Assembly (NCBI GenBank): GCA_028710565.1
Contig: JAQTTV010000017.1
Location: forward strand, 1-64,000
Source: Gallionella sp.
GTDB taxonomy: Bacteria; Pseudomonadota; Gammaproteobacteria; Burkholderiales; Gallionellaceae
Reading direction: 5' to 3'
DNA length: 64,000 bases
The notes beneath the pieces were generated by a model. The model did no database searches. It saw only the letters and a program-made list of their open reading frames with translations, and was not told where the DNA came from. The position numbers and the translations under genes were made by a program. Positions 1 through 64,000 of the stretch are shown here, piece by piece (position 1 is the first letter of the stretch; each line of letters opens with the position of its first letter).

Positions 1-78
1 GCGCACCCGCCCATCCCGCTCCACGCGGTGACGAGCTTCCAAGACTTTTTTGATTTCTACACTCAGTTTGATTTCCAT
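1..78 (-). CDS. Possible 5' end of a divergent gene, cut by window edge
   Basis: On the minus strand an ATG at 78 opens a frame of 26 codons that runs without a stop to the window edge, beginning MEIKLSVEIKKVLEARHRVE. The charged, helix-prone sequence reads like a real N-terminus and is divergent from the gene at 229. No Shine-Dalgarno sequence is visible before the ATG and too little is present to assign a family. The plus-strand 66-residue ORF at 28..228 overlaps it and looks less protein-like. Confidence 0.3.
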   Translation of the reverse strand, partial: MEIKLSVEIKKVLEARHRVERDGRVR

Positions 79-228
79 CTGGACATTGTCTGCTATTTTT
101 CGGGGTTTTCAAAGGCGATGGGTATAGTTGCCCCAAAGTGGCTGCAAGCCAAACGCTCGCCGCAAAAGTTATTGTGTAAAATGCGAATCCAACGTACAAC
201 ACTGAAAACCACACACTCAAAACTTTAG

Positions 229-2796
229 ATGCAGCATATCCATAAACTAGGCTGGTCAGGCGTACACCCCAATTACCAAGATAGCATGACCAATATGATC
301 AGGGTGCTCCTGATGCTTGCGATCATTCAATTGCTTGCTTGGTTAACGCCCACACTACCAGAGTTTAAAGGCATCCCAAATTACCTGCCGTTGCACATGC
401 TGTTAGAGACTGTATCGGTCGTGGTCTCTATGATGGTTTTTGCCATAGGCTGGAATTCCCGTAGCACCAATCTTTCGGGCAATATCGTCCTGCTGGCATG
501 CGCCTTTTTTTCAGTCGGGATGCTCGATTTTTTACACACCATTTCCTACGTCGGCATGCCTGATTTTTTTACGCATAACGATTTACAAAAGCACCTGAAT
601 TTCTGGTTATCTGCTCGTTTTGTCGCTGCTATTGCCTTGCTCATTATCTCCATCAGACCCTGGAAGCCGCTCCATTCTAGGACGATGCGCTACACCATCT
701 TTGGCTCGCTCTTCTTTTTGACGGTTCTCCTGAATTGGACCGTGATATATCACCAACCTTGGCTGCCAGATACCTTTGTATCTGGCCTAGGGCTCACCAC
801 CTTTAAGAAGAGCACCGAATACCTCATCATCCTGCTCCATCTCATCACCGCTGCAATCTTGTGGCAAAAGCTACGCCAGCCCCAAAAATTCAAAGGCGTG
901 CTTCTCTTTGGTGCGGTCTGCACCTTAGCGATGAGTGAATTCTTTTTTACGCTCTATACCACCATGACGGGTAGTTACAACGTGCTAGGGCATGTGTATA
1001 AAGTGATCGCATACCTGTTTATTTACCGAGCCATCGTGGTTGAAACCATTGAAGAACCTTACAGCAAACTAACGCAGGCACAGCAAAACTTAGCAACTTC
1101 TCTAAAGGCCTCTAATACAGGCTTATGGGATTGGAATTTACAAACGCATACGGTGAGTTACTCACCCGAATGGAAAGCGCAGCTGGGTTATTTTCCAAAT
1201 GAATTGCAGGATCAGTTTTCAACGTGGGAATCACTGCTACATCCTGATGACCTTGAACCTGCATCAGCCTATGTTCAAAAATTTTTGGCAGATACCTCAC
1301 CACAATACCTCAGTGAGTTTAGGATGCGCCACCGTGACGGCAGCTATCGCTGGATATTGGCACGAGGCGAGAAACAATATGATCAAAATGGTGTCGCGAC
1401 TCACCTGATTGGATCGCATATTGACATTACCGAACGCAAACTGGACGAGCAGCATATACAACAACTCGCCAATTTCGATACGTTGACAGGGTTACCCAAC
1501 CGCATGCTGTTTAATGATCGCGTCGAACAAGCGATCAACGCTGCAAAACACAATCACACGTCCTTATCTATCCTGTTTCTCGACCTCGACCACTTCAAAG
1601 ACATCAATGACACCCTAGGTCATCACATCGGGGACAAAGTATTGATTGAAGTCGGTAAACGACTAAAACTCAGCGTACCCACCGAGGATAGCGTCTCTCG
1701 CATGGGCGGGGACGAATTTATGCTGATGCTGACCGACAGCACCACTCAGGACGCAGCCTTTACCGCCACCAAATTACTGCAAGTGATCGCCGAGCCTTAC
1801 CACATCGAGCTCAACGAATTGATTGTCACCCCTTCCATCGGCATAGCGATGTATCCCGAAGATGGGGAAGATTTTGTGACGCTGTATCGACACGCGGATA
1901 CTGCGATGTACCGCGCCAAGCAGGAAGGTCGCAATAATTACCGCTTCTTTACGCAAGAAATGCAATCGTTAGCGGTACGTACACTCAAAATTGAAAATGC
2001 GTTGCGATACGCAATCACACGCAATGAGTTGCAACTACACTACCAACCACAACTCAGCTTGACCACTGGACGCGTCATTGGCGTAGAAGCACTTTTGCGC
2101 TGGCAACAGGCAGAACTCGGCAATCTTTCTCCGACAGAATTTATTCCCATTGCCGAAAGAAGTGGGCAAATTATTAAAATCGGTGAGTGGGCGTTGCGCA
2201 CCGCTGTAGGACAACTCCAAACTTGGTTTAACTTAGGACTCCCGCCCATGATCATGGCGGTCAACTTATCCACGATCCAATTTCGTCATCCAGACCTCCT
2301 TGGCTTAGTGGGGAACATCCTCGAATCGGCACAATTACCACCACAGTATTTGGAACTAGAACTCACCGAAAGCCTCGCCATGGACAATCCGAAAAAGGCG
2401 ATCGCATTGATGAATGCGCTACACGCACACGGGGTGCGCATGTCGTTGGACGATTTTGGTACGGGCTATTCTTCACTGAGCTACCTCAAGCAATTCAAGG
2501 TGTACAAACTCAAAATAGACCAGTCTTTTGTACGTGAAATCAGCACCAATGCCGATGACAAAGCCATTGTGGGCGCGATTATCCAAATGGCTCATCACCT
2601 TGGTTTTCAGTGTATCGCAGAAGGTGTCGAAACGGCGGAGCAGCTCGCCTTCCTAAAGGCGGCTGGCTGCGATGAGATACAGGGATATTATTTCAGCCCC
2701 CCTTTGCCCGCCGATAAATTTGAAGCCTATGTACAAAAGCATCGGACGATTTCGTCTCAACTCAACCCCAACCTCAATCTGGGTGCGGAAATTTAA
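229..2796 (+). CDS. Membrane MASE3-PAS-GGDEF-EAL cyclic-di-GMP protein
   Basis: A predicted bifunctional cyclic-di-GMP synthase/hydrolase in the inner membrane. Residues about 15-275 hold seven or so hydrophobic segments with the pattern of the MASE3 sensory domain. A PAS fold follows (about 290-405, ending in the usual DITERK linker). The GGDEF domain has an intact GGDEF signature at residues 493-497, but the expected I-site Arg upstream is replaced (PTED), so product inhibition is probably absent. The EAL domain has EALLRW from residue 620, DDFGTGYSSLSYL and IAEGVET, all consistent with an active phosphodiesterase. Which activity dominates cannot be told from sequence. An alternative Met lies at 283. 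The stop codon overlaps that of the convergent methylase gene. Confidence 0.93.
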   Translation: MQHIHKLGWSGVHPNYQDSMTNMIRVLLMLAIIQLLAWLTPTLPEFKGIPNYLPLHMLLETVSVVVSMMVFAIGWNSRSTNLSGNIVLLACAFFSVGMLDFLHTISYVGMPDFFTHNDLQKHLNFWLSARFVAAIALLIISIRPWKPLHSRTMRYTIFGSLFFLTVLLNWTVIYHQPWLPDTFVSGLGLTTFKKSTEYLIILLHLITAAILWQKLRQPQKFKGVLLFGAVCTLAMSEFFFTLYTTMTGSYNVLGHVYKVIAYLFIYRAIVVETIEEPYSKLTQAQQNLATSLKASNTGLWDWNLQTHTVSYSPEWKAQLGYFPNELQDQFSTWESLLHPDDLEPASAYVQKFLADTSPQYLSEFRMRHRDGSYRWILARGEKQYDQNGVATHLIGSHIDITERKLDEQHIQQLANFDTLTGLPNRMLFNDRVEQAINAAKHNHTSLSILFLDLDHFKDINDTLGHHIGDKVLIEVGKRLKLSVPTEDSVSRMGGDEFMLMLTDSTTQDAAFTATKLLQVIAEPYHIELNELIVTPSIGIAMYPEDGEDFVTLYRHADTAMYRAKQEGRNNYRFFTQEMQSLAVRTLKIENALRYAITRNELQLHYQPQLSLTTGRVIGVEALLRWQQAELGNLSPTEFIPIAERSGQIIKIGEWALRTAVGQLQTWFNLGLPPMIMAVNLSTIQFRHPDLLGLVGNILESAQLPPQYLELELTESLAMDNPKKAIALMNALHAHGVRMSLDDFGTGYSSLSYLKQFKVYKLKIDQSFVREISTNADDKAIVGAIIQMAHHLGFQCIAEGVETAEQLAFLKAAGCDEIQGYYFSPPLPADKFEAYVQKHRTISSQLNPNLNLGAEI

Positions 2797-4040
2797 ACTC
2801 GTTCTAACACCGCCGCAAAGAAGCCATCGGTATTGTGTAGATGTGGACGCAATTCCAAATAATCGCCCATTTCCATTGCGACTTTTTGTTGAGCCAACAC
2901 TTCACCTGCGGGGCGCAACACAAAATCAGGATGCGAAGCGAGGAAAGCTTGCACAATGTGCTGATTTTCTTCGGGCAAAATACTGCAGGTCGCATAGACC
3001 AGTCGCCCGCCTTTTTTCAGCAAACGTGCAGCAGCATTCAGGATATTGGTTTGTTTTTGATTCAGTTCGGCAACGCTTTGCGCCGATTGGCGGAATTTCA
3101 AATCAGGATTGCGGCGCAGTGTGCCTAAGCCACTACACGGCGCATCGACCAACACGCGGTCGATTTTGCCTGCCAAGCGTTTGACCTTCAGGTCATTTTC
3201 ATTGTCGATCAGGGTGGGTTGAATGTTGCTGGCACCTGAACGTTTCAAACGCGGTTTGAGGTTAGCGAGGCGTTTTTCAGACACATCCAGCGCGTACAAC
3301 CGCCCTTGTGAATTCATCAATGCCGCCAACATCAAGGTTTTGCCACCCGCACCCGCACAGAAATCCACCACCATATCGCTGCGCTTAGGGGCGAGCATCA
3401 AACCTAACAATTGGCTGCCTTCGTCTTGCACTTCCACTTTGCCTTCAGTGAACAAAGCGTCTTTATTCAACGGAATTTTGTCGCGCAAACGGATGCCCAC
3501 AGGCGAATACGTCATCAACGTGGCAGAAATTTGTTGGCGCACCAATTCAGCCAACACCTCATCGCGTTTCGCCAACAGCGTATTGACCCGAATATCCAAC
3601 GGCGCGCCTTGCTGCATCGACATGCCGAGGGTCAAAATATCTTCATCGCTATAGCTGGCACGCAGCTTTTCAATAATCCAATCGGGCAATTCCGCTTGCA
3701 CCGACAACGATTCAGACTGGTAGCCTTTGACCGTCGCCAGCCACTCTTTTTCATCACGTTGCAATAGTGGGGCGAGTTCGCGCAGGTTATAGCCGCCAAA
3801 ACGTACCAAAAATCCCAACGCCAAACGCCGCGTGGTAATCCGCTCCCCACACGCCGCCTCCAACAACAAGCGATGGCGCAACACGCCAAACACCGCTTCC
3901 GCCACAAACTCGCGCTCATTCGAGCCCAACTTCTCCTCTTTGAAGAAATAGCGCAAGGTCGTGTCCGCAGGATGCGCCAACGGCAAAATGCGTTTCAACG
4001 CGTCGATAGCAAGTTCAAGTCGGTATTCAGTAATCAGCAT
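2793..4040 (-). CDS. rsmB: RsmB/NOP-family 16S rRNA m5C methyltransferase
   Basis: An S-adenosylmethionine-dependent RNA cytosine-C5 methyltransferase, most likely acting on 16S rRNA. Residues about 1-140 form an NusB-like helical domain typical of RsmB. The catalytic Rossmann domain has the SAM loop DFCAGAGGKT, the release motif DAPCSGLGTLRRNPD and the nucleophile motif YATCSI, so both catalytic cysteines are present. The ORF track starts at a GTG (4052), but AGGTGA lies nine bases before the ATG at 4040, which I take as the start (415 aa). The gene converges on the GGDEF-EAL gene with overlapping stop codons. At 415 aa it lacks nothing obvious, but other NOP-family members could look similar, so the RsmB name is probable rather than proven. 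Confidence 0.85.
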   Translation of the reverse strand: MLITEYRLELAIDALKRILPLAHPADTTLRYFFKEEKLGSNEREFVAEAVFGVLRHRLLLEAACGERITTRRLALGFLVRFGGYNLRELAPLLQRDEKEWLATVKGYQSESLSVQAELPDWIIEKLRASYSDEDILTLGMSMQQGAPLDIRVNTLLAKRDEVLAELVRQQISATLMTYSPVGIRLRDKIPLNKDALFTEGKVEVQDEGSQLLGLMLAPKRSDMVVDFCAGAGGKTLMLAALMNSQGRLYALDVSEKRLANLKPRLKRSGASNIQPTLIDNENDLKVKRLAGKIDRVLVDAPCSGLGTLRRNPDLKFRQSAQSVAELNQKQTNILNAAARLLKKGGRLVYATCSILPEENQHIVQAFLASHPDFVLRPAGEVLAQQKVAMEMGDYLELRPHLHNTDGFFAAVLERV

Positions 4041-4125
4041 GGCAAAGTTCACCTAAAAATAAGGTGCGCAGTTTAACCGAAATTGAGGGTAAACCTTGGG
4101 GATTCCAGCAATTCTCATTTTGGCC

Positions 4126-4222
4126 GTGGGTACGAATTCATTCGTACAGTTAAGCGAGCGTAAAGGCTTGTTGGCCGCATTTTTCGCCCTTTCGGGCGAT
4201 GTACGAATCAATTCGTACCCAC
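4126..4222. repeat. 97-bp MITE-like element, family A, copy 1
   Basis: The unit begins GTGGGTACGAATTCATTCGT and ends in its near-exact inverse, giving terminal inverted repeats of about 22 bp with one mismatch. Each terminal arm is itself palindromic (TACGAAT..ATTCGTA). Inside, near the right end, is a second hairpin CGCCCTTTCGGGCG. A second copy lies at 32580 and a degraded half copy near 5011. No ORF is inside, so any transposase acts in trans. Confidence 0.75.
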
Positions 4223-4276
4223 AAAATCCTGTTGTTTAGTCAAATGACGGATTGACGCGAGCTAAAGAGTTTTGGC

Positions 4277-4304
4277 TTGACTATACTTATTAAATACTTA
4301 TAAT
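4277..4304 (+). promoter_or_regulatory. Sigma-70 promoter of the toxin-antitoxin pair, probably leaderless
   Basis: TTGACT at 4277-4282 and a perfect TATAAT at 4299-4304 are separated by 16 bp. The -10 box ends seven bases before the toxin ATG at 4312, so transcription should begin at or next to the start codon. No Shine-Dalgarno sequence precedes the ATG, which fits a leaderless message. Confidence 0.7.
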
Positions 4305-4311
4305 TCCATCC

Positions 4312-4566
4312 ATGAACGAGATAGAGTACACGCGCAAAGCGATTAAACAATTGACCAAACTGCAAGCGCAAGATGGGGCAAAGATTCGTTCGGAATGTCG
4401 TAAATTGGCTGGTATGCCAGACTGCGAGAACGTGAAGGCATTGACCAACCATGCGTGCCAGTATCGTTTGCGCGTAGGGAATTATCGGGTATTTTTTAAT
4501 TTCGACGGTGCGATTTGCATTGTCACCATTGAGGAAGTGAGGAAACGCGATGAGCGCACTTATTGA
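4312..4566 (+). CDS. RelE/HigB-type mRNA-interferase toxin
   Basis: An 84-residue protein with the RelE/ParE superfamily pattern: basic N-terminal helices (YTRKAIKQLTKLQ), a LxGxPxxxNVKAL segment, and a C-terminal strand set YRLRVGNYRVFF followed by an acidic-basic tail ending RKRDERTY. Members cleave mRNA on the ribosome or poison gyrase; the conserved Arg and Tyr near the end favour the RelE/HigB branch. The gene is followed with 17 bases of overlap by an Xre-type antitoxin, giving the toxin-first order usual in HigBA systems. The start ATG sits directly at the predicted transcription start. Confidence 0.85.
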   Translation: MNEIEYTRKAIKQLTKLQAQDGAKIRSECRKLAGMPDCENVKALTNHACQYRLRVGNYRVFFNFDGAICIVTIEEVRKRDERTY

Positions 4567-4891
4567 AAGAGTACAAATCTTGCGCGATGCAGGTGGGCAT
4601 CCTGCATTTGCAGTTGTGCCGTTTGCACAATACCAAGCCCTGATTTCAGGCAAGCCCAAGGCTGAACCCACCATACCAGGCAAGGTTGTTGACTTGTTTT
4701 TTGATAACGGCTGGACAGCAACCCGCGCATGGCGTGAGTATCTGCACTTAACCCAAGCCGAAGTCTCGGCGCGCATGGGCATTTCACAAGCCGCCTTTGC
4801 CCAAATGGAAACCGCCAAACGCCCCCGCAAAACCACTATAGCTAAAATCGCTCAAGCATTGGGCTTGGAGGTTGAGCAATTGCGATGGTGA
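4550..4891 (+). CDS. Xre-family helix-turn-helix antitoxin
   Basis: The 113-residue product pairs with the preceding RelE-like toxin, overlapping its 3' end. Residues about 1-55 form a short N-terminal segment that probably contacts the toxin (LIERVQILRDAGGHPAFAVVP resembles Phd/YefM-type toxin-binding segments). Residues about 60-110 are a classical Xre/Cro HTH: LTQAEVSARMGISQAAFAQMET. As in related systems it likely represses the shared promoter at 4277-4304, which has no room for a separate operator upstream of the message. Confidence 0.85.
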   Translation: MSALIERVQILRDAGGHPAFAVVPFAQYQALISGKPKAEPTIPGKVVDLFFDNGWTATRAWREYLHLTQAEVSARMGISQAAFAQMETAKRPRKTTIAKIAQALGLEVEQLRW

Positions 4892-5182
4892 GTACATGTC
4901 GCCTTTGGCAAATCCACCTGACGCACTTGGGAAATGACAAGATAAATGGTGGATTGCCTTTGCCGCACCTACCTACGGGTTAGCTCAGCATCATCCCTTT
5001 TGCCACGCTATTTCGCCCTGTCGGGCAATGTACGAATCTGCCATACTCGCAAGCCACCATCAAAATAGTGCTCACAACATCCATGACAATCCCTACTGAC
5101 GCGAGTACAATTCTGCCGCACTGCAAGGGAACACGCCACAAGATTCCCGTTCTTTCTCGACTAACAACAGAATGAATCCTTG
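4892..5182. other. Gene-free stretch with decayed repeats
   Basis: No convincing ORF is present. An inverted repeat pairs GGCAAATCCACC (4907-4918) with GGTGGATTGCC (4948-4958), a stem of 11-12 bp around a 29-base loop. At 5011-5037 TTTCGCCCTGTCGGGCAATG followed by TACGAAT is a degraded right half of the family A element. The rest shows nothing recognisable. The stretch separates the toxin-antitoxin pair from the AlaRS-like fragment and looks like a graveyard of insertions. Confidence 0.5.
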
Positions 5183-5545
5183 ATGCCCATAAACTCATCC
5201 CTGCCAGATTGCCACTCCATCAGCGAGGCGTTTCTTGCGCTGCATGAACAGGATGGGTTTTCACGTCTTCCGCCTTCTTCTTTGCTGCACGATTCCGTGC
5301 CGATGTCCTTTGTAATGAGCGCGGGGTTAATCCAAGTTGAAAATGATTTAGACCAGATTATCAAAAAAACAGGCGGCAAATTCACCTTTACCCAGCCCTG
5401 CTTTCGTCATTTTGATTTAGACCAAGTCGGTAGCGATCCCAACCGCCTCAGTCTGTTCCACATGCCCGCCGCATTTTATATCGGCTCAAACCAGCAGTAT
5501 AGGATGTGCCAACAGGGGCATCAGTTAAATTCTGGTGCTAGGTAA
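5183..5545 (+). pseudogene. Truncated alanyl-tRNA-synthetase-like gene fragment
   Basis: The ORF resembles the first 100 or so residues of class II alanyl-tRNA synthetase: an ISEAFLALHEQDGFSRLPPS opening, then a SAG(L) motif, a TQPCFRHFDLDQVGSD segment matching the QKCVRAGGKHNDLENVG region, and LFHMPAAFYIG matching FFEMLGNFSFG. After about residue 103 similarity stops and the frame closes within 15 codons, whereas AlaRS is over 850 residues. Several usual motif residues are also changed, so the parent was probably a divergent AlaRS-like protein and not the housekeeping enzyme. The start is the ATG at 5183, without a clear ribosome site. It ends 51 bases before dndC; whether the two were once one operon is inference. 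Confidence 0.55.
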
Positions 5546-5596
5546 AACACCCCATTTGTAGTAGAGTCGCCCGCCCCCGCTTATTGTGTTTCTATT

Positions 5597-6748
5597 ATGT
5601 CGCAAGCCTTGCCCAACCCCTTACCTGACAACGACCCAATCGAAACGCCAGAAGTTATTTTTGCACGCGTCGTTGCTGAAATTCGAGCTGAATATCTGTC
5701 TAGCGATCAATCGTTTCCGTGGATTATTGGATTTTCAGGGGGTAAAGACAGCACACTGGTTGCACATGCCGTATTCACCGCTTTGCTGGATATTTCTCCC
5801 AGTCGTTTAACCCGTCCCGTTCACCTCATTGCCAATGACACGCTTGTGGAAAGCCCTTTGGTGGTTGCACATTTGCATCAATCATTGGCAGAAATTCGCC
5901 ATGCGGCAGAAACACTTGATTTACCAATCACGGTTGCCACCACCAATCCCAATCCAGACAACACATTTTGGGTGTTGCTTATTGGCAAAGGGTATCCAAG
6001 CCCTAATTCCACCATGCGCTGGTGTACCGATCGCTTGAAGATTCAACCCACTAGCCGATATATTCTCGATCAAGTTGCCGCTTGTGGTTCAGCGATTATT
6101 GTTTTAGGTGTGCGCAAGGATGAATCCGCATCACGAAAACGAAATGTTGAAGCGAATCAAAATGATGCAGGCACACGATTGCATCCTCACAAAGACTTAA
6201 AAGGGGCTTTTGTTTATCGCCCCATCGTAGATTTATCAACCGACGAAGTTTGGGAAATTCTTGCGAGCACCGCGCCACCTTGGGGTGGTACGCACCAGCG
6301 ACTGATTAAATTGTATCGGGATGCCGCAGGCGGCGAGTGTCCGATTGTGATGTCTCAAGAAGAAGCCCCAGGTTGCGGCACGAATTCCAGCCGTTTTGGT
6401 TGTTGGACTTGCACTGTGGTTGAAAAGGATAAAAGCCTGCAAGGCTTTGTGGATAGCGGCAATCGTCAATACGAACCCCTTATCACTTTCCGCGATTGGT
6501 TGCGCGAGATTCGCAATGACAGATCATTGCGTCAAGGTAGGAGACGCAACGGTAAAATTACCGTGATGGACAGTGGAAAATTGATTCCAGGTCCATTCAC
6601 ATTAGAAGCACGTCGGATGATATTGGAACGCCTGCTTAAAACACAAGCTGAGTACGGAGATACACTGATTTCCGAACAGGAAATTGAAGCTATCCAACGA
6701 ATTTGGGCTGTCGATTTAATTGCCATGCACTCTCAGGGAGAAAAATAA
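5597..6748 (+). CDS. dndC: DndC, PAPS-reductase-like DNA phosphorothioation protein
   Basis: Member of the DndC branch of the adenine-nucleotide alpha-hydrolase / PAPS reductase family, which activates the DNA backbone so sulfur can replace a non-bridging oxygen. The PP-loop FSGGKDST lies near residue 50; the family cysteines are seen in MRWCTDRLKI and in a C-terminal set, GCGTNSSRFGCWTC, expected to hold an Fe-S cluster. At 383 aa it is shorter than typical DndC (around 500), mainly at the C-terminus. It opens a tightly coupled operon: its TAA overlaps the ATG of the next gene, and DndD and a DndE fusion follow. No dndA is present, so a housekeeping cysteine desulfurase would have to supply sulfur; no dndB is seen either. 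Confidence 0.9.
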   Translation: MSQALPNPLPDNDPIETPEVIFARVVAEIRAEYLSSDQSFPWIIGFSGGKDSTLVAHAVFTALLDISPSRLTRPVHLIANDTLVESPLVVAHLHQSLAEIRHAAETLDLPITVATTNPNPDNTFWVLLIGKGYPSPNSTMRWCTDRLKIQPTSRYILDQVAACGSAIIVLGVRKDESASRKRNVEANQNDAGTRLHPHKDLKGAFVYRPIVDLSTDEVWEILASTAPPWGGTHQRLIKLYRDAAGGECPIVMSQEEAPGCGTNSSRFGCWTCTVVEKDKSLQGFVDSGNRQYEPLITFRDWLREIRNDRSLRQGRRRNGKITVMDSGKLIPGPFTLEARRMILERLLKTQAEYGDTLISEQEIEAIQRIWAVDLIAMHSQGEK

Positions 6749-6975
6749 TGACCGTTAATGATATTGCTATACGTCACGAAGTAGATGACTTGCCGTTATG
6801 GCGTGATTCTGAAGCCTATGGTGTATTGAAAACCGCACTTGAAATTCACAAAGTAGATGAAGAGGTGTTCGCACGGCTACTTAATGCTTATCGACCACTG
6901 GCTCATAGAGGTAATACGAGAGGCATTGCTGTTGCATTTGACGAGATATTTCAATCTATTAGTGAGGATAGCTAA
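6748..6975 (+). CDS. Small Dnd-operon protein between DndC and DndD
   Basis: The ORF-track entry starts too early; the coupled ATG is at 6748, overlapping the dndC stop (TAATG) with GGGAG 11 bases upstream, giving 75 residues. The sequence (MTVNDIAIRHEVDDLPLWRD) is acidic and probably helical with no cysteines, membrane segment or nucleotide-binding motif. Small proteins of this size are annotated beside DndC/DndD as DNA modification-associated, and I place it there by position and size. It could be a structural adaptor between the sulfur-transfer and ATPase components, but no function can be read from the sequence. Confidence 0.75.
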   Translation: MTVNDIAIRHEVDDLPLWRDSEAYGVLKTALEIHKVDEEVFARLLNAYRPLAHRGNTRGIAVAFDEIFQSISEDS

Positions 6976-6977
6976 TC

Positions 6978-9032
6978 ATGTGGTTGTCACGTATTGAGTT
7001 AAAAAATTTCAAAAGCTATCGCCAGCAGATATTCGACTTTCCCAAACCTCAAAATGGTCAAAATTTAGTGTTGATTGGAGGCGTCAATGGCTATGGCAAA
7101 ACGACGCTACTGGAAGCCATTTATGTCGGTTTATATGGCGAAGAGGCGGTAAATCATAAAGCATTGGATCGGGCGGGACTAAAAGCAAAAAGTTATGGTC
7201 ATTTTCTAGAAACAGCACTTTACCGATTGGCCGCTCATGCAGGCGAAGCTCGCATGGAAGTGGGTATCGAATTTACTAGGGATGATGAAACAGCATTACG
7301 GATTACGCGTAGGTGGTTTTTCAAAAGCAATGGCAAATACGATGACCAGAAAATAATCGTAGAAACACGCTCTAACGCTAATTCATGGATGCCACATAAA
7401 GAAGACGAGCTACCTGAGCTATTTGGAAGCTACGTCACGCCCCCGTGGCTTGCTCCTTTTTTCTTTTTCGATGGGGAAAAAATATCTAGCCTTGCCGATG
7501 AAGATCGCAACGGTTGGGTTACTTCTGGCCTCGAAAGTTTGCTCGGTGTTGTTTTAGTCAAAGAATTGCGTGAACAATTGGCGAGTTACAGCCGAAAGAA
7601 AATAACACAAGGAGGAGGCACGGATGAAAACCGAGTAAATGAACTTGGACTCACTCGTGAAGAAAATATCCGTCAAATGGAACGGCTTACTCAAGAATTG
7701 ACAGACATTCGCTACCAACTCAGTGAAGAAAGGGATAAGCGAGAACGCTTAACCAGTTGTTTGACTGACTTAGCTCAAGGCGGTGATGCTCGCACAGTGG
7801 CAGAAGTGGCGGAAGCAGGGAGCAGAGCCGAGCAAGCAGAAAGAGAGACTCGTGAGAAATTACGAAAACTGTTTTCCAGCACATTACCGCTTCAACTTAT
7901 TCGTCCAGCACTTTATAACTCATTGACTCGCTCGCTTGAGGCTGAGAAACAACTCACAGACTGGGAGCAATCTGTCAGCACCTTGTTACCAAAATGGCAA
8001 AAATTCCACGACACTTTCTTTGAATCAGAGTGGATCAAAGTTGTATCTCAGTTTCCTAACGCACACGACTCATTGGAAAAAACATTACGTCAAGCATGGG
8101 ACAGCATCAATCATCCACGACCAGAATGTTGTGCTGAGGCAATTTGGCACGATTACTTACAACTCCAAGAGCAGCACAAGTTGGAGCAGATGCGAGAAAA
8201 ATTCAAACTATCAGCCACGGAGCTACGTCAGGCTGAACAAGACAGCACGCACGCAGAACAAGAGAAAAAGCGATTGCGTCGGGAGTTGACACGGTTGGAA
8301 GGCATGGATGGTGAAAACAAAGTTGCGGAAATTAAGGCATTAACACTACAACTTGAGTCTGCTTACGAAAAAGTGGATACGCTAAGTAGAAAAGAAATTG
8401 CAAAGGCAAATGAACATAAGGCTTTGTCAAAAGAAGTCGCAGCGCAAACGGCTACCTATGAACGGGAGCGCAAAGAGTTGGCTGACAAACACCCCGAAAG
8501 GGATGCCGCACGAGAGGCTGAGCGCGTCATCGCCATGATAGATGACTTGCTACAACCCTTGTTTAAACTCAAACTTCAAGCATTATCCAAAGCCGCAACT
8601 GAAATATTTAGAGGGTTGCATCACAAAAACCAAATTGCATCTATTGAAGTTGCCGTAGATGGTCGAGCTACAGTCAGAAGCCATGAGGGCACAGAAATCA
8701 CCCTTGCCAAGTCGTCAGGTGAGTCACAGCTTTTTGTGTTAGCTCTAGTTGGCGCACTGGCTGAAGTGACAGGTTATTGCGTGCCCTTGATTGTAGATAC
8801 CCCGCTTGCCCGCCTTTCCAAACAGCATTGTGACAACCTATTAGGATATTGGACGAAAGACACGTCGCGCCAAGTTATTCTACTGGTGCAGGACAAGGAG
8901 ATCGGCAACGACGAATACCAAAAATTAAAATCACGCATTTCAAAAACCTATTTGTTGCAGCATCAGCAATTAAAGCATGGGGTTGGGCAAACGGAAGCTA
9001 TTGCAGACCACTATTTTGGAGGTGTGCAATGA
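6978..9032 (+). CDS. dndD: DndD, SMC/RecF-like ATPase of DNA phosphorothioation
   Basis: A 684-residue RecN/SMC-type ATPase. The N-terminus LSRIELKNFKSYRQQ and P-loop GGVNGYGKTT (about residues 35-44) are typical of DndD, as is PFFFFDGEKI near residue 165. Long charged coiled coil fills about 210-540. The C-terminal lobe holds the ABC signature SSGESQLFVLALVGA and a Walker B IVDTPLARL, so both halves of a composite ATP site are intact. DndD is thought to drive or sense DNA structure change during sulfur insertion. GAGGA lies nine bases before the ATG, and the stop overlaps the next start (ATGA), so translation is coupled to the DndE-FtsK protein. Confidence 0.9.
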   Translation: MWLSRIELKNFKSYRQQIFDFPKPQNGQNLVLIGGVNGYGKTTLLEAIYVGLYGEEAVNHKALDRAGLKAKSYGHFLETALYRLAAHAGEARMEVGIEFTRDDETALRITRRWFFKSNGKYDDQKIIVETRSNANSWMPHKEDELPELFGSYVTPPWLAPFFFFDGEKISSLADEDRNGWVTSGLESLLGVVLVKELREQLASYSRKKITQGGGTDENRVNELGLTREENIRQMERLTQELTDIRYQLSEERDKRERLTSCLTDLAQGGDARTVAEVAEAGSRAEQAERETREKLRKLFSSTLPLQLIRPALYNSLTRSLEAEKQLTDWEQSVSTLLPKWQKFHDTFFESEWIKVVSQFPNAHDSLEKTLRQAWDSINHPRPECCAEAIWHDYLQLQEQHKLEQMREKFKLSATELRQAEQDSTHAEQEKKRLRRELTRLEGMDGENKVAEIKALTLQLESAYEKVDTLSRKEIAKANEHKALSKEVAAQTATYERERKELADKHPERDAAREAERVIAMIDDLLQPLFKLKLQALSKAATEIFRGLHHKNQIASIEVAVDGRATVRSHEGTEITLAKSSGESQLFVLALVGALAEVTGYCVPLIVDTPLARLSKQHCDNLLGYWTKDTSRQVILLVQDKEIGNDEYQKLKSRISKTYLLQHQQLKHGVGQTEAIADHYFGGVQ

Positions 9033-10558
9033 ACAACATCAGCAACATTATTACGGCTTCTTATAAAACCAGCCGCGAAGCTGACCAAATCAGCCAAGGA
9101 CTAAAAAAAGCATTAGGTTGTGAAGCAAATTATGAGATCGCTCGACTGGCATTAGGGCGTTCGCTAGGCCTAGAAAACACACCTGAATCTGCACCAGATA
9201 GCAATGGTTCCCCACTCAAAGGATTGCAATTATTTGGTAAAGAAGAAGATGGTAATTATTTGTGGATTGCTTTATTAGGCGAACAACTAAAACTTTACGG
9301 GCAGCCTAAATTTACCTTAGAAGCTTTGCAAAAACTGGTACGCGATCATTGGCATCGTGGCGTACAACTGTTGCAAGAAGACTGGCAAAAAGCAGAAGGC
9401 GACTTCGCCAAATTTCTCGATGAATTGGCACACCGAGCTAACCTACCAGAAAGCCGACAAATCGGAGAGTTACCCACCATTGTCACATCAAGCAATTCAA
9501 AAAATCCCGCTACGAAAGAGGATTGCGATCATTTGTTCAAGGAGTTACGCAAAGTAGGTATCACTGTCGAAATCCGTTCCTCAGTCATTGGTTCACGCCT
9601 TACCCGTTATCGCTTATTTCTACCTAATGCCAGCGACTATGCCGTTTTAGAGAAGAAGCTCGACCAATTGGGATTCGCGCTGGGTTTGGGAGTAGAAAAG
9701 CTAGTATTGACTAAAGCCGCTGAGCCACAAACCTGCGACCTTGATCGTCCCCGAAGAACAGAAGAATGGCTACCCGTAGGTATTTCAGATTTTGACCGCG
9801 CTGTGCAAGCTTTCTCGCTTATGAATATGTCATTACCTGTTAGTCCTGGAGTTGATTTAGAAGGTCAGCCAATAATTTTTGACTTGGCAAATGCCCCTCA
9901 TCTTTTAGTGGCTGGAACAACTGGCAGTGGAAAAAGTGTTTGTGTTAATGCGTTACTGTTAAGTCTAATTTACGTGGCAAAACAAAAACCCGTCAAACTG
10001 GCACTGATTGATCCAAAACAAGTTGAATTTTCGCAGTGGCGTAATTGTGGTTGCTTGTATGCAGAAATCGCAACTTCAGCAGCCGACGCAATTAGTTTGT
10101 TGGATGAGTTGGTAGTTGAAATGGAAGCACGTTACGCACAATTTGAGCTCCTTGGTGTAAAAAACCTCCACGAAGCACGTGAACGTGGATTTGAAGGAGG
10201 TTGGATTGTGGTCGCTGTAGATGAACTTGCGGATCTAATCACTCAGGATAAGGTCACCGAGGATAGGCTAGTGCAACTCGCCTCAAAAGCTCGTGCTGCG
10301 GGCATTCATTTGATTCTGGCAACGCAAAGACCAGATGCAAAAACATTTAGCGGTTTATTGCGCAGTAATTGCCCTGCGCGCATTGCGTTGAAGGTACAGA
10401 GGTCAACCGAATCAAGCATTATCTTAGATGAAACTGGCGCGGAGTCATTACTAGGAAAAGGCGATATGCTCATCAAAGGAGTCATACCCTTGACGCGTGC
10501 GCATGGTTACAAGATTGAAAGCGATGATATTACAAAGCGGTTGCGGTCTTCTTTGTAA
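9029..10558 (+). CDS. DndE domain fused to an FtsK/SpoIIIE-type DNA motor
   Basis: The true start is the ATG at 9029 behind GGAGGTG, overlapping the dndD stop, giving 509 residues. Residues about 1-120 resemble DndE (SREADQISQGLKKALGCEAN), the small nicked-DNA-binding Dnd subunit. Residues about 165-235 resemble the FtsK beta domain (TVEIRSSVIGSRLTRYRLFL). From about 265 the FtsK motor is complete: HLLVAGTTGSGKS with Walker A at 295-303, IVVAVDELADL with Walker B Asp398/Glu399, and ATQRPDAKT. No membrane segments and no FtsK gamma domain are present. The fusion implies that the DNA-binding Dnd subunit translocates along DNA, or that a motor delivers the modification machinery; this is inference. 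It is the last gene of the operon. Confidence 0.85.
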   Translation: MNNISNIITASYKTSREADQISQGLKKALGCEANYEIARLALGRSLGLENTPESAPDSNGSPLKGLQLFGKEEDGNYLWIALLGEQLKLYGQPKFTLEALQKLVRDHWHRGVQLLQEDWQKAEGDFAKFLDELAHRANLPESRQIGELPTIVTSSNSKNPATKEDCDHLFKELRKVGITVEIRSSVIGSRLTRYRLFLPNASDYAVLEKKLDQLGFALGLGVEKLVLTKAAEPQTCDLDRPRRTEEWLPVGISDFDRAVQAFSLMNMSLPVSPGVDLEGQPIIFDLANAPHLLVAGTTGSGKSVCVNALLLSLIYVAKQKPVKLALIDPKQVEFSQWRNCGCLYAEIATSAADAISLLDELVVEMEARYAQFELLGVKNLHEARERGFEGGWIVVAVDELADLITQDKVTEDRLVQLASKARAAGIHLILATQRPDAKTFSGLLRSNCPARIALKVQRSTESSIILDETGAESLLGKGDMLIKGVIPLTRAHGYKIESDDITKRLRSSL

Positions 10559-10614
10559 ATGTAAAAAATGCAGTCACACGGTATTGTCGGGTTACGGTGC
10601 ACCCTCTCCCCTGC

Positions 10615-10638
10615 CCCTCTCCCGCAAGCGGGCGAGGG
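10615..10638. terminator. Bidirectional terminator-like hairpin of an interspersed family
   Basis: CCCTCTCCCGC and GCGGGCGAGGG form an 11-bp stem with one mismatch and an AA loop, between two convergent genes. There is no U-tract, so termination strength is uncertain. The same palindrome recurs at 37495, 43139 and inside hypE at 43754. Confidence 0.5.
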
Positions 10639-10663
10639 AATATATTTGCACCTTCCTAAAAAC

Positions 10664-11683
10664 TCAATCCTTCACCCGTATTTCCGCAATCACCATTTCG
10701 GCGGCGACTTGACCTGCTCGGTCTATCTGAGAGAATTTAATGGGCAGCAGGCGATATTCCAGTCCTAGCCAGATTTCCAAGCCTTCTTCACCAGCGGCGT
10801 GTACTTTTCGCAAAGGCAACGCCCGCAATTTGCCTAGGCGCGTGGACAATTCAACTTCTTCGCCCACTTCAAATTGGATGTATTCCAGTTTGCGGCCATT
10901 GGTGTAAGGCACGGAGATTGTGCCTTTTTCCAATGCCAATTGTGAAACCTGATACAGGGAGCTGAGTAAATCTTGAGTATGTGCAGGTAGTGTGACTTGA
11001 TTGCCTTCAGAAAAACTGAGGGTTTTGTCTATCCAGTTGAATTTCGCTCCAAAGGATTCCTTGCCACTACCTGTGCGCTTATTTTCGGTAAAACTATCTG
11101 GGCGCAGTCCTTGGGCATCAATTGTGCCGCTGCTAATTTGCTCCGAATCGTAGGTTTTGAACAAGCTTACGATGCCCGTGGTACTCATGCCGACTTTGAT
11201 GCTGTAGTGCTGATCTTCAGAGATTTCAAAGCGGTGTTTGGCTTCACCCACCTGAAAATCTTTGCCTTTGTAAATGATAAAGCGTAGTTGGGCGTGCTTG
11301 GGTAAGGCGGGATGGCTGACAGGCGCAGCTTCCACTGCAATCACAGGTGCGGGTTCTACTGCTGATGCGGCGACCACACTGGATGCCGCCTCCACCGATG
11401 ATGCCGCAGCAACATCAGAAGCGGCAATCACATCCGAGACGGCTTCCTCGACGGGCATGATCGGTGCAATGGGCTTAGGTTTAGACGGTTTGGGGTTTTT
11501 AGGCGGCGCAGGGTGCTTGGCTGGTACGGCTTTAGGCAATGCCACCAACTTGGCGGTTAAAGGCGGCAGTTCAGGTTCTTCTACAGGCGGCAACTGCACC
11601 CAAGGTACGAACAGCAAAACCAGATGTATCAATAGTGATACAACTAAGGTAATCGCGATTCTACCCTTGGTGGTGTGCAGCAT
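10664..11683 (-). CDS. DUF3108 envelope protein with TonB-like N-terminus
   Basis: The ORF track extends too far upstream; ATG 11683 overlaps the stop of the preceding gene (TAATG) and begins MLHTTKGRIAITL, giving 339 residues. A single membrane anchor (about residues 8-27) is followed by a Pro/Lys-rich and then Ala/Ser/Val-rich stretch (about 35-125) like the spanning region of TonB or TolA, and a C-terminal DUF3108 domain (about 130-335). This places the folded domain in the periplasm, tethered to the inner membrane. DUF3108 proteins have a beta-rich lipoprotein-binding-like fold without assigned activity. It is the second of two tandem DUF3108 genes downstream of purN. Confidence 0.8.
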   Translation of the reverse strand: MLHTTKGRIAITLVVSLLIHLVLLFVPWVQLPPVEEPELPPLTAKLVALPKAVPAKHPAPPKNPKPSKPKPIAPIMPVEEAVSDVIAASDVAAASSVEAASSVVAASAVEPAPVIAVEAAPVSHPALPKHAQLRFIIYKGKDFQVGEAKHRFEISEDQHYSIKVGMSTTGIVSLFKTYDSEQISSGTIDAQGLRPDSFTENKRTGSGKESFGAKFNWIDKTLSFSEGNQVTLPAHTQDLLSSLYQVSQLALEKGTISVPYTNGRKLEYIQFEVGEEVELSTRLGKLRALPLRKVHAAGEEGLEIWLGLEYRLLPIKFSQIDRAGQVAAEMVIAEIRVKD

Positions 11684-12426
11684 TATGGTTCGATCACGAG
11701 TTTGCTGAGGATTTGAATCAGCTCGTCCCCATTGGCATCGGTGATGCGCATTTTGCAAGGTAAGTGGTGCTGTTGCGTTGCCAACCAAATTTCGGTACGA
11801 CTTTCACCTGCTTTGGATTGGTTGTCCAAATACAGCGTTTTAAATTTCCCAGCGGGCGTGGTTATCATGTCGCCAGCAGCGATGGCGTAATGTTGTTGAC
11901 TCAAGGAGTTGCCATTGGTTAAGGAAAAATCTAAGGTAGACGGATGTTTTAGATTCAAAAAAATAAATTGATACATCACGCTCAGGCGGTCTTGTGTGCC
12001 TTCAGGTAGCGCGAGTACATTACGTGTCGTCTGACGAATCAGCGCGACTTCGCCATTTTCCCAATTAAATTCCGCGCGGCTGCTACGTGCGGGATCATTT
12101 TCACGCTCATAATCAAAGGCAAGCGGCTGTAAACCTTGTTGGGTGATGCGCCCGTTGCTGCGGCTGATTATTTTCTCTGGTTTAAACACCGCCAACAATC
12201 CGACAGAGCGTGCCGTGCTGGTGAGTTGATAGCTACCATCTGGATTACGGGTGTAGCTTTCTTCAATCTGCGCCACTTGCATTCCACTTTTGGAAACATC
12301 ATAAGTAGCCAGAATGTGGCTGGGTGGTGCTGCAAAAGCGAGATTAGTTAACAAAACGCCCAGCCAGACCTGTATCCAATAAGATGCCAATCGCTGCTTT
12401 TTCAACCCGCTTAAAAACAAAATCAT
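11683..12426 (-). CDS. Exported DUF3108 protein
   Basis: A 247-residue protein with an N-terminal signal segment (WIQVWLGVLLTNLAFAA, cleavage after AFA likely) and a DUF3108 domain over most of the rest. The start is ATG 12426, overlapping the purN stop (TGATG) with GGAG just upstream. It shares with the next gene the recurring pattern of a lipocalin-like sheet protein (RDT/QDRLSVMYQF versus QDLLSSLYQV; EIWLATQQHHLPCKMRI versus EIWLGLEYRLLPIKF), so the two look like an old tandem duplication with different tethers. The role in the envelope is unknown. Confidence 0.82.
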   Translation of the reverse strand: MILFLSGLKKQRLASYWIQVWLGVLLTNLAFAAPPSHILATYDVSKSGMQVAQIEESYTRNPDGSYQLTSTARSVGLLAVFKPEKIISRSNGRITQQGLQPLAFDYERENDPARSSRAEFNWENGEVALIRQTTRNVLALPEGTQDRLSVMYQFIFLNLKHPSTLDFSLTNGNSLSQQHYAIAAGDMITTPAGKFKTLYLDNQSKAGESRTEIWLATQQHHLPCKMRITDANGDELIQILSKLVIEP

Positions 12427-13061
12427 CACTCCAACCCTGGTGAAATTAAGGCAAAACTAGCTTGTTTTTGATGACAAAACTTGACTTTCCCCTCAATCAA
12501 ACTCACTTCACCATCACATAGCCAACGTACCGCTTGCGGATAAACACGATGTTCTTCCAGCAATACACGCTCAGACAACACGTCCTCCGTGTCGTCACAC
12601 AAAACAGGCACGGCAGCTTGAATGATAATCGGCCCATGATCCAAATCAGCGGTAACAAAGTGCACAGTGCAACCGTGAATTTTGATGTCATCTTGCAATG
12701 CCCGCGCATGAGTATGCAGCCCTGTGTAAGCGGGCAGCAACGAAGGATGAATGTTGACCAGTCGCCCGCAATAATGCGATACAAATTCAGGGGTCAAAAT
12801 ACGCATAAAGCCAGCCAGTATCACGAAGTCGGCTTGATATTGGTCTATCACTTTCGCGAGCGCAACATCAAAATCCGCACGCGTGGGGTAATCCTGATGA
12901 GAAATCACCGCCGTGGGTATTCCTTGCGCAGCCGCAAAACTCAAGCCTTCGGCACTGGCACGATTGCTAATGACCGCCGCAATGGTGCAAGGCAATTGCG
13001 CTTGCAATAACGCTTGCATATTGCTGCCGCGCCCAGAGATCAAAATGACAATTTTTTTCAT
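12426..13061 (-). CDS. purN: PurN, phosphoribosylglycinamide formyltransferase
   Basis: Transfers a formyl group from 10-formyltetrahydrofolate to GAR, the third step of IMP synthesis. The N-terminal GRGSNMQAL loop binds the ribotide phosphate. The catalytic triad Asn-His-Asp is visible in VNIHPSLLPAYTGLHTH and in DLDHGPII. The 211-residue length is normal. The track uses a TTG at 13070; ATG 13061 (MKKIVILISGRG) gives the usual PurN N-terminus, so I choose it. purM lies upstream on the same strand, but the two are separated by a DUF559-element relic in the 400-bp gap. Confidence 0.95.
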   Translation of the reverse strand: MKKIVILISGRGSNMQALLQAQLPCTIAAVISNRASAEGLSFAAAQGIPTAVISHQDYPTRADFDVALAKVIDQYQADFVILAGFMRILTPEFVSHYCGRLVNIHPSLLPAYTGLHTHARALQDDIKIHGCTVHFVTADLDHGPIIIQAAVPVLCDDTEDVLSERVLLEEHRVYPQAVRWLCDGEVSLIEGKVKFCHQKQASFALISPGLE

Positions 13062-13071
13062 AGTGGTCAAA

Positions 13072-13434
13072 AAATAATGCTGTGTAAAAACATCGCGGCT
13101 CTATGTGAATCATCGTGGCACAAGTGACAATCTCCCTCCCCTTCAAGGGGAGGGGCGGGGTGGGGATGGGGTATAACCGCCGCGTTCTGTAAAGCTATCC
13201 AGCTACGAATGTTGGCGGCGGAATTTGCTGCCCGCTAGTTGCCGACTGCGTATTCGTTGCCATAACCGTATTTTCGCATCGGTCATCTGTTCGCTGAAGC
13301 TGTCTGCCGATAATCGTACTGTAGGCTTTCATTTCTACCCCATCCCCACCCCAGCCCTCCCCTTGAAGGGGAGGGAGTTTTGTTTCACCCACTGTCAACC
13401 TCATAGAACCAAATAATACGGTATAAAAACATCG
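13072..13434. mobile_element. Internally deleted DUF559 element (copy 1) with flanking direct repeats
   Basis: The element proper spans 13097-13410, beginning GGCTCTATGTGAATCAT and ending CATAGAACC, the inverse of GGTTCTATG. Just inside each end is a hairpin CTCCCCTTCAAGGGGAGG-type palindrome. The middle is a deleted version of the DUF559 gene seen intact at 27730: minus-strand codons for the RQL.G.KFRRQH region join directly to the C-terminal tail, losing about 200 bp. Flanking it are imperfect 24-bp direct repeats (13072-13095 and 13411-13434, 21 of 24 identical; common core TAAAAACATCG). It fills the purN-purM gap. Confidence 0.7.
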
Positions 13435-13461
13435 AGTAGGGGTTAAAACCAGACCTCCGTC

Positions 13462-14523
13462 TTACCAGCCACTCGACACTTGTGTCGGAGCTTCGTCGCC
13501 GACGCGGGTACGAACTGTGCCGATTACCGTGGCAGTTTCACCTGCCGCATTCAATTGTGCCAAGGCGACCTCCGCATCACTGGCTGCCACAATCACCACC
13601 ATGCCGATGCCGCAGTTAAAGGTGCGATACATTTCTTGCGGCGCAACATTACCTTTTTCGCGCAACCAGTGGAACAGTGCAGGCGCACGCCAAGACTTAC
13701 CGTCGATGTCTGCCACCACATTGTCAGGCAACACACGCGGCACGTTTTCGGTCAATCCGCCGCCTGTGATGTGCGCCATGCCTTTGACGGTTAAACTTTG
13801 CATCAATGCCAACAACGGTTTTACATAAATGCGAGTCGGTGCCATGATGAGATCAGCCAACGGCGTGCCGTCCAATTCTGCTGATAAATCAATTTGTTGT
13901 GTGCTGATGATTTTGCGCACCAAAGAATAACCGTTGGAATGCGCGCCATTAGAAGCCAAGCCGATGACTACATCGCCCGCGACAATGTCTTTGCCTGTGA
14001 TGATGTTGGCTTTTTCCACCACGCCGACGGCAAAGCCTGCCAAATCGTATTCACCTACGGGATACATGCCTGGCATTTCAGCAGTCTCGCCGCCAATCAG
14101 CGCGCAGCCTGCTTGTTCGCAGCCGTAAGCAATGCCTTTAATCACTTCAGTTGCGGCATCGACGTCTAACTTACCACAGGCGAAATAGTCCAAGAAAAAC
14201 AGCGGCTCTGCGCCTTGCACCAAAATATCATTGACGCTCATGCCCACTAAGTCGATGCCCACGGTGTCGTGGCGATTCAGTTCAAATGCTAAACGTAGCT
14301 TGGTACCCACGCCGTCCGTGCCAGAGACCAACACAGGCTCCTTGTATTTTTTGGAAATTTCGACTAATGCACCAAAACCGCCCAATCCGCCCAACACTTC
14401 TGGACGCATGGTGCGCTTGGCAAAAGGTTTGATATTTTCGACCAAACGGTCACCCGCATCAATGTCGACACCCGCATCGCGGTAGGAAAGACTGGGGGTG
14501 GCGGGGGTGGAATTCGTATTCAA
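13462..14523 (-). CDS. purM: PurM, phosphoribosylaminoimidazole synthetase
   Basis: Closes the imidazole ring of FGAM with ATP to give AIR. The 353-residue product has the AIR-synthase N-terminus [16 protein letters not shown], the glycine-rich [13 protein letters not shown] phosphate motif, [20 protein letters not shown] and [11 protein letters not shown], and the C-terminal [15 protein letters not shown]. Length and motifs are standard. It lies upstream of purN on the same strand and is divergent from the AI-2E permease gene, with 63 bases between the starts for both promoters. Confidence 0.95.
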
Positions 14524-14586
14524 GTTGAGTTCTCGCTTTCTTCAGGATAAAGTGCTGCACAATTTTATACGCGAATTTTACCTGAA

Positions 14587-15645
14587 ATGACCTTATCTCG
14601 CCTCACTGCTGTGCAATGGCTGGTTTTAATGGTGACAGCGGCGACGCTATTTTACCTATTAAGTCCTATTTTGACCCCATTTGTCGCGGCGGCCATCTTT
14701 GCTTATATCTGCAATCCCTTGGTTAATCGACTGGAAAAATATAAGTTTCCACGCAGTCTCGCCGTCACGGTGGTCATGGCATTGTTATTTGCTCTGTTGG
14801 TTATCTTGTTGCTGATTGTGTTGCCCTTGCTCGAAAAAGAGCTGCGCTTACTGCTCACGCGCTTACCTGATGGCTTGGAAATGCTGCGCGTCAAGCTACT
14901 TCCCCGTTTGCAACCGTTGTTTGGTGATGCGCTGACGTGGGACAGTAACGCAATTAAACAATTTGCCCTCAGCCATTGGCAGAGCGCAGGCAGTGTCGCA
15001 GGACAAATTTTGCCGTGGTTATCTAGTCGTGGCGGGGCAATTGTCGGCGCGCTGGTGAATATGCTGCTCATTCCTGTCGCCTTGTTTTATTTTTTACGCG
15101 ATTGGAATGGGCTGCTGGCAAGATTGGACAGACTGATTCCGCGTCCGCTGTATGCGAAAACCATGAAAATGATGAGTGAAGTCGATAATGTCTTAGCCGA
15201 ATTTTTACGCGGACAAATTTCGGTCATGCTGTTAATGAGTCTATTCTACAGCGTGGCATTGTGGATGACGGGGCTGGAGTTCGCTTTACCTATCGGGCTG
15301 GTCGCGGGGATGTTGGTGTTTGTACCCTATTTAGGGATGATTCTGGGCTTGGTGCTGGCAACATTGGCTGCTGTGATGCAGTTTACGACGGTTGGAGAGG
15401 TGATATGGGTATGGATTGCCTTTGGATTAGGGCAGCTACTAGAAGGGATGCTGGTTACCCCGCTTTTGGTGGGCGAGCGCGTAGGATTACATCCCCTTGC
15501 CGTGATTTTTGCCTTGCTCGCTTTTGGGCAGTTATTTGGCTTTTTTGGCATACTATTAGCTTTACCGATGTCCGCCATTCTACTGGTTGGACTCCGTCAC
15601 GCACTTGCGTGGTATCTCACCAGCAATATGTATAGACAGCGATGA
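14587..15645 (+). CDS. AI-2E family (PerM-like) transporter
   Basis: A 352-residue polytopic inner-membrane protein with the AI-2E/PerM arrangement: three helices in the first 85 residues, a soluble stretch (about 90-150), then five helices ending in a Gly-rich pair (FGLGQLLEGMLVTPLLVGERVGLHPL is the family signature). Members export autoinducer-2, protons or other small solutes, and the substrate here is unknown. The stop overlaps the hda start by four bases (ATGA), the same pairing seen in many beta- and gammaproteobacteria next to purM. Confidence 0.9.
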   Translation: MTLSRLTAVQWLVLMVTAATLFYLLSPILTPFVAAAIFAYICNPLVNRLEKYKFPRSLAVTVVMALLFALLVILLLIVLPLLEKELRLLLTRLPDGLEMLRVKLLPRLQPLFGDALTWDSNAIKQFALSHWQSAGSVAGQILPWLSSRGGAIVGALVNMLLIPVALFYFLRDWNGLLARLDRLIPRPLYAKTMKMMSEVDNVLAEFLRGQISVMLLMSLFYSVALWMTGLEFALPIGLVAGMLVFVPYLGMILGLVLATLAAVMQFTTVGEVIWVWIAFGLGQLLEGMLVTPLLVGERVGLHPLAVIFALLAFGQLFGFFGILLALPMSAILLVGLRHALAWYLTSNMYRQR

Positions 15646-16304
15646 GTCAATTACTACTCGATATTGGTCCCGACTGGCGACCCACATTGGATAACTTTGT
15701 GGTGGGCAGCAATGCAGAACTGCTGTTTGGTTTACGTGAGGCTTTGGCGGGACATGGCACTGAACGATGCTTTTATATATGGGGCGAGGCGGGCAGCGGC
15801 AAAAGTCATCTGCTGCACGCGATGGTTGAATCGGCACAACACGCTGGACACGCGGCGGTTTACGCCCAAAGTAGCGTCCCCGAAGCAGCCCAAGTGGTCG
15901 CTGTCGATGATGTGGAGATATGCGATGCAGAGGCGCAAATCGCCTTGTTCAATCTCTACAACGACATGCGTGAGCAGGGCGGCGTGTTGCTGGTGAGCGG
16001 TTCGGTCGCCCCTCAACACCTATCATTGCGCCCTGATCTACGCACCCGTTTAGGCTGGGGCTTGATTTATCAGCTACAAGGACTCAGTGAGCAGGAAAAA
16101 GCCCTCGCCTTAACCGAACACGCCAAAGCCAAAGGCTTTATCTTGCCGCCTGATGTCGCGCAGTACCTGCTAAATCACGGCAGACGGGATTTACCCAGTT
16201 TGCTTACCACGTTAGATTCATTGGACGAACTCTCCCTACGCCTGCATCGAGCCCCCTCTGTTCCCCTGCTCAAGCAAGTGATGCAATCCCACCCTACCGA
16301 ATAA
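15642..16304 (+). CDS. hda: Hda-like DnaA regulatory inactivator
   Basis: A 220-residue AAA+ protein homologous to the ATPase core of DnaA. With the DNA-loaded beta clamp it stimulates ATP hydrolysis by DnaA to prevent re-initiation. The N-terminal QLLLDI is the clamp-binding hexapeptide characteristic of Hda. The P-loop is WGEAGSGKSHLLHA and Walker B is VVAVDDVE; the arginine-finger segment RPDLRTRLGWGL and the DnaA domain III-like C-terminus are present. DnaA domain IV is absent, as expected. It overlaps the AI-2E gene and is followed by an unknown small gene. Confidence 0.92.
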   Translation: MSQLLLDIGPDWRPTLDNFVVGSNAELLFGLREALAGHGTERCFYIWGEAGSGKSHLLHAMVESAQHAGHAAVYAQSSVPEAAQVVAVDDVEICDAEAQIALFNLYNDMREQGGVLLVSGSVAPQHLSLRPDLRTRLGWGLIYQLQGLSEQEKALALTEHAKAKGFILPPDVAQYLLNHGRRDLPSLLTTLDSLDELSLRLHRAPSVPLLKQVMQSHPTE

Positions 16305-16325
16305 CCTATTCTGACGAAAAAGATC

Positions 16326-16616
16326 ATGAACGATACGCCTGAAGCCACGCAAGATGATGTACTCGACTTTACCGATGCAGGACCTGTCGATACACCCCCT
16401 ACTCCCTTTATGCAGGATAAGGCACACTGCATGACACTTTGGATAGATACCGAAACTCAAGACTTCTTTAACACCCATGCCGAACTAAGTGGCACAGATC
16501 CACAAACGCTCATGGCGCAAACACTTCGCCAGCACGCCCAAGGTCAAACATTGGTCGAAGTGATTCGGGAAGCCATACGAGAAGAACTACGAACCGATGC
16601 CCATCAACAGGTATAA
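16326..16616 (+). CDS. Small acidic protein of unknown function
   Basis: A 96-residue protein 21 bases after hda, in the same direction and probably co-transcribed. The N-terminus is acidic and Pro/Thr-rich (disordered in appearance) and the rest is amphipathic helix (LWIDTETQDFFNTHAELSG, LVEVIREAIREEL). I recognise no family. Codon usage matches the neighbours. It ends about 90 bases before the tRNA promoter. Confidence 0.6.
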   Translation: MNDTPEATQDDVLDFTDAGPVDTPPTPFMQDKAHCMTLWIDTETQDFFNTHAELSGTDPQTLMAQTLRQHAQGQTLVEVIREAIREELRTDAHQQV

Positions 16617-16704
16617 ACGCCATGGCGCAGTTGATATAAACACATCGACATTACTATCAAATTTTCACCATCCACATTATTTACATCTTTTTCGCAAAAA
16701 GGGG

Positions 16705-16732
16705 TTGACAGCAAATCTTTAATCTCTATAAT
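16705..16732 (+). promoter_or_regulatory. Sigma-70 promoter for the tRNA cluster
   Basis: Perfect TTGACA (16705-16710) and perfect TATAAT (16727-16732) with a 16-bp spacer. The predicted transcript start lies about five bases before the mature tRNA-Gly. Its strength fits a stable RNA operon. Confidence 0.85.
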
Positions 16733-16744
16733 GCACACCTGTTC

Positions 16745-16820
16745 GCGGGAGTAGCTCAGTTGGTAGAGCGATACCTTGCCAAGGTATAGGTCGAGAGTTC
16801 GAGCCTCTTCTCCCGCTCCA
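16745..16820 (+). tRNA. tRNA-Gly(GCC)
   Basis: Acceptor GCGGGAG pairs with CTCCCGC, CCA is encoded, and the anticodon stem-loop ACCTTGCCAAGGT displays GCC. D loop AGCTCAGTTGGTAGAGC and T loop GTTCGAG are standard. Length is 76 nt. Confidence 0.97.
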
Positions 16821-16825
16821 AATCA

Positions 16826-16850
16826 AAGGGAAAGCTTCACGCTTTCCCTT
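16826..16850 (+). terminator. Strong hairpin between tRNA-Gly and tRNA-Cys
   Basis: AAGGGAAAGC and GCTTTCCCTT form a perfect 10-bp stem with loop TTCAC, followed by ATTCATTT rather than a run of T. It could be a partial terminator lowering expression of the two downstream tRNAs, or a processing signal for the tricistronic transcript. Confidence 0.45.
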
Positions 16851-16878
16851 ATTCATTTCAAGTTGTCAATTAAGACAT

Positions 16879-16952
16879 GGCGAGATAGCAAAATGGTTAT
16901 GCAGCGGATTGCAAATCCGTTCATCCCAGTTCGATTCTGGGTCTCGCCTCCA
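16879..16952 (+). tRNA. tRNA-Cys(GCA)
   Basis: Acceptor GGCGAGA pairs with TCTCGCC, CCA is encoded, and the anticodon arm GGATTGCAAATCC shows GCA. Length is 74 nt. It lies 58 bases after tRNA-Gly. Confidence 0.96.
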
Positions 16953-16957
16953 GAACT

Positions 16958-17049
16958 GCCCGAGTGGTGAAATTGGTAGACACAACGGACTTAAAATCCG
17001 TCGCTTCGATAAAACGGGCGTACCGGTTCGATTCCGGTTTCGGGCACCA
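16958..17049 (+). tRNA. tRNA-Leu(TAA)
   Basis: A class II tRNA: acceptor GCCCGAG pairs with TTCGGGC (one G-U), the long variable arm contains CGCTTCGATAAAACGGGCG-type sequence, and the anticodon loop CTTAAAA reads UAA. CCA is encoded. Only five bases separate it from tRNA-Cys, so both come from one transcript. Confidence 0.95.
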
Positions 17050-17080
17050 ATCCAAAATAGAGAAAAGTACAGGGCTTATC

Positions 17081-18424
17081 ATGCTCAAAACACTGGGAAA
17101 CGTCATCAAATGGATCGTCGCAACCCTTGTGTTGCTAACTATTCTATTTTTCATCCTGAATCATATTGATGAATCGCTGCAACCTGATGCAGAAAAGCTG
17201 TTACATCCTTCGCTACTTGAAGTTCCCCCTGAAAAAAACGCCTACTTCACCCTAATTGGCCTCACCGCCCCCAGCGGCGTGAACGCGGCGGAATGGGGAC
17301 TCAAGACATCCCAAGCGCATAGGTTATATACCCCCCCTATCCTATCCAATGACCCCGTATGTGATCTAGAAGCCCAGCATTGTTTACGTCTTGCCAATCA
17401 ACACCCAGAACAACTCCAACAAGCATTGGCCGCGCAACCTGAATTGGTCGCACGCTATATCGCCGCACGACAATTTCCACAATTTTCCGAAAGCACGGGC
17501 AAACAAAGCATTGATCCTTACCCTAATTTTTCGGCTGCATTTCGTGCGCAAACCTTGCGCCACGCCCAAATTGCTTTATGGGTAGAAGCAGGGAAGATGG
17601 ATGCAGTCTTAGCTGAATTGACTGAAGACATGGCTTTTCAACGTCGCTGCCTCACGGGTGCGCAGACACTGATAGGCAAAATGGTGACCTTGGCGGCGTT
17701 GCAGCGTGACTATGTACTGCTCGCAGACTTAATGCGAGCAAAACCCAGCGAAATGGCTGCGCAACAAGCGAAGGTTCACGCCTTACTCATCCCCCTCACC
17801 GCCACTGAACGCGACATGCTACCTGCTATTCGACATGAATTCCGTATGTTGTCAGCGGCTCTGCGATCATTCAAATACGAGTCATTGCGCGAAGAATGGG
17901 CGCAAGCAGCAGTATGGATAGACACCATTCGTGCGCCTTTAATGGAAAACTTACTGTTGCGCAATGCCAGCATCAATCGCCTGTATCAGCTAGAACAAGC
18001 TGATGAAGCATTAGCGCGCGCTTTACCGCAGCATTTTGCTCAAAAACAAGCGGAGGCTCGCGCGTTGTCTATTCAACTGTCGGATGTTGATTGGCGTTAT
18101 ATTTACAATCCTGTTGGAAAATGGCTGGTTGAGCTGAGTCGTGTCGATTATCACCGCTATATTCGTCGCCCACACGAACTGGATGCATTTATTCGCTTGA
18201 TGATCTTGCAACAGCAAATCACGGACATGAACATCACGGAGGCGAACCTCCCAGCGTTTCTCAACAACAGCGCGCCAGAATTGCACAATCCTTTTAATGG
18301 TCAACCTGTTTCATGGGATGCGGATCGTCACGAACTTTTTATTGAGCTAGCAGGTGGCGCACTTCAATATAAACGCTACGGTAAAAATCGCCAACGCATT
18401 GCACTGCCCCTCGCCATAAAATAA
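17081..18424 (+). CDS. Membrane-anchored protein of unknown function
   Basis: The ORF-track start lies within tRNA-Leu; the ATG at 17081 gives 447 residues. One N-terminal membrane helix (about residues 9-27, IKWIVATLVLLTILFFIL) is followed by a large periplasmic, mostly helical domain with no cofactor motifs. A CDLEAQHCLRLANQ segment offers two cysteines near residue 97 that could form a disulfide. I do not recognise the family. It sits 31 bases after the tRNA cluster and may be read through from it. The insertion-like element at 18430 begins five bases after the stop. Confidence 0.8.
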   Translation: MLKTLGNVIKWIVATLVLLTILFFILNHIDESLQPDAEKLLHPSLLEVPPEKNAYFTLIGLTAPSGVNAAEWGLKTSQAHRLYTPPILSNDPVCDLEAQHCLRLANQHPEQLQQALAAQPELVARYIAARQFPQFSESTGKQSIDPYPNFSAAFRAQTLRHAQIALWVEAGKMDAVLAELTEDMAFQRRCLTGAQTLIGKMVTLAALQRDYVLLADLMRAKPSEMAAQQAKVHALLIPLTATERDMLPAIRHEFRMLSAALRSFKYESLREEWAQAAVWIDTIRAPLMENLLLRNASINRLYQLEQADEALARALPQHFAQKQAEARALSIQLSDVDWRYIYNPVGKWLVELSRVDYHRYIRRPHELDAFIRLMILQQQITDMNITEANLPAFLNNSAPELHNPFNGQPVSWDADRHELFIELAGGALQYKRYGKNRQRIALPLAIK

Positions 18425-18429
18425 CTTAA

Positions 18430-18570
18430 GAACCTGTTTACGATCTTACTGCGAGGCCGTGATCGAGGCTCATGCGCTGCTAGAAATCCTCATTTACACC
18501 AGTAAACTGCGGTTTCTGCGCTGCTCTTCACCACGCTGACGACCTCTCGCGACAGATCGTAAACAGGTTC
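18430..18570. repeat. 141-bp MITE-like element, family B
   Basis: Perfect 17-bp terminal inverted repeats, GAACCTGTTTACGATCT at 18430-18446 and its complement at 18554-18570. The interior continues as an imperfect inverted repeat, so the whole unit could fold as one long hairpin around CATTTACACCAGTAAACTG. No coding capacity. Confidence 0.75.
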
Positions 18571-18572
18571 TA

Positions 18573-18719
18573 AGGAGACGCTGATTAAATCCCTTCGCCC
18601 TGAGCCGTGAGCTTGTCGAATGGTCGAAGGATAGGCATATTTAATTCTTTGATTTCATTAAATCTTCCGTTCATGGTTCGACAAGCTCACCAAGAACGGA
18701 AAACTTAACCAGTACCTCC
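18573..18719. repeat. REP/MITE-like element, family C, copy 1
   Basis: Begins AGGAGACGCTGATTAAATC and ends in a decayed inverse (TTAACCAGTACCTCCC). The interior has the paired words GAGCTTGTCGAA and TTCGACAAGCTCA. Better copies lie at 54052 and 62754, and a short one at 36190. It abuts family B directly and ends at the stop codon of the next gene. Confidence 0.65.
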
Positions 18720-19658
18720 CTAACCCAGCAAATGCGTCAACGTTAGCATAGCCAGCAATACTAACCAAAAAAGCACGGCGCGCCACACCAAGCCCACCGT
18801 GCTTTGCATAAACCCTGTATCAGCATCGTCGCCCACACCCAATTCAGCACGATCCAGCAGCAATCCTTCTTGAGGAAGCGGCATTCCTAATCTCACGCCC
18901 AGCGAGCCTGCCCCACTGGCGAGCAAAATGCCAATCTCGCGATCCGCCCAATTGGCGGCTTGGCTGCGCCAACAATACACCGTGTTCTCAAAATCACCCA
19001 CAATGGCAAAGGTCAGTGACGCGAGACGAATAGGCAACCATTCTAGATAGTAATCGACACGACGAGAAAACTCACCGAAGGCACCGAACTCTGCTTGATC
19101 GGCATCACCCCACTGCGTGCGTAAAAACTGTCCTAAACGATACAACAATGCCCCCGCTGCGCCCCCTGCACCTAAAACACTAAATAAAACAAACCATACA
19201 ATGACCCCAAATACGTTGCGATGCGAGGACAATAATGCCTGCTCAATGGCGACCCTCGCCACCTCTTCTTGATTCAATTCATGCGTTGCCATCCCACTCC
19301 ATGTCGCCAGCGTTTGCTGCGCGCCATTCAGTTCGTCCGCACGCAAACGCTGATAAATATCAGTAAAGTAATGACTAAATTGGCGAAATCCCATCGTCAT
19401 GTATAAAACCAATACGTTAAATGACCACGCCAACAAGGGATTCACATGATGTAGCCACCAAAATATCAGCACAACCAAGCTGGTGAGCGGCAGCACTGCC
19501 AACAACCATGCAACTCTGCCGTGTTTTTGCTCCCCTGCATTGAACTTCTGCTGAAAGAAGTTGACATACCGCGACAACCAACCAAACAGATACTGACGCG
19601 AGGACAATGGATGAAATTGTTCCAGCAATAATGCCGCGATCAAAGCAAATAGGCTCAT
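18720..19658 (-). CDS. CobD/CbiB-family membrane protein
   Basis: A 312-residue protein with helices at about 50-70, 75-95, 150-180 and 290-310, and the CobD/CbiB-type segments GFRQFSHYFTDIYQRLRADE, VARVAIEQALLSSHRNVFG and YYLEWLPIRLASLTFAIVGDF. True CobD makes adenosylcobinamide phosphate, but no cobalamin gene is nearby and many beta- and gammaproteobacteria carry a divergent paralog (also related to AmpE) of unknown role near housekeeping genes. I therefore call the family and not the reaction. It is transcribed alone. Confidence 0.7.
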   Translation of the reverse strand: MSLFALIAALLLEQFHPLSSRQYLFGWLSRYVNFFQQKFNAGEQKHGRVAWLLAVLPLTSLVVLIFWWLHHVNPLLAWSFNVLVLYMTMGFRQFSHYFTDIYQRLRADELNGAQQTLATWSGMATHELNQEEVARVAIEQALLSSHRNVFGVIVWFVLFSVLGAGGAAGALLYRLGQFLRTQWGDADQAEFGAFGEFSRRVDYYLEWLPIRLASLTFAIVGDFENTVYCWRSQAANWADREIGILLASGAGSLGVRLGMPLPQEGLLLDRAELGVGDDADTGFMQSTVGLVWRAVLFWLVLLAMLTLTHLLG

Positions 19659-19924
19659 AGCTTATGACAAACAAGTTAAATTAAATGGGGTGAAAGATAG
19701 CACACAACTTGCACAACCGTGTGTTTGAGATAACTAGACATCTTCATCTTGACGACAAACAACCACAGGAGAACCTAATAACTATGCAATTTTCACACTG
19801 AAATCCCCCGTATTCCCCACAATTTATACGGTACAATCGCAACCAGCCACACATTGCAATTTGTTTTTTACACATTAAAGCGCATCTTCCGCCAAAGATG
19901 CCTGATTTCTAAGGGAGTCACGCT

Positions 19925-21682
19925 ATGTTGTTTCGTCCTACTGTTTTCGCGATGTTATGTGTTACCTTATTCCCCTTGTCCGCACAAGCGGAGTCCTCCA
20001 CCCCACAAGGTTTATTCGATGTTTATCAAGAAAATAGAGAGCGAGACATTGCCAACTTGGTAACACCCGATCTACTCCTCGTTTCTTATAGCCTACTGCG
20101 CCAACAACTGAATCAACAGGCAGAAGCTAAAGTTGTGATCCCTGCCTTTCAGGCCTTGCTCAATGGCTTACAAAAGAAACTGACAACCGATAAGAATGAT
20201 GCCGTTGGTCAATTGGGACGGGATTATTTGACCTTGCTACAAGCGATGCAAACAGGTGAATTAGCTAAAAAATCCCCTGCACATGTGCAAAGAGAATGGG
20301 AACTGATACAACAAGCGGCGGGTGTGACGGAATCTCCTGTGTGGGGCATTCCCTTGGATTATTCACAGTTTAAGCCGCGTGGACGCTATATGATGTCCGA
20401 ATCGCTTCAACATTTCTTTACAGCCTATCGCTACGCTAATTCCGTTAACTTCTTTGTCCAACCCAGCTTGGCAACAGGTGTCAGTCCTGAAAAATCCCAG
20501 CAAATGACACAACTCGCGGTGCGTCTCTCACAAATTATCAACAAAAATCCTTTCCTGAAAGCACACTTCGACAGCCTGAATCAAGCAAGCAATTGGGAGT
20601 ACGGTGCAGCGGGGGACTTAAGCGCACAAGATGTGCCACTGGCATTAAAGGATGTAAAAGAAAGTAATCAATACGGCGCAGCTTTATTGGCTTACGCACA
20701 GAAGACGAACAAACTCCCCCAAGTAATCGACTTTCCCGTGGATACAGGCAAGTTAGACAAAAATCAAAAACTGGCGGAAGTCGCTGTGGGTTGGCGACTC
20801 ATTCCAGGGACACTGAATCCAGATGCCATGGCAACGCAAGCCGTGCTCTACCCCAATACCCAACAATTTATCAGCCCTTGTGGCACGATCAGCTGCGTAG
20901 AACCATGGACAGTTTCGCGACTGGATGGCGTGCAGGCAAAAGGCTATGTCAGCGGCATGGAGGTGATGAGTTGGCTAGGGTCAGAAACGGCACGTTGGAC
21001 AAGTCAGCGCAATGGTGACCATCTTTACACAGGCTATGGCGAAGCAAGTAAGCGTGCACAAGACTTGCTGCAAAACGATCCCAGCTTGAGCGGGGCACAA
21101 ATGCAATTTATGCATAACGTATTCACCCAAAAGGGAACGCCTCCCACACGACAACTCACTAGTATGCTGGGATTCTGGACATGGCAACGCAATATCAACG
21201 CCTTGTACGCCAAACAACCTTCCAGCGCAGGCAGTAAATTCATAGGCTCGACTAAAGTGGTTGCACGGGCGGGCGCGAAATTATTGGGTGGGACAGCTTT
21301 TTATCACGCGCTCTCTCAACTGGCACAACAACATCAAACACATGGCGACACCGAAATATGGCAACAATTTGCCGACATCACGACGCGCTTAGAACAATTG
21401 GCGAATAAAGCAGACGGTAGTTTGAATGAAGAAGAGGAATCCTACCTCAATGCTTTGGATCAAACGCTGCTGACCTTAACGAAAACCAAAGACGCACCTA
21501 TCGTCATTGACGTTCAAACCAATCCTGCCGATAAGCTGGTGGTTGAAGAAGCCATAGGCTTACCAGACATCGACATACAGGGCGCAGCACGGGGTGCGTG
21601 GTTTAGTCATTATGAATTCAAGCAAGCCATGTCGGATCGACTCACCCATGAAGCATGGCGCAAACAAGTCAAAATCAAGTAA
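19925..21682 (+). CDS. Exported DUF3160-like protein
   Basis: A 585-residue protein with a cleavable signal peptide (cut after AQA, about residue 22). The mature part begins TPQGLFDVYQENRERDIAN and continues VTPDLLLVSYSLLRQQ, a pattern I associate with DUF3160. It is helical, with two cysteine pairs at most (SPCGTISCVEPW) and no enzyme motif I can name. AGGGAG lies seven bases before the ATG. It leads a same-strand run with the WD40-caspase, an OmpA-type protein and an FGE-fold protein, all exported, spaced 40, 110 and 54 bases, suggesting a joint envelope function. Confidence 0.75.
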   Translation: MLFRPTVFAMLCVTLFPLSAQAESSTPQGLFDVYQENRERDIANLVTPDLLLVSYSLLRQQLNQQAEAKVVIPAFQALLNGLQKKLTTDKNDAVGQLGRDYLTLLQAMQTGELAKKSPAHVQREWELIQQAAGVTESPVWGIPLDYSQFKPRGRYMMSESLQHFFTAYRYANSVNFFVQPSLATGVSPEKSQQMTQLAVRLSQIINKNPFLKAHFDSLNQASNWEYGAAGDLSAQDVPLALKDVKESNQYGAALLAYAQKTNKLPQVIDFPVDTGKLDKNQKLAEVAVGWRLIPGTLNPDAMATQAVLYPNTQQFISPCGTISCVEPWTVSRLDGVQAKGYVSGMEVMSWLGSETARWTSQRNGDHLYTGYGEASKRAQDLLQNDPSLSGAQMQFMHNVFTQKGTPPTRQLTSMLGFWTWQRNINALYAKQPSSAGSKFIGSTKVVARAGAKLLGGTAFYHALSQLAQQHQTHGDTEIWQQFADITTRLEQLANKADGSLNEEEESYLNALDQTLLTLTKTKDAPIVIDVQTNPADKLVVEEAIGLPDIDIQGAARGAWFSHYEFKQAMSDRLTHEAWRKQVKIK

Positions 21683-21721
21683 TCGTATCCCCTAATTTTT
21701 GCCAAGGCGAAGGAGAGAACA

Positions 21722-24613
21722 ATGAATATAAAACCACTCTTTAAATCATCATACTGGATGATGTTATGTCTCTTCACAAGTACATATGCACAAGCGGATG
21801 TGATGCCCACCGAACCCATTTTGCGCATTGACACGGGTGACCATGTCGCTGTGATTAGACGGATTGCCTCGGATGATGCGGGGCGTTGGTTGGCAACGGC
21901 TTCAGATGACAAAACGGTACGCGTATGGGATTTGAGCAACAATGGTCGTTTGGTCACCACCTTGCGCCCCCCAATTGGCTTGGGCAATATCGGCAAGCTC
22001 AATGCCGTCGCGATGTCACCCGATGGCAAGCTGGTTGCGACAGGGGGTTGGACAGATGATTCGGATAATTCAGCTTACCTGTTTGACCGTGCCAGTGGTC
22101 GCATGATCCATCGCTTATTAGGCTTACCGAATGTAGTCAATCACCTGGCTTTTTCACCTGATAATCGACTGATCGCCGTATCTTTAACCTTAAAGCATGG
22201 TATTCGTTTGATGTCGGCTGAGACGGGGAAGGTGGTGGCTGAAGACAAGGATTATGGTGGTGCAAGTTTCAGCGCGCACTTTAGTCGAGATGGCCGATTA
22301 ATTACCAGCAGTGAAGATGGCTATGTGCGGATTTATCGCTATGGCGATAATTCTCTTAGTCTCATCAGTAAGGAAAAAGCTGCTGGCGGAACGGATCCTG
22401 GATCAACCGTGTTTTCCAATGACAGTCGCCGCGTCGCCGTTGGGTTCTACGACAAAAACACCATCAGCGTGCTGGATGGCGGTGACCTGTCTTTACGCTA
22501 CTCCCCAGACATCTCTGGCGCGACAGCATCCATGCAATGCACCGCATGGTCGGATAATGGCAACTGGTTGTATGCCGCTGGCTCATCGCAAAGTGGGGAC
22601 AAGCGTTTTATTCGCCGCTGGAAAGCATACGACCTTAGCGCGGGAAACTTCGTAGACTGGCCTGTTTCTAGTGACACCATTATGTTTTTATCCGCCCTGC
22701 CTGGGGATAAAGTCGCTTTTAGCACGGGGGAACCTAGCTGGGGCGTGATGAATTCATCGGGCGAGAAAGTGATTTACCACGGTGCACCTGTGGTCGATTT
22801 TCGCTCCAATTACGAAGGCTTTAAGTTGTCACGCGATGCATCAAAAGTGCGTTTTGGTTACTTGAATTACGGCAAAGACCCTGTGGTATTTGATGTTCAA
22901 CGGCGTGCTTTCCTGCCCGAAAATGCCGACGGACTGAATTCGCCCGTTATTTCAACTTCGGCTTTGACCGTGTCCAATTGGAAAAACTATCTCGATCCCA
23001 AGCTCAATAACAATCCTTTGACGCTCAAGTCGAACGAAAGGTCACGTAGCGTAGCGATGCGCTTTGATACGGTCGGTTTTGTACTAGGGACAGAATGGCG
23101 GTTGCGTGCCTTTGATGGCGCGGGTAAACAAGTCTGGGAAAAACCAGTTCCAGGCTCCGCATGGGGGGTGAATACCTCGCAAGATGGTCGCTGGGTCGTT
23201 GCCAGCTATAGTGATGGCACCATCCGCTGGCACCGCGTGAGTGACGGCGAAGAGCAATTAGCCTTGTATCCAAGTCCTGATCGCAAACGTTGGGTCATGT
23301 GGACACCCAATGGGTATTACGATGCCAGTCCTGGTGCGGAAGATTTAATCGGATGGCATGTCAATAACGGCAAAGACCAAGCTGCGGACTTCTTCCCTGC
23401 TTCGCGTTTCCGTGACCGCTTCTATCGCCCCGACGTCATTAGCAAAGTGCTGGATTTAGGCACGGCCGATGCAGCTTTGCAACAGGCCAACCAAGAAACA
23501 GGTCGCAGAGAGCAAACTCAATCCATTACGGAAGTATTGCCACCTGTCATTACCATACTCTCTCCACCAGGGATGACCGTCAGCTCCACCACCATCAAAA
23601 TCAAGTACTCAGTACGCAGTCCTGACAACGCGCCTGTGACATCGGTTCGTGTACGGATTAACGGACAAGCCGTGACGGTTGAACGTGGATTAGCCCGTAA
23701 AGATAACCCCGCTGATCCAACGCGCGAAATCGAAGTCAAGATTCCTGAGTCTGACAGCGAAATTGCCCTATTTGCCGAAAACAGAAATGGCGTATCGGTT
23801 GCTGGCAAAGTCAATGTGGTATGGGGTGGTGCTCGCTCGATTCAATCTGAAGAAAGCCTATTCAAACCTAAACTTTATGTTTTGGCGGTTGGCGTATCGA
23901 AATACAAAAATGCGGATTACAACTTAGGACTCGCTTCTAAGGATGCGCGTGACTTTGCTGCCGTATTGCAAAAACAAAAGGGTCGCTTATATGGTGATGT
24001 GGTTGTCAAATTACTGACGGATGAGCAAGCTAACAAAGATGATGTGCTGGATGGCTTGGAATGGCTTAAATCCCAAGTAACTTCTCGCGACGTCGGGATT
24101 ATGTTCTTGGCGGGTCATGGTCTAAATGACAATAACGGCAATTACTACTTCCTGCCCCACAACGTCAATACCAGCCAATTACTCCGTACTGGGGTGGCAC
24201 AAAACGACATCAAAATCACCCTGAACAGCTTGGCGGGCAAGGCGATATTCTTTGTCGATACGTGTCATTCTGGCAACGCACTGGGTTCGGCTAAAACCCG
24301 TGGCGTGGCAGACACCAATGGAATCGTCAACGATCTGTCTTCCGCAGAAAATGGCGTGGTGGTGTTTGCGGCATCCACAGGCAAACAGTCTTCACAAGAA
24401 GATCCAGCTTGGGGTAACGGTGCCTTTACCAAGGCAGTCGTCGAAGGTTTGAGCGGCAAAGCAGACTTTGGTAATCGCGGTAAAATTACGCATAAAGGCT
24501 TGGATTATTACGTCGCAGAACGTGTGAAAGAACTGACCCATGGTCAACAATCTCCTGTCAGTATCGCGCCAAATGGCGTGGCAGACTTCCCGATTGCAAT
24601 TACAGGGAAATAG
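21722..24613 (+). CDS. Exported WD40-repeat caspase-like peptidase
   Basis: A 963-residue protein with a signal peptide (about residues 1-27, ending TYAQA). Residues about 35-530 hold degenerate WD40 blades (DDAGRWLATASDDKTVRVWD is the clearest), followed by an Ig-like linker (about 605-700) and a C14-type caspase domain (about 715-960). The catalytic dyad is intact: His799 in FLAGHGLND and Cys848 in FVDTCHSGN. Bacterial caspase homologs (orthocaspases and metacaspase-like proteins) usually cleave after Arg or Lys. Export is unusual, since most WD40-caspase proteins are cytoplasmic and linked to conflict systems. GGAGAG precedes the ATG. Confidence 0.88.
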   Translation: MNIKPLFKSSYWMMLCLFTSTYAQADVMPTEPILRIDTGDHVAVIRRIASDDAGRWLATASDDKTVRVWDLSNNGRLVTTLRPPIGLGNIGKLNAVAMSPDGKLVATGGWTDDSDNSAYLFDRASGRMIHRLLGLPNVVNHLAFSPDNRLIAVSLTLKHGIRLMSAETGKVVAEDKDYGGASFSAHFSRDGRLITSSEDGYVRIYRYGDNSLSLISKEKAAGGTDPGSTVFSNDSRRVAVGFYDKNTISVLDGGDLSLRYSPDISGATASMQCTAWSDNGNWLYAAGSSQSGDKRFIRRWKAYDLSAGNFVDWPVSSDTIMFLSALPGDKVAFSTGEPSWGVMNSSGEKVIYHGAPVVDFRSNYEGFKLSRDASKVRFGYLNYGKDPVVFDVQRRAFLPENADGLNSPVISTSALTVSNWKNYLDPKLNNNPLTLKSNERSRSVAMRFDTVGFVLGTEWRLRAFDGAGKQVWEKPVPGSAWGVNTSQDGRWVVASYSDGTIRWHRVSDGEEQLALYPSPDRKRWVMWTPNGYYDASPGAEDLIGWHVNNGKDQAADFFPASRFRDRFYRPDVISKVLDLGTADAALQQANQETGRREQTQSITEVLPPVITILSPPGMTVSSTTIKIKYSVRSPDNAPVTSVRVRINGQAVTVERGLARKDNPADPTREIEVKIPESDSEIALFAENRNGVSVAGKVNVVWGGARSIQSEESLFKPKLYVLAVGVSKYKNADYNLGLASKDARDFAAVLQKQKGRLYGDVVVKLLTDEQANKDDVLDGLEWLKSQVTSRDVGIMFLAGHGLNDNNGNYYFLPHNVNTSQLLRTGVAQNDIKITLNSLAGKAIFFVDTCHSGNALGSAKTRGVADTNGIVNDLSSAENGVVVFAASTGKQSSQEDPAWGNGAFTKAVVEGLSGKADFGNRGKITHKGLDYYVAERVKELTHGQQSPVSIAPNGVADFPIAITGK

Positions 24614-24723
24614 GATTGATGGTGAAAAGTGAAACGTGAAAGATGGGCAGTGTGGGTGTGCAACAGTTTGCTTCACATTTCACCTCTCACCTTTCACAAA
24701 AAATCAGCTTTGAAAGGATTACC

Positions 24724-25584
24724 ATGCAAAATTTGATACGTAATTTAGTCTTATTCGGTGTATTTGCCAGCGCGCCTGTATTGGCAGAGGAAGACTGTTC
24801 CGAAGCGGTTCGTATTACCCAACAAGCCGAAGGACAAGCGCAACTTGCCCATCGTCTAAACGAGTACACCCAAGCCAGAAGCCTGTGTCCAAGCGATCCG
24901 CGTATGCACTACCGTGAGGGATTAGCATTGATGGCAAGTGCTCGTTATGCTGAGGCGCACAGCGCGCTCATGAATGCGATGGAGCAAGCAACCAAACAAA
25001 ACCTTCCTCCTATGATGCGTTTAGAAGTGCTAGGCAGACTGGCTGAAAATGACTATCGCAGTGAAAATCGTCCCAAAGCCTTGATCGGCTTCAAAGTAGC
25101 CAGAGAGTTTGCCAAAAAACATCAACTCTCCTTGCCCGACTGGGTCGTCCCCTTACAAAAGGACTTGGATCAACAATTAGACAAACGCCCACTCACCCCC
25201 ACAGAAATGCAGGCCTCATTGCGTTCTATGCGAGATTTGGGGGTAGAACCGACCGTGGATTATCGCGTGTTATTCGAGTTCAATAGCGATCAACCCACTG
25301 AAGCAGGTAAACAACAATTGAGTCAAATTGCCGCCTCGCTACAAGCTGACAACGGCACGATTCGCGTCATTGGACATACCGATGTACAAGGCAAGAAAGC
25401 CTATAACCAACAGCTTTCCGAACGACGTGCAAAACGTATCGTCGCTTTACTGCTTGGTGAAAATCCTGCTTTGCAAGGACATTTACAAGCGCAGGGAAAA
25501 GGGATGACACAACCTAAATACCCAGGCAATAGTGAAGAGGATCATCAACTAAATCGCCGTGTCGAGTTCGTCTTTGCGCAATAA
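24724..25584 (+). CDS. Exported TPR-like protein with C-terminal OmpA domain
   Basis: The track start is too early; ATG 24724 has GAAAGGA seven bases upstream and opens a signal peptide (LVLFGVFASAPVLA), giving 286 residues. Residues about 25-150 are helical repeats like TPRs; residues about 180-286 form an OmpA/MotB domain (VLFEFNSDQPTEAG, VIGHTDVQGKKAYNQQLSERRA, NRRVEF), which binds peptidoglycan. It would tether the neighbouring exported caspase and FGE-fold proteins to the wall if they interact, which is inference from gene order. Confidence 0.85.
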   Translation: MQNLIRNLVLFGVFASAPVLAEEDCSEAVRITQQAEGQAQLAHRLNEYTQARSLCPSDPRMHYREGLALMASARYAEAHSALMNAMEQATKQNLPPMMRLEVLGRLAENDYRSENRPKALIGFKVAREFAKKHQLSLPDWVVPLQKDLDQQLDKRPLTPTEMQASLRSMRDLGVEPTVDYRVLFEFNSDQPTEAGKQQLSQIAASLQADNGTIRVIGHTDVQGKKAYNQQLSERRAKRIVALLLGENPALQGHLQAQGKGMTQPKYPGNSEEDHQLNRRVEFVFAQ

Positions 25585-25638
25585 AGTAGTATAAAATGCC
25601 TAGCCACTCCTGTTGTCCATTCAACGTAAGGAATTTTC

Positions 25639-26667
25639 ATGCTCAGTAGTATTGCAATTGCAGTCGTTATTTTAGGCGGAATATTGATCCTTTTTGGATT
25701 GATGGGCATCAGATTGAAATTTTTTGGACAGCCCTTGCAGCAATGGTTGGGTGAGTTTGCCCGAGGGATCGGTTTGGTCGTGGGTATTTGTCTCATTACT
25801 TTGGGCATTTGGCTCTATCCCAACCACGAATCAATCAGAGGTATGGCAAAAGACGAAGTGGCTAAAGCAGAGTTGCAAGCCGCGCCGCTTCCCCAACAAA
25901 TATCGACCAAACCAGGCTCCGTGTTTCGGGACTGTCCAAGTTGCCCAGAAATGATCGTGCTACCCGCAGGTAAGTTTTTAATGGGCGCACCCGAAGCAGA
26001 AACTGCACACGAACAAATGGAGATGCCCCAGCATAGTGTCACCCTTAATTATGCTTTAGCCGTGGCGAGAACAGAGATCTCTTTTGCCGAATGGGATGTC
26101 TGTTCAACAGCAGGAGTCTGTCGCAAAAACGTTGAAAGCAATTGGCCACGTGGGCAACAACCTGCCATCAACATTAACTGGAATGATGCGAATACTTACA
26201 TAGAGTGGCTCTCCAAGACGACAGGTCAATCCTATCGTTTGCTCACAGAGTCCGAATGGGAATATGCCGCTCGTGGCAATACTCAAACCGCCTACTCTTG
26301 GGGAAATCAAATCGGCAATAATCAAGCCAATTGCTCCCTATGCGGTTCACAGTCCACACAGTCCAAAGTTATTGGGCCACAACTGGTCGGCTCTTATACC
26401 CCAAATTTATTCGGTTTATTTGATATGCACGGCAATGTGCAAGAATGGGTACAGGATTGCTGGCATGAAAACTACCAAGGTGCGCCACAAGATGGAAGCG
26501 CGTGGATCACCGCTTGCAGCGAAGGTCGGCGCATCGTGCGTGGCGGCGCATGGGACAGTAGCGCAACCGCATTACGTAGCGCAGCGCGTGACCGAAAAAC
26601 ATGGGATCACCTCAGTCCGAGCATCGGTTTCCGTGTGGCACGCGTCATCACTCTAGCCAATCTATAG
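25639..26667 (+). CDS. Membrane-anchored FGE-sulfatase-fold protein
   Basis: A 342-residue protein with two N-terminal membrane helices (about 3-22 and 45-62) and a formylglycine-generating-enzyme/C-type-lectin-like domain (about 100-338): GKFLMGAPE, RTEISFAEWDVC, RLLTESEWEYAARG, LFDMHGNVQEWVQDCW, RIVRGGAWDSSA and IGFRVAR. The two active-site cysteines of true FGE near the C-terminus are absent, so a binding role is more likely than formylglycine formation. Cysteines in FRDCPSCPEM suggest a disulfide. Last of the exported four-gene set. Confidence 0.85.
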   Translation: MLSSIAIAVVILGGILILFGLMGIRLKFFGQPLQQWLGEFARGIGLVVGICLITLGIWLYPNHESIRGMAKDEVAKAELQAAPLPQQISTKPGSVFRDCPSCPEMIVLPAGKFLMGAPEAETAHEQMEMPQHSVTLNYALAVARTEISFAEWDVCSTAGVCRKNVESNWPRGQQPAININWNDANTYIEWLSKTTGQSYRLLTESEWEYAARGNTQTAYSWGNQIGNNQANCSLCGSQSTQSKVIGPQLVGSYTPNLFGLFDMHGNVQEWVQDCWHENYQGAPQDGSAWITACSEGRRIVRGGAWDSSATALRSAARDRKTWDHLSPSIGFRVARVITLANL

Positions 26668-26731
26668 TCAACCGTTGGACATCAAATGCACAGCAGGCTA
26701 GATCGCCCTGTGCATAATGCCTGAAGGCATA

Positions 26732-27088
26732 TTACACCTGCCCATACTTTTGATTGAATGTCTCGTCACTCATCGAGAGCAGCAGGATAAACTCGATCAA
26801 CGCGACAATGGCAGGAATAAACGTCCAGCAAAAGAGTAAATAAAGGATGCCTAGCCCAATTTGACCGAGGTAAAACTTATGTGCCCCGAATCCACCGAGA
26901 AAAAAGGCAAATAGCACTGCGGCAATCCTGTTTTTACCATTGTCCGCCACAGGACCCAAATTGATCGCCAAGGGTTTACGCATTTGGCGTACACCACATT
27001 TTGGACAGATTTCAGCCTTCGCCTTAATCACCGACCCGCACTCACTGCAAAATTTCTCATCAACCGCTTTACTCGCAAACTCACTCAT
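26732..27088 (-). CDS. Zinc-ribbon TM2-domain protein
   Basis: A 118-residue protein with an N-terminal zinc ribbon (CSECGSVI and CPKCGVRQ, about residues 14-35) and a C-terminal TM2 domain: two helices with GFGAHKFYLGQIGLGILYLLF between. TM2 proteins are common small membrane proteins of unknown function. It is transcribed alone; a short inverted repeat TGCACAG/CTGTGCA lies between it and the convergent FGE-fold gene. Confidence 0.85.
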   Translation of the reverse strand: MSEFASKAVDEKFCSECGSVIKAKAEICPKCGVRQMRKPLAINLGPVADNGKNRIAAVLFAFFLGGFGAHKFYLGQIGLGILYLLFCWTFIPAIVALIEFILLLSMSDETFNQKYGQV

Positions 27089-27194
27089 ACATTCCTCTTG
27101 AGGTTAGTGCTACTTGACTCTGTTGCGATTTGAAACAAAGACTATCTGGCAACACGTGCAGGAGACGAAGCACAACAATACCATCACCGCCAAC

Positions 27195-27563
27195 TCATTG
27201 CGCCATAAACAAATAAACCGTCAACGCTACACCCAAAAAGCTAACCATGAGATTAGTGAAAACACCATTAGCGGTACGATAGCCTTCTGGAATTTCAATG
27301 GGCTTCAGCGTTTTCAACACCAAGCGATACTGGCGTGTAGAGGCATAGGCAATGTACGCACCCAGCAGCACAAATGCGATGCCAACCCAAAATGAAAAAT
27401 TGGTTTCCAATTGACTACTCACTTTGGGGGTCATTAACTTGAGGAACAAGCCAAAGCGTTCAATCACAAACCCAAACGCCATCAACGCCAAACTGGTTCG
27501 ATTCCATGCCAACAACGTGCGCTCAGCTGCAAAAAACACTCTAGGGTCGTTTAAGTCACTCAT
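27195..27563 (-). CDS. DUF202 (YidH-like) membrane protein
   Basis: A 122-residue protein starting MSDLNDPRVFFAAERTLLAW, followed by NRTSLALMAFGFVIERFG, the DUF202 signature with conserved Arg and Glu before the first helix. Three membrane helices follow (about 20-40, 55-75, 100-120). Function is unknown; some eukaryotic relatives lie in SPX-VTC polyphosphate proteins. It is followed on the same strand by the TM2 gene. Confidence 0.85.
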   Translation of the reverse strand: MSDLNDPRVFFAAERTLLAWNRTSLALMAFGFVIERFGLFLKLMTPKVSSQLETNFSFWVGIAFVLLGAYIAYASTRQYRLVLKTLKPIEIPEGYRTANGVFTNLMVSFLGVALTVYLFMAQ

Positions 27564-27672
27564 TTTTATTCCTTATTTTGAAATGTGAAGGTTGATGCCC
27601 TGCTTCGCAGCTTGGTGAAAAGTAAAACAAAGCGTCACACCCCACACTTTTCTCTTCACCCTTCTCAGCCTT

Positions 27673-28198
27673 GGCTCTATGTGAATCATAGTGGGTCATC
27701 GTGGCACAAGTGAGCAATCTCCCGCCCCTTCAAGGGGAGGGCTGGGGTGGGGATGGGGGTATAACCGCCTCGTTCTGTAAAGCGATCAAGATAGCCTCGA
27801 CCACCGCATCCGTTTCTTGCAAAACCTGGTTGTTCCAGAACCGCAACACCCGAAATCCAGCTTCCTGTAAACGCCAGTCTCGTGCTTGATCTCGCTGGTT
27901 TCCTAAGGGCTGCCCGCCATTGACCTCAACAATCAAGCTCTTTTCCAAACAGACAAAGACCAACACGTAATCCAAGTACGGATGTTGGCGGCGGAATTTA
28001 CAACCATCTAGTTGCCGACTGCGTAGTCGTTGCCATAACCGCATTTCCGCATCGGTCATGTGGCAGCGCATGTTCACTGAAGCTGCCTGCCGATGATCGT
28101 GTGTTTGTTTGCGCCTTCATCTCTACCCCATCCCCACCCCAACCCTCCCCTTGAAGGGGCGGGTGACGCGTTTCACCCACTGTAAATCACATAGAACC
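27673..28198. mobile_element. Complete DUF559-carrying TIR element (copy 2)
   Basis: Begins GGCTCTATGTGAATCATAGT and ends in the inverse of GGTTCTATGTGATTTACAGT, with 20 of the first 24 terminal bases matching. Inside each end is a CCCCTTCAAGGGG hairpin with a GGGTGGGGATGGGG run. The only gene is the minus-strand DUF559 ORF, whose proline-rich C-terminal tail is encoded by the repeat itself. TCAGC occurs at both flanks and may be a target duplication. It lies just after ugd. Confidence 0.75.
27730..28077 (-). CDS. DUF559 endonuclease-fold protein, probably inactive
   Basis: A 115-residue protein of the DUF559 family, which shares the Vsr/PD-(D/E)XK-like endonuclease fold. The N-terminus MTDAEMRLWQRLRSRQLDG and KFRRQHP, then IVEVNGGQPL and GFRVLRFWNNQVLQ, are family hallmarks. 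Two positions expected to be catalytic differ: the usual VDF aspartate reads VLVFVC here, and the usual GGQH histidine is Pro (GGQP), so cleavage activity may be lost. The tail VIPPSPPQPSP comes from the surrounding repeat. The track start is a GTG (28077); ATG 28059 (MTDAEMRLW) is an equally good start. Confidence 0.8.
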   Translation of the reverse strand: MNMRCHMTDAEMRLWQRLRSRQLDGCKFRRQHPYLDYVLVFVCLEKSLIVEVNGGQPLGNQRDQARDWRLQEAGFRVLRFWNNQVLQETDAVVEAILIALQNEAVIPPSPPQPSP

Positions 28199-28203
28199 TC
28201 AGC

Positions 28204-29529
28204 TTAAACTTCCCGCCCAATGCCGTGGTATTCAATGCCCTGCGCAGCAATGGTTTTGGGTTCAAATAGATTACGCCCATCAAAAATCACAGGCTGTTTC
28301 AAGCGGGCTTTGATGATGTCGAAATCGGGGCTTTTGAATGCTTTCCATTCGGTGACGATCACCAGCGCGTCGGCGTTGTGCAGCGCGTCTTTGCTATTTT
28401 CGGCGTAGCTTAAATCCGCGCGTTCGCCGTAAATATGTTGGGTTTCAGGCATGGCAACAGGGTCAAAAGCCGTGACGGTCGCACCACGCGCCCACAAGCC
28501 TTCCATCATCACGCGACTGGTCGCTTCGCGCATATCATCTGTGCCAGGTTTAAATGCCAGGCCCCACAACGCAAAATGTTTACCTGTTAAATCCTCGCCA
28601 AAACGGGCGGTAATTTTGTGCAACAACACCGACTTTTGCGCATCATTCACTTGCTCGACCGCATCCAACACCTTGAGCGGCAATCCATATTCTCGTCCTG
28701 TGCGTTGCAAAGCACGAATATCTTTGGGGAAACACGAGCCGCCGTAACCGCAACCCGCGTATAAGAAGTGATAGCCAATGCGTTGATCTGACCCTATGCC
28801 TTTGCGCACATGCTCGATGTCCGCACCGACACGTTCCGCCAAATTCGCCAATTCGTTCATAAACGAAATGCGCGTGGCGAGCATGGCATTGGCGGCATAT
28901 TTAGTCAGTTCCGCCGATTTAATGTCCATCACCATCAGTCGGTCGTGGTTGCGTTGGAAAGGCGCGTACATTTCGCGCATCACTTCAATCCCACGTTCAT
29001 CTTCCGCGCCAATGACGATACGATCAGGACGATTAAAGTCATCCAACGCCGCCCCTTCCTTCAAGAATTCAGGATTGGACACCACGCTAAATTTCGTATC
29101 CACGCCGCGCTGATTCAAGATTTCCTGCACCGCGTGCTTCACCTTGTCTGCCGTACCGACTGGCACGGTGGACTTATCCACGATCACTTTGTATTCCGTC
29201 ATCGCCGTTGCAATCGCGCGCGCGGCAGCAATCACATATTGCAAATCCGCCGAACCATCCTCACCCGACGGCGTACCGACCGCAATCATCTGCACCAAGC
29301 CATGCGCCACGCTCGCCGCCACATCGGTGGTAAAACGCAACCGCCCCGCAGCCACATTGCGCTGAATCACCACATCCAAACCAGGTTCATAAATCGGCAC
29401 CCCGCCCGACTGAAGCAGGTCGATTTTGCGTGCATCCACATCCAGACACAGCACATCATTACCCAATTCCGCCAGACACGCGCCCGACACCAACCCCACA
29501 TACCCAGACCCAATGACCGTGATTTTCAT
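28204..29529 (-). CDS. ugd: UDP-glucose 6-dehydrogenase
   Basis: Oxidises UDP-glucose twice to UDP-glucuronate for capsule, exopolysaccharide or lipid A sugars. The 441-residue product has the NAD-binding [18 protein letters not shown], the central [17 protein letters not shown] and the catalytic cysteine motif [10 protein letters not shown], with the C-terminal [13 protein letters not shown]-like segment ([13 protein letters not shown]). Length is normal. It appears monocistronic; no other sugar-nucleotide genes are nearby. Confidence 0.93.
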
Positions 29530-29675
29530 TCCCGCACGCTTTCGTAAAAATTAAGGCGCGTATTATGCCGCAGAACACAGGATACGTCGCCGTCCAACGT
29601 TCGCGCATATCGACGGAATGAACCCCCTCACGTATGATGCGGCGCACTCCCTGCTTGCAGAAAAAGGTGATTCCC

Positions 29676-32447
29676 ATGACGCAATCTTCCCCAACTCCGA
29701 TTGAAGCACTCAAGGCATTGCTGGATGCAGGTTTACTCCAGCAAGTTGCTTACGATGCCGCCGTGTCTGCCATGCAAGCCCAACTCACGGGAAACGGGGC
29801 GATTGCCCAAGGAGAAAACAATGTTGCACTTGGGGCTGGCAGTGTTTATATCAACGGCAACTTTAACTTCGACGGGTTGCTCAAGCAAGGCACGCAAGCC
29901 AATGCCAGCAAGGAAGATATGCAGCGCGCTTACTTGGCGTGTATTTTGCAGTCGGCGGATGAGTTGCCGCTGTTTGCCAACGATAAAAAACTGAAACTTT
30001 CCTCTGTTTACACCGCGCTGCTAACCCAACGTAGCGAATCGAATGTCATCGAAAAATCCCCCGAACAGCAGGCCAAACTCCTCTCAGCCTTGGATGTATT
30101 GAATGCCGAAAAAAAGCTGGTACTGCTAGGCGGGCCTGGCAGTGGCAAAAGCACATTTGTCAATTTTGTCGCGCTGTCGATGGCGGGAGAGTTGCTGGGC
30201 GACAATACGCTCAATCTCGCCAGCCTCACCGCGCCGCTACCCAATGAGCAAGACAGCCGTCCACAACACTGGGATCACGGTGGGCTGCTACCCGTTTTGA
30301 TTACCTTGCGCGACTTTGCCAGTCAGTTGCCCCCAGCGGGATGCCCCGTGAATGCAGAAACAGTTTGCACCCATCTGCAAAAGAAACTCCAAGCGTATGC
30401 GCTGGCGGATTTTTATCCCCATTTGCGTGACGAAATGTTGCAAGGGCGCGCCATGATTTTGTTTGACGGACTGGACGAAGTGCCCGATGCAGATGAGCGG
30501 CGGTTGCAAATCAAACAAGCGGTGCAAGAATTTGCCAAAACCTTTTTCCGCAGCCGTTTTCTGGTAACCAGCCGCACCTACGCCTATCAACGGCAAGACT
30601 GGAAACTGGATGGTTTTGCAGCGGTTGACCTGTTGCCCTTCACGCTGGGGCAAATTCATCGCTTTGTCGAAGTGTGGTATCAGCAGATGGTGCATCTGCA
30701 CAAGCTCACCGCCGTCAGTGCAGCAGATCGCGCCGAAGTATTGCTTCGCACGGTAGAACGCAACGAACGTCTGTTCAAATTGGCGGAACGACCGTTATTG
30801 CTGACTTTAATCGCCCAAATCCAAACTGACAAAGGCGGCGACCTGCCCGAAAAACCTGAGCAACTTTACGACAAAGCCGTTGAAATGCTGCTGAATCAAT
30901 GGGAAGGGATGAAGAAAGTCATCGGCGAAAAAGGTGAAGAAATCATCCAGCTCAGTCTTGCCGAGTATCTCGATGTCGGGAAAGACAAAATCCGAAAACA
31001 ACTCAATCGCTTGGCATTTGAGGCACATCGTGACCAACCCGACCTCAGGGACACTGCCAGCATTCGGCAAGCGGACTTGATTTGCGCCCTGATGAACGCC
31101 AGTCCAACCCCTGAAAAAGTGAAGCCCAAACTTTTGGAGCGGTATTTGAGTGAGCGCGCAGGCATTTTGGCGGCACACGGCAACAAAATGTACCAATTCC
31201 CGCACCGCTCTTTTCAAGAATATCTCGCCGCCTGCCATCTGACCGATGACGATTTTCCTGAGCAATTAGTGGAATTATTCCTCAACGATACCAATCGTTG
31301 GCGCGAAGTAGTGTTGCTGGCAGGGGCAAAAGCCGCACGCGGTGCAGCGGTCAATGCTTGGATGTTAAGCGAAACCTTGTGCCCAGAAATTCCCACGGGG
31401 CAGGATGATGAAAAAGATCATTTCGGCGCGCTGTTAGCGGGACGCGTGCTGGTGGAGAGTGCAGATTTAAGCCACGTTGCGCGCCGCGACCTGCCCAAAC
31501 TGGATCGCATCCGCACTTGGCAACTTGCTATTTTGCGCCAAAACGTCTTGCCCGCCCTAGATCGTGCACTGGCAGGACGAACCCTCGCCACATTGGGCGA
31601 TACGCGGCAAGAAGTGATGACACTGGACGAGATGCAATTTTGCTATGTCCCCGCAGGCAGCTTTACCATGGGCGAAGGCGAGGAAGCGCATTCTGTTACA
31701 TTGCAACAACCCTATTGGATGGCGCGCTTTCCTGTGACGCTCGCACAATGGCGTGAGTATTTGCAATGCAGCGGCAACGCGCCTGACGATGATGACAGCC
31801 TGAAAGGTCATGGCAATGTGCCTGTTGCCAATGTCACATGGCATGACGCACGGCGTTTTTGCGATTATCTCACCCAAGCATGGCAAGCTGTTTTACCCAA
31901 GGGCTATATCGTCACTTTGCCGTCCGAAGCGGAATGGGAGCAAGCCGCACGCGGCGGCGAATGGATACCAGATGCCCCGCGTTATGCCTCAGTCGCGCAA
32001 ATGGGAAAATGCGTGGAAACACCTTTGCACGTCAATGCTTCGCCGCAACGTGGTTATCCTTGGGGCGATGACTTTGACGCAGACAAAGCCAATGTCAATA
32101 CACCTTTCGGTGAGGCCAGCGTGGTCGGTTGCTATCCGTTAGGCGCAAGTCCTTACGGCTGCGAAGAAATGAGCGGCAATGTATGGGAATGGACGCGTAG
32201 CTTATGGGGTAGAGATAGGCGAAAACCAGAATATAGCTATCCATATCAACCTGACGATGGGCGTGAAAATCTGGATACGGACGATACGGGGGGGCGGGTG
32301 CTTAAGGTGCTGCGCGGCGGATCTTGGGGCTGGCCCAGTGACTATGCACGCTGTGCCTTGCGCTTCTGGGTTGATCCTAACTTTCGTATTGTCGGTATCG
32401 GCTTTCGGGTCGTGTTGCGTTTTTCCCCTGTTAACTCTGGACTCTGA
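29676..32447 (+). CDS. NLR-like NACHT NTPase with C-terminal FGE/lectin domain
   Basis: The start is ATG 29676 behind AAAGGTGA (923 aa), not the track start. A short helical opening (LKALLDAGLLQQVAYDA, SHOCT-like) leads to a Gly-rich motif at residues 39-63 (NGAIAQGENNVALGAG, then VYINGN) that is nearly repeated in the convergent gene at 32686. A NACHT-type STAND ATPase follows: Walker A GGPGSGKS (152-159), Walker B ILFDGLDEVP, sensor VTSRTYAY, and winged-helix region with FPHRSFQEYLAA. Residues about 648-918 are an FGE/C-type-lectin fold (PAGSFTMGEG, LPSEAEWEQAARGG, EEMSGNVWEW, LRGGSWGW, IGFRV). The plan matches immune-type sensors: recognition at the C-terminus, switch in the middle, signalling motif at the N-terminus. 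No leucine-rich repeats. Confidence 0.9.
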   Translation: MTQSSPTPIEALKALLDAGLLQQVAYDAAVSAMQAQLTGNGAIAQGENNVALGAGSVYINGNFNFDGLLKQGTQANASKEDMQRAYLACILQSADELPLFANDKKLKLSSVYTALLTQRSESNVIEKSPEQQAKLLSALDVLNAEKKLVLLGGPGSGKSTFVNFVALSMAGELLGDNTLNLASLTAPLPNEQDSRPQHWDHGGLLPVLITLRDFASQLPPAGCPVNAETVCTHLQKKLQAYALADFYPHLRDEMLQGRAMILFDGLDEVPDADERRLQIKQAVQEFAKTFFRSRFLVTSRTYAYQRQDWKLDGFAAVDLLPFTLGQIHRFVEVWYQQMVHLHKLTAVSAADRAEVLLRTVERNERLFKLAERPLLLTLIAQIQTDKGGDLPEKPEQLYDKAVEMLLNQWEGMKKVIGEKGEEIIQLSLAEYLDVGKDKIRKQLNRLAFEAHRDQPDLRDTASIRQADLICALMNASPTPEKVKPKLLERYLSERAGILAAHGNKMYQFPHRSFQEYLAACHLTDDDFPEQLVELFLNDTNRWREVVLLAGAKAARGAAVNAWMLSETLCPEIPTGQDDEKDHFGALLAGRVLVESADLSHVARRDLPKLDRIRTWQLAILRQNVLPALDRALAGRTLATLGDTRQEVMTLDEMQFCYVPAGSFTMGEGEEAHSVTLQQPYWMARFPVTLAQWREYLQCSGNAPDDDDSLKGHGNVPVANVTWHDARRFCDYLTQAWQAVLPKGYIVTLPSEAEWEQAARGGEWIPDAPRYASVAQMGKCVETPLHVNASPQRGYPWGDDFDADKANVNTPFGEASVVGCYPLGASPYGCEEMSGNVWEWTRSLWGRDRRKPEYSYPYQPDDGRENLDTDDTGGRVLKVLRGGSWGWPSDYARCALRFWVDPNFRIVGIGFRVVLRFSPVNSGL
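32322..32408 (+). other. Candidate diversified (DGR-type) variable region in the NACHT-FGE gene
   Basis: The last 30 codons read RGGSWGWPSDYARCALR, FWVDPNFRIV, then GIGFRV. In FGE-fold targets of diversity-generating retroelements, this stretch is RGGSW followed by Asn-rich variable sites, ending NIGFRV. Here the variable sites are mostly codons ending in C or T (GGC, AGT, GAC, TAT, TTC, GTT, GAT, TTT, ATT, GTC, GGT), as expected if AAC/AAT template codons were mutated only at A; two TGG and one TTG codons do not fit simply. No reverse transcriptase or template repeat is in the window. Confidence 0.45.
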
Positions 32448-32579
32448 TAACTCTGGAGGGAGTGCGGGGGAGAGCGTAGTGTGGATAAGCAATAGCGCAT
32501 CCACATTTTCCCTGTTTATTCAGGTGGATGCGATTCGCTCACCTACCCTGCTCACGCTAAAAATATAAAACCTGACTGA

Positions 32580-32672
32580 GGGTACGAATATATTCGTACT
32601 TTTTGGGGGAATCAGGTATTTACCCCTTGTTTTTCGCCCTGTCGGGCGATGTATGAATCAATTCATACCCAC
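32580..32672. repeat. 93-bp MITE-like element, family A, copy 2
   Basis: Begins GGGTACGAATATATTCGTAC and ends GTATGAATCAATTCATACCC plus AC, with the internal hairpin CGCCCTGTCGGGCG as in copy 1 at 4126. It lies between the convergent NACHT-FGE and membrane-effector genes and may act as a transcript end for both. Confidence 0.7.
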
Positions 32673-32685
32673 GAGGGGCAAACCG

Positions 32686-33150
32686 CTAACCCAACGTTTC
32701 TTTGAGTTTTTCCAACACATATTCTGTCGCGGGTTTGGCAATGCCGCCGAGTATGGGCGAAGCAAACATACTCACGACCACACCCACGGCAGCGGGCACT
32801 AATGCCACAAAACCCTCGATCATTTTTGCCATCACTTTGTCTTCGGCTTTATCGCCCTTGGCAACTTCCGCCTTGAGAGCTTCAACGTGTTGCACCGCAG
32901 CGGCTTGTTTCTCGGCGGGGGCTAGTTTAATTTCGGTCAACAAAGGGGAAAACAGCAATGCTAATTGTTCGGCTGAAATGCCGTTGGTTTGCGTGCCAGT
33001 GTTGATATTGCCGCTATTGTTGCCGCCAACATGAACGGCTCCCGCACCGAGTGCTTGTGCCCCGTGACCTTGTGCGATTGCGCCGCTTCCGTTGACCGTG
33101 GCACTGTATGACGTGCCGCCTTGTGACGTTGCATTTTCGTTGTTTGGCAT
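32686..33150 (-). CDS. Small membrane-segment protein sharing the NACHT protein's Gly-rich motif
   Basis: ATG 33150 has AAGGGGA eight bases upstream and gives 154 residues; the track start is too early. Residues 21-55 hold NGSGAIAQGHGAQALGAGAV, then HVGGNNSGNINTGTQ, closely matching residues 39-63 of the convergent NACHT-FGE protein (NGAIAQG....ALGAG.V...GN). Residues 60-110 are charged amphipathic helix, and 114-138 are a hydrophobic helix (FVALVPAAVGVVVSMFASP), followed by an amphipathic tail. A Gly/Asn-rich, strand-prone motif shared by an NLR and a small membrane-active partner is the arrangement of amyloid-signalling pairs, so I suggest a pore-forming effector recruited by the NACHT protein. 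I recognise no named family. Confidence 0.7.
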   Translation of the reverse strand: MPNNENATSQGGTSYSATVNGSGAIAQGHGAQALGAGAVHVGGNNSGNINTGTQTNGISAEQLALLFSPLLTEIKLAPAEKQAAAVQHVEALKAEVAKGDKAEDKVMAKMIEGFVALVPAAVGVVVSMFASPILGGIAKPATEYVLEKLKETLG

Positions 33151-33299
33151 GGTGATTCCCCTTATTGGTGATACAAACCGCGTGGCAGGATTGCCACAGT
33201 ACGCGCCTTGATAAGGTGGACAGTCCGCCATCCCCTTGTTGGGCAGGGAATTATAAACGGCTTTGATTTTGGAGGAGAGGGAGATGCGCAGCGCATCCA

Positions 33300-33567
33300 T
33301 GATTTTTGACTATTCTTGCGGCGTTCGAGGCTATCTGGATCGCTTTACAGAACAGGGCGGTTATACCCCAGCCGAACCCACCCCCATCCTAATTGCCCCC
33401 TCGCTTCGCTCTCCCCCTCTGAAGGGGAAGGGACTATCACACTCTCCCCTTCAAGGGGAGAGCTGGAGAGGGGATGGGGTGATTCCGCCCTTGAAGAGGA
33501 GGGAGATTGTTCACTTGTGCCACGATGACCCACTATGATTCACATAGAGCCTGATTTTTGACTATTC
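33300..33567. mobile_element. Truncated, inverted DUF559 element (copy 3) with 16-bp direct repeats
   Basis: Read on the minus strand from 33551, it begins GGCTCTATGTGAATCATAGT, passes CTCCCC/TTCAAGGG hairpins and ends within the DUF559 C-terminal codons (TATAACCGCC..GTTCTGTAAAGCGATC), so the other terminus is lost. The same 16 bases, TGATTTTTGACTATTC, lie at 33300-33315 and 33552-33567 on either side. Confidence 0.65.
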
Positions 33568-33590
33568 AGGTGGATGCGCTGCGCATATCC

Positions 33591-33714
33591 ACCGACTACC
33601 GACTACCGACTACCGACTACCGACTACCGACTACCGACTACCGACTAAGAACTACCGACTAAGAACTAACGACTAAGAACTAACGACTAAGAACTAACGA
33701 CTAAGAACTAACAA
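33591..33714. repeat. Heptamer tandem repeat array, locus A
   Basis: About 17 units of 7 bp: first ACCGACT-type units repeated without change, then alternating AAGAACT and AACGACT. The array follows the conserved lead TGGATGCGCTGCGCATATCC, shared with the other heptamer loci, and ends ten bases before the argH stop codon. Confidence 0.8.
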
Positions 33715-33724
33715 CCAGACGCAT

Positions 33725-35107
33725 CTACTGCATCAAGTTAATCCTAGCCCGCGCGATTGCCATGATGACTTGGCTCGGTGCGGTGCCGCCAATATGATTT
33801 CGGCTGGCGAGCGAGCCTTCTAGGGACAACACGCCATACACATCATTGGCAATATCGGCGGAAAATTGTTGTAGCTCTGCCAAAGGAATTTCCGCCAAAT
33901 CACAGCCCTTTTGTTCGGCAAAGCGCACGGCGCGCGCCACGACTTCGTGTGCATCGCGGAAGGGCAAGCCTTTTTTCACCAAGTAATCCGCCAAATCGGT
34001 CGCCGTGGCATAACCTTGCAACGCGGCATTGCGCATCGCGTCAGGTTTGACTTTGATACCCGTAATCATGTCGGCATAGATGCGCAGGGTTTGGGTCAAG
34101 GTTTCCACGGTGTCAAACAGCGGCTCTTTGTCTTCTTGATTGTCCTTGTTATACGCCAGTGGCTGACCTTTCATCAGGGTCAACAAGGCAATCAAATGCC
34201 CATTGACCCGCCCTGTTTTGCCACGTACCAGCTCTGGCACGTCAGGATTTTTCTTTTGCGGCATGATGGACGAACCCGTACAGAAGCGATCCGCGATGTC
34301 GATAAAGCCAAAACGCGGGCTCATCCACAAAATCAGTTCTTCGGAAAAACGCGATAAATGCGTCATGATGAGTGCGGCACACGCAGTGAATTCAATCGCG
34401 AAATCACGGTCAGACACCGCATCCAGCGAGTTTTCGCAGACCCCATCAAAATCCAATAAATCCGCCACCATTTCCCGCTGAATCGGATAGCTCGTCCCCG
34501 CCAATGCCGCCGCGCCCAAAGGCAAGCGATTCACGCGTTTGCGACAGTCGCGCAAGCGTTCGGCATCGCGTTTGAGCATTTCAAAATACGCCATCAGATG
34601 ATGGGCAAAGCTAATTGGTTGCGCCACTTGCAAATGAGTGAAGCCAGGCATGATGGTATGCGTGTGCTGCTCCGCCAAATCCAACAGCGCGCTTTGCAAG
34701 GCTTTTACCAGCTCAATCAGCTCATCAATCGCACTGCGCAAATACAAGCGCACATCGGTTGCGACTTGGTCATTGCGTGACCGCCCTGTATGCAAGCGTT
34801 TGCCCGCATCGCCCACGATTGCCGTCAGCCGCCTTTCAATATTCAAATGCACATCTTCCGCATCCAAAGACCACTCAAATTCGCCTTTGAGAATTTCTTC
34901 CTTAATCTGCGCCAGCCCGCGCTGAATGTCGCCAAAATCTTCCGCGCCGATAATTTTGCAATTCGCCAGCATTTCCGCGTGTGCCAAAGAGCCTTGAATA
35001 TCAAACAATGCCAGCTTGTAATCAAAGCCCACCGAAGCGGTATAACGTTTCACCAATTCCGCCACAGGCTCACTAAAACGTCCTGACCAAATATGTTTAT
35101 CTTGCAT
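33725..35107 (-). CDS. argH: ArgH, argininosuccinate lyase
   Basis: Cleaves argininosuccinate to arginine and fumarate, the last step of arginine synthesis. ATG 35107 follows GAGGGATAACG and gives [14 protein letters not shown], the standard ArgH N-terminus (460 aa). The fumarase/aspartase superfamily signature [12 protein letters not shown] is intact, as are [12 protein letters not shown] and [13 protein letters not shown], which carries the general acid/base His. It is divergent from the AlgZ-like kinase gene, with 53 bases between start codons, as in many beta- and gammaproteobacteria. Confidence 0.95.
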
Positions 35108-35160
35108 CGTTATCCCTCTATGTCCCAAAATGCGGCGTGCATCGTTCACCTACCCACGCC

Positions 35161-36192
35161 ATGAATAAGTCGCGCAGTATAAAACAAAACGCCGTGTCCG
35201 ACGCGCTCCCCAACTTCCGCAACTTGGGCATCGTGTTAAAAATCATTCTATTAAGTAATGTATTGGTTGGATTTTATGCACTTGCACTGGCCAACAGCTG
35301 GAGCAATATACCCGCCATCCTATTGCAGATATTCCCCTTATATACGCCCGTTTTGCTCTTTAGCCTGTTACTGCTATGGGTCATACAACCGCAATTGAGT
35401 CAATTAAGCTATCGCTACGGCGTACTGACGGTCAATGGATTAGTCCTGTTGTTTATGCTGATGACCTATTTTTTAGGCGGTGATCTCTACCACCCGCTCG
35501 GCAAGGATGACAACCTATTTGATGTCATTCGCTATAGTTTGCTGAGTGCCATGATGTGCAATGTCGTGCTGATTTACTTTCGCCTGCGCAACCAAGTCCT
35601 GTCGCGCGCACTGCATGATGCACGCTTGCAAGCCTTACGCGCCCGCATCCGCCCACACTTTCTGTTTAACACCCTCAACATGGTATTAGCGATTATTCGC
35701 AACCAACCCAAGCAAGCAGAAACCGCGTTGGAAGACATGGCAGATTTGTTTCGCTCAGCGATGAATGAAACTGCCGATCTGGTGCCACTCATGGCAGAAA
35801 TTACCCTAAGCAAACAATATCTTGCCCTTGAACAACTGCGATTGTGCGAACGTTTGCAAGTGAATTGGCGGAATGAGGGCGTACCCGATACGACCCTGAT
35901 TCCGCCGCTGCTGCTACAACCTTTGTTAGAAAATGCGGTGTATCACGGCATAGAACCGCTGGTTGCAGGCGGTATCATTGACATTACCCTTCGTGACCAA
36001 GGGGAGACGTTTCAAATCCAAGTCAACAATACCTGTAGCCCACAACAGCACTTCCCCCATTCAGGCAACAAAATGGCCTTGCAAAATATCCGCGAACGCC
36101 TGATTTTATTGTTTGATGTGGAAGCACACTATGAAGTGGAGCGAGGCAAAGATTTTTATCGCGTCACCATCACCCTACCCTATGGACATTAA
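35161..36192 (+). CDS. AlgZ/LytS-type sensor histidine kinase
   Basis: A 343-residue kinase of the LytS family. Four membrane helices (about 25-45, 55-75, 80-105, 125-145) are followed by the His_kinase motif RPHFLFNTLNMVLAIIR with the phospho-accepting His, and an ATPase domain with ENAVYHGI. The FxVNN and NIRERL motifs close the ATP lid. In pseudomonads the orthologous algZ next to argH is followed by algR, but no LytTR regulator follows here, so the partner must lie elsewhere. I chose ATG 35161 over an upstream GTG. Confidence 0.85.
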   Translation: MNKSRSIKQNAVSDALPNFRNLGIVLKIILLSNVLVGFYALALANSWSNIPAILLQIFPLYTPVLLFSLLLLWVIQPQLSQLSYRYGVLTVNGLVLLFMLMTYFLGGDLYHPLGKDDNLFDVIRYSLLSAMMCNVVLIYFRLRNQVLSRALHDARLQALRARIRPHFLFNTLNMVLAIIRNQPKQAETALEDMADLFRSAMNETADLVPLMAEITLSKQYLALEQLRLCERLQVNWRNEGVPDTTLIPPLLLQPLLENAVYHGIEPLVAGGIIDITLRDQGETFQIQVNNTCSPQQHFPHSGNKMALQNIRERLILLFDVEAHYEVERGKDFYRVTITLPYGH

Positions 36193-36259
36193 GGAAACAC
36201 AGATTAAATCCAGCATTCGCCCTGCGCTTGTCGAAGGGATGCTATCTGCGATTCCTTAG
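36190..36259. repeat. Short family C-related repeat
   Basis: TAAGGAAACACAGATTAAAT at the left end and CTGCGATTCCTTA at the right are remnants of inverted ends, around GCGCTTGTCGAAGGG. It begins at the stop codon of the AlgZ-like gene and is about half the usual length. Confidence 0.5.
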
Positions 36260-36292
36260 TCCATCACCCACTTAGAAAAAATGGGCAGTAAA

Positions 36293-37375
36293 CTATGCCG
36301 CGCCGATAGGGTAGTCGGTGTAGCCCTTTTCATCTGCGGTGTAGAAGGTCGCGAAATCAGGTGCAGTGAGGGCTGTGTTATTGCGCAGTTTTTCGACCAA
36401 GTCGGGGTTAGAGATAAACGGACGACCAAATGCCACTAAATCACCGCGTTGCGCATCCAAATCAGCGTTAGCACGGGCTGCGTCATAGCCACCCGACATC
36501 ATGTAGCAACCTTTGAAGTTGGCACGGATTGTGGCTTTGAGCGTAGGACTGACTTCGGGCGCGCCCATCGCGCTGTGATCGACAATGTGGATATACACCA
36601 CACCGATGGCATTTAATTCTGCGATTAAACGTTCAAATAGCGCGTCAGTTTCTGCATCAGGGGTCATATTGTTGAATACGCCATAAGGCGCGATACGCAT
36701 GCCCACGCGTTCAGCACCAATCGCCGCCACCGTGGCTTTTGCCACTTCCACCACAAAGCGAATACGATTTTCTACACTGCCGCCCCATTGATCGGTGCGT
36801 TGGTTGGACGCGACGTTCAAGAATTGATCCAGCAAATAGCCATTCGCCGCGTGCAATTCAACGCCGTCAAATCCTGCGGCTATCGCATTACTCGCCGCTG
36901 CGGCAAATTCGGCAATGGTCGCCGCAATATCGGCTTCACTCATGGCTTCAGGGACAGGCAAGGCTTGTTGCCCTTGGCTATCCGTCCACAATTCACCTTG
37001 TGAAGCAATCGCGGAAGGCGCGACGATTTTAGTACCCGCCAGCATATTGGCGGCATGGCTGACGCGTCCGCAGTGCATCAATTGCGCAAAGATATGCCCA
37101 CCCGCTTGATGAACAACAGCCGTCACCGCTTGCCAGCCTTGCACTTGCGCATCGGTAAATAATCCTGGCATACGCGCATAGCCCAAGCCATTGACAGAGG
37201 GCGCCACACCTTCCGAGATCAACAATCCTGCGGCAGCGCGCTGTTGGTAATACTGCACCATCAGCGCATTGGGAACATTGCCGATCGCGCGGCAACGGGT
37301 CATCGGTGCCATGGCGACGCGATTGGATAAAGTGAGTTTGCCGAGGGTGTAAGGGGTGAAAAGTGTAGCTCTCAT
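36293..37375 (-). CDS. Old-yellow-enzyme-family alkene reductase
   Basis: A 360-residue FMN-dependent ene-reductase of the NemA/OYE family, reducing activated C=C bonds or nitro groups with NAD(P)H. The N-terminus LFTPYTLGKLTLSNRVAMAP, the signature HAANGYLLDQFLNV with GG(SVENR), and MMSGGYDAARAN are standard. AAGGAA precedes the ATG. It is upstream of, and opposite in effect to, no clear pathway; the next gene (pirin) lies on the same strand but upstream, separated by a terminator. Confidence 0.92.
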   Translation of the reverse strand: MRATLFTPYTLGKLTLSNRVAMAPMTRCRAIGNVPNALMVQYYQQRAAAGLLISEGVAPSVNGLGYARMPGLFTDAQVQGWQAVTAVVHQAGGHIFAQLMHCGRVSHAANMLAGTKIVAPSAIASQGELWTDSQGQQALPVPEAMSEADIAATIAEFAAAASNAIAAGFDGVELHAANGYLLDQFLNVASNQRTDQWGGSVENRIRFVVEVAKATVAAIGAERVGMRIAPYGVFNNMTPDAETDALFERLIAELNAIGVVYIHIVDHSAMGAPEVSPTLKATIRANFKGCYMMSGGYDAARANADLDAQRGDLVAFGRPFISNPDLVEKLRNNTALTAPDFATFYTADEKGYTDYPIGAA

Positions 37376-37480
37376 GGAATTTCCTTATTGTTGTTGATTA
37401 GAAATAAACGCCCTCGCCCATTTGTGGGAAGAACGAAGCGAGGGATATGTAGCAGGTTGTGAGGAAAGATAAAACAAAAA

Positions 37481-37520
37481 GCCCCTCTCCCTAACCCTCT
37501 CCCGCAAGCGGGAGAGGGGA
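37481..37520 (-). terminator. Intrinsic terminator downstream of the pirin gene
   Basis: On the minus strand CCCCTCTCCC pairs with GGGAGAGGGG, followed by CTTTTTGTTTT. A competing inner hairpin CCCTCTCCCGC/GCGGGAGAGGG (perfect 11-bp stem) is also possible. It belongs to the interspersed terminator-like family and has the best U-tract of the set. Confidence 0.75.
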
Positions 37521-37530
37521 CTCCAAGGGA

Positions 37531-38367
37531 TTACGCCATCCGTCCATTACGAAAATCATCTAGTGCTTGATTGATTTCAGCTTGCGTGTTCATCACAAAG
37601 GGGCCGTATTGTACGATGGGTTCATTGAGCGGTTTGCCCGCGACTAAAATCAAACGAGTATCTTCTGACGCGGTGATGGTCACACTATCCGCCGTATTGC
37701 TCAAAATCCCCATGCGCTGTTTATCTACTTGAGTTTCGCCGACTTGCGCCGCACCGCGATACACATAGATAAAGGCGTTATGCGTCATCGGCAACTCGGT
37801 GGTAAATGTACTATTCGCAGGTAAATGCACATCCAAATACACGGGTTCGGTGAAGTCACGCTGCACTACACCCGCGATACCATGGCTAACGCCCGCAATC
37901 ACCCGCACCAACACACCCGCAGCCGTGGTGAACTCTGGAATTGCCGCCGTCGGGAAATCTTGATACCAAGGTTCACACAGCTTGTGCGAGGCGGGTAGAT
38001 TCAACCAAAGTTGAAAACCTTCCATCACACCCGCTTCTTGTTCAGGAATTTCGGAATGAATCACGCCGCGCCCCGCCGTCATCCACTGCACGCCACCGTT
38101 TTCCAACAAGCCCTCATGCCCTGCACTGTCCCGATGACGCATCCGTCCCGCCAGCATATAGGTAATGGTTTCAAAGCCGCGATGCGGATGGTCAGGAAAT
38201 CCCGCGATGTAGTCGTCAGGATCATCGCTACCAAACGCATCTAACATCAAATAGGGATCTAAACGGCGTTGCAATTTTCCCGTCAACACGCGGGTGAGTG
38301 TAACGCCCGCGCCATCCGAGGTGGCGACACCTGTAATTAAACGTTCAATACTGCGGGAGCTATCCAT
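37531..38367 (-). CDS. Pirin-family bicupin protein
   Basis: A 278-residue bicupin. The N-terminal cupin has DPYLMLDAFGSDDPDDY and the metal-binding FPDHPHRGFETITYML with VQWMTAGRGVIHSE (three His and a Glu), as in pirin and YhaK-type quercetinases. AAAGGA abuts the first ATG (38373) but sits six bases before the second (38367), so I start there. Members act as redox sensors or quercetin 2,3-dioxygenases; the role here cannot be narrowed further. Confidence 0.9.
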   Translation of the reverse strand: MDSSRSIERLITGVATSDGAGVTLTRVLTGKLQRRLDPYLMLDAFGSDDPDDYIAGFPDHPHRGFETITYMLAGRMRHRDSAGHEGLLENGGVQWMTAGRGVIHSEIPEQEAGVMEGFQLWLNLPASHKLCEPWYQDFPTAAIPEFTTAAGVLVRVIAGVSHGIAGVVQRDFTEPVYLDVHLPANSTFTTELPMTHNAFIYVYRGAAQVGETQVDKQRMGILSNTADSVTITASEDTRLILVAGKPLNEPIVQYGPFVMNTQAEINQALDDFRNGRMA

Positions 38368-38535
38368 GCCCATTCCTTTCGTGAGTTTGCCCGAACTGCT
38401 TATTATCTATCATAATAAACATTTTGAATTTCCCCTAGAAAATGGGGTATTCTTCGCGCTCTAGGAATGCCTGTCATTTGAGTCCTGCTGTTGACATTCC
38501 CCCGTGCTGCAAATTAATTGCTACAAAGGTTGACC

Positions 38536-39456
38536 ATGTTTCGCTCTTTATCTTGCCATATTAATACTTATGTCGTGCTACCAATTGTGATATTGCTCAG
38601 CGCATGTAGTGAATCGGCAGACAGCACCTACCACCCTACCCTCGCCCCCAAACAAGCTCAACATACCCCAGAATATATTGTCGGCATACATCCTTTGCAT
38701 AATCCACAACGCCTGATGGAATTATATGGTCCTATCGTGGATGACTTGAATGCGGCTATTCCCACGGCTCACTTTATATTAGAAACCTCACGCAGCTATG
38801 CTGAGTTTGAAAAAAAACTGTACGCGGGACATTTTGCCTTTGCGATGCCCAACCCCTATCAAACGGTCATGTCACTGAAACATGGTTATCATATCTTTGG
38901 CAAAATGGGCGACGACGCAGATTTTCGCGGCATTATTCTCATACGGCGGGATAGTGGCATTCAAAAGGTGAGCGACCTCCAAGGCAAGGCCGTCTCATAC
39001 CCTGCGCCCACCGCCTTGGCCGCCACCATGATGCCGCAATACTATTTACACACCCATGGTATCAACGTAAACCATGACATCGAAAATCGCTATGTAGGTT
39101 CACAAGAATCCTCTCTTGAAAACGTTTTTCGAGGTCATGTCGCGGCGGGGGCAACTTGGCCTGTGCCATGGAAACTGTACACGAAAGAACATCCAGAAAA
39201 GGCGAGCCAGTTGGAGGTAAAATGGCAAACCAATACGTTGCCCAACAATGGTTGGGTGGTTCGCAACGATATTCCCATCTCACTGACCACACAATTTTCC
39301 CAACGGTTATTCAGCCTGCAAGATAGACCATCAGGCAAAGTCATTTTGGCACGTTTACCCCTTACTCATTTTGAAGCTGCCACAGATAAAACTTATCAAC
39401 CTGTTCGTGATTTTTTAGCCGTGTTTTCTGCGAGCGTAAGAGAAATTGAGCACTGA
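38536..39456 (+). CDS. PhnD-like periplasmic-binding lipoprotein
   Basis: ATG 38536 has AAAGG six bases upstream and gives 306 residues. Residues 1-24 are a lipoprotein signal with lipobox LSAC. The rest is a phosphate/phosphonate-type type II binding protein (TPEYIVGIHPLHNPQRLMEL, FAFAMPNPYQTVM, DLQGKAVSYPAPTALAA). No ABC permease or ATPase is adjacent. The following gene is a hybrid kinase, an arrangement in which PhnD-like proteins present a ligand to the sensor domain instead of a transporter. Its end overlaps the upstream TTG start possible for the kinase. Confidence 0.88.
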   Translation: MFRSLSCHINTYVVLPIVILLSACSESADSTYHPTLAPKQAQHTPEYIVGIHPLHNPQRLMELYGPIVDDLNAAIPTAHFILETSRSYAEFEKKLYAGHFAFAMPNPYQTVMSLKHGYHIFGKMGDDADFRGIILIRRDSGIQKVSDLQGKAVSYPAPTALAATMMPQYYLHTHGINVNHDIENRYVGSQESSLENVFRGHVAAGATWPVPWKLYTKEHPEKASQLEVKWQTNTLPNNGWVVRNDIPISLTTQFSQRLFSLQDRPSGKVILARLPLTHFEAATDKTYQPVRDFLAVFSASVREIEH

Positions 39457-39466
39457 ACAGCCCCCC

Positions 39467-42085
39467 ATGAATCCAGTCAAATCGCTATTTACACAACTTC
39501 ACCACGCGTGGAGCAAGTCGATCCGCCGTCAATTAGCTTGGTCATTTTCTCTGGTGGTGCTAAGCATTATCCTAACAACAGGTTCCCTCCTCTACGCCTA
39601 CCAACGTGACTTTCTCTATCAGCAGGGCAACAACAACGCTATAAAACTCGCCCGCGCTTTGTCTTTCAGCAGCACCTCTTGGTTGTTATCAGACGACGTA
39701 GTCGGTTTACAAGAAGTCATCAAGGGCACAGAGGGCATCGCCGATCTACAATTTGCCGTGGTACAAAATACGCATGGCGAAATAATGGCATCTAGCCGAC
39801 CTGAATATATAGACCAGTTTTTTAACGACAAGGTCAGTCTTAGCTTATTGACCAAACCGCCCTCACCCCAAATTCTGGTCAACACCTCCAAGCTAATTGA
39901 TGTGGCTTTTCCCATTAAAGCAGGAGATCGCCACATTGGTTGGGTACGTATTGCTTTATCTCGACAAACCGCCAATGCGAATTTGCGTGAAATGGCATGG
40001 GCGGGGTTGGTCATGACGCTGTTCCTTTTGTTTGTCATTATCTTCATTGCACAGGCACTCTCACGACGCATGACGCGTGGATTAACGCGTTTAATGACCG
40101 TCGCCAACAACCCTCATCACAAATACGCCTTTCAACAGGAAGAACTCGAACGCCACGATGAAATTGGGGTGTTGGCACAAAATTTACAACACATGCTCAC
40201 TACGATAGAAACCGAACAACAGGCAAAACTGCAGAACGAAATTCGTTTTCAAGTGGTGTTTAATCATGCGATGGCTGGACTGGCTCAGGTCAGCATTTCT
40301 GGGCAATTCCTACAAATAAACAATGAGTTTTGTCGCATTATTGGTTATGAAAAAACAGAAGTATTGTCACCCACATTTTCATTTCAACACATCACTTTTC
40401 CTGCAGACTTACCCCGTGATCTCGCCTATGTCAATGAACTACTCAATGGCACGCGCAACGCATTTGCAATGGAAAAACGCTACATTCGCAAAGATGGCGA
40501 AGTCATTTGGGTCAATCTTTCCGTCTATTTATTCAGAGATGAAAAGGATCAACCACAATATTTCATCGGCTCTATTTTGGATATTACTGAACGAAAAAAA
40601 TCCGAAATCGAGCTGGAGCAATACAAAAATCATCTGGAAGAAGTCGTTCAGCAGCGCACCGAATCGCTCATTTTAGCGCGACAAGCCGCCGATACTGCCA
40701 ACCAAGCCAAAAGCGTATTTTTAGCCAATATGAGCCACGAATTGCGCACGCCGTTAAATGCCATTTTGGGGTTTTCCAGCTTGTTACGTCGTGAGGAGAA
40801 TCTCGCAGAAAGTCAGCGTGACAAGCTGAACATTATCAATCGCAGCGGCGAGCATTTGTTAACGCTAATTAACGACGTGTTGGAAATGGCCAAAATTGAA
40901 GCGGGGCAAGTGCAAATTAGCCATGAGGCCTTTGATTTGGGCGGTTTGGTGCGCGATATTGTCGATATGATGTCCGTGCGAGCGCATGACAAAGGGCTGT
41001 ATTTACACATAGACCAATCTTCTCGTTTTCCACGCTATATCAAAAGTGATGAGGCTCGCTTACGCCAAATATTCATTAACCTCATCGGCAACGCCATTAA
41101 ATTTACCCAGCATGGTGGGGTCATCCTGCGCTTAAACACCCTCGAAAATCACACCTCACATCTTGTTGTCGACATTGAAGATACAGGAACAGGGATTAAG
41201 CCAGAAGATCAAACCAGAATCTTCGAGCCTTTTGTACAACTCAGCGAAGATAGCTCACAAAAAGGCACGGGCTTAGGGCTCAGCATCACCCGCCAATTTA
41301 TCCAATTGATGGGCGGCACACTAAGCATGACCAGCACCATAGGCAAAGGGACAATTTTCAAGATCGACTTACCCGTGGAGAAAATTGCCTCTAGTGATGT
41401 CATCCGCCCTGACCCCTTGGCACATGGCGAAGCCATCAGCTTAGTCGCAGGACAACCTGACTACCGCATTTTGATTGTTGAAGATCAGCTCGAAAACCAA
41501 ATGTTGCTGACGCAATTGATGAAAAACATGGGGTTTCAGGTCAAACTCGCCGAAAACGGCAAAGAAGCGGTGCAACTCTTCAAAGCGTGGCAACCACACT
41601 TGATTTGGATGGACAGACGTATGCCCATAATGGATGGCTTAGAAGCAACGCGACATATTCGTGCATTACCTGGCGGCAAAACAGTCAAAATCGTCGCTGT
41701 AACCGCATCGGTCATGTTTGAGCAACACAATGAAATCATTACCGCAGGCGTGGATGGCATCGTGCGCAAACCCTATCGCGCACACGAAATATACGACTGT
41801 CTCGCCGAACAACTTGGCGTGCAGTATGTATATGCCGACACACAACCTGCTCAAGCTCCAGAACATGATCTTTTGACGGCTGAAATGTTAGCGACACTCC
41901 CGTTAGCCTTCCGTCAGCAATTGCTAGAGGCACTCAACAGCTTGGATGACAGCCGCATCACCCACGTCATTCAACAAGTTTCTGCCGTTGATAGCAAACT
42001 TTACAAAATACTGATGCAACTAACCGAAAACTTTAACTATCCCGCGATACAATCCGCACTTCAAACCAGCCTGACGCAGACATGA
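39467..42085 (+). CDS. Hybrid sensor histidine kinase (TM-HAMP-PAS-HisKA-HATPase-REC)
   Basis: An 872-residue membrane kinase. Two helices (about 22-45 and 180-205) bracket a periplasmic sensor of about 130 residues; a HAMP-like linker, PAS domain (about 265-390, ending DITERKKSE) and coiled coil follow. Catalytic core: MSHELRTPLNAILGF with phospho-acceptor His424, NLIGNAIKFTQ and GTGLGLSI. The C-terminal receiver has Asp716 in IWMDRRMP. Start is uncertain: ATG 39467 lacks a ribosome site, and a TTG at 39446 overlaps the lipoprotein gene. It is joined by four bases of overlap to the HD-GYP response regulator. Confidence 0.9.
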   Translation: MNPVKSLFTQLHHAWSKSIRRQLAWSFSLVVLSIILTTGSLLYAYQRDFLYQQGNNNAIKLARALSFSSTSWLLSDDVVGLQEVIKGTEGIADLQFAVVQNTHGEIMASSRPEYIDQFFNDKVSLSLLTKPPSPQILVNTSKLIDVAFPIKAGDRHIGWVRIALSRQTANANLREMAWAGLVMTLFLLFVIIFIAQALSRRMTRGLTRLMTVANNPHHKYAFQQEELERHDEIGVLAQNLQHMLTTIETEQQAKLQNEIRFQVVFNHAMAGLAQVSISGQFLQINNEFCRIIGYEKTEVLSPTFSFQHITFPADLPRDLAYVNELLNGTRNAFAMEKRYIRKDGEVIWVNLSVYLFRDEKDQPQYFIGSILDITERKKSEIELEQYKNHLEEVVQQRTESLILARQAADTANQAKSVFLANMSHELRTPLNAILGFSSLLRREENLAESQRDKLNIINRSGEHLLTLINDVLEMAKIEAGQVQISHEAFDLGGLVRDIVDMMSVRAHDKGLYLHIDQSSRFPRYIKSDEARLRQIFINLIGNAIKFTQHGGVILRLNTLENHTSHLVVDIEDTGTGIKPEDQTRIFEPFVQLSEDSSQKGTGLGLSITRQFIQLMGGTLSMTSTIGKGTIFKIDLPVEKIASSDVIRPDPLAHGEAISLVAGQPDYRILIVEDQLENQMLLTQLMKNMGFQVKLAENGKEAVQLFKAWQPHLIWMDRRMPIMDGLEATRHIRALPGGKTVKIVAVTASVMFEQHNEIITAGVDGIVRKPYRAHEIYDCLAEQLGVQYVYADTQPAQAPEHDLLTAEMLATLPLAFRQQLLEALNSLDDSRITHVIQQVSAVDSKLYKILMQLTENFNYPAIQSALQTSLTQT

Positions 42086-43125
42086 ACGACGCTACTGATA
42101 CCGCCAAAAAAGGGAAGATACTTGCTATTGACGACACCCCCGCCTCCCTGCGTTTATTAACCGACATACTCAAAGCCGAAGGCTATGAAGTTCGTTCTGC
42201 CATTAACGGCACAATTGCGCTGCATTACGCTTTCAACAATCCACCTGATCTTATTTTGCTAGACATACGCATGCCAGAATTAGATGGTTTTGAAGTGTGT
42301 CGCCAACTCAAAGCCCAGTTCTGCACCCGCGATGTCCCTGTTATTTTCGTTAGTGCAGCAACGGAAACTCAAGAAAAGCTACAAGGATTTGAAGTCGGCG
42401 CAGTGGATTTTGTCACCAAACCTTATCAGCGCGAAGAGCTTTTAGCACGGGTGCGCACGCATCTGGAATTGAATCGGCTGCGCAATCGACTGGAAGATTT
42501 AGTCGATGAACGGACACAGGAGCTTAAACAAAGTGAACATAAATTACGCTCCAATCTGCTGGAATCGGTCACCGCATTAGCCGCGACCGTCGAAATGCGT
42601 GACCCTTATACCGCAGGGCATCAACGCCGCGTGTCCGAGCTGGCAGTTGCCATGGCGCAGGAACTACACCTACCTGAAGAGGAAATTGAAGGGATTCGGC
42701 TGGCAAGCGTGGTGCATGATGTGGGCAAAATTCGCGTCCCTGCCGAAATCCTCAGCAAACCAGGACATCTCAGCTTGCATGAAATGGGCATCATCAACGA
42801 GCATCCACAGAATGGCTACGAAATCCTGAAAAATATCGACTTTCCTTGGCCCATCGCTGAAATTGTGCATCAACATCACGAACGCGAGGATGGTTCGGGC
42901 TACCCGCAAGGCCTCCACGCAGAACAAATTTTACTCGCGGCAAAACTGGTATCCGTTGCAGATGTGGTGGAATCTATGGTGACGCACCGACCATATCGTG
43001 CCGGGTTGGGTATAGACGCGGCATTGGCAGAAATCACTCAACATCAAGGCACGCTCTACGACGCACAGGTCGTGCAAACCTGTTTGCAACTTTTCCGAGA
43101 AAAAGGCTTTAAGTTCTCAACGTAG
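42082..43125 (+). CDS. Response regulator with HD-GYP phosphodiesterase output
   Basis: A 347-residue protein: receiver domain with phospho-acceptor Asp61 (LLDIRMP), short coiled coil, then an HD-GYP domain with His212-Asp213 (HDVGKI) and HHEREDGSGYP. All metal-binding and GYP residues are present, so hydrolysis of cyclic-di-GMP is expected on phosphorylation by the upstream kinase. Overlap with the kinase gene (ATGA) makes the pairing near certain. The three genes from 38536 form a ligand-to-c-di-GMP pathway. Confidence 0.93.
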   Translation: MNDATDTAKKGKILAIDDTPASLRLLTDILKAEGYEVRSAINGTIALHYAFNNPPDLILLDIRMPELDGFEVCRQLKAQFCTRDVPVIFVSAATETQEKLQGFEVGAVDFVTKPYQREELLARVRTHLELNRLRNRLEDLVDERTQELKQSEHKLRSNLLESVTALAATVEMRDPYTAGHQRRVSELAVAMAQELHLPEEEIEGIRLASVVHDVGKIRVPAEILSKPGHLSLHEMGIINEHPQNGYEILKNIDFPWPIAEIVHQHHEREDGSGYPQGLHAEQILLAAKLVSVADVVESMVTHRPYRAGLGIDAALAEITQHQGTLYDAQVVQTCLQLFREKGFKFST

Positions 43126-43138
43126 ACCCTCTCCCCTG

Positions 43139-43164
43139 CCCCTCTCTCACAAGTGGGCGAGGGG
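43139..43164. terminator. Bidirectional terminator-like hairpin
   Basis: CCCCTCTCTCAC and GTGGGCGAGGGG form an imperfect 12-bp stem with an AA loop between the convergent HD-GYP and hypE genes. Member of the interspersed CCCTCTCCCGCAAGCGGGAG family; no U-tract. Confidence 0.5.
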
Positions 43165-43169
43165 TTCAC

Positions 43170-44315
43170 TCAACAAATCCTCGGCAAGGGTTCGCCATGC
43201 AGTTGGTCCACCATGCGCCTGCCACCCAGCTTAGTTTGCATCTGCACAAAACACGCTGCATCGGCAATCACTTCCCCAATGATTGCAGCATCCCGCGCCA
43301 ACGGATGAGCACGCATCGCGCTTAGCAACCGCGCTGCATCAGACAGTGCGCAAATCGCCACCAACTTGCCTTCATTCGCCACATTCAGCGGATCTAAGCC
43401 CAGAAATTCACAGGCGGCGGCAACCGATTTTTTCACAGGAATCTGCGCTTCCTCCAATACCATACCCACGCCCGATTGTTGTGCGATTTCATTGAGCGCA
43501 CTTGCCAATCCACCTCGCGTCGGATCACGCATGACCCGAATATCCGCACCTGTTGCCAACATCGTCGCGACTAAATTATGTAGCGCGGCACTGTCCGAGG
43601 TAATTTCTGATTCAAATTGTAACCCAGCGCGCTGCGACATAATCGCCATACCGTGATCACCTAGCGTGCCCGACAACAAAATCACATCCCCCGCCCGCGC
43701 TCGATCGCCCGCTGGGGAAACGCAAAACTCCCCGCTTGCGGGAGCTACATCCTCCCCTCGCCCGTTTACGGGAGAGGGGCTGGGGGAGAGGGGATTTTGG
43801 GGAGCGAGGGCATGTGTCGTCACATACCCAACGCCAGTAGTAGTGATATAAACCCCATCGCCTTTGCCGCGTTCCACCACTTTGGTATCGCCCGTGACAA
43901 TCAACACCCCCGCCGCGAGCGCAGCGCGTGCCATTGAGTGTACGATGCGTTGCAAGTCGGCTAACGGCAGTCCTTCTTCTAAAATAAAACCCGCTGACAA
44001 CCACAATGGGGTCGCCCCCATCATAGAGAGATCATTCACCGTGCCATTTACCGCCAAACTGCCGATGTCCCCGCCTGCAAAAAATAGCGGTGACACCACA
44101 TGACCATCAGTGGATATCACCAGCCGACTGCCTGCGGGCGGCATCGGCAACACCGCGCCGTCATTACCTTGACGCAAATAATCATTGTCGAAGGCTGCGG
44201 CAAACAAAGTGGCAATCAACTGCGCCGAGGCTCGCCCCCCACTGCCGTGGCTCATTTCCACCCGCCCATGTTTAAAATCCAAGGGACGGACATAAACGGA
44301 TTTTGCAGCAGTCAT
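43170..44315 (-). CDS. hypE: HypE, hydrogenase cyanide-ligand synthase, with repeat-derived insert
   Basis: Dehydrates the thiocarbamoylated C-terminal cysteine to make the cyanide ligands of the [NiFe] centre. The 381-residue product has MSHGSGGRASAQLI, GNDGAVL, TGDTKVVERG, the ATP-binding DPTRGGLASAL and the essential C-terminal PRIC. At about residues 170-200, between VGYVTTHA and RAGDVILLSG, lies a Pro/Ser/Gly-rich insert (NPLSPSPSPVNGRGED) with no counterpart in usual HypE (about 340 aa); its DNA is a copy of the terminator-like repeat, in frame. The gene stands 5.4 kb from hypD and is transcribed separately. Confidence 0.93.
   Translation of the reverse strand: MTAAKSVYVRPLDFKHGRVEMSHGSGGRASAQLIATLFAAAFDNDYLRQGNDGAVLPMPPAGSRLVISTDGHVVSPLFFAGGDIGSLAVNGTVNDLSMMGATPLWLSAGFILEEGLPLADLQRIVHSMARAALAAGVLIVTGDTKVVERGKGDGVYITTTGVGYVTTHALAPQNPLSPSPSPVNGRGEDVAPASGEFCVSPAGDRARAGDVILLSGTLGDHGMAIMSQRAGLQFESEITSDSAALHNLVATMLATGADIRVMRDPTRGGLASALNEIAQQSGVGMVLEEAQIPVKKSVAAACEFLGLDPLNVANEGKLVAICALSDAARLLSAMRAHPLARDAAIIGEVIADAACFVQMQTKLGGRRMVDQLHGEPLPRIC
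43728..43800. repeat. Terminator-like repeat inserted in the hypE frame
   Basis: Two palindromes, CTCCCCGC/GCGGGAG (43728-43743) and CCCCTCGCCCGT/ACGGGAGAGGGG (43754-43779), followed by GGGGGAGAGGGG. The second is the same as the family at 10615, 37495 and 43139. It lies wholly inside hypE and keeps the frame open. Confidence 0.7.
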
Positions 44316-44352
44316 GCGAACTCCTTGTGGGAAATGGTTATGAATTGATTGA

Positions 44353-44577
44353 TAAGGTGTTGCGTTAGTTGCTAGTTGCTAGTTGCTAGTTGCTAGTTGC
44401 TAGTTGCTAGTTGCTAGTTGCTAGTTGCTAGTTGCTAGTTGCTAGTTGCTAGTTGCTAGTTGCTAGTTGCTAGTTGCTAGTTGCTAGTTGAGATCACATC
44501 CATATGAATACATTAAAAAATCATGTATGCACTGCGCATATACACCCTACCAACTATCAACTAACCGCTAACTATTC
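44353..44577. repeat. Heptamer hairpin element, locus B
   Basis: Left lead TAAGGTGTTGCGTTA, then about 17 exact GTTGCTA units (44368-44490), a centre GATCACATCCATATGAATAC, and a right lead TGTATGCACTGCGCATA followed by a short opposite arm CTACCAACTATCAACTAACC. The arms are complementary in type, so the unit could fold as a stem. It lies upstream of hypE and downstream of the diguanylate cyclase gene. Confidence 0.8.
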
Positions 44578-45385
44578 AATGCTCAAAAAATTTTGTCCGA
44601 TTGCGCCCTTCTTCTTTGGCTTGATACATGGCGATGTCAGCCCACTTGAGAACATCTTCCTGCGTCGCTTCGTGACCCAAGAACAGCACCACGCCAATAC
44701 TTGAGGTGCAATGATGCTCAACCGTGGCATTCGCTGCTTCACCCTGATTGCGGATCAAAAAATAGGGTTCTGCCAAGGTAGCACGAATTTTTTCTGCGAC
44801 AAGCGCAACCTGTGATCGTGCGAGTCCTTGATCCGCATCCAATTCTCCTATCATCACCACAAACTCATCACCACCGAAACGTGCCACGGTATCCGTTTCA
44901 CGCACGCAACCCGTAATGCGATGTGCCACCTCAATCAGCAGCAAATCGCCTACATCATGTCCATAAGTGTCATTCAGTGGTTTGAAATTATCTAAATCAA
45001 GAAACATCACTGCGCCATAACACTGGCTACGATTTCCCGCCGCCATGGCTTGCCCTAAGCGTTCGGTCATCAATCGGCGATTAGCCAGTTCGGTCAATGT
45101 GTCATAAAAGGCTAATTTCCGAATTTTATGTTCACTTTCGCGCAAGGCGCGGGTGATTTTCTCATTTTCCCGCAACGCGGCTTCCAGTTCATCGGTACGA
45201 CGACGCACTTGCTCTTCGAGGGTGATTGCGGTCTGAAACAAACTAAAGTCTGAACCTTGCAGACTTGAATTGCGTTCAGCGCGATTCATCAATGCCTGAA
45301 TTATTTTGTTCAAGCGCAAAATCTCCAGCTGCAAATGTTGCTTATCCGCATCAATCGGCACTTCATCCACCACGGTTTTATTCAC
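44576..45385 (-). CDS. Diguanylate cyclase paired with a FIST sensor
   Basis: A 269-residue soluble protein: N-terminal coiled coil (about 15-95) and GGDEF domain with FGGDEF intact and a product-inhibition site RETD five residues upstream. DNDT-type loops (FLDLDNFKPLNDTYGHDVGD) are complete, so it should make cyclic-di-GMP. The GTG start overlaps the FIST gene by eight bases. The coiled coil suits regulation by the FIST protein, which probably senses nitric oxide or a small molecule. Confidence 0.92.
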   Translation of the reverse strand: MNKTVVDEVPIDADKQHLQLEILRLNKIIQALMNRAERNSSLQGSDFSLFQTAITLEEQVRRRTDELEAALRENEKITRALRESEHKIRKLAFYDTLTELANRRLMTERLGQAMAAGNRSQCYGAVMFLDLDNFKPLNDTYGHDVGDLLLIEVAHRITGCVRETDTVARFGGDEFVVMIGELDADQGLARSQVALVAEKIRATLAEPYFLIRNQGEAANATVEHHCTSSIGVVLFLGHEATQEDVLKWADIAMYQAKEEGRNRTKFFEH

Positions 45386-46595
45386 TGCTTTCCCCTTGGG
45401 CAGCCTCTAGCAGGGTGCCGATAGCTATACCTGTGAGGGTTTGGTTGACATGTATGCCGTGGAATTGCTCTCCGAAACTGCTAAACCCAATAGTGTTGTT
45501 GCGCTGAAAAACCTCTCCGACGCGATCTTTTAAACCGTTCGCTGTGATTTCCAGATTGCGTAGCACGCAATCGCAAGCCAGAACGAGTTGGGGTTGTCCT
45601 ATTTCAGCATGAATATTGTCGAATGTCCGCTCTAACCCTTGCACCAGATTCACACCATGCGCCACCCTAAACACTAAGCCTTCTTCAATGGCACAAAAGA
45701 AAGTTAGGCTGCCATCAGGATTCGCTTTCTGGATGGAACGTACATAATCTGTACCGTCAATCATCACGACCACGGGCGAAGCCGCAAATCGCTTGGGATT
45801 GAGTTCATGCTCAGCCACGCCAACCAAGCGCGCGTATTCAGCGGCAGCGGGAAGTCCGTTGATTTCCTTGACGATACGACTGGTGGCATCCGCTTCCGTG
45901 ACGACCAGCCGTTCATCGCTCGCCACAAAATGCTGGGTCTTGAATATAGTAAAAGGTAGGGAAGTGTGTGCCAGTACGAGTATGGCACTATTGGAATGAA
46001 AACGTCCCTCACTATAAACATAGGTTTGCGTAAATTGCAGATCGCCACCAGCCGATCCACCAAACAACACCATTTTACCCAACGCATGCTGCAAGGCATG
46101 TGCCACAGGTTCCTCGCGCACCGACAAACCATCAATCAGGAGTAGCGCAAAACTGTTATCTGGACTTACCGCAGGAGCTTTACTTTCAAGACGCTGCAAC
46201 AAGGTTTGCGCGAAGACATTTCCCTGAGTGAGTTCAAATGTGTCCAAATGATTCAACAACCCACTGACAGCAACAAAACGCCCCGCTGCAAAACTTGCTC
46301 CCGATAAACTATGCTGGCGATAGCCGAGCGGTCCGATTTCCCCCGCAGCCGTACACCCCACCACCTGCACGCCCGCAAACAAAAGGGCTATTTCAGCAGC
46401 CAGTACATCAAGGTCATATTCACTGGAACAGAAGAAGATAACCAGTTCCATATCGGGCTGTGAAACCGCCGCATGAAACTCATGTGCTGCCTGACGCGAA
46501 TCTGTTGCACACGATTGCGCCCGACGAATACCCTGCTCATCCATCATTACCCCCATATTTTGCATAAAACCAAACTGGTTAATTGTGGAACTCAC
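45378..46595 (-). CDS. FIST-domain sensor (NosP-like)
   Basis: A 405-residue cytoplasmic protein with FIST_N (about 30-220: VVGCTAAGEIGPLGY, LLLIDGLSVREEP, FGGSAGGDLQF) and FIST_C (about 230-390: RSIQKANPDGSLTFFCAIEEG, IGFSSFGEQFHG). FIST proteins of the NosP type bind haem and sense nitric oxide, acting on adjacent kinases or cyclases; the neighbour here is a diguanylate cyclase. No haem ligand can be assigned by eye. The start is the GTG at 46595; ATG 46565 is an alternative. Confidence 0.88.
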   Translation of the reverse strand: MSSTINQFGFMQNMGVMMDEQGIRRAQSCATDSRQAAHEFHAAVSQPDMELVIFFCSSEYDLDVLAAEIALLFAGVQVVGCTAAGEIGPLGYRQHSLSGASFAAGRFVAVSGLLNHLDTFELTQGNVFAQTLLQRLESKAPAVSPDNSFALLLIDGLSVREEPVAHALQHALGKMVLFGGSAGGDLQFTQTYVYSEGRFHSNSAILVLAHTSLPFTIFKTQHFVASDERLVVTEADATSRIVKEINGLPAAAEYARLVGVAEHELNPKRFAASPVVVMIDGTDYVRSIQKANPDGSLTFFCAIEEGLVFRVAHGVNLVQGLERTFDNIHAEIGQPQLVLACDCVLRNLEITANGLKDRVGEVFQRNNTIGFSSFGEQFHGIHVNQTLTGIAIGTLLEAAQGESSE

Positions 46596-46717
46596 AAATA
46601 ACCCGCTATCTAGATAGCCTCCTTAAGAATACCATCGTTATTGCACCGTATGTTTGAAGTCTGCGAACCCTTATGGGTAGCGGAATCGGGTCTGCCCCGC
46701 TTGATTCAGAAGCGGGG

Positions 46718-47578
46718 TTAAGCTGCGCGCCGCCCTGCCCGAAAATAAGCCGTGTTGTCGTAATAGGCTGAATCTTCATTATCAGCCGTCCAGCCTGGCA
46801 CGCCCAATAACGGTACGGGGGACAAGTCGCGGGTGTGACGGCAGTGTTCGGGATCAGCCAGATGCTGAGCCAACAACGCATCCAGATGCGATAGCCGCTT
46901 ATCCAGCGGCCAGCCGAAGAATTCTGGTTCCACCGCCAGCAGCAGTCCCTGCCCCGTCATGCCGACATAAGGTTGCAACGCTTTCTCGTACAGACCGTGG
47001 CCGAAAATATAAAAGTCCATCTCTTGCTGCGCGGATTGAGGTCTCACCTGCTCGCGGTGCTGCCAAAACAGCTCCTTCCATTTGAAGTCGCGCAGCAATC
47101 CTGCCAGTTCGTTGCCTGAATGATGATTGGCATAAGGCACGATCACGCCCGATTCATCCAGCAAAGTATTCACATCGCGCACCGCGCCGCGCTGACTGCT
47201 GGATTCCATCGCTTCTTGCTGTATTAGAGCCTGATAATGGCGCGCATTGATTGCCGCCTTGGTGTGGGGATACGCCAGCCACACCAGCGCATTGAGCAGA
47301 TCGTGCCAGTTATCCGAACGCGTCGGCACTTCGCCCTGCAAATAACAGCGCGGCTCATATTGCCGCTCGAACGGCAACTTGCCGCACTCCTGCGGGACGA
47401 AGCGAATGGTCGCGCCACTTTGCGCCACGATGGCAGGCTGCTGCGCCGCCAGCAGCGCGTTGTAATCCGCCAGCGCAGGGAAACCCGCAACGTGGAAGTC
47501 AGCGAGTACAGGGTGCAGCGGGGCGAACAAGGGGGATTGCAACAGTGCAGCTCTGTTCCATGCGGGGGTTGGTTTCAT
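46718..47578 (-). CDS. DUF3025 protein
   Basis: A 286-residue soluble protein with the DUF3025 pattern: RFVPQECGKLPFERQYEPRCY, NWHDLLNALVWLAYPHTK, DESGVIVPYANHH, FYIFGHGLYEKALQPYVGMTG and a C-terminal PVPLLGVPGW. The family is widespread in beta- and gammaproteobacteria and has no assigned function; conserved His, Glu and Asp residues suggest a metal site. It appears monocistronic. Confidence 0.82.
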   Translation of the reverse strand: MKPTPAWNRAALLQSPLFAPLHPVLADFHVAGFPALADYNALLAAQQPAIVAQSGATIRFVPQECGKLPFERQYEPRCYLQGEVPTRSDNWHDLLNALVWLAYPHTKAAINARHYQALIQQEAMESSSQRGAVRDVNTLLDESGVIVPYANHHSGNELAGLLRDFKWKELFWQHREQVRPQSAQQEMDFYIFGHGLYEKALQPYVGMTGQGLLLAVEPEFFGWPLDKRLSHLDALLAQHLADPEHCRHTRDLSPVPLLGVPGWTADNEDSAYYDNTAYFRAGRRAA

Positions 47579-47764
47579 CCGCTCAGTTTAACCGAAGTTT
47601 TGAGACGGCAAAAATCAAGAGGGAAGATAGGATGTTTAAACGGACTCAAGATGATGATTTGACTATTTATTTCGAGCCGTGACGCACGGAAACAAACTCA
47701 ATTTGGCGCGTGAACGGATAGTGAGGTTCATTTTGGAATAATAGGCTGTGGTTTGGATAGCTTC

Positions 47765-48349
47765 TCAAAAAATGTCCATCAGTAGGTGAATTTCTGTACT
47801 GGGATTCATGCTTGCATCGTTCAACGCTTCGGCAAGCACTTTTGCAGAATTTTGACGTGCAGCGGGAAACTTGTCGAAAAGCAAATCGAAAAGGTTCGTT
47901 TTGTCGCCCTTGTCGTAGCTTTCCATATTGGGCTTTTTGCTCAAGGCTTTTGTAATCGACTCCTCACCCTTGGTGCTATAAGGCTTTCGCGTATAGCCAA
48001 AATGAAGCAGTAGCCAAAACTCAAAACAGGGATAAGAAGAAATAACTTCGACTTTTTTGGTTTTCTTGGCATGTTGAATGGCATCCTCAAGCGCATCGCG
48101 CATATCCCAATCTATGACGCAATAAATTTTGTCAAACTTAGCTTGACGCGAAACGGCCTTCTCAACAATCCCTTTGGGGTCTGTCTTCCCGCAATGCTCA
48201 ATGGTTAAGGTTTCGCGATGAATGCGAAAGCAATGGCTACGAGCCGCATCCTCAAAGTATTTCAATCCTGATTTGCTATCTTCACAAAGCAGCAAGACTT
48301 TCGGTTGCGGCTGAAAGCGAGGTTGACGTAACTTGGGCGTAAATGCCAT
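47765..48349 (-). CDS. RloB-family protein (AbiLii-like)
   Basis: The track start is far too early; ATG 48349 follows GGAAA and lies 11 bases after the stop of the ATPase gene, giving 194 residues. RloB has a Toprim-like fold: VLLLCEDSKSGLKYFEDAAR supplies the Glu and CVIDWDMRD the Asp-x-Asp. A long C-terminal half (CFEFWLLLHFG) is also typical. RloB is found with an AAA ATPase (RloA), and the pair corresponds to the abortive-infection system AbiL. The expected role is nucleic-acid cleavage triggered by phage. Confidence 0.85.
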   Translation of the reverse strand: MAFTPKLRQPRFQPQPKVLLLCEDSKSGLKYFEDAARSHCFRIHRETLTIEHCGKTDPKGIVEKAVSRQAKFDKIYCVIDWDMRDALEDAIQHAKKTKKVEVISSYPCFEFWLLLHFGYTRKPYSTKGEESITKALSKKPNMESYDKGDKTNLFDLLFDKFPAARQNSAKVLAEALNDASMNPSTEIHLLMDIF

Positions 48350-48359
48350 TTTGGATTTC

Positions 48360-49622
48360 CTAACGAATAAACGGAAGTCCGCGATAGCGTCCTTCGTAAT
48401 AGCGTTTTTCCAAGTCTTCACCTTCTCGCCCCTCAAAATCGTGGATAGAACGTAGTTGCGTCGCACCGTTTTCATCGCGCTCTGTGAGCCAAAATTGGTC
48501 GCGGCGCAGCAATTTGGTATCCATGAGGTGCGTATCGTGGGTGGTAAAAATGAGTTGCGTAAACTGCTCTGCCTCAAGGTGTTTTTTGATTAAACTGGCG
48601 ACGATATTGGGATGCAAGCTACTATCTAGTTCATCTACAACTAATACTTGTGATGCTGCTCGTGATGTTGCAGACCACACCATCATTGTCCAAGGAAGCC
48701 AAAATCCAATTAAATTTTGCGTTCCTTTGGATTCTTCACTAAGCTCAAATAAGGCTTCACCCAGTGCTGTTTTGTGAGTAAAAACAGTCTTATGCTCCAC
48801 ACTTGGAGACTTTGCTTGTTCTAAAGTATTAATGAGGGATTCTGAGCCAAGTTCAGCGGTCTGTATGGTTGGTTCAAATTGAATATGTGCCACAGGAACA
48901 TCAATCTGTTGTAGGAATAAAGCTATTTCACTCGCAAATTCAGGACTGTTCTTAGCTAATCTTTGAGCTACAGTAGTAAAAGGACTCATATCCTCCCCAA
49001 CAACAAACACTCCAGATGCTAACCAATTAAAGGGCTTTTTAAGTTGGCTCATATTGTCACTGCTGTTTGCAACCGCTTGCACAATAAACAAGGTTTTAGA
49101 ATTGGTGAGTTTTTGCCAAACCGTATGCAAAGCCGTTTCACCCTCTAGTGTTTTCCCCATCGTATATTGCTCACTTGCGGCAGCGTTAATTCGCTCATAC
49201 AACAAGGTTTCTTTGCCATTAGGGAACGCGGTTAGTCGTTCTTCCACAATCCGTTCCTTGGTCGCCGCTAATTCAAACAAATAGCGTTGTCCCGCCGTTA
49301 CAAAATGCAGCTCAATGCGGCTGGGTTGTTCCGCCAAAAGGGGATCAAAACGAAAAGGAGAAACAGGAAGACAGGATGCTTGTGTACTAGGTTGGCGATT
49401 TGCAAATTCGTGCACTAATCCAAGTGCCTTAACCAAATTGCTTTTGCCCGATGCGTTTGCGCCGTAGATGGCAGCAACTTTTAGTAATTTGGGTAATTTC
49501 TCTCCTTGCACGTCGGGTGTAAAAACATTTTCTTTCTTTCTTAATCGCGGCACTGCAACCATCGAAAAGGTTTGTTTTTCGCGGAAAGAGAGAAAATTTT
49601 CAACTGAGAATTCAATCAACAT
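48360..49622 (-). CDS. RloA/AbiLi-type AAA ATPase
   Basis: A 420-residue ATPase of the AAA_15/OLD-like group. ATG 49622 (MLIEFSVENFLSF) is preferred over an upstream TTG. Walker A GANASGKSNLVKAL, Walker B VVDELDSSLHP and the His-switch FTTHDTHLMD are complete. With the adjacent RloB it forms a two-gene anti-phage module resembling AbiL. It sits between the two halves of the hydrogenase maturation genes and is visibly richer in A+T than they are. Confidence 0.88.
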   Translation of the reverse strand: MLIEFSVENFLSFREKQTFSMVAVPRLRKKENVFTPDVQGEKLPKLLKVAAIYGANASGKSNLVKALGLVHEFANRQPSTQASCLPVSPFRFDPLLAEQPSRIELHFVTAGQRYLFELAATKERIVEERLTAFPNGKETLLYERINAAASEQYTMGKTLEGETALHTVWQKLTNSKTLFIVQAVANSSDNMSQLKKPFNWLASGVFVVGEDMSPFTTVAQRLAKNSPEFASEIALFLQQIDVPVAHIQFEPTIQTAELGSESLINTLEQAKSPSVEHKTVFTHKTALGEALFELSEESKGTQNLIGFWLPWTMMVWSATSRAASQVLVVDELDSSLHPNIVASLIKKHLEAEQFTQLIFTTHDTHLMDTKLLRRDQFWLTERDENGATQLRSIHDFEGREGEDLEKRYYEGRYRGLPFIR

Positions 49623-49717
49623 ACAGAAATCTCGCAAATAATGGACTATAGGAGCAATTATTATGCAGCAAATCCAATTTAAGTACAGAAAAATTGCATT
49701 TAAATGAAAGTCATCAT

Positions 49718-50827
49718 CTACTGAGCAAACCGTCTATAGGTGTAATGCGCGGCGCATGCGCCTTCAGAGGAGACCATACACGCGCCTATGGGGTTGTCGG
49801 GCGTACACACTGTGCCAAACAATTTGCATTCCGATGGACGGGTAGTGCCGCGCAATACGGCAGCACATTCGCAGCCTTTTTGATCGGGCACGGCGGTATA
49901 AACCAGTTCTGGAAAACGCTGTTCCGCATCAAAATCCGTCCATTCTCCCCGCAAACACAAGCCCGACGCGGGCAAGGTGCCCAGCCCACGCCACTCAAAT
50001 GAAGGGCGAATCACAAATACTTCCGCCACCAGCCGTTGCGCCTTGGCGTTGCCGTGTGCCGTGACGGCACGGGTAAATTCGTTTTCCACATCGGCACGTC
50101 CCGTATTCACTTGACGCACCAACATCAAAATCGCTTGCAACAAATCCAGCGGTTCAAAGCCCGCAATCACAATCGGCATGGCAAAATCCGTGGCGAGCTG
50201 CTGATAAGGTGCGGAGCCGATCACCGTGGAAACATGGGCGGGACCGACCAGTCCGTGCAATGGCACATCGCCCATTTGCGTCAAAATCGCCTGCATCGCG
50301 GGCAAGGTCAACACGTGGTTACACAATACTGAAAAGTTTTCCAAGCCCAGCGCTTTCGCCTGCAAAATCATACTGGCGGTAGGCGGCGTGGTGGTTTCAA
50401 AACCAATCGCCAAAAACACCACCTCACGATGCGGATGCTGTTGGGCGATGGTCAGCGCGTCCAAGGGGGAATACACCATTTGCACGTTCGCACCCTGCGC
50501 TTTTGCCTTGAGCAAGGACATCTGATGCGAGGCGGGTACGCGCAAACAATCGCCGTAGCTACACAAAATCACCTCACGCTCCAACGCCAGCCGTATTGCC
50601 AAATCCACCCGCCCAATCGGCAACACGCACACGGGGCAGCCAGGGCCATGGATCATCTGCACTTGAGGCGGCAAACGATCCAACAAACCATATCGCGACA
50701 ACGCATGGGTATGCCCGCCGCAAAACTCCATAAAACGATACGCGCGATCGGCTTGCACTTCCGCCGCGATGCGGGCAATCAGATGCTGCGCCAGTTCACC
50801 ATCCCGAAATTCATCGACGTATTTCAT
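49718..50827 (-). CDS. hypD: HypD, hydrogenase Fe-cofactor scaffold
   Basis: The scaffold on which HypC and HypD assemble Fe(CN)2CO. The 369-residue product has FMEFCGGHTHALSRYG, GPGCPVCVLP (catalytic cysteines), GFETTTPPTA and the C-terminal cluster of four cysteines that hold a [4Fe-4S] centre (CECAAVLRG, ECKLFGTVC, GACMVSSEGACAAHY). It overlaps hypC (ATGA) and is the last gene of the hyp run. Confidence 0.95.
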   Translation of the reverse strand: MKYVDEFRDGELAQHLIARIAAEVQADRAYRFMEFCGGHTHALSRYGLLDRLPPQVQMIHGPGCPVCVLPIGRVDLAIRLALEREVILCSYGDCLRVPASHQMSLLKAKAQGANVQMVYSPLDALTIAQQHPHREVVFLAIGFETTTPPTASMILQAKALGLENFSVLCNHVLTLPAMQAILTQMGDVPLHGLVGPAHVSTVIGSAPYQQLATDFAMPIVIAGFEPLDLLQAILMLVRQVNTGRADVENEFTRAVTAHGNAKAQRLVAEVFVIRPSFEWRGLGTLPASGLCLRGEWTDFDAEQRFPELVYTAVPDQKGCECAAVLRGTTRPSECKLFGTVCTPDNPIGACMVSSEGACAAHYTYRRFAQ

Positions 50828-51045
50828 GACTGCGCACCCAATTGGGCAAACAATGCCAAAGTCTGTGCGGCTTCGTCAGGATCGAGCAACTGCAAGGCAT
50901 AACCCACATGCACAATCACATAATCCCCCACCTTCGCGCCTTCGACCAAAGATAAGGAAATCACCTTACGCACCCCGTCCAAGTCTATGCGCGCCATGTC
51001 ATCTGGCAATAATTCAATTACTAGAGCAGGAATAGCGAGACACAT
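50824..51045 (-). CDS. hypC: HypC, hydrogenase maturation chaperone
   Basis: A 73-residue HypC/HupF protein starting MCLAIPALV with the essential Cys2, preceded by GAAAGGA. It carries the Fe(CN)2CO unit with HypD and delivers it to the large-subunit precursor. The track entry begins upstream in another reading. Stop overlaps hypD. Confidence 0.93.
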   Translation of the reverse strand: MCLAIPALVIELLPDDMARIDLDGVRKVISLSLVEGAKVGDYVIVHVGYALQLLDPDEAAQTLALFAQLGAQS

Positions 51046-51085
51046 AAAGATCCTTTCAAAATAAGGTGGGTCGGATTGCACCAAT

Positions 51086-52216
51086 CTAAAACGATGATTG
51101 CGCCGCCACCCATGCTTGTCCCAGGGCAATTGCGGTGTCGTTGGGCGGGATGGCTTGTGCGGTGAGTATCTTAAATCCAGCCGCTGGTAGAGATGCGTGT
51201 AGTCCTGCGCTAAGCAGTTGATTGAAAAAACAACCGCCACCTAATGCCACCGTGTGTATCCCTGTTTGTTGCGCGGCGTATTGTACCCACTCAGTCAGCG
51301 CGGCGATAAGGGTTTGGTGAAAAATCGCTGCGGCGCGTTCGACATCCGATGTTTCAGTCAAATACGCTAAAGTGGGCAGCAGGTCGAGTAGCCCTGTCGC
51401 ACTGATGTGCCAACCTTGTGCCAACGCGGGCGGCGCATCGTGGTGTTGCAAATAGCGCGTGGCTGCTTGTTCCAAAGCGATGGCAGCTTGTGCATCATGC
51501 TGCATCACTGCACACAAACCTAGCAAACCCGCTGCGGCATCGAACACCCGCCCCATACTGGAGGTGCGCGGGCAGTGGAGGTCGCGTTGTAACAAGGTAG
51601 ATACTGTGGGTGCGGCTACTTGATCGCCAAATCGACTCACGATTTCAGCATTGCGCCCCAGTTCGTGCAAAACCGCTGCCGCCATACGCCACGGTTCTTG
51701 CGCGGCACGATCCCCGCCCGCCAAAGCCAAAGGGTGCAGATGACCGAGACGTTGACAGTCTGCGCCGTGCACTTGCAGCAACTCACCGCCCCAAGCCGTG
51801 CCATCCGTCCCCAATCCCACGCCGTCCAATGCCAAGCCTAAAACGGGCTGAACGATGCCGTGTTCCGCACACACGGCGGCGAGATGGGCATGATGATGTT
51901 GCACGGCAATGCAAGGGACATTCAATTCCGCAGCAAGCTGAGCCGCCAAGCGGCTGGAATAAAAGTCGGGGTGTAAATCGTGGGCAATGGTGTGTATAGG
52001 TTCATCCAGCGCAGACAACAGTTTTCTCGCCAAAAGCGCATGGGCGCGGCAGGCTTCGGGCGTATCGAGATTGCCTACCGATTGGGTCAAATAGGCGTAA
52101 TCGCCCACCGCGAGACACAAAGTATTATTGAACCACGCGCCCATCGCCAAGATCGGCGGCACGGCATGTGGCAAGCGAATCACGTGCTGCACACACGCAT
52201 GCAACTTGGCATTCAT
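51086..52216 (-). CDS. hypF: Short HypF, carbamoyltransferase domain only
   Basis: HypF normally has about 750 residues (acylphosphatase, zinc fingers, YrdC, Kae1-like). This 376-residue protein carries only the C-terminal Kae1-like carbamoyltransferase: [35 protein letters not shown] (metal-binding His), [16 protein letters not shown] and [11 protein letters not shown]. Functional short HypF proteins of this size are known in Ralstonia-type organisms, so it may still work, perhaps with a second protein making carbamoyl-adenylate. It overlaps hypB by four bases (ATGA), so it is not a sequencing break. Confidence 0.9.
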
Positions 52217-52998
52217 GCGTTACGCGCTTTGCCTAACCACGCCAACCAATCGTCCATGCCTTCGCCCGTGGTGGCGGATAGTTGGATGATTTCAATATCG
52301 GGATTGACGCGGCGGGCGTTGGCAATCACCAGCTCCACATTAAAGTTTAAATAAGGTAGCAAGTCACATTTATTCAATAGCATCAGGCGCGCGGCGCGGA
52401 ACATATCGGGATATTTCAGGGGCTTGTCTTCGCCTTCTGTGACGGATAGCACCACGACTTTGGCGGCTTCGCCCAAGTCAAATGCCGCAGGGCACACTAA
52501 ATTGCCAACGTTTTCAATAAACAGTAGCCCATTTTCAGGCATCGCCAGTTGCGCCCACGCGTGCGAGATCATGGCAGCATCTAGGTGGCAGCCTTTGCCC
52601 GTGTTGATTTGTATCGCATTGACCCCCGTGGCACGGATGCGTTCGGCATCGCACTCGGTTTGTTGATCGCCTTCAATCACCGCCATCGGAGTATGCGGAT
52701 GCAGTGCCTGCAAGGTGCGCACCAACAAGGTGGTTTTGCCTGAGCCAGGGCTGGACACCAGATTCAGCGCGAGCGTATGAGATGCGGCAAATTCGCGACG
52801 ATTGTCCGCCGCCTGCTGGTCGTTTTGCGATAACAAATCCCGCTCGACGCGTATCAATCGCGATTCCATTGGGTCGAGCTCAGGCTGCGTGTCGGCAGGA
52901 ACAGCGCGAAAAGCGGTCGTGCCTGTGCGCGGCGCGCGAGAGGACTTTTTCCCTGCAATCAATGCCTCCCGACCCCCACAACCACATGTGCCACACAT
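52213..52998 (-). CDS. hypB: HypB, nickel-handling GTPase
   Basis: ATG 52998 follows AAAGGA and gives 261 residues; the track start is spurious. The N-terminus MCGTCGCGG is the high-affinity nickel motif. The GTPase has [38 protein letters not shown] and NKCDL. HypB delivers nickel with HypA. No His-rich storage stretch is present. Confidence 0.95.
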
Positions 52999-53012
52999 AA
53001 ATATCCTTTCGA

Positions 53013-53354
53013 TTAGGCTACGATTAAGTCCTGCACCCGCATACGATTCCCTGCTGTAATCTGCAAACGTGGGCTGTCGCATCTGGGGCATAAGCCATAT
53101 TGCGCCTGCATCTCCACCGCCGCCCCACAGGCTAAACACATCCCTGCACCCGCCGTTTCGATAATTTCCAATTCCGCGCCTTCCGCTAACGTGCCGCGCA
53201 TCACCGCGTCAAAACAAAAACGCATGGCATCAGGTTCGACTGCCGATAACTTGCCAATTTCCAACACCACACGGCGTACTGATTGGAAATGCTGCGTGCG
53301 CGCCGCCTCTTCGATGATGTTCAGCACGCTTTCCGCCAAGGACATTTCGTGCAT
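53013..53354 (-). CDS. hypA: HypA, nickel chaperone
   Basis: A 113-residue HypA starting [11 protein letters not shown]; His2 binds nickel. The zinc site is CLACGA and CPRCDS. Length is standard. It lies 15 bases upstream of hypB and one base after the hupE stop region, so the genes form one operon hupE-hypA-hypB-hypF-hypC-hypD. Confidence 0.95.
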
Positions 53355-53355
53355 A

Positions 53356-53946
53356 TCAGCCTAGTAACGCCGCGCCCATTAAGGCAATTAATACACCCAA
53401 TCCCCGCACACCTTGCGGACGACCCTGCTTAATCAGGGCTTGCGCCAGCAAAATGCCCGCGATATGCAACAGGGAAGTGGTCAATATAAAGCCCAAGGCA
53501 TAGCTTAAACCTGATGCGTCGCTCGGCATTTCCGCCCCATGTGCATAACCGTGAAACACCGCAAACCCGCCCACGATCAGCGCGCCGAGTCCTAAAGATA
53601 AACGCTGCGCACGGGTAATAAACACGCCCAGCACCAACAGCGATAAGACGATGCCACCTTCCACAAAAGGCAACGGCAAAGCACTCATGCCTAAGAATCC
53701 ACCCAACGCCATCACACTGACAAAAGTCAGCGGCAACCCCCACACAGCGCGTCCGCCCAACTGACTCGCCCATACCCCAACCGCCAACATGGCGCAAAGG
53801 TGATCGACCCCCAACAATGGATGCAACACCCCATCCGCCCAGCCACTGGCAGCCGCAATGCCAACATGCGCCTCGGCAAAATTAGGCACCACAATCAATA
53901 ACCCTAACAACAGTTTCGGGAGTGTTAGATGAGATGAGCTCTTCAT
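53356..53946 (-). CDS. hupE: HupE/UreJ nickel permease
   Basis: A 196-residue membrane protein with a signal peptide (ending NFAEA, giving HVG) and six helices. The HupE signature HPLLGVDHLCAMLAVG and FHGYAHGAE carry the metal-binding His. HupE imports nickel for hydrogenase. It leads the hyp operon. Confidence 0.9.
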   Translation of the reverse strand: MKSSSHLTLPKLLLGLLIVVPNFAEAHVGIAAASGWADGVLHPLLGVDHLCAMLAVGVWASQLGGRAVWGLPLTFVSVMALGGFLGMSALPLPFVEGGIVLSLLVLGVFITRAQRLSLGLGALIVGGFAVFHGYAHGAEMPSDASGLSYALGFILTTSLLHIAGILLAQALIKQGRPQGVRGLGVLIALMGAALLG

Positions 53947-53985
53947 GGTGATTTTCCTTGGGTTTTAGATTTTGAGAGACTACCT

Positions 53986-54345
53986 TAAAGTGTTGCGTGC
54001 TAATAGTCGTTAGTTAGCTAAGTGTGATGCAAGCATATTTGCATGAATATATAGGGAGACGCTGATTAAATCTTCCGTTCGTGGTGAGCAAGTCGAACCA
54101 TGAACGGAGGATTTAATAAAATCAGTGCATTAAATCCGCCCACCCTTCGACCGTTCGACAAGCTCACGGCTCAGGGCGAACGGATTTAATCAGCGTTTCC
54201 CTAGCAAATAGTTGTGTATGCGTTGCGCCTATCTACCAACTACCAACTACCAACTACCAACTACCAACTACCAACTACCAACTACCAACTACCAACTACC
54301 AACTACCAACTACCAACTACCAACTACCAACTACCAACTAACAGC
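53986..54345. repeat. Heptamer hairpin element, locus C, split by a family C insertion
   Basis: Left lead AAAGTGTTGCGTGCTAATAG with a short GTCGTTAGTTAG arm; a centre GCATATTTGCATGAATATAT; then the family C element at 54052-54203; then TGTATGCGTTGCGCCTATC and about 15 exact CTACCAA units (54233-54341). The plus-strand ORF at 54214..54501 is the repeat read as protein. Confidence 0.78.
54052..54203. repeat. REP/MITE-like element, family C, best copy
   Basis: Ends TAGGGAGACGCTGATTAAAT and ATTTAATCAGCGTTTCCCTA are inverted repeats of 20 bp with one mismatch. Inside are paired CGTTCGTGGTGAGC and TTCGACAAGCTCACGGCTCA words. It is inserted in the centre of heptamer element C. Confidence 0.8.
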
Positions 54346-54384
54346 TTATCCACGGCAATTTACAATCAGGTGAATTTATCACGC

Positions 54385-55848
54385 CTACAACCCCAACTCT
54401 CCCCACATCGCATCGACTTTGGCTTTGATGTCATCGCGCATCACGATGGGTGTTCCCCATTCGCGCTGCGTTTCGCCTGTCCATTTGTTGGTGGCATCTA
54501 AGCCCATCTTACCGCCTAATCCCGACACGGGGCTGGCAAAATCCAAATAATCAATCGGCGTATTTTCGACTAGCAAAGTGTCACGCACGGGGTCAACGCG
54601 GGTGGCGATTGCCCAAATCACTTCCTGCCAATTACGGATGTTAATGTCATCATCGACCACGATAATGAATTTTGTGTACATAAACTGGCGCAAAAACGAC
54701 CAGATGCCGAACATCACCCGTTTGGCGTGTCCTGCGTATTGTTTACGAATACTGACCACTGCCATGCGATAAGAACACCCTTCAGGCGGGAGGTAAAAAT
54801 CGACAATTTCGCTAAATTGCTTTTGCAGCAGCGGGACAAACACTTCGTTTAACGCCACGCCCAACATGGCGGGTTCGTCGGGCGGCTTGCCTGTGTAGGT
54901 GGAGTGATAAATCGGGTCGCGCCGCATGGTGATACGTTCGATGGTCAACACAGGAAAACGATCTTGCTCGTTGTAATACCCCGTGTGATCGCCGTAAGGC
55001 CCTTCCAGCGCGGTTTCGTTGGGGTGGATCACCCCTTCCAGCACGATTTCCGCGTAAGCAGGCACTTGCAAATCACTGCTCAAGCATTTCACCAATTCGG
55101 TTTTGCTGCCACGCAACAAGCCTGCAAATTGATATTCCGACAAAGAATCTGGCACGGGGGTCACTGCGCCTAAAATCGTGGCGGGGTCTGCGCCAATGAC
55201 CACCGCGACAGGAAACGGCGTATTTGGATGCGTTTTGCACCAATCCTGAAAATCCAACGCGCCGCCGCGATGCGCCAACCAGCGCATGATGACTTTATTC
55301 GGTGCGATGACTTGCTGACGATAAATGCCCAGATTCTGCCGCGTTTTTTGCGTGCCACGTGTGACCACCAAGCCCCAAGTAATCAGCGGGGCAATGTCTC
55401 CAGGCCAACAATGTTGTATCGGCAGCCGCCCTAAATCCACGTCATTGCCTTCCCATACAATTTCTTGGCACGGCGCGCTGGATAAAATTTTCGGCGACAT
55501 ATTCATCACCTGTTTCAAAATCGGCAACTTGTCCCACGCGTCTTTTAAACCTTTGGGCGGTTCGGGTTCTTTTAAAAATGCCAATAATTTGCCGACTTCG
55601 CGCAACGCGCTGACCTCATTTTCGCCCATGCCCAATGCCACGCGGCGAGGTGTGCCAAATAAATTGGCTAACACGGGGATGTCGTAACCCACAGGTTTTT
55701 CAAATAACACTGCCGCACCTTGTGCCCGCAGCACACGGTCACAAATCTCGGTCATTTCCAACACGGGCGAAACAGGCGTGCTGACGCGCTTTAATTCGCC
55801 TATTTTCTCCAACTGCGCGATAAAATCACGCAAATCACGATAACGCAT
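54385..55848 (-). CDS. ubiD: UbiD, 4-hydroxy-3-polyprenylbenzoate decarboxylase
   Basis: A prenylated-FMN-dependent decarboxylase of ubiquinone synthesis. The 487-residue product begins [20 protein letters not shown] and has [20 protein letters not shown], the active-site Glu region [26 protein letters not shown], and the C-terminal [10 protein letters not shown]. Length matches UbiD. No ubiX is in the window; ubiA is 1 kb away on the other strand. Confidence 0.95.
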
Positions 55849-56021
55849 ACGATTCCCTTTGCTCTGTCATATAAAAACGCGGCTACGCCCAACGTTCATC
55901 ATTGCGCATCGTACAATAGCTTCCGCTATAAAACAGTATTAAACGAAACGTGTTTTATGATTACAATGACAACTTCATTGGGTTAGATACGCTATCGCAC
56001 TGAATTTCTGGACAAACACGT

Positions 56022-56666
56022 ATGATCCACCGCTTGAAACAAATTTCTCTGAACACATTCACGCACATTCCCGCGCTACTACACCATAAAAAAACCCATC
56101 AATATGGGCTGACGACACTGTTCTGGGGCATGATCGCAGCCTGTTGTTGGCTATTGGCTTATTGGACTTGGATTTTTGTAACGCCATCCGCCACCCTCGC
56201 CCCGTTGACTCGCGATCCGCTTGCCTTCACACCGTTGTCAATTGAGCCTATCACCAATGCGCATTTATTCGGCGTTTCCGAATCCCCCGTATCGTCCGTC
56301 GTAGCAACGCAAACGCTGAGCGCATTAGGATACAAATTACACGGCGTATTTGCGGGAGAAGGTAAAAAAGGCGTGGCGGCGATTTTCAACATTGGGCAAA
56401 AAGATCTCGCCTTTACCTTGGGCAGCGAAATCACGGCTGGTGCGGTATTGGAACACGTTTATGCAGACCATGTAGAAATCAAATATCACGGCGTATTGGA
56501 ACGCTTGGACTTAGTGCGCGCCACACCTGCGACAGGACAGGTACTCATTACCCCTCCTATCGCGCCCATTGTCGCCCCACCTCAAGCTAACTCTCCCCCT
56601 GCCCCCGAAGCACTCAACGCATTGGTCGGGCAACAAGGTCAACGTTTGCTAGGGATGCGTCCCTAA
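56022..56666 (+). CDS. GspC-like type II secretion protein
   Basis: A 214-residue bitopic inner-membrane protein: one helix (about 33-53) and a periplasmic homology region (about 75-165: TLSALGYKLHGVFAGEGKKGVAAIFNIGQKDLAF and HVEIKYHGVLERLDL) as in GspC. A Pro-rich tail replaces the usual PDZ domain. GspC links the inner-membrane platform to the secretin. No other gsp gene follows here, so it is an isolated member or the remainder lies elsewhere. Confidence 0.75.
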   Translation: MIHRLKQISLNTFTHIPALLHHKKTHQYGLTTLFWGMIAACCWLLAYWTWIFVTPSATLAPLTRDPLAFTPLSIEPITNAHLFGVSESPVSSVVATQTLSALGYKLHGVFAGEGKKGVAAIFNIGQKDLAFTLGSEITAGAVLEHVYADHVEIKYHGVLERLDLVRATPATGQVLITPPIAPIVAPPQANSPPAPEALNALVGQQGQRLLGMRP

Positions 56667-56704
56667 TGCTAGGCTTTATCCTCCTCTCTTTTCATCGTTT
56701 ATGG

Positions 56705-56845
56705 CTAAGGTGTTGCGTACAAATAATTGGGTCGTTAGTCGCTAGCTGTTAGTTAGCCAGAAAAAACAAGCATACCCACCTGAATATATTGCAAATATTT
56801 GTGTATGCGCTACCAACTAAAAGCTAACGACTAACAGCTTAATGA
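56705..56845. repeat. Heptamer hairpin element, locus D (unexpanded)
   Basis: CTAAGGTGTTGCGTAC lead, arm GTCGTTAGTCGCTAGCTGTT, centre CATACCCACCTGAATATATT, TTGTGTATGCG lead and opposite arm CTACCAACTAAAAGCTAACG. The two arms are largely complementary, and the heptamers vary, so this copy shows the basic hairpin before unit expansion. Confidence 0.65.
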
Positions 56846-56904
56846 CTTATCCACTCTTTAAAAACTGCCTTAATTTTTGTTGAGCTAAGCTCGACCTACC
56901 CACG

Positions 56905-57777
56905 ATGTCCCTCACTTACCGCTTAACGCTCTACACCCAACTCGCTCGTTTACATCGCCCCATCGGGATTTTATTACTGCTATGGCCGACGCTTTGGGGG
57001 TTATGGATCGCAGGGCAAGGTCAGCCTGCGTGGTGGATCGTTGGTATTTTTGTATTGGGTACTACGCTGATGCGCTCAGCGGGTTGTGTCATCAACGACT
57101 ACGCTGACCGTCATATTGACAAACACGTTAAACGCACCTGCGAACGTCCGCTTACCAGCGGCAAAGTGACCTCGCGCGAGGCATTGTGGTTAGCCGCAGG
57201 CTTGGCATTGTGTGCGTTTCTGCTCGTACTCCCGCTGAATGGACTGACGATTTTGCTGTCCATTCCTGCCGTTGTGCTGGCTGCCAGCTACCCGTTTACC
57301 AAGCGTTTCTTTGCCATTCCACAAGCCTATCTCGGCATCGCCTTTGGCTTTGGCATTCCCATGGCATTTGCCGCATTGAACAACACCGTCCCACCTGTTG
57401 CATGGCTGCTACTGCTCGCCAATGTGTTTTGGGCAATTGCGTATGACACGGAATACGCCATGGTGGATAGAGATGACGACATCCATCTGAACATCCATTC
57501 CTCAGCGTTATTCTTTGGCCGATACGATGTCATTGCCGTGATGTCATGCTATGCCATCACCTTGGGGCTGCTCGCGCTGGTCGGGTACATGGCTGGTTTA
57601 GGACTCGCCTATTACCTCTCCCTACTCATTGCGGCAGGCATCGCCGCCTATCACTACACCCTCATCCACACCCGCCAACGCGAACATTGTTTTCAGGCAT
57701 TTCTGCACAACAACTGGTTCGGCGCGGTGATCTTTGTGGGGATGGTGGTTGATTATGGGCTATTCCCGAAAGGCTGA
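56905..57777 (+). CDS. ubiA: UbiA, 4-hydroxybenzoate octaprenyltransferase
   Basis: An integral membrane prenyltransferase attaching the polyprenyl tail to 4-hydroxybenzoate. The 290-residue protein has eight to nine helices and both Asp-rich metal motifs: [18 protein letters not shown] (NDxxDxxxD) and [14 protein letters not shown]. The R(P)LTSGKV motif is standard. It is monocistronic here. Confidence 0.95.
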
Positions 57778-58091
57778 AATCGCGCTTGGTTCAGTTGAAA
57801 TTGATGGCGAGGTGGCAGGGATAATTGAAATGCGTGCGATTACGCCACGCTAATCACATCTATGAACTCATGCAGACTGGGAGGATGTGGGGTGGCAAAA
57901 TTTCAAGCATCGCAGGTGTGTTTCAGATTTTTATGATTAAAAATGAGGGCGTGCTAAAATCACGCTCAACATTGATATAAATCAAATATTTTTCATGAAA
58001 AACCAATTATCCACCTGTCCAGCTAAAACATTTAGTTGTACTTTGGTGGCTACTTTACGTTATGCGTCCAATCTCCCAGCACAGGTGACCT
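57778..58091. other. Gap between ubiA and a cassette-like gene, with FNR-type box
   Basis: No established gene. At 57972-57985 a perfect FNR/ANR palindrome is present. Ten bases later an ATG (57995) opens a 36-codon frame, MKNQLSTCPAKTFSC, that ends inside the next gene and may be the stump of an FNR-controlled gene cut by insertion. At 58050-58065 CTACTTTACGTTATGC looks like the right half of an integron attC site. The rest shows nothing I recognise. Confidence 0.4.
57972..57985. promoter_or_regulatory. FNR/CRP-family binding site
   Basis: TTGATATAAATCAA matches the FNR consensus TTGAT-N4-ATCAA in all ten defined positions. The nearest downstream start codon is the small frame at 57995, then the hypothetical gene at 58092. 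Confidence 0.6.
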
Positions 58092-59075
58092 ATGAAATGG
58101 CGTGATGTACTTGTCGGCGCAGTCGCATCTCTCACAGTGACAGTGCTTGGTGGGGTCAGTGTGTATTACGCGACGAAGGAGCCCGATGAGAAGAAGGTTG
58201 AGAAGTTAACCTATTCGCTCAATCAAACTGCATCATTTACTGGAAGTACGCAAAATCTTTCGTTCAGCACCGTTACCGTTTCAAACGAGGGCGGAGTTGC
58301 TGCGAAGAAGGTCTCGATAGTCATCGGCGTCCAGGCCTCACAAATTCGCGATGTCGCAGTTAATGCTGAAAGAGGGCTGCGCGAGATTGCCCAGGAAAAG
58401 ACAGCAAAGAGCTTGCGAGTAGCTTATGAAACATTACTTCCGAAAGAATCAGTAACCATCAACCTGCTACTTTCAGAGGCTGAAAAACCAACGATTGACG
58501 TTCGAAGCGAAGCAACACTGGGTGAAGAACAGAAGCGAAATGTTACCGATTCAACAACTCTCCGTTCGAAGCTCAACGTCTATTCCGTTGCAGTAGTCCC
58601 TGTGAGCGGCCTTATTTCCATCGTTATTTTGGTTGGGCTATTAACATTCATTCGGCGCCGTGGGCTGCTCGACCATTTTCCCGACCGCAATGATGCTGGT
58701 TTCCTATTGCTTCATCACGGCCTCATCGACGAAGCAGCAGAGATTTTGTCCGAATCTGTACGCGCGGGGCGGTGTGACCAATATACGCTTTCAAACTACG
58801 CACTTTGCAAAGCCGCAAAAGGAGAAATCGCTAGCGCGAGGCAACTGATACAGGCGGCTGAATTTCGTGATCGAACTGGGCACGGAAAGGCTGTGCTCTT
58901 GTTCAACGAAGCACTAGTTCACCTGCTAGACGGAAATAGGGATGCTGCCCTAGATAGCCTTAGGCAGGCGATTGAATTGTCACCTAATAAAATTCGACGT
59001 TACTGTCAAAGATCAGTCCATCTTAATGCGGTGCGATCTGAACCAGCCTTCTATGATTTATTTAAGGACGCATAA
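58092..59075 (+). CDS. Hypothetical membrane protein with TPR-like tail, cassette-like
   Basis: A 327-residue protein with an N-terminal helix (about 8-26), an extracytoplasmic beta-rich region (about 40-165), a second helix (about 178-198, VVPVSGLISIVILVGLLTFI) and a cytoplasmic TPR-like C-terminus (ALVHLLDGNRDAALDSLRQAIELSPNK). AGGTGAC precedes the ATG. I recognise no family. GTTATGC lies 27 bases before the start and its complement GCATAAC overlaps the stop codon, as in integron gene cassettes. Codon choice differs from the neighbours (more GAAG/AAG, fewer CAA). Confidence 0.7.
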   Translation: MKWRDVLVGAVASLTVTVLGGVSVYYATKEPDEKKVEKLTYSLNQTASFTGSTQNLSFSTVTVSNEGGVAAKKVSIVIGVQASQIRDVAVNAERGLREIAQEKTAKSLRVAYETLLPKESVTINLLLSEAEKPTIDVRSEATLGEEQKRNVTDSTTLRSKLNVYSVAVVPVSGLISIVILVGLLTFIRRRGLLDHFPDRNDAGFLLLHHGLIDEAAEILSESVRAGRCDQYTLSNYALCKAAKGEIASARQLIQAAEFRDRTGHGKAVLLFNEALVHLLDGNRDAALDSLRQAIELSPNKIRRYCQRSVHLNAVRSEPAFYDLFKDA

Positions 59076-59118
59076 CCCTGCGGTTAACACGGACCTTGCG
59101 CGAAAAGCCGCGCAAGCC

Positions 59119-59206
59119 TAGTAGGGTGCGCTATGCGCACGCGGAAAAACCATTTAACTTCAATAAAATACGAAATTCCCCGTGCGCACGGCGCACCCTA
59201 CTCACT
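59119..59206. repeat. Family D palindromic repeat, copy 1
   Basis: TAGTAGGGTGCGCTATGCGC at the left and GTGCGCACGGCGCACCCTAC at the right are imperfect inverted ends around an A+T-rich centre. A second directly repeated copy at 59671 is about 85% identical by eye. The pair flanks the small gene at 59236. Confidence 0.75.
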
Positions 59207-59235
59207 TTGATGTCTACTTTACGTTAGCGACGATT

Positions 59236-59667
59236 ATGCGGATGCACTCACTTTCCCCGATACTCTTTGCAACCTTTGTGCTAAACACCATCGTCGCAGG
59301 TGGAGGTTTAGCCGTGCTGGAGGGGCACGCCAGCGAGCACCCCGTCCTTGGTCCCTTTATCACCGTCTCGTTTTTCTTGACACTTCCCCTGCTTGTAGCC
59401 GCTGCAATATTTGCGTGGCGCGAAGAGGCGAGAAAGACCACCCAAGACTTACCGTTGTCGCCCAAGACGAGACTCCTCACTCCAGGCATCTTTGCGGCTC
59501 TCGGCTGCTGCGGAATCTTAATCATGTCTGTGACCCCATCATCACTTGGCCCGTTCGGCGACGCGCTGACAACCTCCGCAATTCCATGCCTCGTGGCTGC
59601 TGCCGTTTGGTCAATCGTGTTGTGGAGTGCCAGAAAGCGCGCATTGAGATCGAGGAACTCCACTTAA
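59236..59667 (+). CDS. Hypothetical four-helix membrane protein
   Basis: ATG 59236 (MRMHSLSPILFATFVLNTIV) gives 143 residues; the track start lies in the repeat. Four membrane helices (about 8-25, 38-58, 80-100, 110-130) with a short cytoplasmic loop and a basic tail. No family recognised. CTACTTTACGTTAGCG just upstream repeats the attC-like sequence before the previous gene, and the gene lies between two direct copies of the family D repeat. Confidence 0.6.
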   Translation: MRMHSLSPILFATFVLNTIVAGGGLAVLEGHASEHPVLGPFITVSFFLTLPLLVAAAIFAWREEARKTTQDLPLSPKTRLLTPGIFAALGCCGILIMSVTPSSLGPFGDALTTSAIPCLVAAAVWSIVLWSARKRALRSRNST

Positions 59668-59670
59668 AGC

Positions 59671-59760
59671 CTAGTATGGTGCGCTATGCGCACGCGGAAA
59701 AATCATTTAATTTCAATGCAATACGTAAATCCCTCTTGCGCACGGCGCACCCTACTCACT
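59671..59760. repeat. Family D palindromic repeat, copy 2
   Basis: CTAGTATGGTGCGCTATGCG at the left, CACGGCGCACCCTACTCACT at the right; same orientation as copy 1 at 59119. It ends eight bases before the kinase gene's stop codon and may serve as its transcript end. Confidence 0.7.
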
Positions 59761-59767
59761 GAACTTG

Positions 59768-61303
59768 TCATTTTCGGCGAGTTGGTTCTGCCGCAATCTG
59801 CGCAATCGGTATGACCAAGGCGAGGCGCACTTCGTGGTTGGGATGCAAGGTTAAGCTCAGTTCGCCGCCATGGGCGCGGACAATTTCTCTGGACAGGCTT
59901 AATCCTAAGCCCACGCCTTCTATCTGACGACTGTGCGCCGCATCCACGCGGTAAAAGCGTTCAAAAATTTTGTGCGTGGCATCTATGGGAATCCCTGCCG
60001 AGGCGTTGGCGACAATCAGCGTGAGTTGTTGCGGGCTAGATAGCACGGAAAAATGTATCCAACCGTTGGGAAGGTTGTATTTGATGGCATTGCTCATCAG
60101 GTTTAACAATACCTGCCGAAACAATTCTTCATCAGCATCAATCGTTAAATGTGGCGGAATGTCGCCTGTGACGTTGAGGGTAGGGGCTAACATGTGCGTG
60201 TCTTCAATCAGCTCCAGCAGCGCGCTGGAGAGATCAAATGGGGTGAGTTTCAGGCGTAATTTTCCTGCATCGGCTTTGGACAACAACAGCAATTTGCGCA
60301 AAATCGACGACAGCCGCCGCACTTCGTCCAGAATAATCCCGAGTGAAGTTTGAATGGCGGATCCCGCTTCAGCTTGGTTCATGGCGTGTTCGATTTGCCC
60401 TTGCAAAATCGTCAGAGGAGTATTCAACTCGTGCGCCGCATCCGCCGAGAAACGCGAGGCTTGGTGAAAGCTGGTTTCCAAGCGTTCCAGCATGGCGTTA
60501 AACCCCTCGACCAAAGCTTCAAATTCACGCGCTTCGCGGATCGGCGGCACGCGCTGATGCAGCCCTTGCGCGGTCACATTACGCACGGATTCGACCAGAC
60601 GATTCACGGGTCGCAACGCCCGCCCTGAAATAAACCACGCCCCGAACCCAATTAAAATCAATGCCATCGGCATCGCCCACAAAAAGCTATTGCGAATCAC
60701 CGCCATGTCTTTTTGAATGGTTGCCACATTGACCGCAATCGCTACCCGCCCACGCGGAGAGCTTGCCAGCCCAATGTGCCATGTCGATCCGTGAGTCTTC
60801 AAGGTCAACAATGAGGCAGCGGAGCGGATGTTATGCGGTGGTGGGGCGTGTTCACCAAATGGAGGGCGTTCGCCATTTGGCGGGGGTGCGTCAGGGCGGG
60901 GAGCGTCGAACGGCGGCGCATCAGGTGGCGGGGGATGGAAAGATTCCTGCCCCGATGCCTGCGGAAAAGATTGCCAATGGAACTGCGTGCTATCCAACTG
61001 ATTCGACCAATGCGCGGAGCGGTAAACCTCATTCCCCTCGTCATCTTGAATCAGCACCAGCAAATGCTGCGAATTGCGCACGCCCAAGGTACTCGGCAAG
61101 ACCTGACCTTCAAAATGCTGCCAAAAATCAGGCGGTTGTCTGCGCCGTGATTCGCGTTCGGCATAGGACACGACATCCAACTTGATTTGATTCACTTTAA
61201 TGTCATACACCACCCACCAAGCAAACAAACCAAACCCCGCCAGCGCAATGCCCGACAGCAAGGCGGATAAGACGGCAACGCGTAATCGAAAAGAGTGGAA
61301 CAT
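59768..61303 (-). CDS. Two-component sensor histidine kinase (metal/copper-sensor type)
   Basis: A 511-residue membrane kinase. Helices at about 10-32 and 210-230 flank a periplasmic sensor with an unusual Pro/Asp-rich segment (PPPPDAPPFDAPRPDAPPPN). A HAMP domain, HisKA with FSADAAHELNTPLTIL, and HATPase with NLMSNAIKYN and GVGLGLSLSREIV follow. The layout resembles CusS/QseC-type kinases. It is downstream of its response regulator on the same strand, across a 139-bp gap containing an imperfect inverted repeat. Confidence 0.92.
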   Translation of the reverse strand: MFHSFRLRVAVLSALLSGIALAGFGLFAWWVVYDIKVNQIKLDVVSYAERESRRRQPPDFWQHFEGQVLPSTLGVRNSQHLLVLIQDDEGNEVYRSAHWSNQLDSTQFHWQSFPQASGQESFHPPPPDAPPFDAPRPDAPPPNGERPPFGEHAPPPHNIRSAASLLTLKTHGSTWHIGLASSPRGRVAIAVNVATIQKDMAVIRNSFLWAMPMALILIGFGAWFISGRALRPVNRLVESVRNVTAQGLHQRVPPIREAREFEALVEGFNAMLERLETSFHQASRFSADAAHELNTPLTILQGQIEHAMNQAEAGSAIQTSLGIILDEVRRLSSILRKLLLLSKADAGKLRLKLTPFDLSSALLELIEDTHMLAPTLNVTGDIPPHLTIDADEELFRQVLLNLMSNAIKYNLPNGWIHFSVLSSPQQLTLIVANASAGIPIDATHKIFERFYRVDAAHSRQIEGVGLGLSLSREIVRAHGGELSLTLHPNHEVRLALVIPIAQIAAEPTRRK

Positions 61304-61442
61304 AGAATGACCCTTTTAGGGAGGGAGAAAGAAATACTTTATGGTGAAGGGGAAAGAGGGAAGGGAGAAGGGTAAAACTACCTTTTCTAACAAAGGATGC
61401 GAGGACATTACCCTTCCCTCTTCTCCCCTCTCCCTTCCCACC
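61304..61442. repeat. Purine-rich inverted repeat between regulator and kinase genes
   Basis: GAGGGAAGGGAGAAGGGTAA and TTACCCTTCCCTCTTCTCCC face each other across about 45 bases and could form a long imperfect stem in the regulator-kinase message. It may reduce kinase expression relative to the regulator. No U-tract. Confidence 0.45.
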
Positions 61443-62138
61443 TTATACATCCGTATGCGGTTTATGGAAGCGATACCCCACGCCGCGCACGCTTTCAATC
61501 GGCGACGGTTCTTGGTCGTTCATATTCAGCGCGACGATTTTTTTGCGAATGCGCTGAATGCACACATCTACAACATTGGTACTGGGGTCAAAATCATAGC
61601 CCCAAACGTGTTCCAAAATTTGCGTGCGGGTGAATACGCGCCCTGGGGAACGCATCAGATATTCGATCAAATTAAATTCGCGGCGGGTCAGGTCGATGGT
61701 ATGCCCTGCCCACGCCACTTCGCGGCTGATGCGGTCTAGGCGCAAATTCCCCACCACCAACACATTTTGCCGCTCACCCGAAATACGCCGCAACATGGCA
61801 TGAATACGGGCAATCAATTCTTCCATAAAAAAAGGTTTGGCGAGGTAATCATCCGCGCCCAAATTGAGCCCATCCACGCGGTCATCTAATTCGTTGCGAG
61901 CGGTCAATAAAATCACAGGCGTGGCATTCCCTTCGCGGCGCAAGCCTTTCAAAATGGACAAGCCATCGCGCCCTGGCAACATAATGTCCAGCACGATCAC
62001 ATCGAAATTGCCACTGCTGGCGGCATCAAAACCCGCGTTGCCCTCGTCGCAATGCGTCACCACAAAGCCTTGCTCCTTAAAGCCCGCGCACACAAAATCG
62101 GCAATCCGCCGTTCGTCTTCAACTAGCAAAATTTTCAT
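61443..62138 (-). CDS. OmpR-family response regulator
   Basis: A 231-residue regulator: receiver with phospho-acceptor Asp in VIVLDIMLPGRDG, switch residues LLTARNE and KPFFMEEL, and a winged-helix DNA-binding domain (IDLTRREFNLIEYLMRSPGRVFTRTQILEHVWGYDFDPSTNVVDV, RGVGYRF). It pairs with the downstream kinase. The start is divergent from the secreted Cys-repeat gene, with a 168-bp shared control region; that gene is a likely target. Confidence 0.93.
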   Translation of the reverse strand: MKILLVEDERRIADFVCAGFKEQGFVVTHCDEGNAGFDAASSGNFDVIVLDIMLPGRDGLSILKGLRREGNATPVILLTARNELDDRVDGLNLGADDYLAKPFFMEELIARIHAMLRRISGERQNVLVVGNLRLDRISREVAWAGHTIDLTRREFNLIEYLMRSPGRVFTRTQILEHVWGYDFDPSTNVVDVCIQRIRKKIVALNMNDQEPSPIESVRGVGYRFHKPHTDV

Positions 62139-62306
62139 TGTCGTTCCTCTTTCAGTTTTGCTGAGAACCCGTGAATAACTGCAAAGGATACGCTAAGGCG
62201 CGCATCCATCTCATTACAAAATCGTAACCATTCTGTGGGAAAAGTTGTCATTTAAACAGGTTTTAATGCACGCCAGATCAACGACCACTTTGACATGGGG
62301 AGTATC

Positions 62307-62726
62307 ATGAAAAAACTTGCAATCTGCCTCTTACTACTGGGATGGACTACCGCGACATTCGCGGCACCCACTGCGACCCCAGCGCAACCGCCCGCACAGG
62401 GTTGCCCCCCGCCGCCACAGGCCTTTGAAAGTTGTAAAGGCAAAAAAGCAGGGGACACGGTACAACATGTCACGCCTTCGGGACAAAAAATTGCCGCTAC
62501 TTGCACGGCATCACCACAAGGATTGTTCGCCCTTCCCGCCTGCGAAAAGAATCCACCGCCGCACCATACCCCACCGCCCAGCGCGTTTGCGGATTGCAAG
62601 GGCAAAAAAGAAGGTGCTGTCATACAACATAAAATTCCATCAGGCGAAAAAGTCGCGGCAACGTGCACCGCCTCGCCGCAAGGGCTGTTTGCCCGCCCAG
62701 ACCGCCCACCCCATCCACCTCGTTAA
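62307..62726 (+). CDS. Secreted protein with two Cys-containing repeats
   Basis: ATG 62307 follows GGGGAG and opens a signal peptide (cut after TFA), giving 139 residues. The mature protein has two copies of a 35-residue unit: FESCKGKKAGDTVQH then ATCTASPQGLFA, and FADCKGKKEGAVIQH then ATCTASPQGLFA, in a Pro/His-rich background (PPPHHTPPP). Paired cysteines, His and Lys suggest metal binding in the periplasm. It is divergent from a metal-sensor-type two-component pair. I know no name for the family. Confidence 0.8.
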   Translation: MKKLAICLLLLGWTTATFAAPTATPAQPPAQGCPPPPQAFESCKGKKAGDTVQHVTPSGQKIAATCTASPQGLFALPACEKNPPPHHTPPPSAFADCKGKKEGAVIQHKIPSGEKVAATCTASPQGLFARPDRPPHPPR

Positions 62727-62753
62727 TTCATGCCAATACAACCAATTAGCAAC

Positions 62754-62901
62754 TAAGGTGGCACTGATTCAATCCGTTCACCCTGAGCTTGTCGAAGGGG
62801 GTATTTAACACATCAATTTTATTAAATATTCCATTCATGGTTCGACCATTCGACAAGCTCACGGCTCACCACGAACGGAAGATTTAATCAGCGTCTCCCT
62901 A
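62754..62901. repeat. REP/MITE-like element, family C, copy 3
   Basis: Left end TAAGGTGGCACTGATTCAAT, right end ATTTAATCAGCGTCTCCCTA; internal GAGCTTGTCGAAGGG and TTCGACAAGCTCACGGCTCA. It separates the Cys-repeat gene from the PqqD-like gene. Confidence 0.75.
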
Positions 62902-62926
62902 ACTCTCCACTTACCAAGGAAACACC

Positions 62927-63190
62927 ATGAACGGACAAGCCGTTGAATTTCCCAAGCAAGCCCTACTCACTCGCCTTGCGTTAAGTGACAGTGGTTTTGT
63001 GTTTGACCCTGTGACGGGCAACAGTTTTACCGTCAATACGAGCGGGCTGTCTATCTTGCGCTTATTGCAAAAAACCGAAGACTGGACAGACATTATCGCC
63101 ACGCTACAAGCAGAATTTGAGGTGAGCTATTCCGTTGCCGAGCGCGATGTCCTCGAATTTGCCACGGCATTACGGAGCGCGTTCAAATGA
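62927..63190 (+). CDS. PqqD-family peptide-binding protein
   Basis: An 87-residue protein with the PqqD/RRE winged-helix pattern: VFDPVTGNSFTVNTSGLSILRLLQ followed by TLQAEFEVSYSVAERDVLEFATALR. PqqD-type domains bind leader peptides of modified peptides or act as partners in HPr-kinase-related clusters. CAAGGAA precedes the ATG by seven bases. The stop overlaps the start of an ATP-grasp gene, so the two act together. No precursor peptide is evident in the window. Confidence 0.82.
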   Translation: MNGQAVEFPKQALLTRLALSDSGFVFDPVTGNSFTVNTSGLSILRLLQKTEDWTDIIATLQAEFEVSYSVAERDVLEFATALRSAFK

Positions 63191-64000
63191 GCCGCGTCAT
63201 CACCGTTGCCATCACGGGCATGAACGCCTTGCCCGAAAGCCCTGGACCTGGCTTGGCGGTGGCGCGTTGTTTGCGCGAACAATATGGCGACCGTGTGCGC
63301 ATTATCGGACTGGGCTATGACGCGCTTGACCCTGGGCTGTATTTGTCGGAATTTTGCGATGCCTCGCATCTGATTGCCTATCCGCTGCATGGCTCTGAAG
63401 TCTTGCTGGAACGCTTGAGCTTGATTCACCAAGCCGATCCGATTGATGTTTTGATTCCCTGTTTAGATGCAGAATTACCCCTGATGGTGTTGCTCGCACC
63501 CCGTTTATCAGCCATCGGCATACGCACTTTTTTGCCGACCGCCGAGCAACTCACGCGCCGCGCCAAAGACCAACTGCCTGAGTTGTGCGAACTTGCCGAG
63601 GTGCATTGCCCCGAATTACGCGCTTTAACCCATCCCAATTTTTTCCACACCTGCCATAACGAAGGCTGGCACTACCCCATGGTGGTGAAAGGCGTGTTTT
63701 ACGATGCCAAAGTCGTTTACAACGCGGAAGAAGCCACGACTGCTTTTTATAAAGTCGCGGCGGAATGGGGCTTGCCCGTATTGGCGCAACGCTTTGTCGC
63801 GGGCGAGGAATACAACCTCACCGCCGTGGGCGATGGCGCGGGCAAATTATTGGGCGAAGTGATGATGAAAAAACGCGCCCTGACTTCTAAAGGCAAAGCC
63901 TGGGCGGGCATTTCCACCTTGGATGAAAACCTCTCTGCGGCGGCAGGACGCTTGGTGGCGGCTTTGAATTGGCGCGGCCCGTTGGAAGTGGAAGTCATGC
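63187..64000 (+). CDS. ATP-grasp enzyme, 3' end beyond the window
   Basis: Not in the ORF track because no stop is reached. From ATG 63187, overlapping the PqqD stop (ATGA), 271 codons stay open to the edge. The N-terminus MSRVITVAITGMNALPESPG is a pre-ATP-grasp Rossmann domain; MVVKGVFYDAKVVYNAEEA, VLAQRFVAGEEYNLTAVGDG and LLGEVMMKKRA match the CarB/PylC-like ATP-grasp core. Such enzymes join a carboxylate to an amine, here presumably on a peptide or amino-acid substrate bound through the PqqD-like protein. Confidence 0.85.
   Translation, partial: MSRVITVAITGMNALPESPGPGLAVARCLREQYGDRVRIIGLGYDALDPGLYLSEFCDASHLIAYPLHGSEVLLERLSLIHQADPIDVLIPCLDAELPLMVLLAPRLSAIGIRTFLPTAEQLTRRAKDQLPELCELAEVHCPELRALTHPNFFHTCHNEGWHYPMVVKGVFYDAKVVYNAEEATTAFYKVAAEWGLPVLAQRFVAGEEYNLTAVGDGAGKLLGEVMMKKRALTSKGKAWAGISTLDENLSAAAGRLVAALNWRGPLEVEVM

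Follow-up and report, generated by a model that had tools for sequence, protein, structure and literature searches.

An exported WD40-caspase and its DUF3160, OmpA-domain and FGE-fold partners: a probable extracytoplasmic caspase module in a Gallionella-type bacterium

Bacterial caspase homologs have mostly been discussed as cytoplasmic death proteases. Four consecutive genes of a Gallionella-type betaproteobacterium (iron-oxidiser-like, genome 3.27 Mb) raise the question of whether a caspase may act as part of a unit outside the cytoplasm; a conserved exported cassette with a putative wall-binding partner would shift the bacterial caspase question to the envelope. Within the window (the whole analysed stretch of 64,000 nucleotides, contig JAQTTV010000017.1), the four plus-strand ORFs (19925-26667) were confirmed with unchanged coordinates and encode, in this order, a DUF3160 protein, a WD40-Peptidase_C14 protein, an OmpA-domain protein and an FGE-fold protein. 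As the preliminary description had it, every product carries an export signal or membrane anchor: the first three have signal-like N-termini and the FGE-fold protein has two helices. The group is isolated, both flanking genes (CobD-like upstream, 18720-19658; TM2 downstream, 26732-27088) lying on the minus strand, and its internal gaps measure 39, 110 and 54 bp if the OmpA gene is taken to start at 24724. Promoter and terminator scans yielded no more than in shuffled sequence. The nearest named relative, Gallionella sp. STC_38, has a 99% identical caspase. All four genes are under purifying selection, judged against a near-twin species (dN/dS 0.03 for the caspase, 0.07 for OmpA, 0.09 for DUF3160 and 0.17 for FGE).

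The caspase (963 aa, 21722..24613, plus strand) was delineated by profile matches and an AlphaFold2 model. It matches Peptidase_C14 (PF00656) with 53 bits (gathering score 21.4) over residues 720-914, in addition to WD40 repeats, and consists of a signal peptide (1-25), one or more WD40 propellers (~33-547), three helices, an Ig-like domain (~608-705) and the C14 domain (~716-960). The model, built from 45 relatives, reached pLDDT 87.7 and pTM 0.86; in a Foldseek search ~317 of its residues aligned to the seven-bladed propeller 7bie (TM 0.90 on target, rmsd 2.6), and longer stretches aligned to 14-bladed proteins. The catalytic dyad described initially is indeed intact, with both His799 (motif AGHG, codon 24116..24118, plus strand) and Cys848 (DTCHSG, codon 24263..24265, plus strand) present in the window protein and kept in 68 of 73 long WD40-caspase relatives. 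Two aspartates, Asp741 in the first C14-domain helix (codon 23942-23944, plus strand) and Asp846 two residues before the catalytic cysteine (codon 24257..24259, plus strand), are invariant across the 45 relatives aligned and are predicted to be S1-pocket partners. By motif position, rather than by structure superposition, they match Asp95 and Asp211, the S1-pocket acids of TbMCA2 (PMC4357240), and cleavage after Arg/Lys is thus expected; the window caspase is likely to have this specificity.

The N-terminus of the caspase combines lysines, a short weakly hydrophobic stretch and an AxA site (YAQA/DV), and is Sec-like without a lipobox. Our strict signal-peptide script missed it and the signal peptide was read by eye (cleavage AQA/D). 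Under the simple rule of this script, 64 of 73 WD40-caspases have a signal-peptide-like N-terminus versus 152 of 596 other ORFs at the same loci. Export thus characterises the WD40-caspase family as a whole, not this strain in particular. The accompanying suggestion that it is unusual, most bacterial caspases being cytoplasmic, was not supported, as in the host genome a signal peptide or membrane anchor stands at the N-terminus of seven of the eight C14 proteins, and N-terminal signal-like helices in metacaspases were already noted in a 2012 survey (PMC3501461).

The OmpA-domain gene (24724..25584, plus strand) lies in an ORF that opens at 24643; the start at 24724 (MQNLIRNLVLFG...), which provides a good signal peptide (VLA/EE, no lipobox), is more likely judging from the sequence. 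The OmpA domain (25270-25557, plus strand; PF00691, 57 bits) retains the motif GHTD...YN..LS..RA, and the diaminopimelate-site residues D247 (GHTD) and R262 (LSxxRA), numbered from the ATG at 24643, are invariant. With this Asp and Arg the domain has the residues characteristic of peptidoglycan-binding proteins, and the wall anchoring proposed for it stands in the form of a putative wall-binding part. Of its description as a TPR-OmpA protein the OmpA half is confirmed; the remainder is helical and TPR-like, TPR repeats being below significance in the window protein itself (best E 0.047) and significant in five of seven family members. The gap preceding this gene (24614-24723) contains inverted repeats of the form GTGAAA/TTTCAC, and similar TTTCAC runs seem present at another locus (L044); the intergenic region 24600-24735 folds no better than shuffles.

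The last gene (25639..26667, plus strand) encodes a 342 aa protein with two N-terminal TM helices followed by an FGE-like domain (25942-26643, plus strand; FGE-sulfatase PF03781, 167 bits). By the positive-inside rule, the positively charged loop between the two helices would make this domain periplasmic, and the ectodomain holds eight cysteines, as expected of a disulfide-bonded periplasmic domain. None of these is the catalytic pair of formylglycine-generating enzymes (motif RGGSxxCHxSYC), which is absent from the aligned stretch (RGGAWDSSATALRSAAR) in agreement with the original observation; what the protein shares with these enzymes is the fold. The closest solved structure is PvdO (5hha, 182 bits), with PorK also among the solved relatives; the closest curated model is likewise PvdO, at 220 bits against a cut-off of 500. 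The window protein further differs from PvdO in being membrane-anchored, and no pyoverdine genes occur among the neighbours examined. Its best match outside its own orthologues is a C14-FGE fusion (L044, 193 bits). The FGE domain is fused to C14 in sulfate reducers and is a separate gene in the window; in the host genome, which has 13 FGE domains in total, four of eight C14 genes are fused or adjacent to one. This fusion/split pattern suggests a working link between C14 and FGE domains.

The first gene of the set (19925..21682, plus strand) encodes a soluble exported protein of 585 aa (signal peptide AQA/ES, no lipobox) that matches the DUF3160 profile PF11369 over its full length (172 bits, gathering score 25). 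In the literature searched DUF3160 appears in one paper, as an uncharacterised secreted "enzyme"; no solved relative was found by sequence, and an AF2 model from three sequences reached only pLDDT 33. The family is rare around the host. The Pfam model matches two of 369 genomes of the class (one match being a fragment), and a profile of the caspase-linked subfamily (A2) matches one of 349 genomes of the order and one of 399 of the phylum, each time the host genome. A search of plasmids gave no DUF3160 match. The near-twin also has the caspase-linked form (L040), which within Proteobacteria was found only in these two species, and relatives of the window protein at 30-34% identity belong to Desulfobacterales. 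In a tree of 31 loci (partial loci were considered in addition) the caspase-linked sequences, including the window protein, form one clade with 100/100 support, and an exported C14 gene adjoins DUF3160 in all eight of its non-duplicate members whose flanks could be read; the sole member with no C14 seen (L168) is a fragment cut off by the end of its contig. C14 linkage is also found in a second clade (L144, L202, L203), and outside both clades only one of 20 loci (L207) has a C14 gene nearby. As far as the literature searched goes, this adjacency gives DUF3160 its first functional context.

How far is the set conserved? The exact gene order occurs only in the host species and the near-twin, and the proposed conservation of this order is true only in part. 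A Gallionellaceae genome (UBA5126, L058) has caspase-OmpA-FGE at the same locus, downstream of the same CobD-like gene, but lacks DUF3160. In Desulfobacterales, another phylum, the parts recur in a different order and with a different exported caspase, [exported C14-DUF4384]-DUF3160-TPR-OmpA-[exported C14 or C14-PEGA-FGE] (L143, L165, L166, L167, L169+L170), some of these cassettes having a C14-FGE fusion; at L164 and L172 a C14 gene lies directly upstream of DUF3160. Export signals were present on all components of the Desulfobacterales operon loci checked. Gene order is therefore not conserved, whereas module membership is, and with these Desulfobacterales cassettes the objection that the set belongs to a single strain fails. 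The carrier genomes (4.3-7.7 Mb) contain only 6-12 C14 genes each, so that finding C14 beside DUF3160 at each of these loci greatly exceeds what chance would give; by our own estimate, the chance of a C14 gene within two genes of a random gene is ~1% or less. The nearest WD40-caspase relatives outside the host, the near-twin and L058 (L051, L079, L085) have no OmpA, TPR or FGE neighbour. Desulfobacterales also contain multi-caspase clusters of exported C14 proteins (L144:5684-13944, L167:3588-19999), the former locus additionally encoding an exported clostripain-like protein (weak match).

Overall, the view of the four-gene set as a module is well supported, and it probably works as a unit outside the cytoplasm since much of it recurs in distant sulfate reducers. 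To the full reading, one extracytoplasmic caspase module acting as a wall-tethered envelope sensor-protease, we would assign a probability of about 50%. What the sequence shows are the component proteins with their export signals, the catalytic dyad, the co-occurrence and the selective constraint; from these we infer tethering, physical complex, trigger and substrate as follows. The C14 protease would be exported by Sec and cleave after Arg/Lys, with the WD40 propeller(s) and the Ig-like domain forming its interaction face. The TPR-like/OmpA protein would bind peptidoglycan and serve as both tether and adaptor for the caspase. Fixed in the inner membrane and exposing its domain to the periplasm, the FGE-fold protein may contribute in trans, as a binding partner without enzymatic activity, what is contributed in cis in C14-FGE fusions. 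For the soluble DUF3160 protein we propose a role as a dedicated partner of exported caspases (inhibitor, activator or substrate), and a ligand or damage signal would release protease activity on envelope proteins.

The same inventory could belong to a housekeeping machine for envelope protein maturation or surface assembly, in which the caspase would be a processing or sortase-like enzyme held by wall-anchored and FGE-fold scaffolds, by analogy with PorU, PorK and PorE of type IX secretion. The kinds of folds are in fact the same, also in the envelope: PorE combines TPR, WD40 and OmpA domains, PorK has an FGE fold (the window FGE protein matches GldK/PorK with 104 bits) and PorU is a clan CD protease; in addition, several WD40-caspase family members adjoin two-partner secretion genes. 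The families are nevertheless separate by score, all type IX models falling far short of their cut-offs (GldK 104 bits against a cut-off of 350, PorE 38.5 against 600), and membership in type IX secretion was rejected on these scores; the type IX parts belong to another phylum, and no outer-membrane translocon was seen. SprA_N (PF14349) had no match in the host genome, a result of limited weight as the control search likewise gave no match. The window cassette shows no link to a family of secreted substrates, and we regard a maturation machine as unlikely. That the four genes are unrelated exported proteins brought together by chance would agree with the variable gene order, the absence of DUF3160 from L058 and the 110 bp gap with its inverted repeats before the OmpA gene; it is very improbable given that these families are again found side by side in another phylum, whose genomes have so few C14 genes each.

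The preliminary description had offered periplasmic proteolytic sensing or self-destruction, of which the exported proteolytic module is borne out by components that recur in another phylum with export signals. In a self-destruction or conflict system an attacking phage or damage to the envelope would prompt the exported caspase to kill the cell or a neighbour. In favour of this, genes for related exported WD40-caspases are followed within 0-10 bp by TIR-TM-TPR genes, TIR being an effector domain of death and immunity; the patchy spread of the caspase-linked DUF3160 would also fit. The window cassette itself has no effector, toxin or TIR and neither a pore-former nor a lytic enzyme, and a PADLOC scan gave only low-scoring generic matches to the C14 and OmpA domains. 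Phage records contained only short C14-domain matches. The GC content of the four genes (48-50%) equals that of the window, giving no compositional sign of recent transfer, and the caspase is under strong purifying selection. Self-destruction thus finds no direct support, and we consider it quite doubtful.

Returning to the wall-tethered sensor-protease, relatives of its caspase offer a broader context. Other exported WD40-caspases also neighbour envelope modules, namely two-partner secretion genes (L054, L111, L113, L114, L116), CHASE2-cyclases (L054, L055, L056, L066, L068, L116), and FecR and transglutaminase proteins. In one clade (support 1.0), which spans Thiotrichales, Methylococcaceae, Acidobacteriota and the STC_38 genome, the caspase is followed by a TM-TPR or TIR-TM-TPR protein, the gap being 0-10 bp at L102, L105, L107, L108 and L120. 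The pairs with TIR-TM-TPR (L105:1348-5516, L107:2181-6343, L108:9986-14338, L120:9908-14467; also L094, L096, L117), found in several phyla, have the look of a two-gene trans-membrane system not described before; from the positively charged residues that precede the helix, TIR would be cytosolic and TPR periplasmic. Such membrane-tethered partners in a related clade support a general design, in which an exported WD40-caspase would go with a TPR protein tethered in the periplasm. One may extend this to a modular extracytoplasmic surveillance system of Gram-negatives, in which WD40 or C14-FGE caspases sense envelope events, TPR proteins tether them to the wall (TPR-OmpA, as in the window) or to the inner membrane with cytosolic TIR (L105, L107, L108, L120), and DUF3160 is a dedicated partner. 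This generalization is tentative and, in our judgment, rather unlikely; if true, receptor-to-caspase/TIR signalling would have a counterpart in bacteria that runs across a membrane. Testable pairs are provided by C14-DUF3160, C14-OmpA and WD40-C14 with TIR-TM-TPR. The near-twin has a second exported WD40-caspase (L042:301-4443, 38% identical) paired with a TM-TPR protein devoid of TIR, and its counterpart was not found in the window's genome. The host genome contains a two-partner-secretion pair (L045:9833-16922), an ShlB/FhaC-like gene and a 1849 aa TpsA that ends in a C14 caspase domain, so that the predicted destination of this caspase is the cell surface.

Among described systems, the closest are the metacaspases/orthocaspases surveyed by Asplund-Samuelsson in 2012 (PMC3501461), which share the C14 His/Cys dyad; WD40 and FGE partners, exported metacaspases and multi-metacaspase operons in Deltaproteobacteria were already described there, and an OmpA domain occurred in 14 of 217 metacaspase operons. 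On the other hand, the DUF3160 partner, the cross-phylum C14-DUF3160-TPR/OmpA-C14(FGE) cassette and family-wide export are absent from the main text of that survey. As far as we could find, there is no precedent for the link to DUF3160, for the fusion/split pattern of FGE or for a cassette shared across phyla. The window C14 domain also matches the model NF047832 of the two-gene EACC1-caspase systems (Kaur et al. 2020, PMC7159879), at 75 bits and thus below its cut-off of 140, and none of the three window partner proteins matches an EACC1 model.

Elsewhere in the window, a NACHT-FGE NTPase (29634-32447, plus strand) and a nearby 204 aa protein (32686-33300, minus strand) have in common a glycine-rich repeat motif at the N-terminus (46% over 46 aa, E 1e-8), a similarity suggestive of homotypic sensor-effector pairing. 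The ORF 16964-18424 opens inside a tRNA-Leu gene (16958-17049), and its true start must lie downstream, at about the M of MLKTLGNVIKW.
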